NCBI RefSeq assembly: GCF_008330225.1
Contig: NZ_CP042466.1
Coordinates: forward strand, 3,094,001-3,158,000
Length of the DNA: 64,000 nucleotides
DNA from: Geobacter sp. FeAm09
GTDB lineage: Bacteria; Desulfobacterota; Desulfuromonadia; Geobacterales; Pseudopelobacteraceae
Direction of reading: 5' to 3'
How positions within the stretch are numbered: the stretch's first letter is position 1; each line of letters opens with the position of its first letter. Made by a program: the position numbers and the translations under genes. Below, piece after piece: positions 1 through 64,000 of this stretch. The notes beneath the pieces were generated by a model. The model did no database searches. It saw nothing but the letters and a program-made list of their open reading frames with translations, and was not told where the DNA came from.

Positions 1-12
1 TGGATGTTTCAT
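1..12 (-). CDS. 5' end of a riboswitch-controlled gene leaving the window
   Basis: Only four codons (Met-Lys-His-Pro) of a minus-strand gene are visible, starting with ATG at 12-10. A purine-rich GGGAAGGGAG lies upstream as ribosome binding site, and the cobalamin riboswitch sits directly upstream. Genes behind such riboswitches usually encode corrinoid transport (BtuB/BtuFCD), cobalamin synthesis or B12-independent isoenzymes. The visible codons cannot decide which. Confidence 0.6.
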
Positions 13-35
13 GATACGCTCCCTTCCCCACGGTT

Positions 36-225
36 GGAGTGTTTATGTGGCTTCCAGTCAGGTCTCCTGACTCGGGGATCGTCCCGTCACCGCGCCTTCC
101 CATCCTTTACGGACAGTGGCCTCCTGCGGTGACCGTCCCCCCTCACAGTTGCGGGGCAGCGCCGGATTCGCACCGGCTTCCCTTGGACCGGAAGCAGTTT
201 TCGTACTGTGTAACACGGCGAACGG
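36..225 (-). ncRNA. Cobalamin riboswitch
   Basis: Read on the minus strand, this stretch has the hallmarks of the B12 element. A GGTGCGAATCCGGCGCTGCC core is followed by CCGCAACTGTGA, GGCCACTG, and near the 3' end the B12-box-like GAGTCAGGAGACCTGAC. The element ends about 25 nt before an ATG at position 12, so it should control the gene leaving the window on the left. The edges are approximate because peripheral helices were not folded. Confidence 0.93.
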
Positions 226-289
226 CAAAAGACAACCCGAATCCGCAGCGGCTGACCGACGGATCGAGCGACATGCCTCCCCGCGTCCA

Positions 290-452
290 CCCCCCTTCGG
301 GGCACCTTCTCCCCGTGGCCCCCAAGGGCCTCAAGGACCTAAAGGAGAAGGGATAGGGAAGGGATGCTCATCAGCCCCTCTCCTTTAGGCCCATTGGGTC
401 CCCGGGGAGAGGGTGGCCGCAGGCCGGGTGAGGGGATAATAACTCCACCACG
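290..452. repeat. REP-like GC-rich dyad between cobB and the riboswitch
   Basis: This non-coding stretch consists of imperfect inverted segments. CTAAAGGAGAAGGG around 337-356 faces CCCCTCTCCTTTAG around 375-388, and further CCCCGGGGAGAGGG and GGTGAGGGG blocks follow. Such dyads of CCCTCTCC/GGAGAGGG type are common dispersed intergenic repeats in high-GC proteobacteria. No open reading frame here looks like a gene. It may act as a transcription barrier after cobB. Confidence 0.55.
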
Positions 453-454
453 CC

Positions 455-1851
455 TCAAATGCCGCCATGGCGCCGGCAGGCGGCCGTGAAGGCGGGCGCG
501 ATCCCCCCGTTGCTGCCGAAATGCAGGTGGATGTAGGACGCCAGGCAGTTGTGGTGACGATACCCCTCCCGGCCCAGCTCCCTGCCCTGCCGGGACACCC
601 GGTAACAGCGCTCCACGGCATCCGGCATCGTCCCGACCTCCGAATAGTGGAACTCGTGACCGCGGGCGCTGCCGGCGGCGGCGATCACACCGGAAGCTGC
701 CGTGAATTCGACCTGGCGGTACCCGAGCGCCTTGCGCTTCGGCAGCATGCGCGCCCGCACCGGGAAGACGCCGACGAAATCGGCCGGCGGCCCCCCCTCC
801 CCGTCCTCCATGCCGCGGGTCAGGTAGATGAAGCCGCCGCACTCGGCATACACCGGCATGCCCGCCTCGACGGCGGCCCCCACGGCAGCCTTCATGGCGC
901 TGTTGGCGGCCAGGCGTTCGGCATACAGCTCCGGGTACCCTCCCGGCAGGTAGATGCCCTGGACATCGGCCGGCAAGCGCTCATCGGCCAGGGGCGAGAA
1001 CGGGACGATCTCGGCCCCCGCCTCCCGCAGCAGCCGCAGGTTGTCCTCGTACACGAAGCAGAAGGCCGCATCCCGCGCCACGGCGATACGCACGGGCGAG
1101 GGGGAGGCATCGCCGGATGCCTGCAAGGGTTCTTCTCCCCCCTTTATAAAAGGGGGGCCGGGGGGATTTGAATTGCGGCCAGCCCGTCCAGGTCCAGGCT
1201 TGTCTCCGCCAGGTCCGCCAGGCGTTCCAGATAACGGGGCGGCAGGGGGTTGTCCTCGGCCGTGACCAGCCCCAGGTGGCGCGAAGGTATCTCCAGGGCG
1301 GCGTCCCGGGGGATGCAGCCGAACACCGCCACCTCCGGCAGCGCCGCTGCCAGGGCGTGGCGCAGCAGCTCGCCGTGGGACGCGCTCCCCACATTGTTGA
1401 AAATCACGCCCACAATCCTGACCCGCCCGTCGTACCCGGCAAACCCCTTGACCAGGGCCGCGGCGCTGGCCGCCATGCCACGGGCGTTGACCACCAGCAC
1501 CACCGGCACGCCGCACATGGCGGCCACCTGGGCGCTGCTCCCCTCCATGGGTGCGTGGCCCATGCCGTCGAACAGCCCCATCGCCCCCTCCACCACCGCC
1601 ACGTCGGCCCCGGCGACATGCCGGCGGAAGGTGTCGGCCACGAACGCCTCCGGGCACATCCAGCCGTCCAGGTTGATGGAGGGGCGGCCGGTGACCAGGC
1701 GGTGATAGCCGGGATCGATGAAATCCGGGCCGCACTTGAAGGGCGCGACCGTCATCCCGCGGCGCCTGAAGGCCGCCATGACGGCCAGGGCCACGGTGGT
1801 CTTGCCGGAACCGCTCTGGGGGGCGGCGATGAGGAAGGCGCGCCGGGTCAC
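455..1851 (-). pseudogene. cobB: Cobyrinate a,c-diamide synthase, interrupted by a repeat and a frameshift
   Basis: The enzyme amidates the a and c side chains of (hydrogeno)cobyrinate with glutamine and ATP in corrinoid synthesis. The first part (GTG at 1851 to 1144) is a complete N-terminal ATPase/synthetase domain with the P-loop PQSGSGKTT and the DFIDPGYH motif. The second part (to 455), in another frame, is the complete class I glutaminase domain, with [10 protein letters not shown] holding the nucleophilic Cys and HEFHYSE near the end. The break falls in the interdomain linker at about 1137-1170, inside a palindromic CCCCCCTTTATAAAAGGGGGG repeat. One extra base in the run of Cs would rejoin the frames. 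The gene overlaps the tonB stop as GTGA. It could be a real split, an in-frame repeat with a homopolymer sequencing error, or a case of frameshifting. Confidence 0.85.
1130..1172. repeat. Palindromic C/G-run repeat inserted in cobB
   Basis: The core CCCCCCTTTATAAAAGGGGGG is a near-perfect palindrome followed by CCGGGGGGATTTGAA. It lies exactly in the linker between the two CobB domains and in one frame encodes [11 protein letters not shown]. Repeats of this style occur between genes in many high-GC genomes, and an in-gene position is unusual. The runs of six Cs or Gs are the likely site of the frame change. Confidence 0.65.
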
Positions 1852-2717
1852 CGCAGCGACCTGCGGGCGCCGCCATACTGGAAAAACGCGATGAGGTGGA
1901 ACTCCTCCTTGTCGTAGCCCCGGGGAAACGATCCCACCGGGCCGATGGCGCGCAGGGTGCGCATGACCTCGTCATCCAGTATCCGTGCGCCGGAGCTTTC
2001 CAAGAGTTCCACCTTGGTGATCTCGCCGCGCCGGTTGAAGGTGATCCGCACCGGCGTCACCCCCTCGATCCCCTTCATGGCCGCTTCCTGGGGGTAGCGC
2101 CAGACGCCGTACACGGCGTTCTCGAAGTGGCGCAGGAACGAACCGAACTGGATGTCGTCGCTGTTGAGGAAGCGGGTATCCCCTTCGGCCACGTCGTTCT
2201 CGAACTTGCGGCGGTACCCCTCTTCCAGCGTGGCCAGGCGCTGGGCGCCGGGGAAGAGCTGCGGCTGGGCGGCCTGCGGCCGGCTGGGGGATTTCGGCCT
2301 GAGCAGGCTGGAGACCGACGAGCCGGGTGCCAGGGGCGGTTCCTGGCGTTTGGCGGGCAGCGGCTGGGCCTGCCTGGCTGGCGGCGCCTGCCGTTGTGCG
2401 GCCCTGCCGGGTTCCTGGGGCTGCGGCCGCGTGGCCGGCCGGGGTGCCGGCCCGAAGCTGTCCCGGGGTGCGTTTCCCCGGGGGGCCATCTCCTTGGGAA
2501 CGCGCTGCCGCTGCTCGGAGAAGCGCTTGGTCTCCTGCTGCGTGGGCTGCTGGGGCTTCAGTTCCGGCATCTGCTGGATGTCGATGAACACCGGTTCCTT
2601 GGGAGGGGGCTTCTCTTCGTGGGGCAGGTAGTAGATCAGGACGAACATGCCCACATGCAGTGCCACGGAGATTGCCAGGAGATAGATAAAGTTTTTTTCG
2701 ATATATCTGTCAGACAT
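1848..2717 (-). CDS. tonB: TonB family energy transducer
   Basis: The 289-residue protein has a short cytoplasmic start, one membrane anchor (about residues 10-30, [18 protein letters not shown]), and a long Pro/Gln/Arg-rich periplasmic linker (about 35-150). The C-terminal TonB domain is about residues 195-280 and contains [20 protein letters not shown]. TonB carries proton-motive energy from ExbB/ExbD to outer membrane receptors. Its position directly before cobB, with overlapping start and stop, fits a role in corrinoid uptake, but that is inference. No exbB or exbD is visible nearby. Confidence 0.9.
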
Positions 2718-2780
2718 GCAGGGTGGTCACTCGGGAAAAAAGATAGAACTCGGATATGCCGCCGCCGGGTGTACGGGCGG

Positions 2781-3632
2781 CTAGCCCGCCTCGGGCAGGG
2801 GAACGGTCTGGAAGCCCCGGTCGTAGTTCAGCACCGCGTCGTTCTGTTTGCCGGTTTCGGCACGAAGGTACATCAGGATCTCTTTCAGGCTTTCCAGGAT
2901 GATATGCTCCGCTTTGGGGAATTCGGTCGGATCGAGTTCCAGCGTTACCGTACTCTGATAATCGGTATTTCGCAAGTGGTTCAGGAAGCGGGTCAAGGGC
3001 AGCATGCCGTGGCCCGGCAAAAGATGCTCCCGCCCCTGGCCGTAATCGGAAAAATGGATGTTCCTGATGCGCCCGGATTCGTAAAACTGGTAGAAGTCAT
3101 TGATGAAATTGGCCTTGCCCGACCCCATGTGGGTGCAGTCGAAGGTCATGAACAGGTTGTGGTCGCGAATGAACTCGATCATCCGCTGGGTGTTGGACAG
3201 TATGTGGGGATTGATCTTCATCCTGCCCACCCAGGGCATGTTCTCCAGGGTGACGGTCACCAGGCCGTCCATCCCCACGTCCTTCTGAAAATCGATCACA
3301 CTGTAGAGCCAGCGCCAGTAGCCGATCTCGAACCCCAGCCACGACGGCGGATGAAAGTTCACCAGCGGGATGCCGCATTCCGCCGCCAAAGCCACGCTCC
3401 GCCGCAGGGAGGCCGCCGGGCCGCCCCAGCCGTCCAGCGGCATGAAGGGCGCATGGATGGAGTGGATCACCGTGATCTGCTGCAGCGACCTGATCAGCCT
3501 GACCGGATTGACCTTCTGGAAGTTCTGGCTGATGATCAACTCGACGCCGTCGAAGCCGGCGGCCGCCGCAAGCTCGAAGACCCGCGGCAGGGGAAGCGTG
3601 AAGAGGCTGCCTGTGGAGAGCGAGATCTGCAC
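2781..3632 (-). CDS. Sugar phosphate isomerase/epimerase family TIM-barrel protein
   Basis: The 283-residue protein resembles the xylose isomerase-like/AP endonuclease 2 TIM barrel. It starts with ISLSTGSLFTLPL and contains metal-ligand-type motifs along the strands: GFDGVELI, HSIHAPF, VNFHPPS, TLENMP, TFDCTHMGSG, HFSDYG and VTLELDP. The GTG start at 3632 lies 5 nt after the stop of the DUF294-like gene, which points to coupled translation. The substrate cannot be read from the sequence. Confidence 0.8.
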   Translation of the reverse strand: MQISLSTGSLFTLPLPRVFELAAAAGFDGVELIISQNFQKVNPVRLIRSLQQITVIHSIHAPFMPLDGWGGPAASLRRSVALAAECGIPLVNFHPPSWLGFEIGYWRWLYSVIDFQKDVGMDGLVTVTLENMPWVGRMKINPHILSNTQRMIEFIRDHNLFMTFDCTHMGSGKANFINDFYQFYESGRIRNIHFSDYGQGREHLLPGHGMLPLTRFLNHLRNTDYQSTVTLELDPTEFPKAEHIILESLKEILMYLRAETGKQNDAVLNYDRGFQTVPLPEAG

Positions 3633-3637
3633 GGCTG

Positions 3638-4873
3638 CTACTCTTCCGTCCCGTTATAGACGACGACCGCCAGGCGCTGGACCGTGGCGACGGTCTCCAG
3701 CGCATCCCTGAACATGCCGCGGGTATCCTCGTCCAGGCTCGCGACGTCCAGGTAGAGGGGCGCCCCATTGTTCCGGGCCGGAAAGAACTCACGCTCCCGC
3801 ATCAGGCGCAGTTCGTTCAGGGTATGCCATGACTGCAGCAGGCGCTCGGCGGTATCCACGTCCAGCGCCTGGCGGCCGAGCAGCACCCGGATACGCCGGG
3901 GGGTATCGGGGGCATCGACCCGGTGGATCAGGGCCAGGGCGGCGACCGCGGCCGAGAGCGGCAGCAGGGCATGTTCGAACAGCCGGAACATCCCCCGGTG
4001 CGGGCCGCTCTTTTCCAGACGCCACCCGCCCATGATCCCGAGGCCGTTGGACAGCCCCAGCAAGCGGGCGACAAGATCGCCCATGGCGCGGCGGCTCTGT
4101 TGCAGGTGCGGCAGCACCAGTTCGCGGAATTCCCCCTCCTCCCCCCCGGCGGAAAAAAGGACATCGTGATCGGACAATCTGAGCAGTTCGACCAGTTCCT
4201 TCTGCGTGCCCCGCGCCAGCCCCTGCTCCAGGCGCTGGTCCCACTGCGGCAGGCTGCCCCGCCACTGGGGATGCACCGGGGCGATGTCGCCATCGACCCG
4301 CAGGCCGCAGGCCCCAAAGCCCTCCAGGAGAAGACGGGCATACCGGAAGCCCGCTTCCGGGTCGCCGCCGTCGTCCCGGCCAAAAACCAGCGCCAGTTGC
4401 AGCGGACAGAGGGGGGAAAACTCCCGGCGGCCGGCCGGCCCGACAGCTACGAGCCTCGTGTCGTGCAGCCCCCCGGCGGCCGCCCCGAGCTGGTGCAGGG
4501 CATAACGGTGTAAGGAACCGGCCAACCCGTGCAGGAACAGCGTGCTGAGCTGGTAAAAGGCCACTGCCGAGCCGTAGCGGCCGACGTGATCGTAGAGCCC
4601 GGCATAGAAGGCGGTGCACAGTTCCCCGAGGCGTGCCGGGTCCGTGCCTGCCGCCGCCTCGGCTGTGAGGCGTTCGAGGCGCGCCACCCGCTCGTCGTTT
4701 TCCCCGGCGAGCGCTTCAAGCTCCCGGCAGGCCTCGTCGAAGAGCCGCTCCGCTTCCTCGGAGCGGCAGGAGGCGCTCCGCTGCAAAAGCGCCTGGCGGA
4801 AGGCGGCGCCAAACTCCCCGGCCGCCCGCCAGGTGCTGATGTCGCTCCCCTTTGCCGTGGCCAGAACCGCCAT
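3638..4873 (-). CDS. DUF294-like (GlnD-type) protein with degenerate nucleotidyltransferase motif
   Basis: The 411-residue protein resembles the DUF294 family of putative nucleotidyltransferases that often accompany VC_2705-type symporters. The N-terminal 120 residues are helical. The catalytic-domain signature appears as AVGPAGRREFSPLCPLQLAL around residues 140-165, where family members have a GS..R loop followed by a TDQD-type acidic motif. The two catalytic acids seem replaced by Pro and Gln, so activity is doubtful. The C-terminal third (RIRVLLGRQALDV...LLQSWHTLNELRLMRE) matches the DUF294 substrate-binding half. ATG at 4873 overlaps the symporter stop (TAATG). It may be a regulatory subunit of the transporter, which is inference. 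Confidence 0.65.
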   Translation of the reverse strand: MAVLATAKGSDISTWRAAGEFGAAFRQALLQRSASCRSEEAERLFDEACRELEALAGENDERVARLERLTAEAAAGTDPARLGELCTAFYAGLYDHVGRYGSAVAFYQLSTLFLHGLAGSLHRYALHQLGAAAGGLHDTRLVAVGPAGRREFSPLCPLQLALVFGRDDGGDPEAGFRYARLLLEGFGACGLRVDGDIAPVHPQWRGSLPQWDQRLEQGLARGTQKELVELLRLSDHDVLFSAGGEEGEFRELVLPHLQQSRRAMGDLVARLLGLSNGLGIMGGWRLEKSGPHRGMFRLFEHALLPLSAAVAALALIHRVDAPDTPRRIRVLLGRQALDVDTAERLLQSWHTLNELRLMREREFFPARNNGAPLYLDVASLDEDTRGMFRDALETVATVQRLAVVVYNGTEE

Positions 4874-6399
4874 TACTCCTCCGCAGTGTCGTGTACGTTG
4901 CGGGCCAGAAACAGCTTGATCCCTTCGCCCGGCGGCGGGGTCAGGAGCGAAACCGCCACCATGACCAGGATGACCAGCGGCGCGCCCAGGAAGGCCGATG
5001 ACGTGGCGGGGGGCAGTACTGAAAGAAGCGGCAGGACGCCCGCCAGCAACGGGGCGAAGGTGATCGCGACCCCGGCCAGCATGCCGCTGATGACCCCGGC
5101 GGCATTGGCCCTCCCCCACCAGATTCCCAGCAGGAAAGCCGGGAAGATGGTATTGCCGGCCAGGGCGAAGGCCAGGGCCGCGATCTCGGCGATCATGCCC
5201 CACGGCCTGAGGGCCAGCGTCATGACGATCACCGCCAGGACCAGAAAAAAACCTTTCGCCGCGAAGACCTTGTCCGTCTCGCTGGCATTCGGCCTGATGA
5301 GGCGGGGATAGATATCATAGGAAAACGAGGCCGAACCGGTCAGAAGCATGCCCGCCACCGTGGAAAAGGCGGCGCTCATGCCGCCGGCGGCCAACAGGCC
5401 GATGCACCACGGGGGCAGGCCGCTGTAGCGGGCGGCGGAAAGCACCGCCATATCCGCCGCCATCGGGTCGGAACCGTTCAGCGCGATGCCGCCGCGCGCC
5501 TCGAACAGCCGGGCCAGGACGCCGTAGGCCGGGGCCGACCAGTAGATCAGGGCTATGAAGAACAGCCCCCACACCACCCCCCAGCGGGCATCCCGGATGG
5601 AGGGGACCATGTAGAAACGGGAGAGGACATGGGGCAGGCCGGCCGTGCCGAACATGAGGGTAAAACAGAGCGCCAGCCAGCGAAAGGGGGTCACCGTGGC
5701 AAACGGCTCCGACCAGGCGAAGCCGAATTGCTGCTGCAGGTCCCTGATGGCGGCGCCGTAGCCGAACTGGGGGAGTATCCAGAAATACCCCAGTTTGCGG
5801 ACCATGAGCATGAGCGGCAGGATAAAGGCCGTGATCAGCACGAAGTACTGCAGCTTCTGGTTCCGCGCCACCCCGAGGGCGCCGGACACGACCACGAACC
5901 CCACCACCAGCGCGGCGCCGACGATCACCGCCGGGGCATAGGCGATGCCGAACAGCCACGAGACGATCAGGGCGATGCCGCGGAACTGGGCGACGCCGTA
6001 GATGATGGTGATGCCGATGGCGATGAGCGCCGCCAGGGTGCGCGCCACCTCGGATTCATAGCGGAAGCCGACGAAGTCCGGGGCGGTGTACTTGCCGAAG
6101 CGCCGGATCTGGGTGGCCATGAGCACCAGCAGCAGGACGTAGCCGCCGGTCCAGCCGACCACAAAGGCCATGGCGTAGTACCCCGTGAGGTAGAACATGC
6201 CGGCCAGCCCCAGAAAGCTGGCGGCGCTCATCCAGTTGCTGGCGATGGCGGCGCCGATGCCGATCCGCCCGGTGTACCCCCCGGCGACGCCGTACTCCGA
6301 GGCCTGCCTGCTGCTGGTGCGCAGTCCCGAGACAATGAACAGGGCAAACATGCCGACGACGATGGCCAGGGGCAGAAGCTGCACCGCGGATTCGGACAT
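4873..6399 (-). CDS. Sodium:solute symporter, VC_2705 subfamily
   Basis: The 508-residue integral membrane protein has about 13 hydrophobic segments and SSSF features such as the IASNWMSAASFLGLAG region. It resembles ActP-type cation/monocarboxylate (acetate) symporters, and acetate is the best guess for substrate. Its start codon directly abuts the stop of the DUF4212 gene, the typical small-subunit partner of this subfamily. Acetate uptake would fit a Geobacter-like metabolism. Confidence 0.88.
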   Translation of the reverse strand: MSESAVQLLPLAIVVGMFALFIVSGLRTSSRQASEYGVAGGYTGRIGIGAAIASNWMSAASFLGLAGMFYLTGYYAMAFVVGWTGGYVLLLVLMATQIRRFGKYTAPDFVGFRYESEVARTLAALIAIGITIIYGVAQFRGIALIVSWLFGIAYAPAVIVGAALVVGFVVVSGALGVARNQKLQYFVLITAFILPLMLMVRKLGYFWILPQFGYGAAIRDLQQQFGFAWSEPFATVTPFRWLALCFTLMFGTAGLPHVLSRFYMVPSIRDARWGVVWGLFFIALIYWSAPAYGVLARLFEARGGIALNGSDPMAADMAVLSAARYSGLPPWCIGLLAAGGMSAAFSTVAGMLLTGSASFSYDIYPRLIRPNASETDKVFAAKGFFLVLAVIVMTLALRPWGMIAEIAALAFALAGNTIFPAFLLGIWWGRANAAGVISGMLAGVAITFAPLLAGVLPLLSVLPPATSSAFLGAPLVILVMVAVSLLTPPPGEGIKLFLARNVHDTAEE

Positions 6400-6744
6400 T
6401 TACTCATCCTCCCGGTCGCGGCGGATCCGGAAGCGCAGCGCGCCGTCCAGGCGGCGGGCCGCATGGCGGTCCATCCAGATGTTGAAGAGCACGCAGAGAA
6501 CGATGAACCAGAGCGGCAGCACCTGGCCGGTCAGCCAGAAGTGGATCGGGAGGTTGAAGAAGGTCATCTCTTCGAGCAACAGTTCGGAATAATTGATTTC
6601 CAGCAGGTAGACGCACGCCTGGATGCCGACGATGGCGGCAAACCAACCGGCCAGGACCAGCCGGATGACCCGGACCTCGCCGCGCATGGCGGTTCCCCGC
6701 GGCCTGAAAAAACTGATCTCCCTGTCCGTACTGGGCTCCCCCAT
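6400..6744 (-). CDS. DUF4212 small subunit of the sodium:solute symporter
   Basis: The 114-residue protein has two hydrophobic helices (LVLAGWFAAIVGIQACVYLL and LPLWFIVLCVLFNIWM) and a basic, charged C terminus. This is the layout of the DUF4212 putative symporter small subunit (TIGR03647 type). It is the first gene of the symporter trio and touches the large-subunit start without a gap. Confidence 0.85.
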   Translation of the reverse strand: MGEPSTDREISFFRPRGTAMRGEVRVIRLVLAGWFAAIVGIQACVYLLEINYSELLLEEMTFFNLPIHFWLTGQVLPLWFIVLCVLFNIWMDRHAARRLDGALRFRIRRDREDE

Positions 6745-6771
6745 GGCGTTACCCCCGTTTGCAATGCCCTG

Positions 6772-7392
6772 TTATGAAACCTTGCGGTAATGGATAAAGT
6801 AGATCTGCTTGCCAGCATCCATGAATTTTAGCATATATTTGGAAAGCGGATACCCCTCCAGGGCATGCCGATAGGGATCGGGAGCCAGCACGTTGGCGAA
6901 TCCGGGCATCTCCGGCATGAAGCGGGCCACATCCTCGCCGTAGTCGTCGAAGTCCGTGGCAAAATGGAAATCGCCGCCGGGCAGCATGAATTCCGCCAGA
7001 TAGCCGACGAACTCTCCGTTGACCAGCCGCCGCTTGCGGTGGCGTTTCTTGGGCCACGGATCGGGGCAGTTGATGACCACCGCCTGCAGCGACCGGCGCG
7101 GGATGCAGCGCTCCATGAAGGAACGCGCCTCGGCGCGCACGACCCGCACGTTGTCCAGGCCGGCCTTGTCCACCCGCTTGGAGGTCTTCAGGCATCCCTT
7201 GTTGTAGTAATCCACGGCGATGAAATTCCAGTCGGGGTGCAGTTGGGCCATCTGGGCCACGAAATGCCCCGTACCGCAGCCGATCTCCAGCGCCAGCGGG
7301 TTGTCGTTGCCAAAGATCTCGTTCCAGGCCGGCATGGAAGCCAGCGATTCCGCGTCGATAAATCGGGGGGAGGTTATGGGAATAAGCGTCAC
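6772..7392 (-). CDS. trmB: tRNA (guanine-N7-)-methyltransferase
   Basis: The 206-residue enzyme methylates G46 in the tRNA variable loop using SAM. It shows the Rossmann SAM site [10 protein letters not shown] (about residues 34-43), VRAEARSF, and the family signature [11 protein letters not shown] with RRLVN. GTG at 7392 is preferred because AAAAGGTGA precedes it at good spacing. An ATG four bases upstream is in another frame. It lies upstream of the symporter genes on the same strand and may share their transcript. Confidence 0.93.
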
Positions 7393-7615
7393 GCATTCAC
7401 CTTTTCTGGTAGTAAATCGTTTCAATTTACCACATCTCACGGCAATTTTTCATCGCTTTTTGCTCCCGGGGGCAAAATAGCCGCGCCGGCGGCGACAACA
7501 GTGGCCGGACAGCGTTCCTCCGCACTTTTTTCCTTAGTTTCCGGACGGAAACACCTTAACATTTCCCCTATGCTGTGGTATAAATATGCAGCTATTATGC
7601 AGTATCGGAGAATAC

Positions 7616-7906
7616 ATGGAAATATTTGGCGGTTTCATGGTAATGATGAGCATTATCGGCTTCTTTTTGGCGGTTATCTGGCTCATCATGCCGTTCGTGG
7701 TGTTCGCCATCAAGGGCAAGCAGGACCGCACCCTGGACGTGATGGAGCGTATCGAAAAACGGCTGGCCGAGGTGGAAAACCGGCTGGCGACGCTCCAGCA
7801 GGTTGGCCGGCCCGCCGCAGCCGAGACTATTCCGCATGTTACGGCCCCCGTAGCGCCGGCCCAGGACCGGCCCGACGACGTACCCGCCTCCTCCCCCCTT
7901 GTCTGA
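7616..7906 (+). CDS. Small membrane-anchored coiled-coil protein
   Basis: The 96-residue protein starts at ATG 7616 behind CGGAG. It has a hydrophobic N-terminal stretch (about residues 3-34, FGGFMVMMSIIGFFLAVIW and onward), then an amphipathic heptad-like segment (RTLDVMERIEKRLAEVENRLATLQ), then a Pro/Ala-rich tail. It is not a family I can name. The anchor plus coiled coil suggests a scaffold or shock-protein-like role. It is the gene before fabI, with about 60 nt between. Confidence 0.7.
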   Translation: MEIFGGFMVMMSIIGFFLAVIWLIMPFVVFAIKGKQDRTLDVMERIEKRLAEVENRLATLQQVGRPAAAETIPHVTAPVAPAQDRPDDVPASSPLV

Positions 7907-7965
7907 TTACACGTTGTATTGTACATATTCATCACCGCACCAATAAGAATCGGAGGACATGACAG

Positions 7966-8736
7966 ATGCCGCTGCTGCAGGGCAAAAAAGTACTGATTTT
8001 CGGGGTAGCAAACGAAAAGAGCATCGCCTGGGCCATTGCCCGGGCTTTTCATGAGCAGGGGGCCGAACTGGCCATCACCTATGCCGGCGAAGCGATCGAA
8101 AAACGGGTCAGGCCCCTGGCCGAATCGGTGAGCGCCGCGGCGGTCCTCCCCTGCAACGTCACCAGCGACGACGACATCACTGCCGTCTTCACGGAACTGG
8201 GCAAAAGGTGGGACGGCATCGACATCATCATCCATGCCGTGGCCTTCGCCAACAAGGAAGAACTGAAAGGCACCATCGTCAATACCACCCGCGAGGGGTT
8301 TGCCACCGCCATGGACATCAGCGTCTATTCCTTCCTCGGCATACTGAAGGCGGCCCAGCCGATGATGCAGGGGCGCAATGGCGCGGCATTGACCCTTACC
8401 TATCATGGCGCCGTGAAGGTCTTCCCGAGCTACAACGTCATGGGCGTGGCCAAGGCCGCCCTGGAGGCGTCCGTACGCTACCTGTCCGAGGCGCTCGGCC
8501 CCGAAGGCATCCGCGTCAACGCCATCTCCGCCGGCCCCATCCGCACCCTGGCCGCTTCCGGCGTGAACGGCTTCATCCACATACTCAACCACGTGGAGTC
8601 CAAGGCCCCCCTGCGCCGCACCATCACCCAGGAGGACGTGGCCCGTTCCGCGGTCTACCTGTGCAGCGAACTGGCCAGCGGCGTGACCGGCGAGATCCAC
8701 TACGTGGACGGCGGCTACAACGTAATCGGCCTATAA
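7966..8736 (+). CDS. fabI: Enoyl-[acyl-carrier-protein] reductase (NADH)
   Basis: The 256-residue short-chain dehydrogenase-type enzyme performs the last reduction of fatty-acid elongation. It shows the FabI cofactor site FGVANEKSIAWAIA (about residues 12-25), CNVTSDDDI, and the catalytic Tyr/Lys pair in FPSYNVMGVAKAALEASVRY. The C-terminal ITQEDVARSAVYLCSEL and YVDGGYNV complete the fold. A GGAGG-like site (CGGAGGACATGACAG) precedes ATG 7966. A terminator follows directly. Confidence 0.96.
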   Translation: MPLLQGKKVLIFGVANEKSIAWAIARAFHEQGAELAITYAGEAIEKRVRPLAESVSAAAVLPCNVTSDDDITAVFTELGKRWDGIDIIIHAVAFANKEELKGTIVNTTREGFATAMDISVYSFLGILKAAQPMMQGRNGAALTLTYHGAVKVFPSYNVMGVAKAALEASVRYLSEALGPEGIRVNAISAGPIRTLAASGVNGFIHILNHVESKAPLRRTITQEDVARSAVYLCSELASGVTGEIHYVDGGYNVIGL

Positions 8737-8742
8737 CGCAAG

Positions 8743-8779
8743 GCCGGGCACGGGCGGATAGGCGCCTGTGCCCGGCTTT
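8743..8779 (+). terminator. Terminator after fabI
   Basis: GCCGGGCAC at 8743-8751 pairs perfectly with GTGCCCGGC at 8768-8776, with extra pairing inside, followed by TTTC. The 3' arm contains the only in-frame GTG upstream of hflX, so this hairpin argues against that codon as the hflX start. Confidence 0.8.
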
Positions 8780-10489
8780 CTCCGGAGCCTTCCCATCAAA
8801 GAACCTTACGGCAATCTCGCAGGACTCAAACAGAGCCAGATCCAGGCACTGGAACGCCTCTACCGGCGGCGCGTCCCGCCGGCCGAATTCTGCTCCTCCG
8901 AACTGGCCGCCCGCCTCGTCGAAATCTCCTCCGACATCCGCCGCCAACTCGGCATCCTGGTCAACCGCCAGGGCATGGTGGAGTACGTCGTCGTGGGTGA
9001 TGAAAAGGGGCTCGTCATCCCCGAACTGCGGGACTACCCCCTAGGCAAGCATCCGCTGCGGGGCCTGCGCCTCATCCACACCCACCTCAAGCACGAACCG
9101 GTCAGCGAAGACGACATCACCGACCTCGCCCTCTTGCGCCTCGATCTCCTGGCCGCCCTGCTCTTCACAGCGGAACGGCACCAGATCTCGGCCCAGATCG
9201 CCCATCTTTCCCCGGCCCACGGCGGCCCCTCCACCGTTACCGGCCCTGTCGCGCCGCTTGAGCGCATCGACCTGGACTGCAGCCATTTCTTTGCCGAGCT
9301 GGAAGCCGACCTGGAGCGGGCCGCGCGCACGACCGGCCGGGGCGGCGAGGCCCTGGAGCGCGCCATCCTGATCTCGGTCACCACCAGCGGGACGCGCCAG
9401 GAGGCCGAGGACTCCATCGCCGAACTGCGCGAACTGGCCAGGACCGCCAGCATCGAGGCGCTGGACACCTTCATCCAGCGCCCCCGCAAGCTCAATCCCC
9501 GCTTCCTCATGGGCGAGGGCAAGATGCGCGACGTGGTCATCCGCGCCCTCCAGAGGGGCGCCACCATGCTGGTCTTCGACCAGGAACTGACGCCGGCCCA
9601 GATCCGCTCCATCTCGGCCATGACCGAACTGAAGGTCATCGACCGCAGCCAGTTGATCCTGGACATCTTCGCCCGCCGGGCCAGGAGCCTGGACGGCAAG
9701 GTCCAGGTGGAACTGGCCCAGCTCAAGTACCTGCTGCCGCGCCTGACCGGCCGGGGGGTGCAGATGTCGCGCCTCATGGGGGGCATCGGCGGGCGCGGAC
9801 CGGGCGAGACCAAACTGGAGACCGACCGCCGCCGCATCCGCGACCGCATCGCCAGCCTGGAGCGGGAGCTGAAGGAACTCTCCCGGGGCCGCGACCAGCG
9901 CCGCCGCCAGCGGGTCAAGGCCGGCGTGCCGATCATCTCCATCGTCGGCTACACCAATGCCGGCAAATCCACCCTGCTGAACGCCCTGACCCAGAGCGAG
10001 GTCTTCACCGAAGACCTGCTCTTCGCCACCCTGGACACCTCCACCCGCCGCCTGCGCTTCCCCCGGGAACGGGAGGTGATCATCACCGACACGGTCGGCT
10101 TCATCCGCTCCCTGCCCGCGTCGCTGCTGGGCGCCTTCAAGGCCACCCTGGAAGAGCTGCAGGACGCCGACCTGCTGCTGCACGTGGTGGACGCGGCCAA
10201 CCCCCGCTTCGAGGACCAGATCGCCCAGGTGCGGGCCATCCTCGCGGAACTGGGGCTGGGGGACAAACCGGAACTCCTGATCTTCAACAAGTCCGACGTC
10301 CTGAACGACCTGAAGAAGAAGGACACGGTGGCCTTCCTCAAGGTGCGCCAGGTTGCCCGCACCACCGGTGCCCTGACCATCTCGGCCCGGGACCGCAAAA
10401 GCCTCGCGCCGCTGGTCGAGGAGCTACAGCGGCGCTTCTGGCCGGCAGAACAGGCCGAGTGGGACGCAACTACTCAAACTGCGCCTTGA
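8768..10489 (+). CDS. hflX: GTPase HflX
   Basis: HflX is a ribosome-associated GTPase that splits stalled ribosomes under stress. This 573-residue reading frame has an extended N terminus (about 190 residues, LKQSQIQALERLYRRRVPP), then the HflX domain with NPRFLMGEGK and LMGGIGGRGPGETKLETDRR. The G domain follows (about 385-560): G1 GYTNAGKST, G3 DTVGF, G4 NKSD. No ATG exists near the 5' end. GTG 8768 sits inside the fabI terminator stem, while an in-frame ATC at 8795 has GGAG at ideal spacing, so the true start is uncertain. The 3' end overlaps yceH by 20 bp, convergently. Confidence 0.94.
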   Translation: MPGFLRSLPIKEPYGNLAGLKQSQIQALERLYRRRVPPAEFCSSELAARLVEISSDIRRQLGILVNRQGMVEYVVVGDEKGLVIPELRDYPLGKHPLRGLRLIHTHLKHEPVSEDDITDLALLRLDLLAALLFTAERHQISAQIAHLSPAHGGPSTVTGPVAPLERIDLDCSHFFAELEADLERAARTTGRGGEALERAILISVTTSGTRQEAEDSIAELRELARTASIEALDTFIQRPRKLNPRFLMGEGKMRDVVIRALQRGATMLVFDQELTPAQIRSISAMTELKVIDRSQLILDIFARRARSLDGKVQVELAQLKYLLPRLTGRGVQMSRLMGGIGGRGPGETKLETDRRRIRDRIASLERELKELSRGRDQRRRQRVKAGVPIISIVGYTNAGKSTLLNALTQSEVFTEDLLFATLDTSTRRLRFPREREVIITDTVGFIRSLPASLLGAFKATLEELQDADLLLHVVDAANPRFEDQIAQVRAILAELGLGDKPELLIFNKSDVLNDLKKKDTVAFLKVRQVARTTGALTISARDRKSLAPLVEELQRRFWPAEQAEWDATTQTAP

Positions 10490-11129
10490 ACTCCTCCACC
10501 GCCTGCCGCAGGGCGGCTACCTCGGCCCGCAGCAGGGCCACCTCCCCCTCCAGCGCCCCGATCCGTTCCTGCTCCGCCGTCACCCGCTGCCGGGCCGCTT
10601 CGGCGGGCAGAGCCCCCTCCTCCGGCACGGACTCGGGCTCGCCGCTGAAAAGCTGGGCGTAGCGGGACTCCTTCCGCCCCGGTTGCCGGGGCAGGCGCAT
10701 CACCAGGGGCGTTTCCCGCTCCGTAAGCTCCCGCAGCACCTCCTCCACCGCGGCCAGGTCGGCAAAGGGATGCATCCGCTCCCCCCTGGTGCGCAGCTCG
10801 CCCACGGTCTGGGGACCGCGCACCATCATTTCGCAGACAATGGCCAGTTCGGCCGCCACCAGCCCCAGCTTTTCCGCCAGGATATGGCGATATTTGGGCA
10901 CCCGCCCGCCGTCGGCCGCGACCACGGCCAACTGCTTGAAGCGCAGGCCGTCCAGGGCGCGCACCACGTCCTCCTCGGCCAGGGCCATGATCGGGTCGCG
11001 GTTCGACTTCTGGTTGCAGGCGTTGGTAAGCCCGTTCAGGGTGAGGGGATAATACTCCGGCGTGGTCAGCTCCTTTTCGATCAGGCACCCGAGAACCCGC
11101 ACCTCCACACTATCCAGCAGATTATCCAT
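10470..11129 (-). CDS. YceH/DUF480 family protein (UPF0502)
   Basis: The 219-residue protein matches the YceH family: two winged-helix-like domains beginning LDSVEVRVLGCLIEKELTTPEYYPLTLNGL and CNQKSNRDP, then a second domain with MMVRGPQTVGELRTR and MRLPRQPGRKESRYAQLF. It ends in a coiled coil (about residues 180-219, ERIGALEGEVALLRAEVAAL) that suggests dimerisation. It is a presumed DNA-binding protein of unknown target and is convergent with hflX. Confidence 0.9.
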   Translation of the reverse strand: MDNLLDSVEVRVLGCLIEKELTTPEYYPLTLNGLTNACNQKSNRDPIMALAEEDVVRALDGLRFKQLAVVAADGGRVPKYRHILAEKLGLVAAELAIVCEMMVRGPQTVGELRTRGERMHPFADLAAVEEVLRELTERETPLVMRLPRQPGRKESRYAQLFSGEPESVPEEGALPAEAARQRVTAEQERIGALEGEVALLRAEVAALRQAVEEFKAQFE

Positions 11130-11224
11130 GAAAAGCTCCTTTCGCGCAGCGCATAACCACGTGCCGCCACTATATCACGATGCGCGCGGCCGGGCACCGG
11201 ATTTTGCCGGCCGCACGCCGCAAT

Positions 11225-11300
11225 CTGTATACACGTCTACAGGTATACGTGATTGGTAATGACGCAGCCGGCCGCTATACTTATCATGTTATACGTATGT
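11225..11300 (+). promoter_or_regulatory. GTATAC-rich upstream region of the BioD/DRTGG gene
   Basis: Two GTATAC hexamers 10 bp apart (GTATACACGTCTACAGGTATAC) are followed by TATACTT and TATACGTATG. The spacing of palindromic hexamers resembles an operator overlapping promoter -10 elements. No regulator is encoded next to it, so this is only a candidate. Confidence 0.3.
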
Positions 11301-11326
11301 CTTGTGCGCTCAGGGAGTATTCGTTC

Positions 11327-12469
11327 ATGTGCAAAAAGCTCTTCATTGCCGCCACTGGCCAGCACTGCGGTAAAACCACCATCAGCCTCTCGCTGATGCA
11401 TCTGGCGCGGCAGCGGTATGAACGGGTCGGCTACATCAAGCCGCTGGGGCCGAAATGCTTTGAATTCGGCGGCGTCGTCGTGGATAAGGACGCGGCCCTG
11501 ATGGCGCAGGTCTTCGGCATGGAGAGCGAGATCGCCCTCATGTCGCCGCTGGTCATCGGCAAACACTCCACCAAGAAATTCGTGGACGGCGAGCTGTCCC
11601 GGGAATGGGCCATGGAGAAGGTCGTCACGGCCTGCCGGGAGCTGGAATCGCGCTACGACCTTCTGCTGATCGAGGGGGCGGGGCACGGCGGCGTCGGTTC
11701 CGTCATCGGCCTCAACAACGCCGACGTGGCCAAACTGCTGGATGCGCCGGTCGTGATGGTGGCGGGCGGCGGCATCGGCAACGTCATCGATTCCGTGCGG
11801 CTCAACCTGGCGCTGTACGAGCAGGAAGGCGTGGATGTGCGCATGCTGCTGGTCAACAAGCTGCTGGCGGAAAAGCGCGCCTCGTCCCTTTCCTACCTGG
11901 AGCGTTATTTCGAGAGCAAACGGATTCGGGTCTGCGGGGCCTTCGATTATTCTCCGGTCCTGGCCAACCCGACCCTGCACAGTATCGCCAAGCTGCTCGA
12001 ACGGCCGCTGATGGGGGACCCGGGCAAAAAACTGCGCATCATCCACAACTTTCAATTGGGGGCCGCCTCTTCCCAAAAGGTCATCGACAACCTGCGGGAA
12101 TCGACCCTGCTGATCTCGACCAGTTCCCGCGACGAACTCCTGGTCACCCTCTCGTCGCTGTACAACATCCCCTCGTACCACAAGCTGATCGCCGGGATGG
12201 TCATCCCCGGGCACGCGCCGGTGTCGGCCATTACCCAACGGATCATCGACGACAGCGGCATACCCTACATCCGCATCGAACAGACCACGGCCGAGACCTT
12301 CACCGCGCTGAGCGGCCATGTCTCCAAGATATCGGCCGAAGATACCGAAAAGATCTCGCTCATAACCAGCCAGGCCGAGAAGGTCATCGACTTCGACGCC
12401 ATCGAGACGCTTCTCGAAATCGGCGCGCCGCCGGCAATCGACAAGATGCCCCTTGCCCGGGCGGCGTGA
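11327..12469 (+). CDS. BioD-like P-loop ATPase with DRTGG domain
   Basis: The 380-residue protein has an N-terminal dethiobiotin-synthase/CobB-type ATPase (Walker A AATGQHCGKTTIS, residues 8-20; LLLIEGAGHGGVGSVI around 115-130) and a C-terminal DRTGG-like half (about 215-330). This layout is seen in phosphotransacetylase N-terminal regions and stand-alone regulators. The catalytic role is unknown. ATG 11327 follows CAGGGAG, and the longer upstream frame has no support. An intrinsic terminator follows. Confidence 0.8.
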   Translation: MCKKLFIAATGQHCGKTTISLSLMHLARQRYERVGYIKPLGPKCFEFGGVVVDKDAALMAQVFGMESEIALMSPLVIGKHSTKKFVDGELSREWAMEKVVTACRELESRYDLLLIEGAGHGGVGSVIGLNNADVAKLLDAPVVMVAGGGIGNVIDSVRLNLALYEQEGVDVRMLLVNKLLAEKRASSLSYLERYFESKRIRVCGAFDYSPVLANPTLHSIAKLLERPLMGDPGKKLRIIHNFQLGAASSQKVIDNLRESTLLISTSSRDELLVTLSSLYNIPSYHKLIAGMVIPGHAPVSAITQRIIDDSGIPYIRIEQTTAETFTALSGHVSKISAEDTEKISLITSQAEKVIDFDAIETLLEIGAPPAIDKMPLARAA

Positions 12470-12491
12470 GGAGATACCCTGTAATTGAGAA

Positions 12492-12516
12492 AGGCGGCCA
12501 AGCGGTCGCCTTTTTT
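12492..12516 (+). terminator. Intrinsic terminator after the BioD/DRTGG gene
   Basis: AGGCGGCC-AAGC-GGTCGCC forms a stem directly followed by six Ts, about 23 nt after the stop codon. Confidence 0.9.
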
Positions 12517-12544
12517 ATTTAACAGATCAAAGCATACCATCATA

Positions 12545-12610
12545 TTTGAATTTTGGAGACCTGCCCCCTTGTAAGTTCCCTGTAGAATGTAGACCTGACC
12601 CTTATAAGTT
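12545..12610 (+). repeat. RAYT-associated repeat, copy 1 plus outer inverted-repeat end
   Basis: 12581-12610 reads TGTAGAATGTAGACCTGACC followed by CTTATAAGTT, identical to copy 3 at 14272-14301. Just before it, 12545-12566 (TTTGAATTTTGGAGACCTGC...) matches the reverse complement of 14694-14717. These repeats frame the accessory region and match the sequence at the end of the transposase gene, as REP-type targets of Y1 transposases do. Confidence 0.8.
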
Positions 12611-12690
12611 CTCCTTATTGAGGAGATCAACCTTGGTCTCGTTGTCAGTCAGAATCACAAGCAATCCTCATTATTGGCGTCTTCACAATT

Positions 12691-13134
12691 TTAACTCAAA
12701 CTAAAGTGCTTTTTGATACGTAAAGGTACTAAATTTAGGTTTTGCATTTTCATGATTTCATTTAACAGATCTGATTCAGTCTCTACATTTTGTGTAACTG
12801 CTAATAAAATATCTTCAATGTAATTACTAAGTTCAAGTTTGCGTTGCTCATCATTAATATTATTTTCAAAATTTAGAAGTTCCTTTATTCTATTGTTTTT
12901 TTCTAAAACATTGGAACCAAATCCATAACTAATATGCATTCGCAAACTACCAAGTTCGATTTTTTTGAGAATAAAACCATAGTCCAAATAATATGAATTA
13001 CCGTATAATGATCTCTGCAAATCAACAACTTTCAACAAATCATTGCTTTCACCAAACCATTTGTTACCTTTTTTTTTAAAACCATATTGTGTAAGTATTT
13101 CATTTAAAAATTTAATAAATTCTTTATGTTCCAT
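12691..13134 (-). CDS. DUF4304-like protein, possible immunity protein
   Basis: The 147-residue protein begins HKEFIKFLNEILTQYGFKKK and NKWFGES, which resembles the DUF4304 family. Its base composition is far more AT-rich than the surroundings, and the codon use (AAA, AAT, TTA) signals transfer. It starts 12 nt after the stop of a reading-frame fragment that looks like a toxin C terminus. DUF4304 proteins are found among immunity genes of polymorphic toxins, so a toxin-immunity pair remnant is likely but inferred. Confidence 0.65.
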   Translation of the reverse strand: MEHKEFIKFLNEILTQYGFKKKGNKWFGESNDLLKVVDLQRSLYGNSYYLDYGFILKKIELGSLRMHISYGFGSNVLEKNNRIKELLNFENNINDEQRKLELSNYIEDILLAVTQNVETESDLLNEIMKMQNLNLVPLRIKKHFSLS

Positions 13135-13146
13135 ATTTGTGCCTCT

Positions 13147-13257
13147 TCAATAAAGATCTAGTACAGTCTTCCACTCGCCGCCAAATTTTTGTTCAAATGC
13201 TTTTTGGTATTTATTTAGTTGGTTCAGTCCTTGTCTTATCGATCTAGGATTATTTAA
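13147..13257 (-). pseudogene. C-terminal fragment of a putative polymorphic toxin
   Basis: In the minus strand directly upstream of the DUF4304 gene, a 36-codon open frame ends in a stop at 13147-13149. It encodes Leu-Asn-Asn-Pro-Arg-Ser-Ile-Arg, then GLNQLNKYQKAFEQKFGG, then Glu-Trp-Lys-Thr-Val-Leu-Asp-Leu-Tyr. The frame has no start codon and runs into the repeat at 13268. The amphipathic, charged sequence and its place before an immunity-like gene resemble the tail of an Rhs/CDI-type toxin. The family cannot be named. Confidence 0.45.
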
Positions 13258-13267
13258 TACCCTCAAA

Positions 13268-13288
13268 GGGTCAGGTCTACATTCTACA
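13268..13288 (-). repeat. RAYT-associated repeat, copy 2 (inverted), overlapping the transposase stop
   Basis: On the minus strand this reads TGTAGAATGTAGACCTGACC plus C, identical to the core of copies 1 and 3. The transposase reading frame ends inside it: its last codons TGT AGA ATG TAG are made of the repeat itself. Confidence 0.85.
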
Positions 13289-14221
13289 CATTTTCAACCT
13301 ACCCGTTATTCTCTCCACTACTTCCCTTAGTTTCCTATCGCCTTCCAGTTCTCTGGCAAACCTCCTGCTTGCTTCACTTATCCCGGTATCGCGCACGTTG
13401 AATCGCTCGCCTAGTTCCCGAAGTCTCATGCCGCTGTATTTGTGGCAAAGATGAATGCTTGCCCGTCGAGCGAGCTTTATGTCTTCGCCAAATTCGGCTT
13501 CCACATCTTTTATTATCTGTTCCGGTGTAGGTCGCATGGCAAATTGCCGCAGCACTGGAATATCCCTGTCTTCTTTCCCTTTGAGATGCGTCGCGGCTAT
13601 TTCCTCAACAAAAGTCGGGCTCCCCAATATTGATGCGCCTATGGCTCCCCTCAAAGGACTCTCGTATTCCTTGCCAAGCCGGTCTTCGACAAAGGCCCGA
13701 TACTTTTTGTGCGCATCCGCGTTCTTTTTCCCAAAACAACCGAGGATGAATCCGGTCTTCAGCCATTCAGGCGGCTCGCTTTCTCCGCAATAATCCCGAT
13801 AACTTGACCACTGGTATTGTTCCGGCCTCTCGACGATTCCCACTCGCACTGGATTCAGGTGAATATAACGGGATAGTTCCGCTGCATAATCATCAGCTTC
13901 AACAAGGATTGCCTTGTATCTTCCCTGAAACAGATGCCCCGCCCTCTTCCTCTTGACGTTGAAGTAGGTGGTGTATGCGCCGTTTATGTGCCTCATGATC
14001 TGAGACAGGTTCCCTCCGGGCGTTTCCAGCAACAGGTGATAATGGTTGCCCATCAGGCAATAAGCATGAATCACTGCGCCATACCGCTCTGTTGCTGTGG
14101 CCAAGTAGACAAGAAACTTTTCCCTGTCCCTCTGGCTCTTGAATACGTCCTTCTGCTCGTTGCCTCTCGATGTCACATGGTAAAAGGCACCCGGATATTC
14201 GATCCTTAATGGTCGTGCCAT
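13277..14221 (-). mobile_element. REP-associated tyrosine (Y1/IS200-like) transposase
   Basis: The 314-residue protein is a Y1_Tnp single-strand transposase. It starts with MARPLRIEYPGAFYHVTSRG, with the HuH motif in YCLMGNHYHLLLETP (about residues 54-68) and the catalytic Tyr region in AGHLFQGRYKAILVE and YIHLNPVRVGIV. The C-terminal part (about 225-305) looks like a DnaA-type helix-turn-helix with RRASIHLCHKYSGMRLRELG. GC content is higher than that of its neighbours. Flanking copies of TGTAGAATGTAGACCTGACCC are the presumed REP substrates. The gene appears intact. Confidence 0.9.
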
Positions 14222-14271
14222 TTCACTCTCCTTTGATCGCTAGAGTTTCCTCCTATTCTATCAAAGAAATA

Positions 14272-14301
14272 TGTAGAATGTAGACCTGACCCTTATAAGT
14301 T
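14272..14301 (+). repeat. RAYT-associated repeat, copy 3
   Basis: It reads TGTAGAATGTAGACCTGACC then CTTATAAGTT, the same 30 bases as copy 1, about 50 bp upstream of the transposase start. The stop codon of the next AT-rich gene abuts its end at 14302. Confidence 0.85.
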
Positions 14302-14628
14302 TTATTTGTTAAAATATTTTTCTATATTATTTTCATACATATATTCTAGCATCTTATTAGCAATGATATATCCTATAGGGTAGCCTAGCCTTAAGAAGTA
14401 CAACAAGTAGTATTTAAGTAACTTATAACCAACCTTAAGTTTATATATAATACTAAAACATATAATCAAATGAATAATTCCAAACAAACAACAAAATTTA
14501 TAAAATAACTCTGAATTTTGACCACCACTTTTTCCAGTCAAAGGTATTGAAAAGATTAATAGCGAAGTACCTAAGAAATATAAATATGCAAACAATTTTA
14601 CTGGAAAAAAAATGTGGTCATTTCTCAT
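14302..14628 (-). CDS. Hypothetical AT-rich small membrane protein
   Basis: The 108-residue protein is strongly AT-rich and contains two or three hydrophobic segments (LFAYLYFLGTSLLIFSIPL, FCCLFGIIHLIICFSIIYKL and a weaker YYLLYFLRLGYPIGYIIA). It resembles no family I can name. Small membrane proteins in such toxin-remnant patches are sometimes immunity proteins. Its stop codon is fused to repeat copy 3, and CCCTTATAAGTT occurs again upstream of its start at 14658-14669. Confidence 0.5.
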   Translation of the reverse strand: MRNDHIFFPVKLFAYLYFLGTSLLIFSIPLTGKSGGQNSELFYKFCCLFGIIHLIICFSIIYKLKVGYKLLKYYLLYFLRLGYPIGYIIANKMLEYMYENNIEKYFNK

Positions 14629-14657
14629 ATTTAATAGTGCTCCATATGTACAGAGTT

Positions 14658-14754
14658 CCCTTATAAGTTACCCAGCCAGAAAACTAACATGAAGTCAGGT
14701 CTCCAAAACTCAAATTTTAAATGACACTCTCCAAGGGCCAGCTCTACATTCTAC
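14658..14754. repeat. Degenerate RAYT-type repeats at the right edge of the accessory patch
   Basis: CCCTTATAAGTT at 14658-14669 repeats the tail of copies 1 and 3. GTCAGGTCTCCAAAACTCAA at 14694 on is the inverted partner of 12545-12566. GGGCCAGCTCTACATTCTAC at 14734 on is a diverged inverted copy of the core, followed by TATTTTCAACCGACCC, like the sequence after copy 2. These ends bound the patch symmetrically. Confidence 0.7.
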
Positions 14755-14759
14755 ATATT

Positions 14760-15100
14760 TTCAACCGACCCTTTAACACCACCGATCCCTGTGCACTTGT
14801 CCCTTGCCCTTCTACACCCCGCAAACTCAAATTTCAACGTAAAATCAAAATGTTAATAAAATTAACATAAAACGTTCACCCCTCTCAACCTTCTGTTTTC
14901 ACATAAAAAAAGGCCCCAAAACCTGCTTGGGAGCCTTTCGTTGTATCATTTTGATGCAGAAAAAATTGTATCAATGAGGACGCTTACTTACAAAAAACAA
15001 CGGAACGGTGACCAAAACAAAGGCACTGTTTGTCTTCACCCTTTGCCAAAGGGGGGAACCGGCGCCAACCTGTTCTTTGGGGTATCGTCGTCCTGGGGCA
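14760..15100. other. Gene-poor stretch with palindrome and pncBA terminator
   Basis: No convincing gene lies here. It contains a perfect dyad TGTTAATAAAATTAACA at 14851-14867, AT-rich flanks, and the minus-strand terminator of pncBA. Short plus-strand frames from 14941 on are shadows of pncA or chance frames. Confidence 0.5.
14904..14937 (-). terminator. Terminator of the pncB-pncA transcript
   Basis: On the minus strand, AGGCTCCCAA-GCAGG-TTTTGGGGCCT forms a hairpin followed by seven Ts (As on the plus strand at 14905-14911). It lies about 165 nt after the pncA stop. Confidence 0.75.
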
Positions 15101-15682
15101 CTATATCCCGTCAACCGTGGCAAAACGCACCCCGGCTTCCGCCATCTCCTCCAGGGCCCGGGCCGAGTCCCCCGCTTGCAGCTCCACCCCTGCCACGCAA
15201 TCCGTCAATACCGTCACCGTGAGGCCCGCCCGTACGGCATCCAGGGCCGACGAACGGACGCAGTAGTCGGTGGCCAGGCCGCCGACGTAGAGATGGCCCA
15301 CTCCCAGAGCGGCAAGGCACGCCCCCAGGGTGGCCCCGTCTTCGCGGGTCCCCTCGAAGGCCGAGTAGCTGTCGCTGTCGGGTGCGGTCCCCTTGGAGAT
15401 AACCGTCGTGCCCGGCGGCAGGCGCAGAGCGGGGTGAAAATCGGCCCCCCGGCTCCCCTGCACGCAGTGAGGCGGCCACATCCCGCCGTACTCCTTGAAA
15501 TGCCTCGTCACGGCGGGATGCCAGTCGCGGCTGGCAAATACCGGCAGCCCGGCCTCCCGGAACCGTTCCGCGGCCCGGCTGAGCGGTTCCGCCACCCGGT
15601 CGCCGTCCGGTACGCCGAGCGCCCCGCCGGGGCAGAAATCGTTCTGCACGTCCACGATCAAAAGCGCACTGTCCCGTTCCAC
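15101..15682 (-). CDS. pncA: Nicotinamidase (isochorismatase family)
   Basis: The 193-residue enzyme hydrolyses nicotinamide to nicotinate in NAD salvage. The catalytic Asp lies in LLIVDVQNDFCPGGALGV, the metal ligands in SRDWHP and the following His, the Lys in VISKGT, and the nucleophilic Cys in GGLATDYCVRSSALDA. GTG at 15682 is chosen because it lies 2 nt after the pncB stop with AAAAGGGGGG as ribosome binding site. A longer ATG-start frame would overlap pncB. It is co-transcribed with pncB, the next enzyme. Confidence 0.93.
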   Translation of the reverse strand: MERDSALLIVDVQNDFCPGGALGVPDGDRVAEPLSRAAERFREAGLPVFASRDWHPAVTRHFKEYGGMWPPHCVQGSRGADFHPALRLPPGTTVISKGTAPDSDSYSAFEGTREDGATLGACLAALGVGHLYVGGLATDYCVRSSALDAVRAGLTVTVLTDCVAGVELQAGDSARALEEMAEAGVRFATVDGI

Positions 15683-15684
15683 GG

Positions 15685-17112
<1,428 letters not shown>

Positions 17113-17366
17113 GATGCTTCTCCCGGGATGCGGCGGTATGGCGGACGGCAGGGGGCCCGTGCACGGCACCTGCCACGTAAAGTATACCATGGTGGTGTCC
17201 CCGGCAACCGGCTACCATAACGGAAAAGGGAGATGCGGAAATAATCCCGCAACCCCCTTTGGCCGTGTGCTACACAACGTACATACTTTTTGTTCCCGCG
17301 TCAAGAGCACCCGGGAATGCCCGGGGCGTTTTCTTCCGGCCCCGGCTACCGCCGCACGCGGTCGGC
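17113..17366. other. Intergenic region upstream of pncB
   Basis: This 254-bp stretch separates the end of the second MCP gene from pncB, both on the minus strand. I see no gene and no strong hairpin with a T tract. It should hold the pncB promoter, but no clear consensus is visible. Confidence 0.4.
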
Positions 17367-18986
17367 TTACGTCACCTTGAACTGGCTGACCATGCGCTGC
17401 AACTCCTCCGACATGGCCGACAGGCTCTTGGCCGCTTCGGCGGTCTCTCCCGCGCCTCGTGACGTTCTTTGCACGACGGCGGTTATCTGCATCATGTTGC
17501 TGCTGATCTCGCCGGTCGTGGCGGTCTGTTCTTCCGCCGCGGTGGCGATCTGGTTGGCCTGGGTGGTAACGGCGGTGATCTGCTCCAGAATATCCTCAAG
17601 CGCCCTCCCCGAACGGCCGGCCTCCTGGGTTCCCCGCTCGACCTCGCTGTTGCCCTCTTCCATGGCGGAGACGGCGCTTCTGGTCTCGTTCTGGATGGAC
17701 TTGATCATGTCCGAGATCTCTTTGGTTGCGCGGGTCGTCCGCTCGGCAAGCGCCCGGACCTCATCGGCGACAACGGCAAAACCGCGCCCCTGCTCGCCGG
17801 CACGGGCCGCTTCGATGGCGGCGTTCAAGGCCAGAAGATTCGTCTGGTCGGCGATATCTTCGATGGTCCCGACGATGGCGCCGATCTGGTCGGAGCGTGA
17901 GCCAAGGGATTCGACGGTCTTAGCCGCGCTTTTGACGCGTTCCGCTATCGAGCCCATGACGGCAACCGTCGCCTGCACCACGCCGGAGCCCTCCACGGCG
18001 GCATCGTTGGCGCGCTGGGCGCTCTCGGCCGCCAGATGGCAGTTGTGGGCAATATCGTTGGAGGTCGCGGCCATCTCCTCGCCGGCGGTCGCGACGGTGC
18101 TCGCCTGGGCCACCACCTCCTCGGAGCCTTCCGCCATCAGGTGCGCCGTGCTCATGAGCTGGGTGGAAGCCGAAGCGACCTTGCTGGCATCGGTGACGAG
18201 TTGCAGCATGATGTCCTGGAACCTGCCGACAAAGTCGTTGAAATGGGCGCACAGTTGCCCCAGTTCATCCCTGCTCTCGTACGCGACGCGGCGGGTCAGG
18301 TCCCCGTCGGCGATATGGGTAATGGAAGCGACGATCTCGCCCAGAGGCCGCCTGATGCTCCGGGTGATGGCCAGGGCGGTCAGGAAGCTCAGGACGAGGG
18401 CCACGGCCCCAAGGCCATACATCGCCGTCATGGCCGTCTTGCCGGCATCCTTGGCGCTCGCCACGCGCAGGTCCACCCGCTTTTCGTAAAAACCGAGCAA
18501 GGCGTTGGCGGCCTGGGTCGTCCGCCTGATTGCCGCCTCCCCCTCGCCGTTCATCAGGGTTTTGAACTGGGGGCCGTCACTGGCCAGGGCCGCCGCCGTA
18601 AGCTTCTTGTTGACCTCTATCTCGGCGTCGAGCGCCTGCTTGAGTTCCCCGAGCAGTTTCTTGCCATCGGGGGTCTTGGTGTTTTTATCGACAATGTCCA
18701 TATTCTCGCGATATGTTTTCCGGTATTCCTCGATCCGGGCGCTGAGTTTTTCCCGATCCGCGGGGGTATCGGCCAGGATCAGCCCCTTGATGGCTTCATC
18801 GATATTCTTGAGGCTCAGTTGCACCTTTGCGGTCCTGTCGCTCAGGTCGCTGACCCGGTTGACGTTTTCGAGCTGGTCGGCACTCTTGTAGAGACCGTTG
18901 ACCGCCGTGGCGATCACGATGACCAGCAAGAGCGAACCAATACAAAATCCCGTTTGCAGACGGGTTCCAATAGTCAGATTCTTCAT
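17367..18986 (-). CDS. Methyl-accepting chemotaxis protein
   Basis: The 539-residue receptor has a first membrane segment (about residues 12-32), a four-helix-bundle periplasmic domain (about 35-185), a second membrane segment (about 190-212), a HAMP domain ([22 protein letters not shown]) and a long signalling coiled coil. The hairpin tip is [20 protein letters not shown], followed by [19 protein letters not shown] 18986 has AAGGAGG before it. It is the last gene of the operon behind the GEMM riboswitch. The ligand is unknown. Confidence 0.93.
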
Positions 18987-19104
18987 TGTGCTACCTCCTT
19001 GGATGTGGCTCAGCGCCAATAACATTTCAATTTCTGCAGCTTACCGGCATGGCCCGCTGGCAAGGCATGTCCCACGCCCATGGCGCCCCTGGGGCCTTCC
19101 TGCG

Positions 19105-20331
19105 TCACTCCGCCCCCAAGTGCCAGTTGAAGGCCTTTCTCTGGCAGTCCAGCACCGACAGGAGCGGGATGCCCAGCACCTCGAAGCATTCGGCCGCCTC
19201 GCCGAACTCGTTCGCCTCCAGCATCCTGGCCAGGGAGAGGAGCACCGTCATCTCCCCTTTGCGGTCCGCAAGGGCGTTGCGGATGTCGTCGGAGAGCCCC
19301 AGCCCGGACACCACCTCGTCCACGGGAATCTCGTACACCTCTTTCAGCACCGAGAGGATGCCCACCATGAACGCTTCGTCGGGGGAACAGCTCCCGACGC
19401 GCGGCGGCGTCCGGGCCAGCTCTTCCATGAAGGTGGCGCGGGCCACCGCCAGGTGCATGACCGGGTTGTCGGCGCCCTGGCGGCCGTCGCCGGCAAAGAG
19501 CGCTATCTGCACCCACCGCTTGAGCTGCTGCCGGCCGATGATGGTCAGGGCGTGGCGGATGGTGCGGATCTTCTCGTGCAGGCCGACGGACACCGAGTTG
19601 ACCAGCATGAGGAGTTTGTAGACCAGGGCCGGGTTTTCCTTGAAGGTGGCCTCGATCTCGTCGGTCTCGGCGCCGCTGGACAGTTGCTGCATGAGGGTGA
19701 GGAAGCCGGAGAGGGCGTTTCGTACCCGTTGTTTCTGGACCAGGGTGGGACGGGCGAAGAAGTATCCTTGGAACAGTTCCATGCCCAGGCTGCGGCAGCG
19801 CAGGAAGACGCCCCGGGTTTCCACCTTTTCGGCCAGCAGCCTGACCGGGTAGCGCCGCAGGCGCTCCACCATGGCGGGGAGTTGGCCGAGGGGGGTCCTG
19901 ACCAGGTCGATCTTGACCACGTCCACCAGGCCGTCGTAGAGAGGCTCGAAGGCCGGGCTGTACTCGTGGTCGTCCAGGACCAGCCGGTAGCCCCGTGATT
20001 TGAGCGCCCGGCACCGTTTGACGATCTCCGGGTGGGGTTCGACGGTTTCCAGCAGTTCCAGCCCGATGCGCTCGGGGGGGAGCAGTTCGATGACGTCGCT
20101 CATGAGGAGTTCGGTATCCACGTTGATAAAGCCGTGCTGCCCCCCCAGGAGCGCTTCGATGCCCATGGCGGAGACGGTGGCGACGATTACCTGGGAACTG
20201 GCCCGCAGGGAGCTCGAGAACCGGGCGGACGCGATCGATTCCGCCGACCTGAAGAGCAGTTCGAAGGCCTCGACCTCCTCCCGCACGTTCAGGATCGGCT
20301 GCCGGCCAATCAGATATGCTTCGTCGTACAT
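19105..20331 (-). CDS. EAL-HDOD (YuxH-like) signalling protein
   Basis: The 408-residue protein has an N-terminal EAL-like domain (about 1-200) and a C-terminal HDOD domain (about 205-405). The EAL signature is altered: AFELLFR stands where EALLR is expected, and DDHEYS where DDFG is expected, so c-di-GMP hydrolysis is unlikely and a binding or scaffold role is more plausible. The HDOD part shows LVYKLLMLVNS and IRTIRHALTIIGRQQLKRW. GGAGG precedes ATG 20331. It lies between cheW and an MCP in one operon, which suggests control of motility or taxis output. Confidence 0.85.
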   Translation of the reverse strand: MYDEAYLIGRQPILNVREEVEAFELLFRSAESIASARFSSSLRASSQVIVATVSAMGIEALLGGQHGFINVDTELLMSDVIELLPPERIGLELLETVEPHPEIVKRCRALKSRGYRLVLDDHEYSPAFEPLYDGLVDVVKIDLVRTPLGQLPAMVERLRRYPVRLLAEKVETRGVFLRCRSLGMELFQGYFFARPTLVQKQRVRNALSGFLTLMQQLSSGAETDEIEATFKENPALVYKLLMLVNSVSVGLHEKIRTIRHALTIIGRQQLKRWVQIALFAGDGRQGADNPVMHLAVARATFMEELARTPPRVGSCSPDEAFMVGILSVLKEVYEIPVDEVVSGLGLSDDIRNALADRKGEMTVLLSLARMLEANEFGEAAECFEVLGIPLLSVLDCQRKAFNWHLGAE

Positions 20332-20356
20332 TGGTTTCCTCCGTCCGGTTGGGCGG

Positions 20357-20851
20357 TCAGCACTCGCCGAGGTACTCGCGCTCGGTCCGGGAGAGCATTT
20401 TGTCGGGGTCGAGCAGGATGAGCATGCGGTCGGCGCGGTTGACGACGCCGACGATGAATTCCTGTTCCATGCCGCCGCCGGTCACGCTGGGGGGCGGCTG
20501 GATCTCGCTGCCGGAGATGCGGATCACCTCCGCCACCGAGTCCACAATGAAGCCGGTCAGCGTACCGGCGATGTCGATGACGATGATCCGGGTCTGGCTG
20601 TCGCTGGCCGTCTCGGCCAGCCCGAACCGTTTGCGCATGGACATGATCGGGATCACCTTGCCCCGCAGGTTGATGATCCCCTCCACGTAGGGAGGGGTGT
20701 TGGGCATGTGGGTGATGGCGGTCATGCGGATGATCTCCCGCACCTTCAGGACCTCCACCCCGTACTCCTCGTTGAGGATGGTGAAGCTGACCAACTGGGC
20801 CAACTCACCCACTCCGCCGCCCCCTGCCACCGGTACCAGTGCGTTCGACAT
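20357..20851 (-). CDS. cheW: Chemotaxis coupling protein CheW
   Basis: The 164-residue protein couples receptors to CheA. It shows the typical order: LVSFTILNEEYGVEVLKVREI, TAITHMPNTPPYVEGIINLRG, KVIPIMSMRKRFG, VIDIAGTLTGFIVDSV, and a late DKMLS. ATG 20851 follows AAAGGAGAAGG; the longer upstream frame lacks support. The gene sits between two receptor genes and an EAL-HDOD gene, all minus strand with short gaps. No cheA is visible in the window. Confidence 0.95.
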   Translation of the reverse strand: MSNALVPVAGGGGVGELAQLVSFTILNEEYGVEVLKVREIIRMTAITHMPNTPPYVEGIINLRGKVIPIMSMRKRFGLAETASDSQTRIIVIDIAGTLTGFIVDSVAEVIRISGSEIQPPPSVTGGGMEQEFIVGVVNRADRMLILLDPDKMLSRTEREYLGEC

Positions 20852-20888
20852 TCCTTCTCCTTTCGACCTTTCGACGGTCGTCACCGTT

Positions 20889-22514
20889 CTAAGCGAGCTT
20901 GAATTTAGCGACAATTTCCTTCAATTCCACGGCCAGCTTCGACAGCCCGCTGGCAGACGCCGACGTTTCCTGGGCGCCCTGGGCGGTCTGTTGCACAACC
21001 TGGCTCATCTGATGGATGTTATTACTGATTTCATTGGTTGTGGCGGTCTGCTCCTCGGCGGCGGTGGCGATCTGGCTCACCTGCATCGTCACCGCGTTGA
21101 CCTGGTCGAGTATGGCCTGGAGCGCCGCGCCCGACCTGGCCGCCTCGGCGGAACCGCTCTCGACCTCGCGCACCCCTTCCTCCATGATGCCGACGGCGCC
21201 TTTGGTTTCGCTCTGGATGCTTTTGATCATGTCGCTGATCTCTTTGGTGGCTTTGGTCGTGCGCTCTGCCAACGCCCTGACCTCATCGGCTACCACCGCG
21301 AAACCGCGCCCCTGATCGCCGGCCCTGGCCGCTTCGATAGCGGCGTTGAGCGCGAGGAGGTTGGTCTGGTCAGCAATGTCCTCAATGGTGCCGACAATCG
21401 CGCCGATCTGGTCCGAGCGCGCCCCGAGGGTGTCAACGGTCCGCGCCGAAGCCTGGACCTTCTCGGCAATTCTGCCCATGACATCCACGGTGGACTTTAC
21501 GATACCCGCCCCTTCGATGGCCGAGCTGCTGGCCTGGTGCGCCCCTTCCGCAGCCCTGTTGCAGTTCTGGGCGATGTCGCCGGAGGTCGCCGCCATCTCT
21601 TCTCCGGCCGTGGCCACCGTGCCGGCTTGGGCTGCGACCTCTTCGGAGGCCGTGGCCATCTGCTCGGATGCGGCATGCAGCTGTGTGGCGGCGGAGGCCA
21701 CTCGATCGGAGGTACCGGCCAGATGGCCAATAATGCTTTGCAGATTCTCGACCATCAGCCTGGCCGATCCATTGAGCTGCCCGATTTCATCCTTGCGGTC
21801 AACGGCAACGACGACATTCAGGTTTCCATCCGCGATCAGGCGGTTGACCCTCACCGCCTCGGCAAGAGGCGCGGTGATGCTGAGGGTGATGACGAAACCG
21901 ATCAGGCCTGCGGCGCACAGGGAAACCACGAGGGTTGCAATCATGATCCCTTCAGCCCCCTTGTAGGTTTTCTCCACATCATCGCCTGCCTTGACCAGTT
22001 CCCTGGCCTGGTATTCGATCATCTTGCCCACTGCGTCGAAGTAGGCCTTTTGCAACGGCCGAAGCGTCGTGATCAGGGCCTGCCCCGCCTCTGCCTTGTT
22101 ATCCGCTTCGATCTGGGAGATGATCTCCTTTTGGGCCTGAGCGTAGGCGGCCCGGCTCTCCCTGATCGCCTGCAGCATGGCCTTTCCTTCACTACCGGTG
22201 ATCGTCCTGGCAAGCTTTTCCAAACAGTTCGTGACCGCTTCCCGGGACGCGTCGATCCGCTGGAGCTCCTTTTTGATCTCGGCGGGATCGCTGAGGATGA
22301 CGGCGTTCCGCAGGGAACGGGCCACCACGTTGATGTGGTTGTTGATCTCATTCAGGAGAACCGCCTTGGGCCACCGGTCGTCCGTAATGACGTCAACCTT
22401 TTTGTTCATGCGGCCGAAGCTGGTCATGGCGATCCCGCTGATCACGACCATGAGCAGAAGCATCACCGAAAATCCCAAAGCCAGACGGGTACCGATCTTA
22501 AGATTCGAGAACAT
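20889..22514 (-). CDS. Methyl-accepting chemotaxis protein, first gene behind the GEMM riboswitch
   Basis: The 541-residue receptor begins [20 protein letters not shown] and has a membrane segment, a four-helix-bundle sensor (about 35-185), a second membrane segment (about 190-212) and a HAMP domain ([16 protein letters not shown]). The signalling domain has tip [20 protein letters not shown]. Its 5' leader of about 280 nt carries a cyclic-dinucleotide aptamer and a terminator, so its transcription should respond to second messenger level. It is about 85% alike in its signalling part to the MCP at 17367 by eye. Confidence 0.93.
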
Positions 22515-22605
22515 GGATACTGTCCCTTTCGTCGGCCGACGCTCGTTCCGCAAAATTCCGGAGCTGCTTCCGACAACCTGTATGATCTCTGCTGAAGTTC
22601 GCCAC

Positions 22606-22640
22606 AAAAAAAGGCCCAACCTTTACGCAAAGGTGGGCCT
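22606..22640 (-). terminator. Riboswitch-controlled terminator upstream of the MCP operon
   Basis: On the minus strand GGCCCACCTTTGCGTAAAGG, TTGGGCC and seven Ts form a strong hairpin. It lies between the GEMM aptamer and the MCP start at 22514, so it is the expression platform rather than a gene end. An additional perfect hairpin CACAATAA-TCAGGC-TTATTGTG (22645-22666) separates it from the aptamer. Confidence 0.9.
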
Positions 22641-22661
22641 TGTCACAATAAGCCTGATTAT

Positions 22662-22760
22662 TGTGTCACTTCGGCGGCCCCTCTATCCAACACCATGTTG
22701 GACAGGTAGCTTTGCGTCGCCAGGTCACCCTGGTTTTGCCTCTTCGATGAGCTTAACTAA
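22662..22760 (-). ncRNA. GEMM (cyclic di-GMP-I/cGAMP class) riboswitch
   Basis: The minus strand shows the signature of GEMM-I aptamers: GGCAAAACC, a short stem CCAGG-GTGA-CCTGG with a GNRA loop, the near-invariant GACGCAAAGC, a second stem TCCAAC-ATGGT-GTTGGA, then GGGGCCGCCGA closing the fold. In Geobacter-type bacteria such elements sense c-di-GMP or the 3',3'-cGAMP variant. I cannot decide which without an alignment of the ligand-contact purine in the first strand. It controls the MCP-cheW-EAL/HDOD-MCP operon. Confidence 0.9.
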
Positions 22761-22799
22761 CCAATAGAGAATACATTATGAAAATTTCGAAAGCAAAAT

Positions 22800-22828
22800 T
22801 GTATACCACTAATCTGCGGGGCAATCAA
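22800..22828 (-). promoter_or_regulatory. Candidate sigma-70 promoter of the riboswitch operon
   Basis: On the minus strand TTGATT (22828-22823) is followed after exactly 17 nt by TATACA (22805-22800). This would start transcription around 22790, just upstream of the GEMM aptamer. Confidence 0.6.
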
Positions 22829-22871
22829 TTATAAATATCTTATCGTCGGCACGTTATGCCGTGTCCCACCC

Positions 22872-23075
22872 TCAGTAATGGGGCGGCGGTTCCTCCTCCT
22901 CGTCGCTGCGGTTGATGGAGGGCGCCAGCAGGCGAAGCTGTTCGCGAATCAGGCTCTGTTCCCGTACAAGCCGCTCGATGGTCAACTCCTGGCGACAGAC
23001 CGTGTCGTTCAATTCCTGAATGGTGTGTTCCTGCTGCATGAAACGCAGCTCCAGTTCGATAATCCGTTCCTTCAT
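22872..23075 (-). CDS. slyX: SlyX family protein
   Basis: The 67-residue protein has the SlyX layout: RIIELELRFMQQEHTIQELN, a coiled coil, RLLAPSI and the conserved C terminus PPPHY. The function of SlyX is unknown. ATG 23075 is chosen because GGAGGAAACC precedes it; an alternative ATG at 23093 overlaps the ovoA stop (ATGA). Translation is probably coupled to ovoA. Confidence 0.9.
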   Translation of the reverse strand: MKERIIELELRFMQQEHTIQELNDTVCRQELTIERLVREQSLIREQLRLLAPSINRSDEEEEPPPHY

Positions 23076-23089
23076 GGTTTCCTCCGATG

Positions 23090-25198
23090 TCATGTCAACT
23101 CCCATATAGTCATTTCGGCAATGGTGTGCTGGAACTTGCGCCGGGTTTCGCGGATCACGAAGGGGACGTCGCGCGGTTCGCCCACCATGCGGAAACGGGG
23201 GGCAAGTGCCTTGCGCAGCCCCTCCAGCGAGGTCACGTTCTCCCCTGCATCCCTGTACCCCCCCAGCCATTCTTCTTTTTTTGTGAACTCCTCCAGCCAG
23301 GTGTAGGGGGAGGTGATCACCAGCACGCCGCCCGGGTTGAGGCGCTCGTGGATGGTTGCGAGGAAACGGCGGGGCGAGTAGAGCCGGTCGATCAGGTTGG
23401 CCGCCAGGACCAGATCGTAGCCGGTGAATTTTTCCGGCAGGTTGCAGGCGTCGGCCTGGTAGAACTCCACCCGATCGCGCGCGCCCTCCAACCCCAGGTC
23501 GGCCAGGCCGACCTCGTGGAACGAGAGGATCTCCCCCTCCTCGGGGAAGGCGTAGCGCAGATGCCCCTCCTCCTGCATGCGGGCCGCCAAACGGAAGAAG
23601 CGGGTGGAGAAATCCAAACCGGTTACCCGCTGAAAGCCGCCCCGGGCCAGTTCGAAAGAGGCCCGCCCCAGGGCGCACCCCAGGTCCAGGGCCCGCCCCG
23701 TGGCGCGCCCCGCCATGGCCTCCAGGCAGAGCCTGGCGCAGGTCGCCGGAAAATTGGCCACGCCGAACCGTTCCGCCCCGTAATGGGCGTCGCAATACTG
23801 GGCCGTCAGGGTATCGGTCTCGTACTGGTCCTGGTGCACCTCCACCGGCGCGGCGCTCTCCACGTAACGGAACCCGGCGTGCTGGAAGAAGTGCCGGCGG
23901 AAGGCATAGCGCGCATCCCGCGTCGCCTCGTTGCCGGTGGCTATCCACGACCCTCCCTTGATCAGGTTGTGGCGGGTATCGAAGGTGGGGGTGGAGAAGT
24001 CGTCGTACCAGGGATGAATCCGGAAACCGTGGAAGGGGTAGATGGGGGTTTCGGTCCACTGCCACACATTGCCCACCACGTCGCAGAAATCGCCGAAACG
24101 GAAGCGGTCCACCGGACAGGAGGACGACCACTGTTCCAGATTGATGTTGCCCGGCGCCTTCTCCCACCAGGGCTGGTCCGGGATGGCGCACACATCCCTG
24201 AGCCGGGTCCATTCGTCCTCGGTCGGCAGGCGGATGGGGAGGCCGGTAGCGGCCGCCTTCCAGGCGCAGAAAGCCTGGGCCTCCAGGCAGTTTACCTCCA
24301 CCGGCCAGTTCCAGGGGAGGTCGATCTCCGAGGCCATGGTGCGCAGCTTCCAGCCGCCGGCGTTGTTGATCCAGAAGAGCGGGTGCTCGGCCTGCCGGAA
24401 CTGGCGCCACCCCCACCCCTCCTCGGTCCACCACTGCCGTTCCCCGTAGCCGCCGGCCCGGACAAAGGCCAGGAACTCCCGGTTGGACACCAGGTATTGG
24501 GAGGCCTTGAACCCGGCCACCGCGGCCTCGTGGCAGCCGTACTCGTTGTCCCACCCATAGAGCGGATGATCCAGGGGCTTGCCCAGGACCACCCTGCCTC
24601 CCGCAACCTGAAGCAGCCGGTTTTCCGGCGGTTCCCCCGCCTCGTCGCAGATCGACCAGAGGGGAAGCTGCACCACCTGGTCGATGGGTAGCTGGCGGAT
24701 CAGCACCGATGAGGTCTCCAGGTGGATACGCTCGTGCTCAATGCCCATCATGACCGCCCAGAACGGATCTTCCCAGGTAATGGGCAGCTTGAGCGGCAGG
24801 CGGCGGATCAGGCCGTCCACCAGTTCCCGCGCCTTATCGCGATACTCCTTGACCGCCTGCCGGGTCGGCCAGTCGTAATGGGTGGCATCCAGGTCGTCCC
24901 AGGACATCTCGTCCACCCCCACGGCGAACAGGGACTCGAAACCGGGGTTGATGCGGGTCTCGATCGCCTTGGCGATGGTCAGCTTGTTGATGAAGAAGGT
25001 GGCGGTATGGCCGAAGTAGAAGATCAACGGGTGCCGCAGCCGGTCGGCCCGCAGGTGGAAGGTGTCGTCGTACCGGAGCGTCTCGTAGAGTTTTTCGTCG
25101 ATGTCGAACGTCTTGTGGAAATAGTCCAGGATCTCGGCCCGTTTCTGCTCCGGGTCACCCTCGTTCAGGATGGTGGTGCGGGTATTCTTAAGGTCCAT
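23090..25198 (-). CDS. ovoA: Ovothiol A synthase: 5-histidylcysteine sulfoxide synthase/methyltransferase
   Basis: The 702-residue protein has the full OvoA architecture. An N-terminal DinB-like iron-binding domain (FYFGHTATFF; GIEHERIHLETS with the HxxxH ligands) is followed by an FGE-type sulfoxide synthase domain (about 200-445, LPTEDEWTRLRD, NVWQWTETP, LIKGGSW, ARYAFRRHFF). A C-terminal SAM methyltransferase (about 480-700, ALDLGCALGRASFELA) completes it. OvoA couples histidine and cysteine using O2 and iron, then N-methylates the product to build the antioxidant ovothiol. It is noteworthy in a presumed anaerobe, but the same window has an aerobic oxidase. slyX follows with overlap. Confidence 0.93.
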   Translation of the reverse strand: MDLKNTRTTILNEGDPEQKRAEILDYFHKTFDIDEKLYETLRYDDTFHLRADRLRHPLIFYFGHTATFFINKLTIAKAIETRINPGFESLFAVGVDEMSWDDLDATHYDWPTRQAVKEYRDKARELVDGLIRRLPLKLPITWEDPFWAVMMGIEHERIHLETSSVLIRQLPIDQVVQLPLWSICDEAGEPPENRLLQVAGGRVVLGKPLDHPLYGWDNEYGCHEAAVAGFKASQYLVSNREFLAFVRAGGYGERQWWTEEGWGWRQFRQAEHPLFWINNAGGWKLRTMASEIDLPWNWPVEVNCLEAQAFCAWKAAATGLPIRLPTEDEWTRLRDVCAIPDQPWWEKAPGNINLEQWSSSCPVDRFRFGDFCDVVGNVWQWTETPIYPFHGFRIHPWYDDFSTPTFDTRHNLIKGGSWIATGNEATRDARYAFRRHFFQHAGFRYVESAAPVEVHQDQYETDTLTAQYCDAHYGAERFGVANFPATCARLCLEAMAGRATGRALDLGCALGRASFELARGGFQRVTGLDFSTRFFRLAARMQEEGHLRYAFPEEGEILSFHEVGLADLGLEGARDRVEFYQADACNLPEKFTGYDLVLAANLIDRLYSPRRFLATIHERLNPGGVLVITSPYTWLEEFTKKEEWLGGYRDAGENVTSLEGLRKALAPRFRMVGEPRDVPFVIRETRRKFQHTIAEMTIWELT

Positions 25199-25305
25199 GG
25201 CGTGTCCTCTCTATTCAATGACGGGAGATGGAAAGCGCTGCGTGTTGGGCAGTATACCCCAAGAAAGACGAACGGCAAGCGATGCAGCCTGATTGAAGGA
25301 AATAA

Positions 25306-25480
25306 CCTGAATCCGTGAGGCCGGAATACCGCAGTGTTCGGAAGAGCCGGAGCCCGCACGTCGCCCCTGTCGTGGCACGTCACTCATGCTGCCGGCCCTC
25401 CGATGGGGTGCCGGCATCTTCTGAGAGGCAAAGGCTGAGGCCTTCCGGGCACTGTGGCATGGAGGCGTCACGGATTCAGG
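25306..25480. repeat. MITE-like 175-bp element, copy 1
   Basis: The element begins CCTGAATCCGTGAGGCC and ends GGCGTCACGGATTCAGG, so it has about 16-bp terminal inverted repeats. It is flanked by AATAA on both sides, a likely 5-bp target duplication. A second copy lies at 49449-49624. Both contain GGAAGAGCCGG, CCCGCACGTCGCC, GGCTGAGGCC and GGCATGGAGGCGTCACGG, with a diverged middle. No gene is inside. Confidence 0.85.
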
Positions 25481-25508
25481 AATAACATGTCTGCCATGTT
25501 ACGCAGGC

Positions 25509-25940
25509 CTACACGTCCAGCACCACCACGGCGCGCCAGATTCCGGCTTCGCAGGCGACCCGCAAGCGGTGCAGGGTGACCGCCTTGACATCCACCACCA
25601 GGGGATGGCGCCGCCGGTCGATCCGCTCGCCCCGCACGGCCGAGTCCAGCCGGAAGCGGCCGCCATTCTCCGCAATCCGCACCTCATCCGGGTGTAACAG
25701 CAGTTGCCGCGCATCCTTGAGAAAGACCAGCTCCTGCAGGAACGAGAAGAGCAGCAGGTCCAGCTCCCCCTCCTCCAGGGCGATGGCGGCATGTTCCCGG
25801 CGCTCCACGGCCCCGGGATCGTGGACCATGGTGTGCAGGAGGGCCTCCGCGCCGGCGGCAAACAGCTCTTCCCGCGTCGCCCCCCACGCCTCGAAGGCCA
25901 CGTCGGCCGTGGCGATGTGATCCAGGAACCGGTAGGGCAT
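25509..25940 (-). CDS. Archease
   Basis: The 143-residue protein has the archease pattern: YRFLDHIATADVAFEAWGAT (metal-binding DHTaDv-type start), a central acidic segment (LFSFLQELVFLKDA), KAVTLHRL and a C-terminal VVVLDV. Archease activates the RNA ligase RtcB by promoting guanylylation and release. It is encoded 14 nt after the rtcB stop, on the same strand. ATG 25940 is preceded by the end of rtcB and gives the usual family length. Confidence 0.92.
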   Translation of the reverse strand: MPYRFLDHIATADVAFEAWGATREELFAAGAEALLHTMVHDPGAVERREHAAIALEEGELDLLLFSFLQELVFLKDARQLLLHPDEVRIAENGGRFRLDSAVRGERIDRRRHPLVVDVKAVTLHRLRVACEAGIWRAVVVLDV

Positions 25941-25954
25941 GGCCGGAGAGCCCC

Positions 25955-27412
25955 CTATCCCTTGATGTTGCCGATGGGCACCAGCTTGACCACCCGCCGG
26001 GACAATCCGGCCTCTTCCGTGGCCGCGGCGACCAGGTCGATATCCTTGTAGGCAAAGCCGGCCTCCTCCGCCAAACCGCCCCAGGAATCGGTGCGCACGT
26101 AGATGCCGCGCTGTGCCATTTCGCCCAGGAGCTTCTGCCCCTTGACCATCTTCCTGGCCTGGTGGCGGCTCATGGTGCGCCCGCTGCCGTGGGCCGTGGT
26201 GAAGAAGGTGGCCGCCGCCCCCGCCGCACCCGCCAACAGGTAGGAGCCGGTCTCCATGCTGCCGCCGATGATCACCGGCTGGCCGGTCTCGCGGTAGCAC
26301 GCGGGGATGCCGGCCATGCCGGGGCCGAACGAGCGGGTGGCCCCCTTGCGGTGCACCAGCACCTCCCGCAGGGTGCCGTCCACCAGGTGCCGTTCCAGCT
26401 TTGCCGTGTTGTGGGCCACGTCGTAGACCATGCGCATCCCCAACTCCTCGGGGGAACGGTGGAACACCTGGGAGAACACCTCGCGCAGACGGTGCAGGAT
26501 CACCTGGCGGTTGGCGAAGCCCATGTTGACGGCGCATTTCATGGCCGCGAAATAGGCCTGCCCCTCGGGAGAACTGAACGGGGCGCAGGCCAGTTCCCGG
26601 TCGGGGAGCCTGATGCCGTACTTTGCGGTCATGACCCGCAGGAAGCTTTGCAGGTAGTCGGTGGCCACCTGGTGGCCGAAGCCGCGGCTGCCGCAATGGA
26701 ACATGACCACCACCTGGTTGGGGATGGTGATGCCGAAGGCGCGGGCCGTGGCGGCATCGTAGATGTTTTCGGGCCGGGCCACCTGGATCTCGCAGTAGTG
26801 GTTGCCGGAGCCCAGGGTGCCGATCTGGTCGAAGCCCCGCTCGATGGCCTTGTCGCTCACCGCGTCGGGGTCGGCGCCGCCGAAGCAGCCCCCCTCCTCG
26901 GTCATCTCCAGGTCCTCGGGCCAGGCGTAGCCCTTTTCCCGGCACCAGCGGGAACCCCGCTCCAGCACCTGGCGAAACTCGGCGCGGGAGCAGCGCACGA
27001 AGCCGGTGCAGCCAACCCCGGTGGGGATGCGGGCGAACATCAGGTCCACCAGCTGGTGCAGGCGCGGCCGCACCTCCTCCTCGGTCAGGGAGGTCAGGAC
27101 CAGGCGCATGCCGCAGTTGATGTCGAAGCCGATCCCGCCGGGGGAGATCACGCCGCTCACCGGGTCCATGGCCGCCACGCCGCCGATGGGGAAGCCGTAC
27201 CCCCAGTGGCCGTCGGGCATGCAGTAGGCGTATTTCAGGATGCCGGGCAGGCAGGCCACGTTGGCCGCCTGGTCGAAGACCCCCGCCTCCATGCCGGCCA
27301 GCAGCCCTTCCGTGGCGACGATCCGGGCCGGGACCAGCATGCCGTCCTTGTATGACACGGGGAGTTCCCACAACGTGGGAGAGATTCTGCGCAGTTGGGG
27401 AGGAAGTGACAT
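25955..27412 (-). CDS. rtcB: RNA-splicing ligase RtcB
   Basis: The 485-residue ligase joins 2',3'-cyclic phosphate or 3'-phosphate RNA ends to 5'-OH ends with GTP and Mn2+. Motifs include YCMPDGHWGYGFPIGGVAAM, GGIGFDINCGMRL (metal Cys), GTLGSGNHYCEIQ, HCGSRGFGHQV, YDVAHNTAKLE and, at the end, the GMP-accepting His in TTAHGSGRTMSR. It is complete and close to standard length. It forms an RNA repair operon with archease. Confidence 0.96.
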   Translation of the reverse strand: MSLPPQLRRISPTLWELPVSYKDGMLVPARIVATEGLLAGMEAGVFDQAANVACLPGILKYAYCMPDGHWGYGFPIGGVAAMDPVSGVISPGGIGFDINCGMRLVLTSLTEEEVRPRLHQLVDLMFARIPTGVGCTGFVRCSRAEFRQVLERGSRWCREKGYAWPEDLEMTEEGGCFGGADPDAVSDKAIERGFDQIGTLGSGNHYCEIQVARPENIYDAATARAFGITIPNQVVVMFHCGSRGFGHQVATDYLQSFLRVMTAKYGIRLPDRELACAPFSSPEGQAYFAAMKCAVNMGFANRQVILHRLREVFSQVFHRSPEELGMRMVYDVAHNTAKLERHLVDGTLREVLVHRKGATRSFGPGMAGIPACYRETGQPVIIGGSMETGSYLLAGAAGAAATFFTTAHGSGRTMSRHQARKMVKGQKLLGEMAQRGIYVRTDSWGGLAEEAGFAYKDIDLVAAATEEAGLSRRVVKLVPIGNIKG

Positions 27413-27498
27413 GATTGTATTCCTCCTTCGCGGGTACGGCGTCGTGGATCAATCGGTTTCCGTCCAGGACTTCATTATATCACAACGGCGAACCTGTC

Positions 27499-28428
27499 TC
27501 AGCCCGTCTTCAGGCGGACCGTCCCGCCGCACACCCCGGCGATGACCAGCATTCCCCCCCACAACTGGGGCCAGCCGAGCCGTTCCCCCAGGAGCAGGGC
27601 CGCCAGCAGGGTGCCGAAGAGCGGCACCAGGTTGACGAACAGGGCCGCCCGGCTCGCCCCCAGGGCCTGGACCCCCTCGTACCACCAGACAAAGCCGGCC
27701 ACCGTGCCGAGCAGGGCCAGCTGCAGAATGGCCACCCAGCCCAGGATGCTGAAATGGTGCGGCCCGGCCCCGCCCAGCGCCTCCAGGGCGGCGGCCGGGA
27801 TCAACAGCAGGGTGCCGGACAGGGCGGCATAGGCGGTCGCCACCAGGGGTGAAAAGGTGCCCATGGCCCGTTTGCCCAGGATCGAATAGGCCGCCCAACT
27901 GAGCGGCGCCCCGAGCAGCAGCAGATCGCCGTGGTTGAAGGTCAGGGTGCGCAGCACGCCGGGATCGCCCCGGGTGACGATCACCCCGACGCCGGCCAGG
28001 GAGACCGCCAGCCCGGCACCCTGGAGCGGCCGGATTCGCTCCCGCAGCCACCAGGCGGACAGCACCGCCGTGAGCAGCGGGTTGATGGCGACGATGAGGG
28101 AGCCGTTGGCCGCACCGGTCAGCTTCAGGCCGCTGAAAAAGAAGGCGTTGTAGCAGAAGATCCCGGTCAGGCCAAGGAAAAAGAGGCCCAGCACCTCTCG
28201 CAGGCTGCGGGGCACCGGCACGGCCTCCCCCCGGCGCTGCGCCTGCCGGGCCACCAGCGCCATCAGCACCACGGCCGCGATCGCAAAACGGCAGCTCGCG
28301 GCAAAGAACGGCGGCGCTTCATGCACCGCAAAACGGGCGGCCACAAAGGTGCCGCCCCAGAAAAAGGTCGTCAGGACCAGCTTGCAATAAATCCCTGCCC
28401 TGTCGGCCTGCTGTGCGTCGTTCGTCAC
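27499..28428 (-). CDS. EamA/DMT superfamily transporter
   Basis: The 309-residue membrane protein has ten hydrophobic segments in two EamA repeats (TFFWGGTFVAARFAV opening the first, GAPLSWAAYSILGKRAM opening the second). GTG 28428 is used because it overlaps the upstream cupin stop (GTGA); the longer frame runs into that gene. Members export amino acids or other metabolites. The substrate is not readable. Confidence 0.88.
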   Translation of the reverse strand: MTNDAQQADRAGIYCKLVLTTFFWGGTFVAARFAVHEAPPFFAASCRFAIAAVVLMALVARQAQRRGEAVPVPRSLREVLGLFFLGLTGIFCYNAFFFSGLKLTGAANGSLIVAINPLLTAVLSAWWLRERIRPLQGAGLAVSLAGVGVIVTRGDPGVLRTLTFNHGDLLLLGAPLSWAAYSILGKRAMGTFSPLVATAYAALSGTLLLIPAAALEALGGAGPHHFSILGWVAILQLALLGTVAGFVWWYEGVQALGASRAALFVNLVPLFGTLLAALLLGERLGWPQLWGGMLVIAGVCGGTVRLKTG

Positions 28429-28826
28429 CCTGCCGTCGGCCCCCGATCGTCGTAGTCCCTGGAGCATGCGCCGCGGGCGCCCGCCAGGTTGCCAGCGCCC
28501 TCCTCGGGGATATTGACCGATACCAGGGTGAGTTCGTCTGTCCCGGTATTGCGGTAATAATGCTCTTCCCCAGCCCGGATGCGGACCGCCAGCCCCGGCC
28601 GTATGGCCGTTTCCTCACCGGCCACCCCCACCACGCCCGAGCCGGACAGGAAGTAGAGCAGGTGGCCGTAGGCGTCGTGATGGGCCGCAAAGCCGCTCCC
28701 CGGCACGACGCGAGTCACGGTCATGGTGACCCCCTCGTCGAGGATGGTCGTGCCGAGCACCCCGTGCGCCACGTCCGGCCGCACCTGCCGCCACTCCTGG
28801 GCGCCGATGTCGATGAATCTGCCCAT
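28425..28826 (-). CDS. Cupin domain protein
   Basis: The 133-residue protein has one cupin barrel: PGSGFAAHHDAYGHLLYFLSGSG carries the first motif with His residues, and GEEHYYRNTGTDELTLV the second. It is likely metal-binding, but substrate and role are unknown. It is translationally coupled to the EamA transporter, so the two probably act on one compound. Confidence 0.8.
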   Translation of the reverse strand: MGRFIDIGAQEWRQVRPDVAHGVLGTTILDEGVTMTVTRVVPGSGFAAHHDAYGHLLYFLSGSGVVGVAGEETAIRPGLAVRIRAGEEHYYRNTGTDELTLVSVNIPEEGAGNLAGARGACSRDYDDRGPTAG

Positions 28827-28871
28827 TGGCCGCAGCCCCTTTCCGCCGGCCGGCCATCGCGTCGGTCCCGG

Positions 28872-29243
28872 TCAGCGGGCCTTAGCGTAGTCGATCATGC
28901 CTTGAAAGTCTACCACGACGGCCGTCTCGTTGCCAACTACCCAGGCATCGTGCCCCATGGGCAGGAGCGATACCTCGCCGGGACGGCAATCGAACTCGCT
29001 GCCGTCATCCATGACCACATGCACGGTGCCGGCAACATGGTATTGGAAATGGGGCGCCTCACAGCTCTTCGTCTTCGCCAGCGGCTGCACCGACGTCAGC
29101 CAGCGCCACCCCGGCTCGAATATGGCCCGCCCCACCGTTGCCCCGCCGATCGTGATCAGTTCGACCCGTCCCTTCGGAAAGGTCCTGACCTCATCCGGAG
29201 CGGCGAAATTTTTAACCTCGGCTTTTCCTCCTACCGTTTTCAT
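28872..29243 (-). CDS. Cupin domain protein
   Basis: The 123-residue protein has a cupin fold: EPGWRWLTSVQPL and CEAPHFQYHVAGTVHVVMDDG form motif 1, and CRPGEVSLLPMGHDAWVVG motif 2. It resembles small stand-alone cupins sometimes annotated as ethanolamine or oxalate-type sensors. ATG 29243 has AAGGAG at good distance. A perfect 8-bp dyad lies 20 nt upstream and suggests local repression. Confidence 0.78.
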   Translation of the reverse strand: MKTVGGKAEVKNFAAPDEVRTFPKGRVELITIGGATVGRAIFEPGWRWLTSVQPLAKTKSCEAPHFQYHVAGTVHVVMDDGSEFDCRPGEVSLLPMGHDAWVVGNETAVVVDFQGMIDYAKAR

Positions 29244-29262
29244 GGCGTGCTCCTTGGTCCCC

Positions 29263-29284
29263 ATACAGACACCATCGTCTGTAT
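29263..29284 (-). promoter_or_regulatory. Candidate operator: perfect dyad upstream of the cupin gene
   Basis: ATACAGAC-ACCATC-GTCTGTAT is a perfect inverted repeat with 8-bp arms and a 6-bp spacer, 20 bp before the cupin start codon. The size suits a dimeric helix-turn-helix repressor. No matching regulator gene is adjacent. Confidence 0.5.
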
Positions 29285-29418
29285 CTGATCTGATTGTCCT
29301 CCTCCGCCCGGGGCATGTCAAGCCGCACGCCCGACGGGATGCGCGCCGTCCCCCCGCGGGCCGTTTCGAGCCGGACCGCCCTGCGGCACACCCGCCATTA
29401 TCGATATGAAACGGATCG

Positions 29419-29448
29419 TTGCCCGGACGAGTGCCGGCCGTATACAAT
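29419..29448 (+). promoter_or_regulatory. Candidate promoter of the NfnA/SudB-like operon
   Basis: TTGCCC at 29419-29424 and TACAAT at 29443-29448 are 18 bp apart on the plus strand, about 75 bp before the start codon of the flavoprotein pair. The rest of the 280-bp divergent region shows no gene. Confidence 0.4.
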
Positions 29449-29524
29449 CTTGTGTTTGTTTCGTCATGTCGTATACCATAAAGTCGGCCCTCGGGCCGCA
29501 TATCTCATTTGGGCAGGTAGCGAC

Positions 29525-30358
29525 ATGTATGAAGTAGTAAGCAACGACATCCTGGCACCGTCTCTCCACCGCATGGTGGTCAGAGCCCCGCGGGTGGCGG
29601 CGTCCCGGAAACCGGGACAGTTCGTCATCGTTCGCTCAGCACCGGGGGAAGAGCGTATCCCCCTCACCATCGGTGACGCCGACAACGCAGCCGGCACCAT
29701 CACCCTGTTCATCCAGGCTATCGGCGCATCGACGCGCACGATCGTCGCCATACCTGCCGGCGGCTTTCTGCGCGACGTGGCCGGACCGCTCGGCCTGCCG
29801 ACCCACATCGAGCAGTGGGGGCGGGTGGCCTGCATCGGCGGCGGCGTGGGGACGGCGGTCCTCTACCCCCTGGCCAAGGCGCTGGCCGAAGCGGGCAACG
29901 ACGTGACCACCATCATCGGCGGCCGCGCCGAGCCCTACATCATCCTGAAGGACGAGTTGTCCGCCTTTTCCCGGGAGGTGCTGGTCACCACCGAGGACGG
30001 CAGCATGGGGCGCAAGGGGTTTGTTACCGCCGAACTGGCCGACATGATGGCCAACCCGGCCACCTGCCCAAAGGCGGTGTTCGCCATCGGCCCGGTGCCG
30101 ATGATGCGGGCCGTGGCCGAACTCACCCGCCCCCAGGGCATCACGACGATCGTCAGCCTCAACCCGATCATGATCGACGGGACCGGCATGTGCGGCGGCT
30201 GCCGCGTCCTGGTGGGAGGCGAACCGCGGTTCGCCTGCGTGGACGGCCCCGAATTCGACGGTCACAAGGTAGACTTCGAAAACCTCTTCGACCGCCTCTC
30301 CACCTATCGGAGCCACGAGGCCGCCGATTGCAAACTGAACAGGCAGGTGCAGCCATGA
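29525..30358 (+). CDS. Ferredoxin-NADP reductase-like FAD/[2Fe-2S] subunit (NfnA/SudB type)
   Basis: The 277-residue protein is related to dihydroorotate dehydrogenase electron-transfer subunits. An FAD domain (PGQFVIVRSAPGEERIPLTI) is followed by an NAD(P) site (RVACIGGGVGTAVLYPLA, about residues 99-116) and a C-terminal [2Fe-2S] cluster motif (DGTGMCGGCRVLV, then FACVDGPEFDG). With the next gene, overlapping as ATGA, it makes a two-subunit NADH-dependent ferredoxin:NADP+ or sulfide/polysulfide oxidoreductase. Which activity applies cannot be decided. Confidence 0.9.
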   Translation: MYEVVSNDILAPSLHRMVVRAPRVAASRKPGQFVIVRSAPGEERIPLTIGDADNAAGTITLFIQAIGASTRTIVAIPAGGFLRDVAGPLGLPTHIEQWGRVACIGGGVGTAVLYPLAKALAEAGNDVTTIIGGRAEPYIILKDELSAFSREVLVTTEDGSMGRKGFVTAELADMMANPATCPKAVFAIGPVPMMRAVAELTRPQGITTIVSLNPIMIDGTGMCGGCRVLVGGEPRFACVDGPEFDGHKVDFENLFDRLSTYRSHEAADCKLNRQVQP

Positions 30359-31761
30359 CCACACCCATGACAACCAAGGAACGTCTCGCCATCGACCGGG
30401 TCAGGATGCCGGAACTGGCGGCAACCATACGCAGCACCAACTTTGAAGAGGTCAACCGCGGACTCGGACACGACGAGGCGATACGCGAGGCGCAGCGCTG
30501 CATCCAGTGCAAGAACCGCCAGTGCGTCGAGGGCTGCCCGGTGGGGGTTTCGATCCCCGAATTCATAGGCCTGCTGGCGGACAACGACCTGCCCGGCGCC
30601 GCCCGCATCCTGCAGCACGACAACGCGCTGCCCGCCGTCTGCGGCCGGGTCTGCCCCCAGGAAACCCAGTGCGAGGCGAAATGCGTGCGCGGGATCAAGG
30701 GCGAGGCCGTCGCCATCGGCTATCTGGAGCGCTTCGTGGCCGACTGGGCCATGGCGAACGCCGCCCGGCTCGACGCGGAGACGCCCCCACCCCCTACCGG
30801 CAAGCGGGTGGCCGTGGTGGGGTGCGGCCCGGCCGGACTCACCGCGGCGGGCGAGCTGGCCCGCGCCGGCCATGACGTGGTGATCTTCGAGGCGCTGCAC
30901 GACACCGGCGGGGTATTGCGCTACGGCATCCCCGAATTCCGCCTCCCCAAGGCGATCATCGACGTGGAGGTTGACCGTCTGCGGGCCCTGGGCGTTGCCA
31001 TCGAATGCAACGTGATCGTCGGCAAGACCCTCACCCTGGCCCAACTCAGCCAGGAATTCGCTGCCGTGTTCATCGCCAACGGGGCCGGCCTGCCGACCAT
31101 GCTCAACATCCCGGGGGAGAACCTGAAGGGGGTCTACTCGGCCAACGAATACCTGACCCGGGTCAACCTCATGGGGGCCGGGCGCCAGGCCGACGCCGCC
31201 ACGCCGATCATCAAGGGGCGCAACGTGGCGGTCATCGGCGGCGGCAACACGGCCATGGACTGCGTACGCACCGCCCGGCGGCTGGGCGCGGAACGGGCCA
31301 TGATCATCTACCGCCGCAGCGAGGCCGAGATGCCCGCCCGCGTGGAGGAGATCAAGCATGCCAAGGAGGAGGGGGTGGAGTTCCTCATGCTGACCGCACC
31401 GGTGGCCATCTTGAGCGAAGGCGACGGCTGGGCGGCCTCCCTGCGCTGCCAGCGCATGGAGCTGGGTGAACCGGACGCCTCCGGCCGGCGCAAACCGGTG
31501 CCGGTGGAGGGGGCCCAGTACGACATTCCGGCCGACGTGATCGTCAACGCGGTCGGCACGGGGGCCAACCCGCTCCTGACGGCAACGGCTCCGGACCTTG
31601 CCCTGAACAAGTGGGGCAACATCATCGCCGACGGGAACGGCCTGACCAACCTGGCGGGGGTCTTTGCCGGGGGCGACATCGTCCGGGGCGGGGCGACCGT
31701 CATCCTGGCCATGGGGGACGGCAAACAGGCCGCAGCGGCCATCTCCGCCTTCCTGTCCTGA
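30355..31761 (+). CDS. NADPH-dependent glutamate synthase-like subunit (NfnB/SudA/GltA type)
   Basis: The 468-residue flavoprotein has an N-terminal double [4Fe-4S] region (CIQCKNRQCVEGCPVGVSIPE and CGRVCPQETQCEAKC), an FAD site (VAVVGCGPAGLTAAGELA) and an NADP site (VAVIGGGNTAMDCVRTA). The C-terminal GDIVRGGATVILAMGDGK is typical of the GltD family. A preceding NfnA-like partner and no large GltB gene nearby favour the Nfn/Sud pair over glutamate synthase. Electron bifurcation is possible. Confidence 0.92.
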   Translation: MTTPMTTKERLAIDRVRMPELAATIRSTNFEEVNRGLGHDEAIREAQRCIQCKNRQCVEGCPVGVSIPEFIGLLADNDLPGAARILQHDNALPAVCGRVCPQETQCEAKCVRGIKGEAVAIGYLERFVADWAMANAARLDAETPPPPTGKRVAVVGCGPAGLTAAGELARAGHDVVIFEALHDTGGVLRYGIPEFRLPKAIIDVEVDRLRALGVAIECNVIVGKTLTLAQLSQEFAAVFIANGAGLPTMLNIPGENLKGVYSANEYLTRVNLMGAGRQADAATPIIKGRNVAVIGGGNTAMDCVRTARRLGAERAMIIYRRSEAEMPARVEEIKHAKEEGVEFLMLTAPVAILSEGDGWAASLRCQRMELGEPDASGRRKPVPVEGAQYDIPADVIVNAVGTGANPLLTATAPDLALNKWGNIIADGNGLTNLAGVFAGGDIVRGGATVILAMGDGKQAAAAISAFLS

Positions 31762-31912
31762 CAACGGGCGGCTCCGGCCGCCGGGGCCGCCCGCGACCCC
31801 TTCTGCGCTGGGGGCCCGCACGATTTTTGTAGACGAAAGGCCGTGTTCTCTCGTACCTTATAGAAAGAGACAACGGCGATGAGCCGCATTACAGGTGAAA
31901 GGTATACGACAC

Positions 31913-32419
31913 ATGGCACAGGCAAAACAAGGCGACAAGGTTAAAATCGACTACACCGGCACGCTGGAAGATGGTACCGTTTTTGATTCGACACTGGAGA
32001 GCGAATGCGATTCCGAGGAGTGCGGGTGCGAGGAAGACGGCGACTGCGGCGATGACGATTGCGGCTGCGGCTGCGAAAGCGGGCCGATGACGCTGACCAT
32101 CGGCGAGGGGGAACTGTTTCCCCAGGTCGACGAGGCCCTGATCGGCATGGCCCCGGGCGACAAGAAGACCGTCGTGATCCCCGCCGCCAGCGCCTTTGGC
32201 GAATACGACAAGGAGCGGGTCTTCACCGTGCCGCGCAGCGACCTCCCGGACGATCTGGAGCCGGTGGTGGGCGACGAGCTGGTGCTCGCCAACGAAGATG
32301 AGGAAGAGCTGGGCGTGCTGGTCATCGAGGCCACCGCGGAGAGCGTCACCTTCGACGCCAACCACCCCCTGGCCGGCGAGGATCTCACCTTCGAGGTATC
32401 GTTGCTGGAGATACTGTGA
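31913..32419 (+). CDS. FKBP-type peptidyl-prolyl isomerase, SlyD-like, with Cys/acidic insert
   Basis: The 168-residue protein catalyses cis-trans proline isomerisation and acts as a chaperone. FKBP strands (KIDYTGTLEDGTVFDST, then MTLTIGEGELFPQVDEALIGM) enclose an unusual segment at about residues 30-57, rich in Cys, Asp and Glu, with CGCEEDGDCGDDDCGCGC. The insert-in-flap part (AFGEYDKERVFTV) and the closing LTFEVSLLEIL follow. SlyD proteins normally bind metal with a C-terminal His tail, absent here; the insert could take that role. It ends before a strong terminator. Confidence 0.9.
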   Translation: MAQAKQGDKVKIDYTGTLEDGTVFDSTLESECDSEECGCEEDGDCGDDDCGCGCESGPMTLTIGEGELFPQVDEALIGMAPGDKKTVVIPAASAFGEYDKERVFTVPRSDLPDDLEPVVGDELVLANEDEEELGVLVIEATAESVTFDANHPLAGEDLTFEVSLLEIL

Positions 32420-32454
32420 GGCGTTGAGACGGCGCTTCCCATAACCACATGAAA

Positions 32455-32480
32455 AAGGCGGCCTTCGGGTCGCCTTTTTT
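32455..32480 (+). terminator. Terminator after the SlyD-like gene
   Basis: AAAGGCGGCCTTCGGGTCGCCTTTTTT forms a compact stem with a TTCG-type loop and T tract, about 35 nt after the stop codon. Confidence 0.92.
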
Positions 32481-32595
32481 GGTTTTGATCGTCCTGCGCC
32501 TTGGGGCCCGGCGGACTCCCCGGCATGAAGCCCAAATTGAAATTGTACACGGAAATAAATTATTTAACAGTCTTTTCATCTGTCGTTCCCGGGGG

Positions 32596-32785
32596 TATAG
32601 TGTACTTACAGTAGCGCTACTGGAACAGACTGCCACGACAAGGAGGGGGAAACATAGCGGAAGTTTCACCCGAAAATGATGGTGCAGCAGAGATCCGGCA
32701 GGTGGTGCGGCCGGAATAGCCCGTGAAGAGGGCGACAGGACAGACACTTACAGAGGCCCGCGAAGCTCGCGGGCCTTTCATTTTT
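32596..32785 (+). ncRNA. Candidate small RNA or leader with own promoter and terminator
   Basis: A TATAGT -10-like element (32596-32601) is followed at once by the perfect palindrome CAGTAGCGCTACTG (32609-32622). After about 130 nt of GC-rich, structured-looking sequence comes the hairpin GGCCCGCGAAGCTCGCGGGCC with TTTCATTTTT (32754-32785). No good reading frame lies inside; AGGAGG is followed only by a possible 16-codon peptide starting ATGATGGTG. It could be an operator-controlled sRNA. I recognise no known family. Confidence 0.45.
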
Positions 32786-32828
32786 GCCGGCGCCGCCCGC
32801 CCCCGCCCCCCCTTTTCCAACAGACCGC

Positions 32829-32858
32829 TTGACATAACCCGCCAAAAGCTGTTACCGT
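32829..32858 (+). promoter_or_regulatory. Promoter of the DEAD-box leader
   Basis: TTGACA at 32829-32834, an 18-bp spacer ending AAAGCTGT, then TACCGT at 32853-32858. The same architecture with AAAGCTGG-TAC recurs at 55885-55914. Confidence 0.6.
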
Positions 32859-32900
32859 TGCACTAATTAGCAGTACCGGACAACACGTCACGTCATCGTA

Positions 32901-32928
32901 GGCCCCGGAATAGCCGGGGCTTTTTTTT
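32901..32928 (+). terminator. Attenuator-like terminator in the DEAD-box leader
   Basis: GGCCCCGGAATAGCCGGGGC followed by eight Ts lies only 28 nt before the helicase start codon, downstream of the promoter. Most transcripts should end here unless read-through is induced. Leaders of cold-inducible RNA helicases are often regulated this way; here it is inferred. Confidence 0.85.
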
Positions 32929-32956
32929 GTAAACCAAACCGAAGAGAGAGGCACGT

Positions 32957-34336
32957 ATGGGATTCACCCATTTCAAGTTTCACCCGGCAGTGTCGGCCGG
33001 CATCCGCGAGGCAGGCTACTCGCACCCGACACCGATCCAGAAGGAAGCCATACCCAGAATCATGGAAGGACGCGATGTGCTCGGCTTGGCCCAGACCGGG
33101 ACCGGCAAGACGGCCGCCTTCGCGTTGCCCATACTTGACCGGCTGAGCAAGGGGGCGCGCCATGCGACCCGGGCGCTGGTCATCGCCCCCACGCGGGAGT
33201 TGGCGGAACAGATCGAGGCATCCTTCCGGCTGTTCGCCGGGCAGACCGGCCTGAAAAGCGCCACGGTTTACGGCGGCGTCGGCCAGACGCCCCAGATGGC
33301 GGCCCTCAAAAAAGGCACCGAAATCATCGTGGCCTGTCCCGGGCGGCTGCTGGACCTCATGCAGCAAGGGGTGGCGCTGCTCGACAGCGTCGAGGTGCTC
33401 GTCCTCGACGAGGCCGACCAGATGTTCGACATGGGATTTCTGCCCACGATCAAGAAGATCATCCAGAAGCTTCCCGCCAAGCGGCAGACCCTGCTGTTCT
33501 CGGCAACCATGCCGGACGAGATCCGGAAGCTGGCGGAGGAGATGCTGAAGGACCCCGTGACCGTGCAGGTCGACAAGATCAAGCCCGCCACCACGGTGCG
33601 CCACGCCCTCTATCCGGTGGAACAGCACCTGAAAACGGCCCTGCTGATGAAGATACTGGAAAAGCACACCGAAGGTTCGGTCCTGGTCTTCACCAGGACG
33701 AAACACCGGGCCAAACGGGTCGGGGAACTACTGGTCAAGGGCGGCTACAAGGCCGCCTCGCTGCAGGGCAACCTCTCCCAGAACCGGCGCCAGGAGGCCA
33801 TGGACGGCTTCAGGGACGGTTCGTACCGGATCCTGGTGGCCACCGATATCGCCGCCCGGGGGATCGACGTGTCGTTGATCGGCCTGGTCCTGAACCTGGA
33901 TATGCCGGAGACGGCAGAATTCTACGTGCACCGGATCGGACGGACCGGCAGGGCGGAGCGCACCGGGGAAGCCATTACCTTCGTCACCCGGGACGACACC
34001 GGCGCCATCAGGACGCTGGAAAAACTCCTGGGCAAACAGATCGAGCGCAGGACGCTGCCGGATTTCGACTACACGGTTCCGGCCCCGGCGAAGGATGAAG
34101 AGTTCAAGCGGCACCCCCATGAGATGGGCAACCGCCGGCCGGCGGCCAAAAGCGACGCCAGGCAGCAGGCGAAAAGCCCTGCCAGCGGTTCCGGGCCATT
34201 CCGGACCAAGAGCGAGGTAGCCGGCGAGGAGACGAAAACCGCCGGGGCGAAACCGGCGGCGAAACCGGGCGCCAAACCCGCAGCCGGGGGCAGCCGCAAA
34301 CCACGGTCGTGGCGGGGTTCCGGCAGCAGGCCCTGA
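32957..34336 (+). CDS. DEAD-box RNA helicase
   Basis: The 459-residue ATP-dependent helicase has all motifs in order: Q motif (PTPIQKEAIP), I AQTGTGKTA, Ia PTRELAEQ, II DEAD, III SAT, IV VLVFTRTKH, V ATDIAARGID and VI HRIGRTGRAE. The tail from about residue 370 is basic and Lys/Ala/Pro-rich, as in RhlE-type enzymes that remodel ribosomal RNA or mRNA. Its leader contains a terminator 28 nt upstream of the start codon. Confidence 0.95.
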   Translation: MGFTHFKFHPAVSAGIREAGYSHPTPIQKEAIPRIMEGRDVLGLAQTGTGKTAAFALPILDRLSKGARHATRALVIAPTRELAEQIEASFRLFAGQTGLKSATVYGGVGQTPQMAALKKGTEIIVACPGRLLDLMQQGVALLDSVEVLVLDEADQMFDMGFLPTIKKIIQKLPAKRQTLLFSATMPDEIRKLAEEMLKDPVTVQVDKIKPATTVRHALYPVEQHLKTALLMKILEKHTEGSVLVFTRTKHRAKRVGELLVKGGYKAASLQGNLSQNRRQEAMDGFRDGSYRILVATDIAARGIDVSLIGLVLNLDMPETAEFYVHRIGRTGRAERTGEAITFVTRDDTGAIRTLEKLLGKQIERRTLPDFDYTVPAPAKDEEFKRHPHEMGNRRPAAKSDARQQAKSPASGSGPFRTKSEVAGEETKTAGAKPAAKPGAKPAAGGSRKPRSWRGSGSRP

Positions 34337-34401
34337 TCACCTCCCATGACATCCCCTAAAACTGTGGCCGCCGCAACCGGGGCGGCCGCAGCCCCTCGCC
34401 G

Positions 34402-34581
34402 TCATTCGCCGCCGCACTTCCCGGCGCAACAACAGGCCATCCCCCTGGCTTTCCCAAACGCTTCGCGCCCCTCCCGCCAACTCAGCCAGGCGATCAGCAT
34501 GGCGCCCACGGCATCGAGGCTGCCGATCCCGGTCGCTTCGTAACCGAGGCTGGCGGCCAAAAGGACCAGCGACAGATACAT
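34402..34581 (-). pseudogene. C-terminal fragment of a cation-efflux (CDF-like) protein
   Basis: A 59-codon minus-strand frame encodes YLSLVLLAASLGYEATG, SLDAVGAMLIAWLSWREGRE, AFGKARG and a Cys-rich end with CCCAGKCGG. The last membrane segments and the CC-type tail resemble small cation transporters. The upstream part of such a protein is missing, and the frame before ATG 34581 does not continue as a membrane protein. It lies in a gap between the helicase and a small periplasmic protein gene. Confidence 0.45.
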
Positions 34582-34802
34582 GCAGGCCCGCGAGCGACGT
34601 GGCCGGTGTGATCGTACACCACATCGACCCGTACGTTCACGACAAAGAGCCGAATATCCCGCGCACGGTGTCGAATATTCTTCACCATCGCGCCATGCCG
34701 GCGGAACACATTGTAATCATATCAAGCGGTTACGATCCTGGCACGCCCCATGCTATCCTGAAGGCATACGGAGAGAATTTCCGCCCAAAGGAGACCATCA
34801 CC

Positions 34803-35144
34803 ATGAAAAGACTAACCGTAACGCTCGCCGCCGTTCTGGCCCTGTCCGCCCCGGTGCTGTCCCATGCCCATGAGCAGGGGGAGCATGGCGATCAGGCAAC
34901 CATGGATATGTCCCATGAGACCATGCACAACCACCATGACGACCAATGCGCCAAGGAATGCGACATGCTTCTGAAGGAATGCGCCCGCGAGGCCGACACC
35001 ATCCAGCAGCGTATCCAGCGGCTCCGGACCGAGATACGGGAAAAGGGGGCGACGACCGCCAACCGCGACGAATTGCAGCTATTGAACAGGAAACTGAAGG
35101 AAACCAACGAGCTGATGCGGGCGCTCCAGAAACCGGGCCACTGA
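34803..35144 (+). CDS. Small secreted His-rich coiled-coil protein
   Basis: The 113-residue protein starts with a clear signal peptide (MKRLTVTLAAVLALSAPVLS, cleavage near AHA). A His/Asp/Met-rich stretch follows (HNHHDDQCAKECDMLLKEC) with regularly spaced Cys, and then a long amphipathic helix. A periplasmic metal-binding role is suggested by composition only. AAGGAG precedes ATG 34803; longer upstream frames are not supported. Confidence 0.75.
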   Translation: MKRLTVTLAAVLALSAPVLSHAHEQGEHGDQATMDMSHETMHNHHDDQCAKECDMLLKECAREADTIQQRIQRLRTEIREKGATTANRDELQLLNRKLKETNELMRALQKPGH

Positions 35145-35287
35145 TCGCCCGGACGAAGCGGAGAGCCGCGGGATGTGCCGGCGTAGGGGCTTCGGCAGCG
35201 TGGCGGGAACAGGACATAAAGCCGGGCGGAACCAAGAGATTGTGCCTTGGATGACGCGTGGCTTTATGCTATCATGCACCATCCCCC

Positions 35288-36520
35288 ATGTTCAGAAAAA
35301 TCTCCACAATTCTCGTGCCGGCGGCCGTTCTCTTCGCCGCCTGGATCACCGTCTTCCAGATCCCCCAGCTGCCCCCTGAGCAGCAGGGCCTGGTGCCGCT
35401 CGCCACCTATCTGCTCTACGTGGCAGGGGTGTTCCTTGCCTGCCATTTCCGGCGGGGGCGGGTCTTCCTCGCCCTGCTGGCCGTGGGGGCCTGCTACCAC
35501 CTCTTCCGCACCCAGCTCGCCCACGGCACCGATACCCCGGAGGCGTGGCTCATCTACCGCGCCCTGACGGTGGTCGTGCCGTTCAATATCCTGCTCGTTG
35601 CCCTGATGCGGGAAAAGGGGTTCTGGACCGTGGCGGGGCGCATGCGCCTGTTGTTCGTCGCCATGCAGATCGGCGCCGTGTGGCTGACGGTGCGCCTCGA
35701 CCAGCATGCCCTGTGGGTCGCCCTGACGCGGCCCATTGTCCACTGGCCGGCCCTCGAGCGCTTCGCCATGCCGCAACTGAGCCTGATCCTGATCCTCCTG
35801 GCGGCCGGCATTGCCGTGCGGCGGGCCGTTTCCCTCGGCTCTCCCATCGAGGGGGGCGTGTTCGCCAGCTGCGTCACCCTCTTCGTGCTGTTCCGGTGGA
35901 TGTGGTCCCCCCATGTGCCGGAGACCTTCTGCGCCGCCGCCGCCCTCATCCTGATCATGGCCGTCATCCAGGATTCCTACAACATGGCGTTCCGCGACGA
36001 CCTCACCGGCCTCCTCTCCCGGCGGGTGCTCAACGAGCAGCTGCCCGGCCTGGGGAGCCGGTACGCCATCGCCATGGTGGATGTGGACCATTTCAAGAAC
36101 TTCAACGACAGCTACGGCCACGATGTGGGGGATCAGGTGCTCAAGATGGTGGGGGCACGCCTGATGAACATGACGGGCGGCGGTTCGCCGTTCCGCTACG
36201 GCGGCGAGGAGTTCACGGTGCTGTTTCCCGGCAAGAGCGCCAAGGAAGCGCTCCCCCATCTGGAACGGCTCCGCCAGACCATTGCCGATTACCGTATGAC
36301 GCTGCGCGGCGAGGACCGCCCCAAGGACGAGGAGCGGGGCAAAAGCCGCCGTTCCAACTCGCGCAGGGCCGGTGAAGTCTCGGTGACGGTCAGCATCGGC
36401 GTGGCCGAAGCGGGGGGACGGCAGACAGCGCCTCAGGAGGTGCTCAAGGCGGCCGACGGCGCGCTTTACAAGGCAAAGAACAGGGGCCGGAACCAGGTCT
36501 GCCTCGGGGGAGGCAGATGA
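35288..36520 (+). CDS. Membrane-bound diguanylate cyclase (GGDEF)
   Basis: The 410-residue protein has six or seven hydrophobic segments in its first 230 residues and a C-terminal GGDEF domain (about 240-405). The active-site motif RYGGEEF is intact, and VDVDHFKNFNDSYGH carries substrate-binding residues. No RxxD inhibitory site is seen five residues upstream. About 25 basic and charged residues are inserted before the last strand (GEDRPKDEERGKSRR). It should make c-di-GMP, which links it to the GEMM riboswitch in this window. Confidence 0.9.
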   Translation: MFRKISTILVPAAVLFAAWITVFQIPQLPPEQQGLVPLATYLLYVAGVFLACHFRRGRVFLALLAVGACYHLFRTQLAHGTDTPEAWLIYRALTVVVPFNILLVALMREKGFWTVAGRMRLLFVAMQIGAVWLTVRLDQHALWVALTRPIVHWPALERFAMPQLSLILILLAAGIAVRRAVSLGSPIEGGVFASCVTLFVLFRWMWSPHVPETFCAAAALILIMAVIQDSYNMAFRDDLTGLLSRRVLNEQLPGLGSRYAIAMVDVDHFKNFNDSYGHDVGDQVLKMVGARLMNMTGGGSPFRYGGEEFTVLFPGKSAKEALPHLERLRQTIADYRMTLRGEDRPKDEERGKSRRSNSRRAGEVSVTVSIGVAEAGGRQTAPQEVLKAADGALYKAKNRGRNQVCLGGGR

Positions 36521-36570
36521 CAACACCGGCCGCACTTGGAAATAACACCCCCGCCACAGGAGCGACGCCC

Positions 36571-37539
36571 ATGACCTCCCCTTCCCGCCTCCCCTGGCAG
36601 CCGGGCCATCCCCCCCTGATGCTGGCCCCCATGCAGGGGTTGACCAACCAGGCCATGCGGCGGCTCTTCATCGACTGGGTCCGCCCCGATGCGGTCTTTA
36701 CCGAATTCATGCGGGTCAATGCCGCGGCGCCGGTGCGCCGGCTTTCGGCCGCCGACCTGCGCGAGATCGCTCCCCACGAGGGGGGCGTGCCCCTGGTGGT
36801 GCAGTTGATCGGCCACGGCCGCGAGGCCCTGGTCTCCGCCGCCCGCTCCGCCCAGGCTGCCGGGGCCGTGCATATCAATCTCAACCTGGGCTGTCCCTAC
36901 GGCAGGATGACCAGCGGCCTGACCGGCGGCGGCATGCTGCAACGCCCCGAACTGCTGGAGGAGATCGTCACCGCCCTGCGCGGCGCCATCACGGGCGGTT
37001 TTTCCGTCAAGCTCCGCGCCGGCTACGACGATCCGCACCAGATCTTCGAACTGCTCCCCCTCCTGGAAGCCGCCGGCGTGGATTTCCTCGTGCTGCACCC
37101 CCGGACCGTGGTCCAGGAATACGGGGGGCTGGCGGACCACGGCATCACCGCCCGGGTGGTGCGGCAGACGCGGCTGCCGGTCATCGCCAACGGGGATATC
37201 CGCACGGCCGCCGCCGGAGCCCGCCTGCTGGAGGAAAGCGGCGCCGCCGGGCTCATGCTGGGCAGGGGCGCCATTGCCGACCCGCTGCTCTTCCAGCGGC
37301 TGCGCGGCAGTGCCCCCGCCGAACCAGCCAGGGGCGAGCGGGCGGCCATGCTGCACCGGTACCTCGGGGAGCTTCTGGCCCGTTACGGCGAACTGTTCTG
37401 CGGGGAGACCCAGGTGCTGAACAAGGTCAAGGGGGTGTTGGCAACCTTCGACGATGCCGACTTCGAAAAGGCCGTCCGCCAGCTCCGCAAGGCCAAAACC
37501 GCGGCGGCGTTCAGCGCGCGGCTCGCGGAACTGGAGTAA
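36571..37539 (+). CDS. dus: tRNA-dihydrouridine synthase family protein
   Basis: The 322-residue flavoprotein reduces uridines in the tRNA D-loop. Motifs are LMLAPMQGLTNQAMRRLF (FMN site), the catalytic Cys in NLGCPYGRMTSG, VKLRAGYDD, VLHPRTV, VIANGDI and GLMLGRGAIADP. ATG 36571 has AGGAG at 8 nt. An ATG at 36517 overlapping the cyclase stop would add 18 low-complexity residues. It is followed after 3 nt by a DUF3820 gene. Confidence 0.92.
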   Translation: MTSPSRLPWQPGHPPLMLAPMQGLTNQAMRRLFIDWVRPDAVFTEFMRVNAAAPVRRLSAADLREIAPHEGGVPLVVQLIGHGREALVSAARSAQAAGAVHINLNLGCPYGRMTSGLTGGGMLQRPELLEEIVTALRGAITGGFSVKLRAGYDDPHQIFELLPLLEAAGVDFLVLHPRTVVQEYGGLADHGITARVVRQTRLPVIANGDIRTAAAGARLLEESGAAGLMLGRGAIADPLLFQRLRGSAPAEPARGERAAMLHRYLGELLARYGELFCGETQVLNKVKGVLATFDDADFEKAVRQLRKAKTAAAFSARLAELE

Positions 37540-37542
37540 GCC

Positions 37543-37770
37543 ATGGACACATCGTCGCCACAGGTGGACCCGCAGCAGTTGATCGACCTGGCCGAGGCCC
37601 GCATGCCCTTCGGCAAGTACCAGGGGCGGCTGCTGATCGACCTGCCCGAGCCCTACGTGGTCTGGTTCGCCCAGCAGGGCTTTCCCAAAGGCAAGCTGGG
37701 CGACCGGCTGCGCATCGTGTACGAGATCAAGGCCAACGGCCTGGAATACCTTTTCGATCCCCTGCGCTAG
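37543..37770 (+). CDS. DUF3820 family protein
   Basis: The 75-residue protein contains the DUF3820 signature MPFGKYQGRLLIDLPEPYVV and WFAQQGFPKGKLGDRL. Family members are small, probably nucleic-acid-linked proteins without a settled role. It starts 3 nt after the dus stop, so the two are co-translated. Confidence 0.88.
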   Translation: MDTSSPQVDPQQLIDLAEARMPFGKYQGRLLIDLPEPYVVWFAQQGFPKGKLGDRLRIVYEIKANGLEYLFDPLR

Positions 37771-37780
37771 CCGCTTGCGT

Positions 37781-37820
37781 AAAAAAACGCCCACGGCGGC
37801 CGGCGGCTGCCATGGGCGTT
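37781..37820 (-). terminator. Terminator of the MCP gene at 37852 (both directions possible)
   Basis: AACGCCCACGGCGGCCGGCGG and its partner CTGCCATGGGCGTT form a long stem. On the minus strand it is followed by seven Ts (As at 37781-37787), 30 nt after the MCP stop. Confidence 0.88.
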
Positions 37821-37851
37821 CCCTCTTTGACCGCACGTGGCGGTACTGCCG

Positions 37852-39501
37852 TCAGGCCACCCGAAAACGGTTGACGACGGTCTGCAGGCCGTCGGCCAAC
37901 CCGGCAAGCCGCGAGGCCGAATCCGCACACTCGTGGGAGCCTTTTGCCGTATCCTGGACCAGCAGGGTTATATGCTGGATGTTGTTGCTGATCTGTTCGG
38001 TGGTGGCCGTCTGCTCTTCGGCTGCCGTGGCGATCTGGCTGATCTGGAGCGAAACCGAATTGACCTGCTCCAGGATCTCGTGCAGGGCATGCTCCGACCT
38101 GGCGGCCACGGCCGTCCCCCCTTCCACCTCCCGGACCCCCTCTTCCATAGCCCTGACCGCCCCGCTGGTCTCGGTTTGAATGACCTTGATCATCTCGCCG
38201 ATCTCGCGGGTCGCCTTGGTGGTCCGTTCCGCCAGCGCCCGGACCTCGTCGGCGACCACGGCGAATCCCCGCCCCTGCTCGCCGGCCCGGGCCGCCTCGA
38301 TGGCCGCATTGAGCGCCAGCAGATTCGTCTGGTCCGCAATGTCTTCGATGGTCACGATGATCGCGCCGATCTGGTCGCTCCGCTGCCCCAGGGTCTCCAC
38401 GGTGGCCGAGAGCGCCCGCACCTGTTCCGCGACCCGTCCCATGACCGTGATGGTCTGCTGCACCACATCCACGCCGGTCGTGGCGATGGAACTGGACGCC
38501 TGGGAGTTGTCGGCCGCCGCATGGCAATTCCGCGAGATCTCGTGGGACGTGCCGGCCATCTGCTCGCCGGCGGTCGCCACGCTTTCCGATTCCGAGGCCA
38601 CCTTCCCGGTCGTTTCGGCAATGCTCAGCGAGGTCGTGGAAAGGTTCCGGGAGGCGGTGGCCAGATCGGCGGAGGTGACGCTGACCTGGCCGATGACGAC
38701 GCGGAAATTCTCCACCATGCTCTTCAGGCTGCCCAGCATGGTCCGCACGCTGCCACGCCCGGCAACGGCGACCTCGAGGGACAGGTCGCCGGCCGCAATC
38801 CGGTCGGTGATGGCACTGCAGTAGGCAAAGGTGCCGCTGATGCTCCTGATGATCAGAGCGCTCAGGATGGCGCACCCCAGGAACACCACGAGACACACCC
38901 CGATCATGACCGCCTGGGACCGCCCCAGCAGCTTTTCCGCGTCCTTTTCGATCTGGCTCCCCTTGGCCTCGGTAAGGGTCACCAGCTTGTCGATCTGCTT
39001 GCGATGGGCCTCGTAAAACCCGGCCAGGGACGTTTTCACGATGTCTCCGGCCTTCGCCGCATCCCCCCGCTGGATGGCCGGAAAGAACTCCGTGGCGGCC
39101 GTGTCGAAAAACATCGCGGCCGGCTTATAGGAAGCGTCCACCAGCAGCTGTTTCATCTCCCCCTCCGGCAGCTCCTTCTGCCAGTAAGCATGGCGTTCGT
39201 CATACTCTTTCTTCAGCTTGACGAAGCTTTCGTACAACTGCTTCTGCCTGGCGCCGTCCGACTCGTGCAGCGCCTGGAGCACGACCAGATACGGCTCGAT
39301 AATGTATTCGGGGGGAGGCAGGATATCGGCAACCACGTCCTTTCCCTGGACGATCTCACCGTACACCGGACCATTGACCTTTACCTTGTGGAGCACGGTG
39401 AACGCCGTGAGGGAAAAAACCATGAGCCCGACCAGGGACACGCACGCCAGGGCAATGATCTGCTGCAGGATGCTGAAGCGGGAAACCTTCCGATGAACCA
39501 T
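37852..39501 (-). CDS. Methyl-accepting chemotaxis protein
   Basis: The 549-residue receptor has membrane segments near residues 14-36 and 195-217, a periplasmic domain in between, a HAMP-like region ([23 protein letters not shown]) and a signalling coiled coil with tip [26 protein letters not shown] precedes ATG 39501. It is monocistronic, with its own terminator. Its sensor domain differs from those of the two MCPs at 17-22 kb, so it should sense something else. Confidence 0.93.
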
Positions 39502-39882
39502 CTAGAACTCCTCGTTGAGTTGAATTTTGTACAACCATAGGTGCATCGGCATCAAACGGCGTTACCTTGAGCACTTTCCTCATTAATTCCCCATTGCCGG
39601 GCGCCCGGCACCCGGTGCCGGCCCTCCCGGCCCAAAGCCGCCGTCGCCCCTGCTCCGGGATGTGCGCTTAGTTCGTGACTCCGGCCCCGAATAGTGCTAT
39701 AGGAATGACATGTATTATCCTTGCCTGAGCATACTGCCACCGCCGCCACCTATCCCTGCCTGACAGGACAGGTTGGCACCCGCTTTTCCTCCACCCGCAC
39801 GTCATTGAACGTCAACGCCGGAGTTGCGCCCGCCTGTCCGTAACACGCCTTTACCACCCACACAACGGATAGGGAGACATTT
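39502..39882. other. Divergent intergenic region between MCP and EamA genes
   Basis: These 381 bp have no credible gene; a 65-codon minus-strand frame is short and of random composition. GGATAATAC on the minus strand near 39712-39720 and ACGTCATTGAACGT near 39798-39811 are possible promoter or operator elements, but neither is strong. Confidence 0.35.
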
Positions 39883-40803
39883 ATGCACAACTCCATCACA
39901 CGCCACGCCGAGGCGCGGCGCGGTTTGTTATTGGTCATGCTGGCGGCGGTCCTCTGGGGCACCGTCGGCGTCAGCAGCAAGACGCTCTACGCGATATCGG
40001 CAACCACCCCGCTTTCCATCGGATTCTTTCGCCTGGCCCTTGCGGTGCCGGTCCTGCTGCTGGCCTGCTGGTTCAAGCTCGGGAGGGGGATGCTGCGGGT
40101 TACCCGCCGCGATTTCGCCCTGATGGTGCTGATCGGGGCCATGACGGCCCTCTATCAGGCCTGCTATTTCGCCGCCATCGCCCGGGTGGGCGTTGCCGTG
40201 GCCACCCTGATCACCCTCTGCACCGCCCCGGTCATGGTCGCCCTGCTGGCGACACTCTTCACCGCCGAGAGGCTGACGGGCCGCCTGCTCCTGGCGTTGG
40301 CCCTGGCTCTGGCCGGCACGGCCATGCTGGTCGGCATCGGGCCAGGGGGGCCGGGGCCAAAAAGCGGCGTGACGGGGCACCTGCTGGCGCTCGGCTCGGC
40401 ATTCGGCTATGCCGTCGTAGCCCTGGCAACCCGTATGCTGGCCGGCCGCCATCATCCCTTCCAGCCCATAGCCATCAGCTTCAGCATTGGGGCACTGCTC
40501 CTGTTCCTCTGCAACCTGCCCCAGGGGCTCGTTGTCCGGTATCCGGCAGAGGGCTGGGGACTGCTCGTCTACCTGGGGGTGGTACCCACCGCCCTCGCCT
40601 ATGTGGCGTTCATCGCCGGCATGCGTTCCGTGACCGCCACCACGGCGAGCATCTGCACCCTGCTGGAGCCGCTGACCTCGACGCTCCTGGCGTGGCTGAT
40701 CTTCGGTGAACGACTCGGTTCGTGGGGGATCTTCGGCGCCCTGCTGCTGGCTGGCGCCATGGGCATGCTCTTCACCGGCGGGAGGAGGATTCGGGACGCC
40801 TGA
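39883..40803 (+). CDS. EamA/DMT superfamily transporter
   Basis: The 306-residue protein has ten predicted membrane segments in two EamA repeats (LAAVLWGTVGVSSKTLYA; LLALGSAFGYAVVALATRML) and a typical C-terminal LLEPLTSTLLAWLIFGE. GGATAGGGAGA precedes ATG 39883. It is only distantly similar to the EamA protein at 27.5 kb. The substrate is unknown. Confidence 0.9.
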   Translation: MHNSITRHAEARRGLLLVMLAAVLWGTVGVSSKTLYAISATTPLSIGFFRLALAVPVLLLACWFKLGRGMLRVTRRDFALMVLIGAMTALYQACYFAAIARVGVAVATLITLCTAPVMVALLATLFTAERLTGRLLLALALALAGTAMLVGIGPGGPGPKSGVTGHLLALGSAFGYAVVALATRMLAGRHHPFQPIAISFSIGALLLFLCNLPQGLVVRYPAEGWGLLVYLGVVPTALAYVAFIAGMRSVTATTASICTLLEPLTSTLLAWLIFGERLGSWGIFGALLLAGAMGMLFTGGRRIRDA

Positions 40804-40943
40804 CCCCATGAGAAGAGGCGGATCGTCGGCCGTGCTGCCATGATTGGTCAAAATGGCGCTTGAGAATCGGACAGAGTGGGGTATGTTTCTTTCAGGGGGA
40901 GAATCGCCGGCCCCATCCCCACAACCACACGAGGAGCAAGCCC

Positions 40944-41945
40944 ATGGAAGATACCGTTTTCAAGGCCATGATCGTCGAGGAGCCGCACAAGGGAGCTTTC
41001 AGCCGCCGCATCGGCGAACGGCGGGTCGGCGACCTGCCGCCGGGAGAGGTTCTCATCAGGGTCCACTATTCGTCCCTCAACTACAAGGACGCCCTTTCCG
41101 CCACCGGGCACCCCGGCGTCAGCCGCATCTTTCCCCATACCCCCGGGGTGGACGCGGCCGGCGAGGTGGCGGCCTCCGCCACGGACGCCCTTGCCCCCGG
41201 CGACCGGGTGCTCGTCACCGGCTACGACCTGGGCATGAACACCCCCGGCGGTTTCGGGCAGTACATCCGGGTGCCCGCGGCCTGGGTGCTGAAGCTGCCG
41301 CCGGGCCTGAGCCTCCGGGAGAGCATGATACTCGGCACCGCCGGGTTCACCGCCGCCCTCTCGGTGCTTCGGCTCATGGAGGCGGGGGTGCGGCCGGGGA
41401 GCGGCGATATTCTCGTGAGCGGAGCCACCGGCGGCGTGGGCAGCATCGCCGTGGGGCTGTTGGCAAAGGCCAGCTACCGGGTCGTGGCGGCCAGCGGCAA
41501 GGAGCATGAAGGGGAGTTCCTCCGCTCCCTCGGGGCCGCCGAGGTCATCGGCCGCGACGAATTGCTGCTGGGGAGCGAGCGCCCGCTCATGAAGGAGCGG
41601 TGGGCCGGCGCCGTGGATGTGGTGGGGGGGACCACCCTGGCGGCGATCCTCAAGGGGACCCGCTACGGCGGGACCGTCACCTGCTGCGGCCTGGTCGGCT
41701 CCTCGGAGCTTCCGGTCAACGTCTTCCCCTTTATCCTGAGGGGGGTGAGCCTGGTGGGGATCGACTCGGTACAGTGCCCCATGGCCCCGCGGGTCACCGT
41801 CTGGAACCGGCTGGCCGACGACTGGAAATTGCCGTCGCTCGCCGGGATGGCCACCGAATGCGGCCTCCACGAACTCGAGCAGAAGATCCAGACCATGCTG
41901 CACGGCGGGCTCCGGGGAAGGACCATCGTCAACCTCTCGGAGTGA
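40944..41945 (+). CDS. YhdH/AcuI family acrylyl-CoA reductase-like oxidoreductase
   Basis: The 333-residue zinc-free MDR enzyme shows the AcuI/YhdH pattern: VHYSSLNYKDALSATGHPGV, FPHTPGVDAAGEV, GFTAALSVLRL, the NADPH site SGATGGVGSIAVGLLA (about residues 153-168), and a late IDSVQCPM. AcuI reduces acryloyl-CoA to propionyl-CoA, so a detoxifying role for acrylyl compounds is plausible. GAGGAG precedes ATG 40944. Confidence 0.88.
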   Translation: MEDTVFKAMIVEEPHKGAFSRRIGERRVGDLPPGEVLIRVHYSSLNYKDALSATGHPGVSRIFPHTPGVDAAGEVAASATDALAPGDRVLVTGYDLGMNTPGGFGQYIRVPAAWVLKLPPGLSLRESMILGTAGFTAALSVLRLMEAGVRPGSGDILVSGATGGVGSIAVGLLAKASYRVVAASGKEHEGEFLRSLGAAEVIGRDELLLGSERPLMKERWAGAVDVVGGTTLAAILKGTRYGGTVTCCGLVGSSELPVNVFPFILRGVSLVGIDSVQCPMAPRVTVWNRLADDWKLPSLAGMATECGLHELEQKIQTMLHGGLRGRTIVNLSE

Positions 41946-42172
41946 CCGCCGTCCCTCACCGCTGCCACCCCTCCTCCGAGGCGGCCGACGGCCGCCTTTT
42001 CCGTCCCGCCGCGCCGGGTACCCCATTTTTTCGCTCTGTTCCAGGGGGTTAGAGCCACCCGACGGCGCCCCGCTCCGAGCCCTGCCGGCCAATCCGCCAC
42101 GGGGCCGGCACCCTTCTGCGCGATTACCAAATATTGTTTGTTTTATTTTTTTACTTTTATTTCGGCATGTTA

Positions 42173-42315
42173 TAGTAATACTAAATCCAACTGGCGGTCA
42201 AAAATAGAAAACATATCTAACCAGTAATACAACAGTCATGTAACATTTTGTTTTGTTTGAATAATTTTGGTATTACCACTTGCATTTTTAAAATGCGCCG
42301 ATTATAGTATTACTA
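42173..42315 (+). promoter_or_regulatory. Iterated TAGTAWTACTA operator-like motifs in an AT-rich region
   Basis: In the 400-bp gene-free region before the mini-protein gene, four related 11-mers occur: TAGTAATACTA (42173-42183), CAGTAATACAA (42222-42232), TGGTATTACCA (42268-42278) and TAGTATTACTA (42305-42315). The region is strikingly AT-rich compared with its surroundings. The last copy lies about 30 bp before the start codon. Cooperative binding of a regulator is a likely reading, but the protein is unknown. Confidence 0.5.
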
Positions 42316-42347
42316 AATAAGAGAGGTAGTTCAAGAGGAGAAGAACC

Positions 42348-42563
42348 ATGACATGCCCAGTATGCAACACCAATGGACACTATTTCGGGATTGATTCCGC
42401 CGCCGATGGGTCCGCCGAGAATGTGGTGACCTGCCTGTTCTGCGGAACGACCCGGACGACGGATAGTACGCTGACGGAGATCATCAGGAACGGCAAGGAA
42501 AAATCCTTCCTCAAGGCGTTCTCCAAATATACGGAGAACGACGATCTCCATCTGGCGGCGTAA
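42348..42563 (+). CDS. Small zinc-ribbon protein
   Basis: The 71-residue protein begins MTCPVCNTNGHYFGID and has a second pair in VVTCLFCGTTRTT, giving a CxxC...CxxC zinc ribbon of about 30 residues. The C-terminal half is a charged helix. GAGGAGAAG precedes ATG 42348, and a terminator follows. The large AT-rich upstream region suggests strong regulation. The function is unknown. Confidence 0.75.
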   Translation: MTCPVCNTNGHYFGIDSAADGSAENVVTCLFCGTTRTTDSTLTEIIRNGKEKSFLKAFSKYTENDDLHLAA

Positions 42564-42602
42564 CGGCCAGCCAGGCATTGCATGAAGGAGCGACAATCAA
42601 AA

Positions 42603-42626
42603 AGGCGGCCAATCGGCCGCCTTTTG
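42603..42626 (+). terminator. Terminator after the zinc-ribbon gene
   Basis: AGGCGGCC-AAT-CGGCCGCCTTTT forms a perfect stem with a short T tract about 40 nt after the stop codon. Confidence 0.88.
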
Positions 42627-42718
42627 TCGTTCGGGTACGTGCTGCATGACCGGTTTTCCCCATGTACCTCGGGGTAGAACCGGCGCCGCCGCCAACCGTC
42701 CGCGACCCCGCCGCGGGA

Positions 42719-43339
42719 TCACCGGGAAGCGAAGGGCGAAACAGCCTCCCGGCACACACCGAGGGACCCCTTCCCGCAGATCCTGCCATCCTGCCAGATG
42801 GCCCCGTCAAGAATGGCGTTATCCAGATTCGCTCCGGTCAGGCCGCTCAACTTCAGACTGACCATCCTGAGGTTTGCCCCGGCAAGGTTGGCCCGCTCCA
42901 GGTCCGCTTCCCCCAGGTCGGCCCGCTCCAGGTTGGCATTGCTCAGATCGGCGCCCTTCAGGTTGCACTTGCCGAGATTGACCCCCGTCAGGTTCATGCC
43001 GCTCAGGTTCCTGCCCGACAGGTCCCGTCCCGCTTTCAGAAGTGCCAGGACCTCCTCCAGGGAGAGCCGTTTGCCGGGAGCGGTTTCGCTTATCGCCGGC
43101 GCGGCCTTGTGCAACGCCTTGCTCTTGGCCAATGTCTTTTTCTTCTTCACCTTCTTGGGAACAACCGCGCCGAGACTCTTCTTTGGGGCCGGCGAAGCCT
43201 GATCGGCCGCAACCGGGACTGCGGGATCGCTCCCCCCGCCCGCACCTTCCGCGGCCCACGCGCCTGAAGAGCAACCATCCGTGACTGCGGCAGCGGCACA
43301 GAGAGCCGCTGCGACCCCAAACACCCTGAATATGGTCAT
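42719..43339 (-). CDS. Secreted pentapeptide-repeat protein
   Basis: The 206-residue protein has an N-terminal signal (MTIFRVFGVAAALCAAAAV) with a Cys near residue 23 that could be lipidated, though the lipobox TDGC is weak. A Lys-rich linker follows, then about 14 pentapeptide repeats of the A(D/N)LXX type (residues about 115-185; SGRNLSGMNLTGVNLG and later). The C terminus holds two Cys. Such repeats form a right-handed quadrilateral helix. The role in the envelope is unknown. Confidence 0.82.
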   Translation of the reverse strand: MTIFRVFGVAAALCAAAAVTDGCSSGAWAAEGAGGGSDPAVPVAADQASPAPKKSLGAVVPKKVKKKKTLAKSKALHKAAPAISETAPGKRLSLEEVLALLKAGRDLSGRNLSGMNLTGVNLGKCNLKGADLSNANLERADLGEADLERANLAGANLRMVSLKLSGLTGANLDNAILDGAIWQDGRICGKGSLGVCREAVSPFASR

Positions 43340-43478
43340 GACGTACCTGCCTGGCGACCTCGAAAACCGGCTCACGACGGTTCACGGGAGAAAATGTGTG
43401 CCCGATAGTATCATGCCGGCGGAAAAAAGCAACAAACCGGGATGCGGCCGCCCCCCTTCCGCCGGTGGTCCCTGTTTT

Positions 43479-43844
43479 CTACCTGAAGGCGTACAGCACA
43501 TACTCGGCGATGGCCCGGGCATCCTCGTCCGGAATGGTTGCCGGATCGAAGGCGATCATGCGCGACAGGGGGGTGCGCATGATCCGCACGATATCCTGGG
43601 GCCTGGCGATGCGGCGCGAGCGCAGGACGTCCCCCCGCAGGGTCCGTTCCGGGTCGCTGACGTTGCCGCCATCGGGGTGACAGGCGGCGCAGTACCGTTT
43701 GAACAGCTCTTCGCCCCTGCGCACCTGCTGCTGCGACACCGCCCCCGGGGGGGCCTCGCGCCGGGGCGCTTCATCCCGGCACCCTCCCAGCGGCAGCACG
43801 GCGACCGCCACGAGCGCACACGCCTGTATCATCGTTCTGAACAT
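43479..43844 (-). CDS. Lipoprotein monohaem c-type cytochrome
   Basis: The 121-residue protein has a lipoprotein signal (LPLGGC lipobox, Cys at about residue 22), one haem motif CAACH (about residues 53-57) and a distal Met in SRMIAF. It fits a small periplasmic electron donor of cytochrome c551/c555 type. It closes the oxidase cluster and may feed electrons to subunit II. Confidence 0.88.
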   Translation of the reverse strand: MFRTMIQACALVAVAVLPLGGCRDEAPRREAPPGAVSQQQVRRGEELFKRYCAACHPDGGNVSDPERTLRGDVLRSRRIARPQDIVRIMRTPLSRMIAFDPATIPDEDARAIAEYVLYAFR

Positions 43845-43898
43845 GGGAGCCTCCTGGGCAACCGGGCGCTACCAGCGGCGAAAGAACCCGCCTGCGGT

Positions 43899-44714
43899 TC
43901 AGCAGCGGCCGAGGGAAAGCGCGGCGGTCACCAGCAGCGGGAACAGGTTGAGGTACGGGAACAGCAGCCTTTCGGAACGGGCCAGGGCGATGACGGCCAG
44001 CGGCAGGGGAAAGAGGGCGTACCAGAGGGCGGCCGGCCGCCCGATGATGCCGAAGGCGGGCAGCAGCATGGCCGCGGCGGTCAGAGCGGCCATCCAGAGC
44101 CACATCAGTCCGTCCTCCCCCGCCGGGGAGCAGGGGAGCGGGATGCCGGCGGCGCGGTAATCGGCGACGTGGCGGCGCCGGAAAAGCCAGAAGTGGGGGA
44201 TCTGCCACAGGTACAAAAGCCCGGTCAGGAACATGGCCCGGTAATCCGTGGGACTCCCTCCGGCCAGGCACCAGCCGATGAGCGGCGGCACGGCGCCGCA
44301 CACCGCCCCCGCGGCCAGGGCAAGAGAGGTGCGGCGCTTGAGGGGGGTATAGACCGCCAGGTACCACAAAAGGGCCGCGATGCCGAACAACGGGGGCAGC
44401 AGCCCCCCCGCGGCGGCCAGGAGAGACAGGCCGCCCGCGACGGCCGCCGCGCCGAGAGCCGTGGCGGAACGGGGCGTCAGATCGCCCTGGGGAAGGGGGC
44501 GCCGTCTGGTGCGCACCATCCGGCGGTCCAGGTCCCGCTCCAGCACCTGGTTGATGGCGGAGCCCCCCGCGGCCAGGAGCGTCACCCCGCCCAGGAGCGC
44601 CCCCAGGGGGAGGGCCTGCACCCCGGCGGGATGGAGGAGGTAGCCGCTCACTGCGGCAACGCCGTTCAAAAACGCCAGGCGCGGCCGGAACAGCCTGACC
44701 AGGGGGGCAATCAC
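43899..44714 (-). CDS. ctaB: Protoheme IX farnesyltransferase
   Basis: The 271-residue UbiA-type membrane enzyme adds a farnesyl group to haem b, giving haem o for the oxidase. The motif NQVLERDLDRRMVRTRRRPL carries the first Asp-rich site, and YLAVYTPLKRRT with YRAMFLTGLLYLWQIPHFW the second. GTG 44714 overlaps the subunit II stop (GTGA), so no separate start is needed. No ctaA is visible in the window. Confidence 0.92.
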   Translation of the reverse strand: MIAPLVRLFRPRLAFLNGVAAVSGYLLHPAGVQALPLGALLGGVTLLAAGGSAINQVLERDLDRRMVRTRRRPLPQGDLTPRSATALGAAAVAGGLSLLAAAGGLLPPLFGIAALLWYLAVYTPLKRRTSLALAAGAVCGAVPPLIGWCLAGGSPTDYRAMFLTGLLYLWQIPHFWLFRRRHVADYRAAGIPLPCSPAGEDGLMWLWMAALTAAAMLLPAFGIIGRPAALWYALFPLPLAVIALARSERLLFPYLNLFPLLVTAALSLGRC

Positions 44715-45922
44715 CGGAGCCCCTCGATGAATTCCACCAGGGCCGTCACCTCGTCGTCCGACAGGCCGGGGTCGGCGGGCATAACCGGCTGGAAGCCCTC
44801 CACCACGGCGGCCCCGGGCTGGCGGATCGATTCCCGCAGGTACCCCTCGTCGGCCGTGACCGTGCTCTTCGCCCGCCCCTTCAGCACCGTGACCCGGGCA
44901 CCGAACAGCCCCTTGAAGGTGGGGCCGACGCCGCGGCTGCCGTCCAGGGAGTGGCAGACCAGACACCCCTTTTCCTGGGCCAGCTTCCTGCCGTCGAGTT
45001 TGGGGGAAGCGATGCCGCCGCTGCGGAGGTAGCCGATGATCGCCTTGATCTCCCCTTCCTTGAGCACCCCGGCAAAGGGAGGCATGATCGGCTGGAAGCC
45101 CTTGACCACATCGGCGTTCGGTTCCAGCAGGGAGCGCCGCAGGTAGGCCTCGTCCACGGTGATCCGCCGCTCCCGGCCGTTGCTCATGACCGTCGTGCTC
45201 CGCCCCCAGATCCCCTTGAAGGTCGGCCCGATCCCCGGCCTGCCGTCCAGGGAATGGCACCCCAGGCAGCCGTGTTTTTCCAGGAGTTCATGGCCGGCGG
45301 GCTCCTCCCCGGCCGCCTTCCGCTCCAGCCAGGCTCCGAATTCCGCCTCGGGCAGCGCCTCCACGGTGGTGATCATGGCCGAATGGCCGGTGCCGCAGTA
45401 CTGGGAGCAGAACAGATCGTAGGAGCCGGGCCCGGTGGCCACGAACCAGGCGTGGTTCCTCATCCCCGGCACCACATCCCGTTTGACCCGGAAGGCGGGC
45501 AGGTAGAAGCCGTGGATCACGTCCCGGGAAACCAGCTCCACCCGCACCGGCCTGTTCACCGGCACGTACAGCTTGGCGCTGGTCTTGCCGTTGGGGTAGG
45601 CAAAGCTCCACGACCACATGCTGGCCGTGGCCGTCACCTCCATGGCCCCCGTGGGCACGTTGCGCAGCGCCAGGTAGCCCGCCCAGCCGTAGTAGAACAT
45701 GGCCAGCACCAGGAGGGTCGGGAGCACGCTCCAGACGATCTCCAGCCAGAGGTTGCCCGCGGCCCGGGAGGTCGGCTCCGGGGCCCGGGAGCGGTGGTAG
45801 CGGACCACAAAGAACACCATGGCCGCGGTGATGCCGACCAGGAGCACCAGAGAGGCCCCGAAGATGAACATGAAGACCGGGTCGATGGCGTCGGTCGTGG
45901 TTGTGAGATATGCGCTATTCAC
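44711..45922 (-). CDS. ctaC: Cytochrome c oxidase subunit II with two haem-c domains (caa3 type)
   Basis: The 403-residue protein has two membrane helices (about 16-40 and 62-85) and a CuA domain with ligands in IHGFYLP (His137) and CSQYCGTGHSAM (Cys172, Cys176, His180, Met183). Two tandem cytochrome c domains follow, with haem sites CLGCH (219-223) and CLVCH (320-324). Ordinary caa3 subunit II has one haem domain. The two domains are alike (TFKGIWG/TFKGLFG; KGFQPIMPP/EGFQPVMPA), so a duplication is evident. Confidence 0.94.
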   Translation of the reverse strand: MNSAYLTTTTDAIDPVFMFIFGASLVLLVGITAAMVFFVVRYHRSRAPEPTSRAAGNLWLEIVWSVLPTLLVLAMFYYGWAGYLALRNVPTGAMEVTATASMWSWSFAYPNGKTSAKLYVPVNRPVRVELVSRDVIHGFYLPAFRVKRDVVPGMRNHAWFVATGPGSYDLFCSQYCGTGHSAMITTVEALPEAEFGAWLERKAAGEEPAGHELLEKHGCLGCHSLDGRPGIGPTFKGIWGRSTTVMSNGRERRITVDEAYLRRSLLEPNADVVKGFQPIMPPFAGVLKEGEIKAIIGYLRSGGIASPKLDGRKLAQEKGCLVCHSLDGSRGVGPTFKGLFGARVTVLKGRAKSTVTADEGYLRESIRQPGAAVVEGFQPVMPADPGLSDDEVTALVEFIEGLR

Positions 45923-45931
45923 GGTAGCTCC

Positions 45932-46222
45932 TCAGCGGTAGAGCACGTCGAAGAAGGTAAGGCCGATGAAGATGGCCAGGATCGTCAGGGCCACGAACAA
46001 CAGCCAGCGCAAGAGCCGCCCTTCGTACTTCATGTGCATGAAGAATGCGATCACGAGCCCCGACTTGAGGCAGGCGATGGCAAGCGCCCCCGCCACCTTG
46101 TAGCCGCCCAGCTCGACGCGGGTGACAAGAACGGTCAGGGCGGTCAGAAGCAGCAGGGCCAGCCACACCAGCGTCAGTTTGCCGTAGCCTACGATATGAT
46201 GACCGCCTGTGTCGGATGTCAT
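45932..46222 (-). CDS. Cytochrome c oxidase subunit IV
   Basis: The 96-residue membrane protein has three hydrophobic helices (LVWLALLLLTALTVLVTR; VAGALAIACLKSGLVIAFFM; LLFVALTILAIFIGLTFF) with the conserved Lys in CLKSGLVIAFFMHMKYE. This matches the CyoD/CtaF-type subunit IV. It lies between subunits III and II with 8-10 nt gaps. Confidence 0.9.
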   Translation of the reverse strand: MTSDTGGHHIVGYGKLTLVWLALLLLTALTVLVTRVELGGYKVAGALAIACLKSGLVIAFFMHMKYEGRLLRWLLFVALTILAIFIGLTFFDVLYR

Positions 46223-46230
46223 GGGGGCTC

Positions 46231-46827
46231 CTAAAGAATCAGGTAGTACAGCGGGAAGATGAAGATCCAGATCAGGTCCACCAGGTGCCAGTAGAGGGCG
46301 CTGTTCTCCAAAAGGACGTAATCCCCGCCATGGACGGCGCCCCGTTTCACCCGGCACCCCACCCAGGCCAGCAGCGTGGCGCCGATCAGCACGTGCAGGC
46401 CGTGGATGCCGGTGGTCATGAAGTACAGGCTGAAGAACACCGACTCCCCCGGAGGGGCGGCGGCAAGGTGGGGGGAGTTGGGATAGATGCCGTGCCGGAT
46501 CTTGGCGCTCCACTCCACGTACTTGATCGACATGAAGATGGCCGCGCAGAGGATCGTCCCCCCCAGCAGCCACAGGGCATGGCGCCGCTCGTCCCGCTGC
46601 ACGGCGGTGACCGCCATGGCCACCAGCAGGCTGCTGGTCAGGAGGACGACGGTGTTGACCGTGCCGAAGACCATGTCCAACTGGCGGCCGGCCGCGGAAA
46701 ACTCGTGGGGGTAGCGGGAGAGATAGGCGGAATAGAGCAGGAACAGGCCGCCGAACAGGAGCAGTTCGGTGAACAGGAACAGCCACATGCCCAGCTTGGC
46801 CCCGTTGTCGTCCTTGTGGTGGCTCAT
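46231..46827 (-). CDS. ctaE: Cytochrome c oxidase subunit III
   Basis: The 198-residue protein has five membrane helices and typical motifs: KLGMWLFLFTELLLFGGLF, SIKYVEWSAKI, YFMTTGIHGLHVLIG and WHLVDLIWIFIFPLYYL. Its ATG overlaps the last codons of subunit I if the frame of that gene is corrected, which supports the correction. Confidence 0.95.
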   Translation of the reverse strand: MSHHKDDNGAKLGMWLFLFTELLLFGGLFLLYSAYLSRYPHEFSAAGRQLDMVFGTVNTVVLLTSSLLVAMAVTAVQRDERRHALWLLGGTILCAAIFMSIKYVEWSAKIRHGIYPNSPHLAAAPPGESVFFSLYFMTTGIHGLHVLIGATLLAWVGCRVKRGAVHGGDYVLLENSALYWHLVDLIWIFIFPLYYLIL

Positions 46828-48439
46828 GGGATACCGGTCCCCCTGAAGTCGTAGGGGCCGTGGGTGACGACCGGCTCCCGGGTGAAGTTTTCCGTGGGGG
46901 GGGCGTGGGGGTCGTCCACTCCAGGGTTGCCCCGCCCCAGGGGTTGCCCGTGAACGGCTCCCCGCGGAACAGGCCGCGGAACAGGTTCACCAGCATGAGG
47001 ACCAGGCCGGCGGCCAGGACCCAGCTGCCCACGGTGGCCACCAGGTTGAGCGTGGCGAACTCGGGCAGGTAGTCGTAGTAGCGCCGCGGCATCCCCTGCA
47101 TGCCAAGCACCTGCATGGTGAAGTACATGACGTTGAATCCGACGAACATGAACGCCCAGGCCACGATGGCCGGCCGCTCGGCGTAGCGGCGGCCGTAGAA
47201 CTTGGGCAGCCAGTAGTGCATGGCGGCGAAGAAGGCGAAGCCGGCGCCGCCGAAGATCACGTAGTGGAAATGCCCCACCACGAAATGGGTGTCGTGCACG
47301 TGGATATCGGTGGCGGCCGCCCCCAGGATCAGGCCGCTCAGACCGCCGATGGAAAAGAGCAGGATGAAGGAAAGGGCGAACAGCATGGGCGCGTCCAGGG
47401 AGATGGAGCCCCGGTAGAGGGTGGACACCCAGTTGAACACCTTGATGGCGGAGGGGATGGCCACGATGAAGGTCAAAAACGAGAAGACCAGGATGGCGGT
47501 GTCGCTCATGCCGCTGGTGAACATGTGGTGCCCCCAGACCAGGGAGCCGAAGGCGGCGATGGCGATGCTGGAAAAGGCGATCATCTTGTAGCCGAAGATC
47601 GGTTTGCGGGAGAAGACCGGGATCACGTCCGAGATCACCCCCATGGCGGGCAGGATCATGATGTAGACCGCCGGGTGGGAGTAGATCCAGAACAGGTGCT
47701 GGTACATGAGCGGGTCCCCCCCCCGGCCGGGATCGAACAGGCCGGTGGCCAGGAGCCGCTCGGCCATGACCAGCACCAGGGTGATGGCCAGGATCGGCGT
47801 GGCCAGGAGCTGCACCCAGGCGGTGGCGTACAGGGACCAGACGAACAGGGGGAGCCTCCCCCAGGTCATCCCCTCGGCCCGCAGGCGGTGGATGGTGGTG
47901 ATGAAGTTGAGGCCGGTCAGGATCGACGAGAAGCCGACCACGAAGACCCCGAACACCGCCAGGGAGACGTTGGTGCCGGTGCGGGAGCTGAAGGGGACGT
48001 AGAAGGTCCATCCGGTGTCGGGCGGGCCGCCGCCGGTGAAGAGCGAGGCGATGATGATCACGGCGCCGATCATGTAGAGCCACCAGGAGAACAGGTTCAG
48101 GCGGGGGAACGCCACGTCGCGGGCGCCGATCTGGATCGGCATGACCAGGTTGCCGAAGGAACCTTGAAAACCGGGGATGATGAAGAGGAAGATCATCACC
48201 ACGCCGTGCACGGTAAAGAGGGCGTTGTAGGCCTGGGGCCCCATGATGGTGCGCCCCGGCGCCATCAGTTCGATCCTGATCAGGAGCCCCAGGAGGACCC
48301 CCACCAGGAAGAAACCGAAGGTGGCGTAAAAATAGAGCAGCCCGATCCGTTTGTGGTCGGTGGAGAATATCCAGGCAGCGAGGCCGGTCTTGCCGGTATC
48401 GTTCCAGAAACTTGGCTGCGTTGGCTGAGCGGTGGTCAT
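46824..48439 (-). CDS. ctaD: Cytochrome c oxidase subunit I, with a frameshift near the 3' end
   Basis: The roughly 538-residue protein is the haem-copper core. Haem and CuB ligands are visible in LFTVHGVVMIFLF, WIYSHPAVYIMILPAMG, WGHHMFTSGMSDT and HDTHFVVGHFHYV. The frame runs through LEWTTPTPPP, then changes frame in an 8-base C run (46896-46903). The natural end, TENFTREPVVTHGPYDF and so on to 46824, lies one base out of frame. One more C would join them and make a stop that overlaps subunit III. ATG 48439 follows GGGAGG. The loss of frame affects only the last 25 residues. Confidence 0.92.
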
Positions 48440-48549
48440 CAAACCTCCCGGTAAGAGCAACGTTCGAGAAGAACGGCCAAATCACGAATGGTTACAGGGA
48501 TGAACAGGATAAAAGCCGAAAAGAAACAGGCAGTTCGACCTGCGTCCGA

Positions 48550-49431
48550 CTAATCCCGCCCACCCGCATCGGCTTGCGTACCTGTCTTTCTCCGCTTCTT
48601 CCCGCCCAGCAGCAAAAAGGCCAGGAAGCCCCCGGCGCAGAGGATGACCACCGTGGCGCTCACCCGCAGCAGATTGAAGACATAGGTCTTGCCGACGGAA
48701 TCGAAGCTGAAGCAGAATTCCATGACTTTGCGGATGGATGCCCCCGCCTTGCCCTGCCGCGCCTCGAGCAGGGCCAGGGAGACATCCTTGGCCAGGAACG
48801 TGGTGCCGTACAGGTACCGGACGATGGTGCCGTCCCCGGCGACCACCAGCGTCGTCACCGGGTGGATGAAGTCCCGCCCCCGGCGCTGGAAACGATACCC
48901 GGCGGCATCGGTCACGCGCCGGATGTTTGCGGTATCGCCGGTGAGAAAACGCCAGCCGGCCTCGGGAAAGGGGACCTTCATGGCGGTCAGGTACATGCGC
49001 TTGTAGCGGGCGGCCAGTTGCGGGGTTTCGCTCTCGTCGAAGCTGACCGAGATGACCCGGTACTCGGTCGCCGGCCGGTTCTTCAGGGTCGGCAGGACCC
49101 GCGCCAGCCCCCCCTGCAGGTAATTGCACACATTGGCGCAGCCGTAGTACACCGGGACAATGATGGTCGGCCCGGTGATCAGCTCTCCCAGGCGGACCTG
49201 CCTGCCGGTCTCGTCGCGAAAGGTCGCATCCAGGGGGATCTTGGCGCCCAGGCGTTCATCGACCCCCACCACCGGTCCCTCGTCCCGGGGGAAGGGATCG
49301 GCGCGCCGCTCCTGCTGCGGGGCCTCCTCGACATGGGCGACGGCACGGCAAGGGGAGAACATGAGCGCTGCAAGCAGTATCGCCGCCCCGCAGCGCGTTA
49401 TCCGAGCCATTGTACCGTTCAGCCATGCCAT
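48550..49431 (-). CDS. SCO1/SenC family copper chaperone
   Basis: The 293-residue protein has a signal anchor (about residues 12-33), a thioredoxin-like fold with the copper motif YYGCANVC (CxxxC) and the distal His in DFIHPVTTL. A C-terminal membrane helix follows (about 258-278, VSATVVILCAGGFLAFLLLGG) with a Lys/Arg tail. SCO proteins load CuA of subunit II. It is the first gene of the oxidase cluster. GGGAG precedes ATG 49431. Confidence 0.9.
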   Translation of the reverse strand: MAWLNGTMARITRCGAAILLAALMFSPCRAVAHVEEAPQQERRADPFPRDEGPVVGVDERLGAKIPLDATFRDETGRQVRLGELITGPTIIVPVYYGCANVCNYLQGGLARVLPTLKNRPATEYRVISVSFDESETPQLAARYKRMYLTAMKVPFPEAGWRFLTGDTANIRRVTDAAGYRFQRRGRDFIHPVTTLVVAGDGTIVRYLYGTTFLAKDVSLALLEARQGKAGASIRKVMEFCFSFDSVGKTYVFNLLRVSATVVILCAGGFLAFLLLGGKKRRKTGTQADAGGRD

Positions 49432-49448
49432 AGCGTTGCTCCCATTAT

Positions 49449-49624
49449 CCTGAATCCGTGACGCCGGAATGGCGTAGTGTCCGGAAGAGCCGGGGCCCGC
49501 ACGTCGCCGTGTCGTAACAATTCACTCACCAGGCCCGTACCCCGACTGCTTGTCGCAAACTCTTCAAGCGCAGGGGCTGAGGCCTGCCGGACCAGCGAAG
49601 GCATGGAGGCGTCACGGATTCAGG
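49449..49624. repeat. MITE-like 176-bp element, copy 2
   Basis: It begins CCTGAATCCGTGACGCC and ends GGCGTCACGGATTCAGG, the same terminal inverted repeats as 25306-25480. Flanks ATTAT and ATTGT may be a decayed target duplication. The central third differs between copies. It sits between SCO and folD without touching either gene. Confidence 0.85.
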
Positions 49625-49658
49625 ATTGTCTCTGCCGCTATGACGGAAGCTGCCGGCT

Positions 49659-50531
49659 TCAGGTCAGATTGAAATTGTTTTCGTAGGCCATCAGGGTGTT
49701 GATCATGAGGGCCGCCACGGTCATGCGGCCGACGCCGCCCGGCACCGGGGTGATCCAGGAGCATTTCGGGGCGACCGCGGCGAAATCCACATCCCCCACC
49801 AGCTTGCCGTCCGCCAGGCGGTTGATGCCCACATCGATCAGCACCACCCCCTCCTTGACCATGTCCTCGCCGATGAAACCGGGGATGCCCACCGCCACGA
49901 TCACGATGTCGGCCCGGCGCGTCTCGTCCAGCAGGAGCGGCCGTGGGGTCTCGATGTGGGTCAGGGTGACGGTGGCGTTGCCGATGTCGAAGTCATTGGC
50001 CAGCATGATGGAGATCGGCTTGCCGACGATGTTCGAGCGGCCGATGACCACGCAGTGCTTTCCCCTGACCGGTATGTCGTAGAACTGCAGCAGCTTGCAG
50101 ATGCCGTAGGCGGTCGCCGGGCGGAAGGCCTTCTGGCCGAGGGCCATGCGGCCGAAATTGGTGGGGTGGAAACCGTCGATGTCCTTTTCCGGGGCGATGG
50201 CGTTGATGACGTTCTGCTCGTTGATATGGGACGGCAGCGGCAGCTGGACGATCACGCCGTCCGTACCCGGGTCGTTGTTGATGGCGCCGATCTTCGCCAG
50301 GAGTTCCTGTTCCGTGACCGTTTCCGGCAGGCGGATCAGGTTCCCCTCGAAACCGGCCCTGCCGCAGGAGGCGATCTTGGATTTGACATAGGATTCGCTG
50401 GGGGCGTGCGTGCCGACCAGGATGATGGTCATATGCGGCTTGCGCAGGCCGGAATCGAGATAGCCGGCGACCTTTCGGGAAATATCGGCCACCAGGCTCT
50501 CAGCGCACTTCTTACCGTCCAGCAGTTCCAT
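49659..50531 (-). CDS. folD: Bifunctional methylenetetrahydrofolate dehydrogenase/cyclohydrolase
   Basis: The 290-residue enzyme interconverts methylene-, methenyl- and formyl-THF. Motifs include [17 protein letters not shown] (catalytic Tyr-Lys pair), [30 protein letters not shown] (NADP site) and [20 protein letters not shown]. It is complete and of usual length. It appears monocistronic. Confidence 0.97.
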
Positions 50532-50669
50532 GGTTTATACGGCTCCTCGTTTCAGAATGTCCCTACGCCCCGCTTCCATCGGAGAAACCGGGCACCTTGA
50601 AGTAGTACCACAAATCGGCGGGAGCCGCAACCAAGGGGCGCCATTTGGTCGCCCGGCCACCGCCGGGAC

Positions 50670-51845
50670 CTATTCGGCTACCATCATGAGGCGGTCGCGC
50701 CCGCCGGCCTTGGCGGCGAACAAGGCGTCATCCACCTTCTTCAGGCATTCGTCGATGCTCATCCCCGGCCTGAACGCGCCGAGCCCCACGCTCATGGTCG
50801 TCGTGATCTTCCGTCCCTCCCACGGCACGGCCGTTTTCCGCATATTGACCAGGAGTTTCTCCGCCACCGTCCGGGCCTTGGGCAGGTCGGTCTCCGGGAG
50901 GATGACCAGAAACTCCTCCCCTCCCCAGCGCCCGCAGAAATCCCCGGCGCGGACATGGGTGCGCAGGACCTCGGCGATGGCCCTGAGTACGCGGTCGCCG
51001 GCCATGTGCCCGTAGCCGTCGTTGATGGCCTTGAAATGGTCCAGGTCGCAGAGCAGGATGGAAAAGTGTTTGTGGTACCTCTCGGAACGGCTCTTTTCCG
51101 ACTCCAGCCGGGCCATGATCTCCCAGCGGTTGGCAAGGCCGGTGAGGAGGTCGGTCCGGGCCGAGAATTCCAGCCGGGCATTGAGCTCCATGAGCTGGGA
51201 CTGGTAGCCGTCGCTGATGGAAACGATCTTGTTGAAGCGCCGCACGAGCTTGGCATGCCTGCCCACGACCCGCTCCAGTTCGGACGTGAGCGGGTTGCCG
51301 GCGGCGGCGCTCTCCTGGAGCAGGGTGCGCAGCTCCTTGAGCGTCTCGTCCTCGGCCGGCTTCCGGGCGGCCGGCGCGGCAGGCCCGGCGGACGGCTCCG
51401 CAGACGCCGGCAGGTCCGGGAACTTCTCCTTGTGCTGCCACGCCCCCAGCTGCCGGGTGGTGGACTTGATGCACTCGGGGCAGATCCCGTGGCTGAACAT
51501 GATCTCCGCATGGGTGCCGAAATAGGTTTCCAGGCGCTGCCAATAGTCGTTGTCGGTACGGATGTTCTTGCAATAGATGCAGAGCGGCAGGGCGACGTCC
51601 TTGAGCTGGCGGTACTTGTAGGTGGTGTCCTCGATCTGCTTCATCATCTCCCGGAGCTGCATCTGGTAGGTGTCGCTGATGACCAGCGTCTTGTTCAGCT
51701 TGCGCAGGAGCGCGCGGTAGCCCTCGGCAAGGGCGCCGTACTCGGCCATCAGGTCCGGTGGCGGGGAGGAGGACTCGGCAAGGATGCGGCCGGCCCGCTC
51801 CAGGGTGGGGTCCGTCGCCGCTATTTTCGTTTTTTTGCGGGCCAT
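50670..51845 (-). CDS. siaD: SiaD-like diguanylate cyclase with an internal zinc-finger-like segment
   Basis: The 391-residue cytoplasmic protein has a predicted coiled coil, a Cys-rich region (about residues 85-130, LCIYCKNIRTDNDYWQRLE, then SHGICPEC), a second coiled coil and a GGDEF domain (about 230-388). GRWGGEEF is intact and RAGD five residues upstream is an inhibitory I-site. It follows siaC by 9 nt. In Pseudomonas SiaC activates SiaD directly. The zinc-finger-like insert may be a lineage-specific control point. Confidence 0.85.
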   Translation of the reverse strand: MARKKTKIAATDPTLERAGRILAESSSPPPDLMAEYGALAEGYRALLRKLNKTLVISDTYQMQLREMMKQIEDTTYKYRQLKDVALPLCIYCKNIRTDNDYWQRLETYFGTHAEIMFSHGICPECIKSTTRQLGAWQHKEKFPDLPASAEPSAGPAAPAARKPAEDETLKELRTLLQESAAAGNPLTSELERVVGRHAKLVRRFNKIVSISDGYQSQLMELNARLEFSARTDLLTGLANRWEIMARLESEKSRSERYHKHFSILLCDLDHFKAINDGYGHMAGDRVLRAIAEVLRTHVRAGDFCGRWGGEEFLVILPETDLPKARTVAEKLLVNMRKTAVPWEGRKITTTMSVGLGAFRPGMSIDECLKKVDDALFAAKAGGRDRLMMVAE

Positions 51846-51854
51846 GGCGCCTCC

Positions 51855-52232
51855 CTATTCGGTGGCGGCAACAATGGAAAACGGCAGCGTAACCTCTTCC
51901 TGGAACTCTTCGGCCAAATCGAGGGAACGGGGATTCTCCGTATCGTAGCGCCAGACGATGTCCACCTTGGCCCCCCTGGCATGGGCGTCCTCCAGGAGGT
52001 CGAGCAGGTCGAGCACGCACTTGGTGCTGCTGCTGTTCATATAGCTGATGTCGATGTCGAGATGAAGCTCGTCCGCACCGGCGAGGTACTCCTTCACCCA
52101 GTCGAAAACCGGGGCATAGAAGCCGAAGGAGTTCTCGGGGTAGGACTCCCCCGAGATGCGCATCTTCCGCTCGGCAAGGTCGAACCGGATCAGCGGCGTG
52201 GATGATGACTGCGGCATATCAAGCATATTCAT
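51855..52232 (-). CDS. siaC: SiaC family regulator (DUF1987)
   Basis: The 125-residue protein matches DUF1987/SiaC: FDLAERKMRISGESYPENS, LHLDIDISYMNSSSTKCVLD and WRYDTENPRSLDLAEEFQEE. The phosphorylatable residue of the family lies in the YMNSSSTK motif. When unphosphorylated, SiaC binds and activates the diguanylate cyclase; SiaB phosphorylates it and SiaA dephosphorylates it. The gene order here is siaA-siaB-siaC-siaD. Confidence 0.9.
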   Translation of the reverse strand: MNMLDMPQSSSTPLIRFDLAERKMRISGESYPENSFGFYAPVFDWVKEYLAGADELHLDIDISYMNSSSTKCVLDLLDLLEDAHARGAKVDIVWRYDTENPRSLDLAEEFQEEVTLPFSIVAATE

Positions 52233-52243
52233 TCTGTTTCCCC

Positions 52244-52774
52244 CTACACCTGCGCGGTCAGCGTAAAAAAGGCATACTGCCCGTCAATGTCCCGTATGGA
52301 ATATTCCAGCTTGGCGACGGCCCGCTTGGCGATTTCCATCAGCCCGATCCCCGCCCCCAACGCCCCCGGCGGCACCTCGTTGCGCAACTGCTGCCGGATC
52401 CGTTTTTTCAGCTCGTCGCGCTCATAGCCGTTGACGGCGTCGATCCGCGCGCTGAGTTCGGCAATGTCCGCCGTCTTGATCAGGTTGCCGGAGGTCACGG
52501 CGTAGCTCTCGCCCCGCTTGGCGATGATGATGGTGGCCGAGGCGGTGTCTCCGCTGTTGATCTCCCGCGAAACCAGATAGTTGCGGGCGTTCTGGGTCAT
52601 CTCGATGTAGACGGCGAACACGTCCTGCACCGCCATGCGGGCGATGTTCTCCGCCGCCAGGTGGTTCCTGATGGCGGTGCCGATCTCCTCGATGATGCTG
52701 TGGGAAAACGGCCCGTTGAAACACATCATGATGCCTTCCTGGGAAAATTCCTCTCTGAGCTTAAAGAGGTCCAT
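52244..52774 (-). CDS. siaB: SiaB family protein kinase
   Basis: The 176-residue protein matches the SiaB/DUF6272 family, a GHKL-like kinase. It shows MMCFNGPFSHSIIEEIGTAI, FAVYIEMTQNARNYLVSR with the Asn of the ATP site, and GALGAGIGLMEIAKRA. It phosphorylates SiaC. It starts 27 nt after siaA and is co-transcribed with it. Confidence 0.88.
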   Translation of the reverse strand: MDLFKLREEFSQEGIMMCFNGPFSHSIIEEIGTAIRNHLAAENIARMAVQDVFAVYIEMTQNARNYLVSREINSGDTASATIIIAKRGESYAVTSGNLIKTADIAELSARIDAVNGYERDELKKRIRQQLRNEVPPGALGAGIGLMEIAKRAVAKLEYSIRDIDGQYAFFTLTAQV

Positions 52775-52801
52775 CGTTGCCTCCTTGCCTGAAATGGCCG
52801 A

Positions 52802-54799
52802 TCAATCGTTTGTGGGGCGCTCCGGACGGAACCCCACCAGGGTGACGTCGTCGCGCTGCCGGTTCGCGCCCCGGTACTCCGACAACGTCCGTTCGAAGGC
52901 CTCGGCCTGCGCCGGCATGGCAAGGCGGGCCTGCCCGGCCAGCATGGCCTTGAAGCGCTGCGAGCCGAAGCCGTAGCGCAGGTCGCCGCCCGGTTCGTCC
53001 AGAAGTCCGTCGGTGGTGAGATAGCAGGCGTCGCCCGGGGCCAGCGCCACCTCGTGGTTCGTATAGGCGAAATCCTGCCTGGAGCCCTTGTAGCCCACCC
53101 GCTGGTGGTCCCCCTTGATTTCGCGCACCCCTTGAGCCGAGGCGATGTAGAGCGACAGCCCCGCCCCGGCGAACAGGAGCCGCCCGGCCCGCCGGTCGAG
53201 CAGGCAGAGGGCGATATCGAACCCGGCATCCACGTCCCGCAGCCGCAGCGTCTGCTGCATGACGCGGTTCAATTCCCGCAGGATACGGGCCGGGTCGTCG
53301 GAACAGATCACATCGACCACGTGGTTCATGACCGAGTTGACGGTCATGGTCATGAAGGCGCCGGGGACGCCGTGGCCGGTGCAGTCGATGCACGCCAGAA
53401 GGCTGTGGCCCGGGAACTCCCGCAGGTAGTAGAAATCCCCCCCCACGATCTCCTTGGGACGGTACAGCACGCAGTGCTCGCCCAGGCAGCGCGCCATGAG
53501 CTCCGCTTCGGGCAGGATCGAGGTCTGGAGCGTGCGCGCATAACTGATGCTCTCCATGATCCGGTTGCGGGACTCCTCCAGCATCCGGTTGGCGGTGGAG
53601 AGCTCGTCCGTCCGCTCCCTGACCTTGGCCTCCAGATTGTTGGTGTAATCGGCGACCGTCCCGGTCATGGCGTTGAAGGTGGCCGTCAGTTCGCCGATCT
53701 CGTCCCGCCGCGTGACCGGCAGCGTGATGTCGTAGCGCCCGCCGGCGACCTGGCGCGTGGCGGCCGACAGGTTGGTAAGCGGCGCCAGCACCATGCGGTT
53801 CATGAGGAGGGCGATGGTCACGATCACCAGCAGCAGCGAAGCAAACATGATGACGACGATGGGCAGGAATTCCCCCATGCTGATGACGCGGGAGACATCC
53901 ACCAGGACTACGTTGAACCAGTCCACCCCCGGCATGAAGGAGATGGCCGCCAGGTAGTTCTTGCCGCCGAAGCGGGCGGGGAACGCCACCACCTCGCTCT
54001 TCTGGGAGGCCAGCGTGGCGATGGCCGCACGCAACTCCTCCCGTTTCCCGCGTTCGTCCATCAGGCTGTAGATGGTGACCTTCTTGTCCTTGTCCCGTTC
54101 GTTGGCGTTGTGTTCCACGATCTTGCGGTTTTCGTGGGCCTGGACAATGCCGGAGCGGTCGATGAGTATGGTCGAGAGCCCCTTTTCCTTGGAATAGACG
54201 ATTTCGTTGAGGAAGTCGGTGATGTCGAGGCCGCTGCTGGCGATGCCGATCTTTTTGCCGTCCGCTCCCTTCATGATGGCGTTGATCCACACCTTGCTCT
54301 TGTCGATCAGGCGGTCGTAGTCCAGGTTGAGGGCGTAGCCGTCCACCTCGCGCATGGTGGCGAAGTACCACGCGTCCGCCGGGTTGCCGGCGTGCAGGAC
54401 CGTGGTCTTGGGAGCGCCCCGCTTGTCCCCCTCCGAGATGGAGTAGTAAGTGCGGGAGGCGGCGAGGGTTATGTTGCAGCTGCGGTCCCGGAACGAGCGC
54501 CGGTAGCTTTCCAGCTGCTCCAGGGCCTCCCGCCTCTGCCGGGGGTCCGCCTCCGCCACGGCCCAGTTCTTCAGGACCGGATCGTCGGACATCTTCCGGG
54601 CCAGGGCCACCTCCCGGTCGATGATGGAAATGATTTTGTTTTTCTCCAGCAGGGCTTCCTTGGTGGCGAAACGCTGGGCAAAAACGGCGATGATGCGATT
54701 GCTCCCGCTGTAAAAGGCAAACAGCGTCACCACACCGACCGCCAGGTACACAAGGACGATGATGGTAATGAACTTTGCTTTGATGCTGCGGAGTTCCAT
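52802..54799 (-). CDS. siaA: SiaA-like membrane sensor phosphatase (PP2C)
   Basis: The 665-residue protein has a first membrane helix (about residues 10-32), a large periplasmic sensor domain (about 35-300), a second helix (about 305-330), a HAMP domain (LAPLTNLSAATRQVAGGRYD) and a short coiled coil. A SpoIIE/PP2C phosphatase domain (about 440-655) carries IVGGDFYYL, CTGHGVPGAFMTM and ACYLTTDGLLDEPGG. It should dephosphorylate SiaC in response to a periplasmic signal and so raise c-di-GMP. It is the first gene of the four-gene module. Confidence 0.9.
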   Translation of the reverse strand: MELRSIKAKFITIIVLVYLAVGVVTLFAFYSGSNRIIAVFAQRFATKEALLEKNKIISIIDREVALARKMSDDPVLKNWAVAEADPRQRREALEQLESYRRSFRDRSCNITLAASRTYYSISEGDKRGAPKTTVLHAGNPADAWYFATMREVDGYALNLDYDRLIDKSKVWINAIMKGADGKKIGIASSGLDITDFLNEIVYSKEKGLSTILIDRSGIVQAHENRKIVEHNANERDKDKKVTIYSLMDERGKREELRAAIATLASQKSEVVAFPARFGGKNYLAAISFMPGVDWFNVVLVDVSRVISMGEFLPIVVIMFASLLLVIVTIALLMNRMVLAPLTNLSAATRQVAGGRYDITLPVTRRDEIGELTATFNAMTGTVADYTNNLEAKVRERTDELSTANRMLEESRNRIMESISYARTLQTSILPEAELMARCLGEHCVLYRPKEIVGGDFYYLREFPGHSLLACIDCTGHGVPGAFMTMTVNSVMNHVVDVICSDDPARILRELNRVMQQTLRLRDVDAGFDIALCLLDRRAGRLLFAGAGLSLYIASAQGVREIKGDHQRVGYKGSRQDFAYTNHEVALAPGDACYLTTDGLLDEPGGDLRYGFGSQRFKAMLAGQARLAMPAQAEAFERTLSEYRGANRQRDDVTLVGFRPERPTND

Positions 54800-54922
54800 G
54801 AGGGGTTCCCGGTGGCCGGATCAATGCGGCTTCGTGTTTACAGTGATGCACAAGATTACAAAAAAATTGCCCGAATGCAATCTCTGATTGTATGCGGAAG
54901 GCTTTTCGCGACTCGGTTCGGA

Positions 54923-55657
54923 TCAGGGCCGGGATTCGCGTACCTGGCGATTATGGCGGGTGAGTTCGCGCAGATGGTGGCGCAGGGCCGGCTCGGACAC
55001 CAGGGAGTTTACGACGAAATAACGGCCGAGGGGCTGCTGCATCGACCGTTGATGCAGCAGAATGATATTGAGTTGCGACGGGGAAAGCAACCCCAGCGCC
55101 ACCGCCCGCTCGCCGAACGAACCGACGATATGGGTCGCGCGCAGGATCGCCGCCACATCCTCTTCCCTGAGCCACCCCCACCTGCAGGCGTAATCCCCCA
55201 GCGGAGGGCGCAGATCGCGCTGCCACATGAGCGCGCGCACCACCGCCTGGTAGGACACGACGCCGCGGTAGTAGAGATAGAGCCCCAACTTCAATTCGAT
55301 GGCGGGGAGCTCCCCTTCGTAGTACTGCTCGCCCTCGGCACGTTCGGCGACCGGGGCCTGGGAGAGGACGGGCTTGGTGCCGTGCCCGCGGCGCAGGTGA
55401 ATCACGGCGGGCTTCCGGGTCTTGAGGTAGTCGCTCAGCAGCTTGTAGGCCTCGACCGAGCGGCGGAACAGCTCCGTGCGCCGGAACGGGTCACCCACCC
55501 CGCCGCAGGCGTCGGGATGGCACTCCCGGGCGCGGTTCCGATACGCGTTCTTCAGCCCCTCCGGCTGGATGTAGCAGAGAAAGTCCCTGGTGACCTCCGC
55601 CGTGGGGAACAGGATGCGGCACGCATCCATCAGTTGTGTTTCCTGATTGGGTGTCAT
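54923..55657 (-). CDS. J-domain protein with MshEN-like C-terminal repeats
   Basis: The 244-residue protein has a J-domain-like segment near its N terminus (AYRNRARECHPDACGG, with the HPD tripeptide). The second half contains LGDYACRWGWLREEDVAAIL and FGERAVALGLLSPSQLNIIL, which look like the short repeats found at the N terminus of type II/IV secretion ATPases (MshEN, often c-di-GMP binding). A co-chaperone for a surface-structure or signalling machine is one reading. ATG 55657 gives a start without the unconserved extension. Confidence 0.7.
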   Translation of the reverse strand: MTPNQETQLMDACRILFPTAEVTRDFLCYIQPEGLKNAYRNRARECHPDACGGVGDPFRRTELFRRSVEAYKLLSDYLKTRKPAVIHLRRGHGTKPVLSQAPVAERAEGEQYYEGELPAIELKLGLYLYYRGVVSYQAVVRALMWQRDLRPPLGDYACRWGWLREEDVAAILRATHIVGSFGERAVALGLLSPSQLNIILLHQRSMQQPLGRYFVVNSLVSEPALRHHLRELTRHNRQVRESRP

Positions 55658-55884
55658 ACGTTCGGGACCATGTACCGGCAAGTTGCCATCTTCTTGCTGG
55701 TATACCCGAAATCGGGACGAATGACCAGCCGGTATTCAGCGGCGGGTGGTGCCGGACCACTTCTCCGTTGTGCCCGCCCCCCTGCCGGGGGCAGGAACAA
55801 CAATGCGCGGCACCGTTTCCCGCCGTATTTCACGGAGATGCCCGTGCCGCGCCCGACGTCCGCCGGGGCGGCACGCCCTTTTGT
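55658..55884. other. Intergenic region without recognised features
   Basis: Between the J-domain gene (minus) and the promoter at 55885 I see no gene and no repeat. It should contain the J-domain gene promoter. The minus-strand frame at 55654-55941 is of chance composition. Confidence 0.4.
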
Positions 55885-55914
55885 TTGACAGCGACCCGGC
55901 AAAGCTGGTACGCT
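55885..55914 (+). promoter_or_regulatory. Promoter of the zinc-ribbon gene leader
   Basis: TTGACA at 55885-55890, an 18-bp spacer ending AAAGCTGG, then TACGCT at 55909-55914. The spacer end AAAGCTG and the following TAC are at the same positions as in the DEAD-box promoter at 32829. Confidence 0.6.
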
Positions 55915-55976
55915 GGTAACATCCGTGGACGACGACATCACGGTGCAGACCGTGTCACGTGCGTCGCCACATCATG

Positions 55977-56001
55977 CTCCGGAGCAGTCCGGAGTTTTTT
56001 T
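55977..56001 (+). terminator. Attenuator-like terminator in the zinc-ribbon gene leader
   Basis: CTCCGGA-GCAG-TCCGGAG with seven Ts lies 50 nt before the start codon at 56051. Upstream, CACGGT-GCAG-ACCGTG (55940-55955) forms another hairpin. The leader resembles that of the DEAD-box gene in layout. Confidence 0.85.
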
Positions 56002-56050
56002 ATTGTGATGAATGATGGAAATTTAATCGTCGGGAATACGGGGGAGCAGT

Positions 56051-56491
56051 ATGGCAACCAAAAAACTAGCGGCGGGGGATTGTATCGAGGCGCGCTGCAC
56101 GCGCTGCCGGGCGGTGCTCAATCATACGATCGTCGCCATGGTCGGGGAAAAAATCATCAGGGTCGAGTGCAACACCTGCCGCGGGATGCATAACTACCAC
56201 GGCGAGAAGGCGGCCAGGGAGCCGGCGGCACGGACCGCCCGGACGGCAGCAACCGCCGCCCCCCGCAAAACGAGGAAGGACCCGGCGGCAGCCGAACGGG
56301 AAGAGTGGGAGGCCCTCAGCCCGGCCATGGAGCCGGAGCGGGCGCTTCCCTACGACATGAACGGCAAGTTCCGCGTGAACAGCCTGGTGGCGCACCCGGT
56401 GTTCGGCCTCGGCGTCGTCAAGGCGGTCGCCGCGCCCAACAAGATGCAGGTGCTGTTCCAGGACGGCAAAAAGCTGCTCCGCTGCGGGTAG
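56051..56491 (+). CDS. Zinc-ribbon protein with a C-terminal beta-barrel-like domain
   Basis: The 146-residue protein has two CxxC pairs (ARCTRCRAVLNHTIV and VECNTCRGMHNYHG), an Ala/Arg/Pro-rich linker, and a C-terminal segment VAHPVFGLGVVKAVAAPNKM followed by QVLFQDGKKLL. That segment resembles small barrel domains binding RNA polymerase or nucleic acids (CarD/RapA-tudor style). The function is unknown. Its leader carries a promoter and terminator like those of the DEAD-box gene. GGGGGAGCAGT precedes ATG 56051. Confidence 0.75.
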   Translation: MATKKLAAGDCIEARCTRCRAVLNHTIVAMVGEKIIRVECNTCRGMHNYHGEKAAREPAARTARTAATAAPRKTRKDPAAAEREEWEALSPAMEPERALPYDMNGKFRVNSLVAHPVFGLGVVKAVAAPNKMQVLFQDGKKLLRCG

Positions 56492-56597
56492 CCTTGCCTT
56501 TGGGGGCAAGGGGCGATGGCGGACGGGATGCCGGGCGGCCGCGCTGTTTCGTGGCGGAAGAGGCAGCGAAACAGGCTGGTGCCAGCCAGAATCTTTT

Positions 56598-56628
56598 AAA
56601 AAAGGGACTCCCGCGAGTCCCCTTTTTT
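56598..56628. terminator. Bidirectional terminator between the zinc-ribbon gene and srkA
   Basis: AAAAAAGGGACTC-CCGC-GAGTCCCCTTTTTT has a perfect stem with As before and Ts after, so it can end both converging transcripts. Confidence 0.92.
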
Positions 56629-56677
56629 ATGCCCGGAACGGGCCTGCGCAGCGGCGCAGGCTCCCGGCCGGAAAGCG

Positions 56678-57664
56678 CTAGCCCAGCTCCAGCGGCGGCT
56701 CCGCAAGGGCGGCCAGTTGCTCGCGCAGGTCGAGGATGTGCTCCCCCCAGTAGCGGACGGTATTGAACCAGGGGAACGTGGCGGGAAAGACCGGGTCTTC
56801 CCAGCGGCTGGCGAGCCAGGCGCTGTAATGGAGCATGCGCAGGGCGCGCAGGACCTCGACCAGGCGCAGCTCCGCGGGATTGAAGTCGAAGAACTCGTTA
56901 TACCCCTCCGCCAGCACCTCCAGTTGGGCGATCCGGCGCTGGCGGTCGCCGGAAAGCATCATCCAGAGATCCTGAACCGCCGGGGCCATGCGCGCGTCAT
57001 CGAAATCCACGAAGTGGGGGGCATTGTCGCGCCACAGGATGTTGCCGCTGTGGCAGTCGCCGTGGGAGCGGAGGTAGCGGACCGGCCCGACCTCGGCCAG
57101 GATGCCGTCCACCGCCTCCAGCAGTTGATCGGTCACGGCGGTGTAACTTGCCCGGTACTCCTCCGGGATGAAGCGTTCGCGGATCAGTGCCACGCTGGCA
57201 TGGCCGAAACTCCGGCTGTCGAGGACAGGCCGGCAGGCGAACGGCTGCACGGCCCCGATGAGATGGATGCGGCCCAGCATGCGGCCGAGGATCAGCAGGT
57301 TGTCCAGGTTGTCGAACTCCGGGGCATGCCCCCCCTGGCGCGGGTACAGGGCGAACCGGAATCCGTCGTGGTGAAAGAGGCTCTCGCCGGCGGCATTGGT
57401 CCAGGGGGCCACCACCGGCAGTTCGTGTTCGGCCAGTTCAAAGCAGAAGCGGTGTTCCTCGACGATCTGCGCGTCGCTCCAGCGGCCGGGGCGGTAGAAC
57501 TTGGCGATCAGCGGCAGCCCGTCCTCGATGCCGACCTGGTACACGCGGTTCTCGTAACTGTTCAGGGCAAGGGTGCGGCAATCGCAGCGAAACCCCTGGC
57601 TTTCAACGGCATCCATGATGAAAGCGGGGACAAGGGTCTGGAAGGGATGGGGGCTTTGGGGCAT
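56678..57664 (-). CDS. srkA: Stress response serine/threonine protein kinase SrkA (YihE)
   Basis: The 328-residue protein matches the YihE/SrkA kinase family (aminoglycoside phosphotransferase-like fold). It shows LNSYENRVYQVGIEDGLPLI, KFYRPGRWS, the catalytic loop LRSHGDCHSGNILW and HFVDFDDARMAPAVQDLWMM. SrkA limits stress-induced death in E. coli. ATG 57664 is the usual start; the longer frame is not supported. Confidence 0.92.
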   Translation of the reverse strand: MPQSPHPFQTLVPAFIMDAVESQGFRCDCRTLALNSYENRVYQVGIEDGLPLIAKFYRPGRWSDAQIVEEHRFCFELAEHELPVVAPWTNAAGESLFHHDGFRFALYPRQGGHAPEFDNLDNLLILGRMLGRIHLIGAVQPFACRPVLDSRSFGHASVALIRERFIPEEYRASYTAVTDQLLEAVDGILAEVGPVRYLRSHGDCHSGNILWRDNAPHFVDFDDARMAPAVQDLWMMLSGDRQRRIAQLEVLAEGYNEFFDFNPAELRLVEVLRALRMLHYSAWLASRWEDPVFPATFPWFNTVRYWGEHILDLREQLAALAEPPLELG

Positions 57665-57780
57665 TGGGCGTAGGTCTCCGTGGCGCTGCGAGCTGGAGGC
57701 ACCATACCACCAATTGGCGCGGGAGCCAAGGACAAGCGTGCCGACAACGCCCCGATGCCCGCAACTACCCGTTCCCAGCA

Positions 57781-57819
57781 AAGAAAGGCGGCCTTCCGCA
57801 CGGGAGAGCCGCCTTTCTT
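57781..57819. terminator. Terminator between the septahaem cytochrome gene and srkA
   Basis: AAGAAAGGCGGC pairs with GCCGCCTTTCTT around a 15-nt loop. It lies just after the cytochrome gene (minus) and can end that transcript. Confidence 0.85.
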
Positions 57820-57863
57820 GCCGTGCCTGCAGCGCAATGCCCAGGGCTTCAGAGCCCCCGGGG

Positions 57864-58574
57864 CTACTTCCCTCCCGGAATCTTCATGTTGATCTTGGCA
57901 TGGCAACCGTTGCAATAGGCCTCCGAAACGTCGTGCGCCCGATGGCAGACCGTGCAGCCGATCTCTCCCAGGTGGGATTTGTGCGGGTTGCGCACGGGAG
58001 GTTTGGCGGATGTGGTCTTGGCCGCCAACTCCTCATAGCTGCCGTGACAGGCGAGGCAGCGTTCGTTCGCCACTTCGGCCCCCTTCTCCGGCAATCCCTT
58101 GCCGTGGCAGGCCCCACACCCCACGTTGCTTTTGGCATGGATCGCGTCCAGATGCGCAGAGCCGGCCCACGACACGGTTTTTTCCTCGATCAGGGCCATA
58201 TCGGCCTGGGCCGGTTTGCCCCAGGAGGTCTTGGTGCCGGCAAGCCCGAACACCTTGCCCGGCTTGTACACGTGACAGGCGGTGCAGGGCACCTTGGGCG
58301 CAGCCTTGGCATGGGCAACGTGCAATCCGGTGAAAAAGGCGTTCTTCTCCGGCTTTCCCGCCGCTTTGGACAGGTGGCACTTCAGACAGGCGCCGAGGGA
58401 GGTGCCGGATAGTGCCGGATGTTTTTGGGGCAGGAGCTGGGCCAGGTTTTTATGGCATTGCCGGCACGACGCGCCCCCCTTTGCGGCGTCGGCCGCGAAG
58501 AGCGGCCCCGCGCCGAGGAGCCCGGCCACCAGGGCCAGGCAGAACAGGTATGACGAACAGCGTAGTATATTCAT
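57864..58574 (-). CDS. Seven-haem periplasmic cytochrome c, partner of the flavoprotein
   Basis: The 236-residue protein has a signal peptide (residues 1-28, cleaved near LFAADA) and seven CxxCH sites: CRQCH, CLKCH, CTACH, CGACH, CLACH, CTVCH and CNGCH. The last four resemble the tetrahaem domain of flavocytochrome c fumarate reductases (IHAKSNVGCGACHG; HKSHLGEIGCTVCHRAHD). The first three form an added N-terminal module. It starts 50 nt after the flavoprotein gene and should pass electrons to it. Confidence 0.93.
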   Translation of the reverse strand: MNILRCSSYLFCLALVAGLLGAGPLFAADAAKGGASCRQCHKNLAQLLPQKHPALSGTSLGACLKCHLSKAAGKPEKNAFFTGLHVAHAKAAPKVPCTACHVYKPGKVFGLAGTKTSWGKPAQADMALIEEKTVSWAGSAHLDAIHAKSNVGCGACHGKGLPEKGAEVANERCLACHGSYEELAAKTTSAKPPVRNPHKSHLGEIGCTVCHRAHDVSEAYCNGCHAKINMKIPGGK

Positions 58575-58624
58575 TGAAGATCGTGCCTCCTTTGAGCGAT
58601 TGAACGTGAATGGTACCGTATGGA

Positions 58625-60190
58625 TCAGGCCTTTTCCCTGGCCGCGTTCGCTCCGGCGATGCGGCCGAAAACCACGGCGTCGGGCCCGGCGTTGGCGCCC
58701 AGGCGGTTGGAGCCGTGCACGCCCCCCGTGACCTCGCCGGCGGCATACAGGTGGGGAATCGGGCTCCCCCAGATGTCGATGACCTGCCCCAGGGCGTTGA
58801 TCCTGAGCCCTCCCATGCAATGGTGGACCGCCGGCCATTGGGCGACGCTGTAGTAGGGGCCTTCGAGCGCCATCATCTGCGGCGTGAACGGCTTGTTGAA
58901 CTCGGGGTCCTTGCCCGCCTTGAGGTAGCCGTTGTGTTTCGCGACCGTCTCTTCGAGCGCGGCCGCCGGCACGTCCATCTGCTTGGCCAACTCCGCCAGG
59001 GTGTTGGCCTTCCAGACGCGTCCCGCGGCGATGCCTTCGTTGACCTCTTCCATGGTGGTCATCTTGGGGATCATCTTTTCGCCGAACACGGTGAAGGCGC
59101 GCTTCATACCGGTATTGATCTCGGCCCGCGCCACGTTGTCGCGCCGCTCCAGCTCGCTGACGAAACGCTTGCCGAGCTTGTTGACGAACACGGAGCCGTT
59201 GCCGGGGGAGCGGGACGGATAGAGCGCATAGCGGTCGAGGGTGCCGCTGTCCGGGTCGGCGGTGGGGTACAACTGGATGAAGCACAGTTGGAGGGAGTCG
59301 GCGCCGATGGCCTGGGCAAAGCGGATCACCTCTCCCGTGGCGCCGGGTTGGTTGGTGCAGTTGAACGCCGCGGTGATGCTGGGATTGAACATCTGGCGCA
59401 TCTTGACGTCCCGGCCGAAACCGCCGGAGGCGATGATGAGCGCCTGTTTCACCTTGATATTGCGTTTCCCCTTGCGTGTTTCCACCTCCACGCCCAGCAC
59501 CGGGCTGGCGGGATCTTTGCGCCAGATCCAACTCACCTTCGTCCCCAGGCGCATCCTGGCCCCGGAACGGTCCGCAATCTTCTTGAGCGCGTACACGAAG
59601 CCCCGTCCGGTCCCGTCGAGCGTGACATGGCCGCGGTAGGCCGAATGGCCGCCGATGCGGTTCAGGACCTCTTTCAGCTTGAGGCCCCCTTCATCGATCA
59701 TCCAGTCAAGCGCCACCGGGGACCCCTCGACCATCATCCGCACCAATTCGGGGTCGTTGTAGAAGTCTCCCCCTTTGAGGGTGTCCTTGACGTGCAGTTC
59801 CACACTGTCGTCGCCGCGATCGAGCTTCTGGCGCAACTTGAGCTTGTCGGTCCAGGCGTTGTAACCGCCGCCGTTGATGATGGAGTTGCCGCCGAAGATC
59901 GGCATCTTCTCCAGGATGACGACGCTGCTTCCCCGGGAAGCGGCTTCGGCCGCCGCGGAGAGCCCGGCAAAGCCCGAGCCGATAATGACGACGTCGATCT
60001 CCTCGTCCCAACTTTTGGGCAGAGGGCGGACGGCCGCGGCATCCGCATCCCGGCCCAGAAGATTCAACGCCAGCCCCGAGGTGGCCGCGAGCGCCCCCAT
60101 GCCGCCGACGGTCTGGAGGAAACCGCGGCGGCTCATGGCACCGTTGCCGGTTTCCGCCTCCTGATTCGTTCCCGTGTCAACTTCCTGCAT
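58625..60190 (-). CDS. Periplasmic flavocytochrome c-type reductase, flavoprotein subunit
   Basis: The 521-residue protein has a Tat-type signal (SRRGFLQTVGGMGALAAT), a dinucleotide FAD site (VVIIGSGFAGLSAAAEAASRG, about residues 67-87) and fumarate-reductase-family active-site elements: GKRFVSELERRDN, HHCMGGLRIN and GEVTGGVHGSNRLGANAGPD. It lacks its own haem domain; the next gene supplies the cytochrome. Split pairs of this type include methacrylate reductase of Geobacter. Fumarate, urocanate, methacrylate/acrylate or cinnamate-type substrates are all possible. Confidence 0.92.
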   Translation of the reverse strand: MQEVDTGTNQEAETGNGAMSRRGFLQTVGGMGALAATSGLALNLLGRDADAAAVRPLPKSWDEEIDVVIIGSGFAGLSAAAEAASRGSSVVILEKMPIFGGNSIINGGGYNAWTDKLKLRQKLDRGDDSVELHVKDTLKGGDFYNDPELVRMMVEGSPVALDWMIDEGGLKLKEVLNRIGGHSAYRGHVTLDGTGRGFVYALKKIADRSGARMRLGTKVSWIWRKDPASPVLGVEVETRKGKRNIKVKQALIIASGGFGRDVKMRQMFNPSITAAFNCTNQPGATGEVIRFAQAIGADSLQLCFIQLYPTADPDSGTLDRYALYPSRSPGNGSVFVNKLGKRFVSELERRDNVARAEINTGMKRAFTVFGEKMIPKMTTMEEVNEGIAAGRVWKANTLAELAKQMDVPAAALEETVAKHNGYLKAGKDPEFNKPFTPQMMALEGPYYSVAQWPAVHHCMGGLRINALGQVIDIWGSPIPHLYAAGEVTGGVHGSNRLGANAGPDAVVFGRIAGANAAREKA

Positions 60191-60351
60191 ACTCTAACTA
60201 CCTCCCTGAAGAATGAAAATACGGATACCGGGTATCCGCTCACGACCTGAAGCCCTGGCTGCCGTCGCGCCCACGGACAAAACGCCCGGGAGAAAGGGGA
60301 GCGGTCCGGTGTTGCCGCAGGCAACGTGGTGTCGCCAGGCCTTTGCGTGTT

Positions 60352-60370
60352 TAGCATCAAGAATGCCAAT
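60352..60370 (-). promoter_or_regulatory. Candidate sigma-54 promoter of the flavocytochrome operon
   Basis: The minus strand reads TTGGCATTCTTGATGCT, with GG (60367-60366) and GC (60355-60354) exactly 10 nt apart, close to the TGGCAC-N5-TTGC consensus. It lies 165 nt upstream of the flavoprotein start, and a sigma-54 activator is encoded next door. Confidence 0.65.
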
Positions 60371-60509
60371 GTCCAGCGGACCACAGCCTATTGATTTGTT
60401 TGAGTTTTTTTAACAGGATCAAATGGAGCGTGAAAGGCGGGTATTGACTCTGGCAATCACCGGCGAAAAACAAAGGCGAACAATGCAGTGAATACCGTGA
60501 GTTACCGCG

Positions 60510-60551
60510 GTTATTCCCAAAAGCTATCGTTCAATAGCCTTTGGGAATAAC
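60510..60551. promoter_or_regulatory. Large dyad, candidate upstream activator site
   Basis: GTTATTCCCAAAAGCTAT (60510-60527), CGTTCA, then ATAGCCTTTGGGAATAAC (60534-60551) form an inverted repeat with 17 of 18 pairs. It lies about 145 bp upstream of the -24/-12 element and directly after the regulator gene. It has no T tract, so an enhancer site for the NtrC-type regulator is more likely than a terminator. A short hairpin RNA role is not excluded. Confidence 0.6.
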
Positions 60552-60553
60552 GG

Positions 60554-61960
60554 TCAGCGATGTCCACGTTTGATGCGTTTCCAGAGGGATGGCTGGGAGA
60601 TGGTGAGCAGGCGCGCGGCAACCGTCTGGTTGCCGTTGGCGCGGGAGAGGGCCTCGTCGATGAGGAGCTCGGCGGCCTGGGTGAAGGTGGGCAGGCTCTC
60701 GAAGTGGGCAAAGGGGTTTTCCCGGGGATGCACCCCCGTTTTTTCCGGATCGTGTGCCGCCTGCCCTATGGCGCGGCGAAAATGGTTCACGGAGAGAACG
60801 CCCCCCTTGTGGAGACTGACGGCGTCATACACCATTGACTTCAGTTCCCTGACGTTCCCCGGGAACGGGTACGTCATCAGCAACGGCATCAACTCCGGGG
60901 GGAGCGTCGGCATTTCCCTGCCGAGCACCCGGGCCGCTTCCTCCAGGAAATGTTCCATCAGAAAGCGGAGATCGTCCTTGCGCTTCCGAAGCGGCGGCAC
61001 CTCGATAAAATGGGTGCGCAGCCGATAATAGAGATCGCGCCGGAAGGTCCCGGCCGCCTCCTTGGCCGCCAGGTCCTGGTGGGTGGCAACCACGATGCGC
61101 GCCGAGAGGCGTTTCGGGTGGTCGCTGCCGAGGGGAAAGTACTCCCCCTCCTGGAGGAGGCGCAGCAGTTTGACCTGGGAAGGGATGGCCAGGTCCCCGA
61201 TCTCGTCCAGGAAGAGGGTGCCGTTGGCGGCCTCCTCCACCATGCCGTTGCGCACGCCGTCGGCGCCGGTAAAGGCGCCGCGCACGTGGCCGAAGAGGGT
61301 GTCGGAAAAGACGGCGTCATCCAGCCCGGCAACGTTCACCGTCACCAGCTTGCCCCTGCGGGCGCCGAGTTGGTGGACCGCCTTGGCCAGAAGCTCCTTG
61401 CCGACGCCGCTTTCTCCGGTAATCATGAGCGGTTGCGGGCTTCCGGCCACCGCCTCGATATAGGCGAATACCGCCTGCATGGCGTGGTCGCGGGTGATGA
61501 TTCCGGCAAAGGCCTCCGGGTGGCTCAGCGTCCCGGAAACGAGGTGATCGGACATCTCCTGGTATTCCCGCCGCATTTCCAGCATCCTGACGGCACGCAG
61601 CACGCCCCCCACGATCCGGTCCTCTTCATCGGTTTTGATGAAATAGTCGTACGCGCCGAGCTTCATGCACCTGACGGCCGTATCCAACTGGTTCAGGCCG
61701 CTCACGATGATGGTCGTGATCTCGGGGTGGCGTTCTCCTATCTGCTTGAGAAGCTCTTCGCCGGGGAGATGGGGCATGGTGAGATCCAGGAGGACGAGGC
61801 CGATCCCCCCCCGGTCTATGATCGACATGGCCTCCCTGCCATCCTGGCACATGAACGTATTGGTGACCCCCGCGCTGCTCTTGAGCGTCAGGGAGAGCCC
61901 TTTGAGCCATGCCGGTTCGTCATCGATGATGAGAATGCCAAACGACGGATATTTGTTCAT
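60554..61960 (-). CDS. Sigma-54-dependent response regulator (NtrC family)
   Basis: The 468-residue protein has a receiver domain (phospho-acceptor Asp59 in VLLDLTMP; IKTDEE at about residue 108), an AAA+ domain (Walker A GESGVGKE, the sigma-54 contact loop GAFTGAD, Walker B FLDEIGD) and a Fis-type helix-turn-helix (NQTVAARLLTISQPSLWKRI). It overlaps the kinase stop (ATGA). It probably activates the flavocytochrome operon through the dyad at 60510. Confidence 0.95.
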   Translation of the reverse strand: MNKYPSFGILIIDDEPAWLKGLSLTLKSSAGVTNTFMCQDGREAMSIIDRGGIGLVLLDLTMPHLPGEELLKQIGERHPEITTIIVSGLNQLDTAVRCMKLGAYDYFIKTDEEDRIVGGVLRAVRMLEMRREYQEMSDHLVSGTLSHPEAFAGIITRDHAMQAVFAYIEAVAGSPQPLMITGESGVGKELLAKAVHQLGARRGKLVTVNVAGLDDAVFSDTLFGHVRGAFTGADGVRNGMVEEAANGTLFLDEIGDLAIPSQVKLLRLLQEGEYFPLGSDHPKRLSARIVVATHQDLAAKEAAGTFRRDLYYRLRTHFIEVPPLRKRKDDLRFLMEHFLEEAARVLGREMPTLPPELMPLLMTYPFPGNVRELKSMVYDAVSLHKGGVLSVNHFRRAIGQAAHDPEKTGVHPRENPFAHFESLPTFTQAAELLIDEALSRANGNQTVAARLLTISQPSLWKRIKRGHR

Positions 61961-63789
61961 ACGCTGTCAACCTCCTGTGCGCAGGGAAACGACAGGGTTA
62001 CCGTGGTTCCCCGGTTGGGCGCCGAATCGAACGCCAGGGTCCCGCCGTGGTCTTTGACGATGCCGGCCGAGATCGACAGTCCGAGACCGGTTCCGCCGCG
62101 GGTCCGTTTGGTGGTGAAGAACGGATCGGTCACGTGGGGCAACTGCTCGGGGGCGATGCCGACCCCCTCGTCCCGTATCCGGACGATCACGGTCCCGGCG
62201 GCGGGGTCGAAACGTGTGGCGAGGAAGATGCTCCGGCCGCTGTCGGGAAGGGCCTGGCAGGCGTTTATTATCAGGTTCACGACCACCTGCTCGATCTGCT
62301 GGGCGTTGCCGGAGATGCCGGGGAGGCCGTCTGCGAAGTCAACGATGAAGGTACCGGTTGAGCTGCTGATGGTGGGCCCGACGAGTTGAATCGCCGTCCG
62401 GGCCACCGCGTTGACGTCGAGGCATTCCCTGTCGCCGGCATCGTCACGCCGGGCGAAATCCTTGAGGCCGTTCACGATCCGCTTGATTCGCCGGGCCCCT
62501 TCGTAGATCTCGTCGAGCACCCGGGGCAGTTCCTCCCGCAGTTCCGTATAGGGGATGCCGCCAATGGGGAAGTCACCGTGGGCGCGGTAGTGTTCTTCGA
62601 GGATGCGCACCGCATCCCGGTGGGATCTCTGGATAAACGGCATGTGGAGGAGGGTCAGGCCGTTGGGGTTGTTGATCTCGTGGGCCACGCCGGAAACGAG
62701 GGTCCCGAGTGCGGCCATCTTGCCGGCCTGAACCAGTTGCTGCTGGTTGAGGCGCAGCTCCTCCAGCGCCCGGGAAAGCGATTCGGTTCGCTGCCGGACC
62801 TTTTCCTTCAGCGAATAGGACCAGAGGACCATCCCCCCCAGGACGACCGAGAGGACAATGATGACCGCCGAAGCCGATTTCGCTATCGCCGCCCCGGAAA
62901 TCCTCCGTGGTTCCAGGACGCCGAGCCATTTGTTGTAGATCGCGTCGTACTGACCGGTCTTCTTGAGGATGGTAAGCCCCTCGTTGAAGCGCGACAACAG
63001 TTCGGTATTCCCCTTCCCGACGGCAAAGGAAAGCCGCTGGGTCACGACGTTTTTTGCAACCGGCACCAGATTGGTCAGCTTGTTTTCGCGGATGATGTAC
63101 GTGCCGGGGAGCATGGCCACGACGGCGTAATCGGCGTTCCCCGCGGCAAGCAGGCGAAGCGCCTCGGCGTGGGTATTGGTCGGTATCAGGTCGCGCGGGT
63201 CGCAGATCGGGCTCAGGTAGTCGAACATGCTGCCGTTGCGGAGCAGCAGGACCTTTTTGCCGCGCAACTCCTGCAGCGAACTCACCATCGGCGTCCCCCT
63301 GCGGGCGAAGATCGTCTGATTGACGATGGCATGGGGCGCCGAAAAGTCCATGATCCTGGATCTCTGCTCCGTGTTGTTGACCCCGGCGATCAGGTCCACC
63401 CGCCCCGTCACGAGCCAGTCCAGCACATCTGCCAGGGGCCCGACCCGGATCTCCACCTTCAGCCCCATCACGTCTGCCACGGCCCTGGCCAAGTCAATGG
63501 TGAACCCGGCCGGCTGCCCGTCCTTGTCCAAAAACTGGTACGGAGGGTAGTTGTTCATATGGCCCACGACGATCTTGTCGCGCCATTCCGCCGCTGTCGC
63601 CGGCGCGGCGGCAATGCCCGCAAGAAAAAAAGCCAGCACCGCGGCGGCCGCCAGGGGGGGTGCCGACAGGGCACGACAGCAAACGAGCGCCTGGGCGAGA
63701 CACCGCCCCGGCCAGCGGAAGAGAGTGGTTTTCCGGAGAGACGGGAGGGGCGGAGGGATGGCGGTACCGTTACATCCGGAAGGTCTCAT
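61957..63789 (-). CDS. Histidine kinase with a periplasmic solute-binding (SBP_bac_3) sensor domain
   Basis: The 610-residue protein has an N-terminal membrane or signal segment (about residues 40-66) and a bacterial extracellular solute-binding domain type 3 (about 72-300, VVGHMNNYPPYQFLDKDGQP, VDLIAGVNNTEQRS). A second membrane helix (about 310-332), a coiled coil and the HisKA site VSGVAHEINNPNGLTLLH follow. The HATPase has QVVVNLIINACQA, VRIRDEGVGI and RGGTGLGLSI. It should bind a small periplasmic ligand and phosphorylate the next gene's product. ATG 63789 gives a plausible N terminus. Confidence 0.93.
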   Translation of the reverse strand: MRPSGCNGTAIPPPLPSLRKTTLFRWPGRCLAQALVCCRALSAPPLAAAAVLAFFLAGIAAAPATAAEWRDKIVVGHMNNYPPYQFLDKDGQPAGFTIDLARAVADVMGLKVEIRVGPLADVLDWLVTGRVDLIAGVNNTEQRSRIMDFSAPHAIVNQTIFARRGTPMVSSLQELRGKKVLLLRNGSMFDYLSPICDPRDLIPTNTHAEALRLLAAGNADYAVVAMLPGTYIIRENKLTNLVPVAKNVVTQRLSFAVGKGNTELLSRFNEGLTILKKTGQYDAIYNKWLGVLEPRRISGAAIAKSASAVIIVLSVVLGGMVLWSYSLKEKVRQRTESLSRALEELRLNQQQLVQAGKMAALGTLVSGVAHEINNPNGLTLLHMPFIQRSHRDAVRILEEHYRAHGDFPIGGIPYTELREELPRVLDEIYEGARRIKRIVNGLKDFARRDDAGDRECLDVNAVARTAIQLVGPTISSSTGTFIVDFADGLPGISGNAQQIEQVVVNLIINACQALPDSGRSIFLATRFDPAAGTVIVRIRDEGVGIAPEQLPHVTDPFFTTKRTRGGTGLGLSISAGIVKDHGGTLAFDSAPNRGTTVTLSFPCAQEVDSV

Positions 63790-64000
63790 ACGGGTTGAAC
63801 ATCCTTTCGACAACTCGACGCAACGGACACAGGGAACGAGGGCTGGGGCACATGGGGAGCGTGCGGCATGGGGAGCCGGCAAGGAGCGTACCTCTGCCAC
63901 CGGAACGTGTCAACGTATACTTTTCAACGACTTAGCACTGAAACGGGCGGAAGCTCAATGGGGGGAGAACTGCCGGGTGCGCCATGGCGGGAGCAAAAAG
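63790..64000. other. Right edge without a recognisable gene
   Basis: These 211 bp upstream of the kinase start are GC-rich and show no complete gene. They should contain the promoter of the kinase-regulator pair, but no clear -35/-10 or -24/-12 element is visible. Confidence 0.35.

Follow-up and report, generated by a model that had tools for sequence, protein, structure and literature searches.

A probable c-di-GMP OFF riboswitch before a chemotaxis operon in a Geobacter relative, with a terminator that appears complementary to the core of its aptamer

The window (the whole stretch of 64,000 nucleotides analyzed here) carries a c-di-GMP-I (GEMM-I) riboswitch on the minus strand upstream of a run of chemotaxis genes. 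Pfam identified, on the same strand, MCP1 (4HB-HAMP-MCP signal, 20889..22514), CheW (20357..20851), an EAL-HDOD protein (19105..20331) whose EAL match covers profile positions 88-236 of 236 only, and MCP2 (4HB-HAMP-MCP signal, 17367..18986), a putative operon member; MCP1 was also assessed by synteny and by its homologues elsewhere, and the CheW and MCP2 scans used frames slightly longer than the listed starts. This agrees with the gene content of MCP, CheW, EAL+HDOD, and MCP given in a preliminary description, which also named two diguanylate cyclases, identified here as GGDEF proteins at 35258-36520 (+) and 50670-51845 (-). The genes slyX and ovoA lie upstream of the riboswitch. A candidate sigma-70-like promoter (22800..22828, minus strand) consists of TTGATT (22828-22823) and TATACA (22805-22800) separated by 17 nt, where these hexamers had been described before; the -10 box and 17-nt spacer are kept by eye in the L019 orthologue, a conservation that falls short of proving promoter function. 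The ovoA gene (25198-23090, minus strand), upstream of slyX, encodes an OvoA-type 5-histidylcysteine sulfoxide synthase (TIGR04344, TIGR04345) and is kept in the related genomes G001, G002, and G004. Elsewhere in the window, an IS200-like Y1 transposase gene (14221-13277, minus strand) adjoins a 108-residue frame (14628-14302) with no Pfam match.

Rfam gave two matches above threshold in the whole window, a cobalamin riboswitch at 241-40 (minus strand, 113 bits) and the c-di-GMP-I aptamer at 22670..22750 (minus strand), with orthologues at L029, L031, and L036. The RF01051 match spans model positions 1-87 of 87 and scores 58.0 bits, where the gathering threshold is 35 (E 9.8e-9 when both strands of the window are searched), bearing out the GEMM riboswitch proposed earlier, and all the motifs named for it are there: GGCAAAACC, a stem with the GTGA cap that represents the GNRA tetraloop of the class, GACGCAAAGC, a second stem, and GGGGCCGCCGA. 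In Vc2 numbering, which we take to place G20 at 22740, A47 at 22713, and C92 at 22674, the ligand contacts are G, A, and C, respectively. Position 22740 is model position 11 and the first base of GGCAAA, A47 falls within the conserved core GACGCAAAGC (22709..22718), which is the target of the antisense terminator described below, and G21-C22 match the Rfam consensus.

The nearest named relative found was Oryzomonas japonica Red96 (L019), placed by NCBI in Geobacteraceae, with an EAL-HDOD protein 88% identical, and the genus of the window genome is taken to be Oryzomonas. G001, G002, and G004 share the gene order ovoA-slyX-riboswitch-cheW-EAL/HDOD, so that the riboswitch occupies the same place in four genomes, and MCP1 stands between it and cheW in the window genome only. 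The nearest MCP1 homologues in the other genomes are located elsewhere (55-68%), suggesting that the gene was gained in the window genome or lost from the others; G001 and G002 have a full-length MCP2. The switch upstream of an EAL-HDOD chemotaxis operon described previously is upheld, and the target common to the four genomes is cheW-EAL/HDOD rather than an MCP, since MCP1 intervenes in just one of them. It is quite possible, if not the favored reading, that the riboswitch serves mainly cheW and the EAL-HDOD gene, with the MCPs as passengers or under promoters of their own: it directly precedes cheW in G001, G002, and G004, G004 retains only a 65-residue MCP2 match, and beyond the genus EAL-HDOD genes follow such aptamers at L174 and L242 (Pfam) and, by eye, at L163. 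In the window genome, however, MCP1 comes first after the terminator and transcripts from the named promoter must pass the switch. Outside the genus HD-domain genes also follow L155 and L216 (Pfam), and further EAL-HDOD or HD cases were read by eye, the downstream genes having been inspected for a part of the loci.

The expression platform lies between the aptamer and MCP1 on the minus strand. The terminator hairpin AAGGCCCACCTTTGCGTAAAGGTTGGGCCTT (22611..22641, -18.2 kcal/mol) starts 28 nt past the aptamer, uses none of its strands, and runs into a U tract (22606..22612) that ends 92 nt before the MCP start codon (ATG at 22514), the distance given originally. The aptamer-terminator gap folds into a bridging hairpin, CACAATAA-N6-TTATTGTG (22644..22665), in which two of eight pairs are changed on both sides across six close sequences; two pairs of the terminator are likewise changed on both sides, and over the whole structure the count of five such pairs was reached in 66 of 500 shuffles, a weak signal. 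The terminator contains two antisense segments, GGCCC (22639-22635) and CTTTGCGT (22632-22625). When the growing transcript was folded, a competing structure appeared in which GGGCC of the aptamer 3' strand (22676..22680) pairs, as the 5' partner in the first antiterminator helix, with GGCCC, followed by the CACAAUAA hairpin as a bridge and then by ACGCAAAG:CUUUGCGU, joining the aptamer core with its A47 equivalent to the terminator arm and loop. The aptamer-platform interaction was -1.3 kcal/mol before the terminator, -4.3 at 14 nt, -9.4 at 18 nt, -8.4 at 22 nt, -1.6 at 27 nt, and -1.3 with the terminator complete. In ligand-free folding, the antiterminator thus wins over one stretch and the terminator is more stable later, the complete hairpin folding as terminator at -54.6 compared to the -46.1 of the immediately preceding antiterminator state; an OFF model therefore needs kinetic control. 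The architecture computed for the window, a downstream terminator opposed by an antiterminator whose formation uses up the aptamer, is that of an OFF switch.

The recurrence of terminators antisense to the aptamer core was evaluated in a genus set of six genomes and a family set of 76. For loci beyond the genus, selection relied on a model built from 13 Oryzomonas aptamers, giving 25 and then 60 more among the matches listed, and the wider set comprised 182 loci. A terminator was found in 36 of 38 loci (none in L168 and L172), and 33 were retained after L159, L166, and L177 were also left out; from the wider set, 96 of 100 downstream-terminator loci were used (hairpin under -8 kcal/mol), including 83 G20, 7 A20, and 6 C20. 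The two terminator finders disagree at some loci, e.g., L005, L007, L036, and L041, and position counts use the second. For L006, which has two possible terminators, the nearer, hand-chosen one entered the 33-locus tests and the core comparison with control terminators, and the farther one the 96-locus, GCC-anchored, and position-count analyses, while L176 was trimmed by hand for the 33-locus run and shuffle tests, for the same core comparison, and for the 27-pair permutation test. The window and eleven long loci supplied 37 control terminators, after one antisense copy of an aptamer had been dropped from a first set of 38.

Complementary runs of at least 8 between an aptamer and its own terminator occurred in 13 of the 33 loci versus 5 of 1221 pairings with the controls; runs of at least 7 (16/33 versus 156/1221) are no rarity. 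In the wider set, own runs reached at least 8 in 31, at least 7 in 38, and fewer than 7 in 58 of the 96 loci, and none of 5000 permutations attained the mean or the count of this set, kinship being ignored here as in all the other counts; owing to the similarity of related terminators, 14% of pairings within this set reach 8. Dinucleotide shuffling gave a z of -2.0 and a p of 0.046 for the window and p values under 0.05 in 11 of 33 loci, with 22 above, and the antisense signal of the window alone is modest. Runs in L005, L006, and L007 of the window genome stayed below 7. The antisense segments do not vary in the window clade, where the departing L007 lacks the core pairing, and the clade consequently offers no covariation.

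More distant loci revealed that two core segments are used, a mid-core segment, GACGCAAAG, in the window clade, L155, L157, and L162, and a 5' core segment with G20, CGAAAAGGCA, e.g., in L170, L173, and L217. Matched changes were found as aptamer GAAAAGGCA with UGCCUUUUC, as aptamer GAAAUGGCA with terminator UGCCAUUUC in L174, L216, L221, L223, L232, and L242 (not in L171 or L239), and as aptamer GGCACAAAG with terminator CUUUGUG in L241. The GAAAUGGCA/UGCCAUUUC position held 20 A-U and 7 U-A combinations among 37 GCC-anchored loci (Fisher p 0.0009, with kinship ignored and the anchoring picked after the pattern was seen). An initial covariation scheme that matched aptamer CC/UU/CU to terminator GG/AA/AG did little better than permuted pairs and was discarded, and a permutation test of 3'-strand:terminator pairing over 27 distinct pairs gave a weak result (850/20000). 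An origin of the core complementarity by chance or from repeats, leaving a plain 3'-strand:terminator switch, fits the abundance of ACGCAAAG repeats in many relatives and the modest window p value of 0.046. It is nonetheless unlikely given the matched changes across two core segments, the restriction of the ACGCAAAG pattern to riboswitches in the four of six Oryzomonas genomes that match it, and the run of 8 against GACGCAAAGC in the window compared to runs never above 5 in the 37 control terminators. When 395 phylum genomes, irrespective of whether they carry such aptamers, were scanned for the combined core and anti-core pattern, the window genome and one chance-like match came up, an uninformative outcome. 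Interspersed ACGCAAAG or TTTGCGT repeats were observed in G013, G063, and other relatives, with many matches in some genomes.

The architecture of GEMM-I riboswitches was compared across the genus. The window genome (4,099,068 bases, single contig) has 18 RF01051 aptamers above threshold, nine G20 and nine A20, and the genus has 97 (including two matches under the gathering score), of which 54 are A20, 42 G20, and one U20, so that A or G occupies position 20 in 96. In 47 of the 54 A20 aptamers, including eight of nine in the window genome, the terminator 5' arm begins inside the aptamer 3' strand, the ON architecture, which is also present in 23 of the 42 G20 aptamers; a downstream terminator follows five A20 aptamers, four of them in G005 (L030, L035, L040, and L123). 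A rule equating A20 with ON and G20 with OFF was rejected on these counts. The same counts make a c-di-GMP ON switch on the plan of the Geobacter cGAMP riboswitches, where binding prevents termination and raises chemotaxis gene expression, conceivable for the window, but this is improbable and was set aside as the terminator is wholly downstream, its 5' arm starting beyond the aptamer without an aptamer strand, and the competing helices undo the aptamer. Separately, the four G005 loci display, behind the A20 aptamer, a AAGAGGGC-like stretch that by eye could pair with the terminator arm, and are possible cGAMP OFF switches. L039 (G002:C2:254256-254331) and L047 (G001:C2:57270-57345) combine a cGAMP-type backbone with natural G20 and ON architecture, and L001 and L004 (G000:C1:2391292-2391521, minus strand) are tandem G20 aptamers 65 nt apart before a secreted-looking open frame.

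The ligand of the window aptamer is predicted to be c-di-GMP, because G20 and C92 are canonical and the A20G change alone makes c-di-GMP the preferred ligand of a cGAMP aptamer from Geobacter (PMC6456294, excerpt). The A at position 20 of the GEMM-Ib (cGAMP) subclass is replaced by G in the window, and G20, A47, and C92 are the pocket residues of Vibrio cholerae Vc2, also named in PMC9049102, consistent with the A47 numbering and a likeness that concerns the aptamer alone. That the aptamer senses 3',3'-cGAMP and couples taxis with the circuit for extracellular electron transfer is very unlikely: nine A20 aptamers occur in the genome and binding of both dinucleotides is described for some GEMM-I aptamers (PMC9262584, PMC12285248, in excerpt), but G20 and C92, on which cGAMP was set aside, are of the c-di-GMP kind and the adjoining G21-C22 are of the consensus type. 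Aligning the ligand-contact purine with both subclasses, as proposed in the preliminary description, points to its c-di-GMP side and away from cGAMP, and its tie to the electron-transfer state finds no support as a direct link, since the cGAMP-type aptamers of the window genome form a separate A20 group, mostly of ON architecture.

The window platform is probably a c-di-GMP transcriptional OFF switch on the chemotaxis operon acting through an antisense terminator. The aptamer, the terminator, their complementarity, and its recurrence in relatives are computed; for the ligand, sign, kinetics, and operon read-through, we infer the following course. At low c-di-GMP, the initial terminator segment (~18-22 nt) would pair back with the aptamer while RNA polymerase is synthesizing it, forming GGGCC:GGCCC, the hairpin bridge, and ACGCAAAG:CUUUGCGU across the ligand-binding core, such that the terminator would form too late and the operon would be read. 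At high c-di-GMP, the bound aptamer would keep its core and 3' strand, leaving the terminator 5' half free to pair with its own 3' half and stop transcription at ~22606, with less MCP, CheW, and EAL-HDOD protein as the expected outcome. The OFF sign is predicted because the antiterminator occupies bases required for ligand binding.

Aptamers of the window type (GACGCAAAGCTACCTGTCC ... GAGGGGCCGCCGA) were identified at nine loci of the genus, L005, L006, L007, and L008 in the window genome and L031, L029, L036, L041, and L116 in four others; none was found in G003 (83% complete). The next gene codes for an MCP at L007, L008, and L041 (Pfam), for CheW followed by EAL/HDOD at L031, L029, and L036, for a CheA-like Hpt/kinase-dimer protein at L116, for a HAMP-PAS sensor at L006, and for an fn3 protein at L005. 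Chemotaxis genes (MCP, CheW-EAL/HDOD, or CheA) therefore stand behind seven of the nine, a coherent target set. In Oryzomonas, the U92 aptamers L009, L043, L044, and L105 precede a 121-residue response regulator and cheX, as scanned at L009 for both genes, the other regulator copies being nearly identical. G20 with U92 in place of C92 is a natural GEMM-I variant seen at 45 of the 182 loci, examples being L009 (G000:C1:3871145-3871225, minus strand) and the three others just named as well as L170, L173, L251, and others. In Vc2, C92 forms a pair with a ligand base, and U92 aptamers might prefer adenine there (cGAMP, with flipped sense) or wobble with c-di-GMP.

Among known systems, Cd1 from the flagellar operon of Clostridioides difficile resembles the window in its c-di-GMP-I aptamer, downstream terminator (T + H), OFF sign, and motility target, and its antiterminator (T + A + H) takes an aptamer strand by the same logic (PMC9262584, excerpt). 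The Cd1 antiterminator refolds with time, which may be likened to the later, more stable terminator of the window (PMC9262584, in part). Cd1 differs in belonging to another lineage, and the excerpted text of PMC9262584 names strand A and leaves a pairing of the ACGCAAAG-core kind unstated, the likeness being one of description and not of sequence. The Geobacter GEMM-Ib cGAMP riboswitches (e.g., pgcA and pilM) share the aptamer family and transcriptional control, and their class is present in the window genome; they differ in A20, in a terminator that uses aptamer strand A and so gives an ON switch, as in the ON architecture of pilM (PMC9262584, excerpt), and in targets that include cytochromes and pilus genes (PMC6456294, PMC9262584, both in part).

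The aptamer is an ordinary RF01051 member, and the expression platform appears to be a new version of a familiar type. In the best matches of a literature search by titles and abstract openings, no such platform and no GEMM-controlled chemotaxis regulon was found for the family, for which tables of the 2015 cGAMP founding papers may list some of the loci, and the words riboswitch and GEMM are absent from a study of Geobacter chemotaxis genomics (PMC2577667). The chances seem evenly balanced that the window represents a shared kind of OFF riboswitch, reached at least twice, in which the terminator, being antisense to the ligand-binding core of its aptamer, vies with the ligand for one set of bases, and that in Oryzomonas c-di-GMP would thereby silence a scattered chemotaxis regulon (MCP, CheW-EAL/HDOD, CheA, and possibly CheY-CheX), with cGAMP switches in the same genome turning other genes on. 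Chemotaxis control would then be set apart from the electron-transfer circuit described for cGAMP. The sign of c-di-GMP control over chemotaxis in a Geobacter relative becomes directly testable, and a terminator antisense to the sensor core would provide a simple design rule by which ON or OFF may be predicted from sequence.
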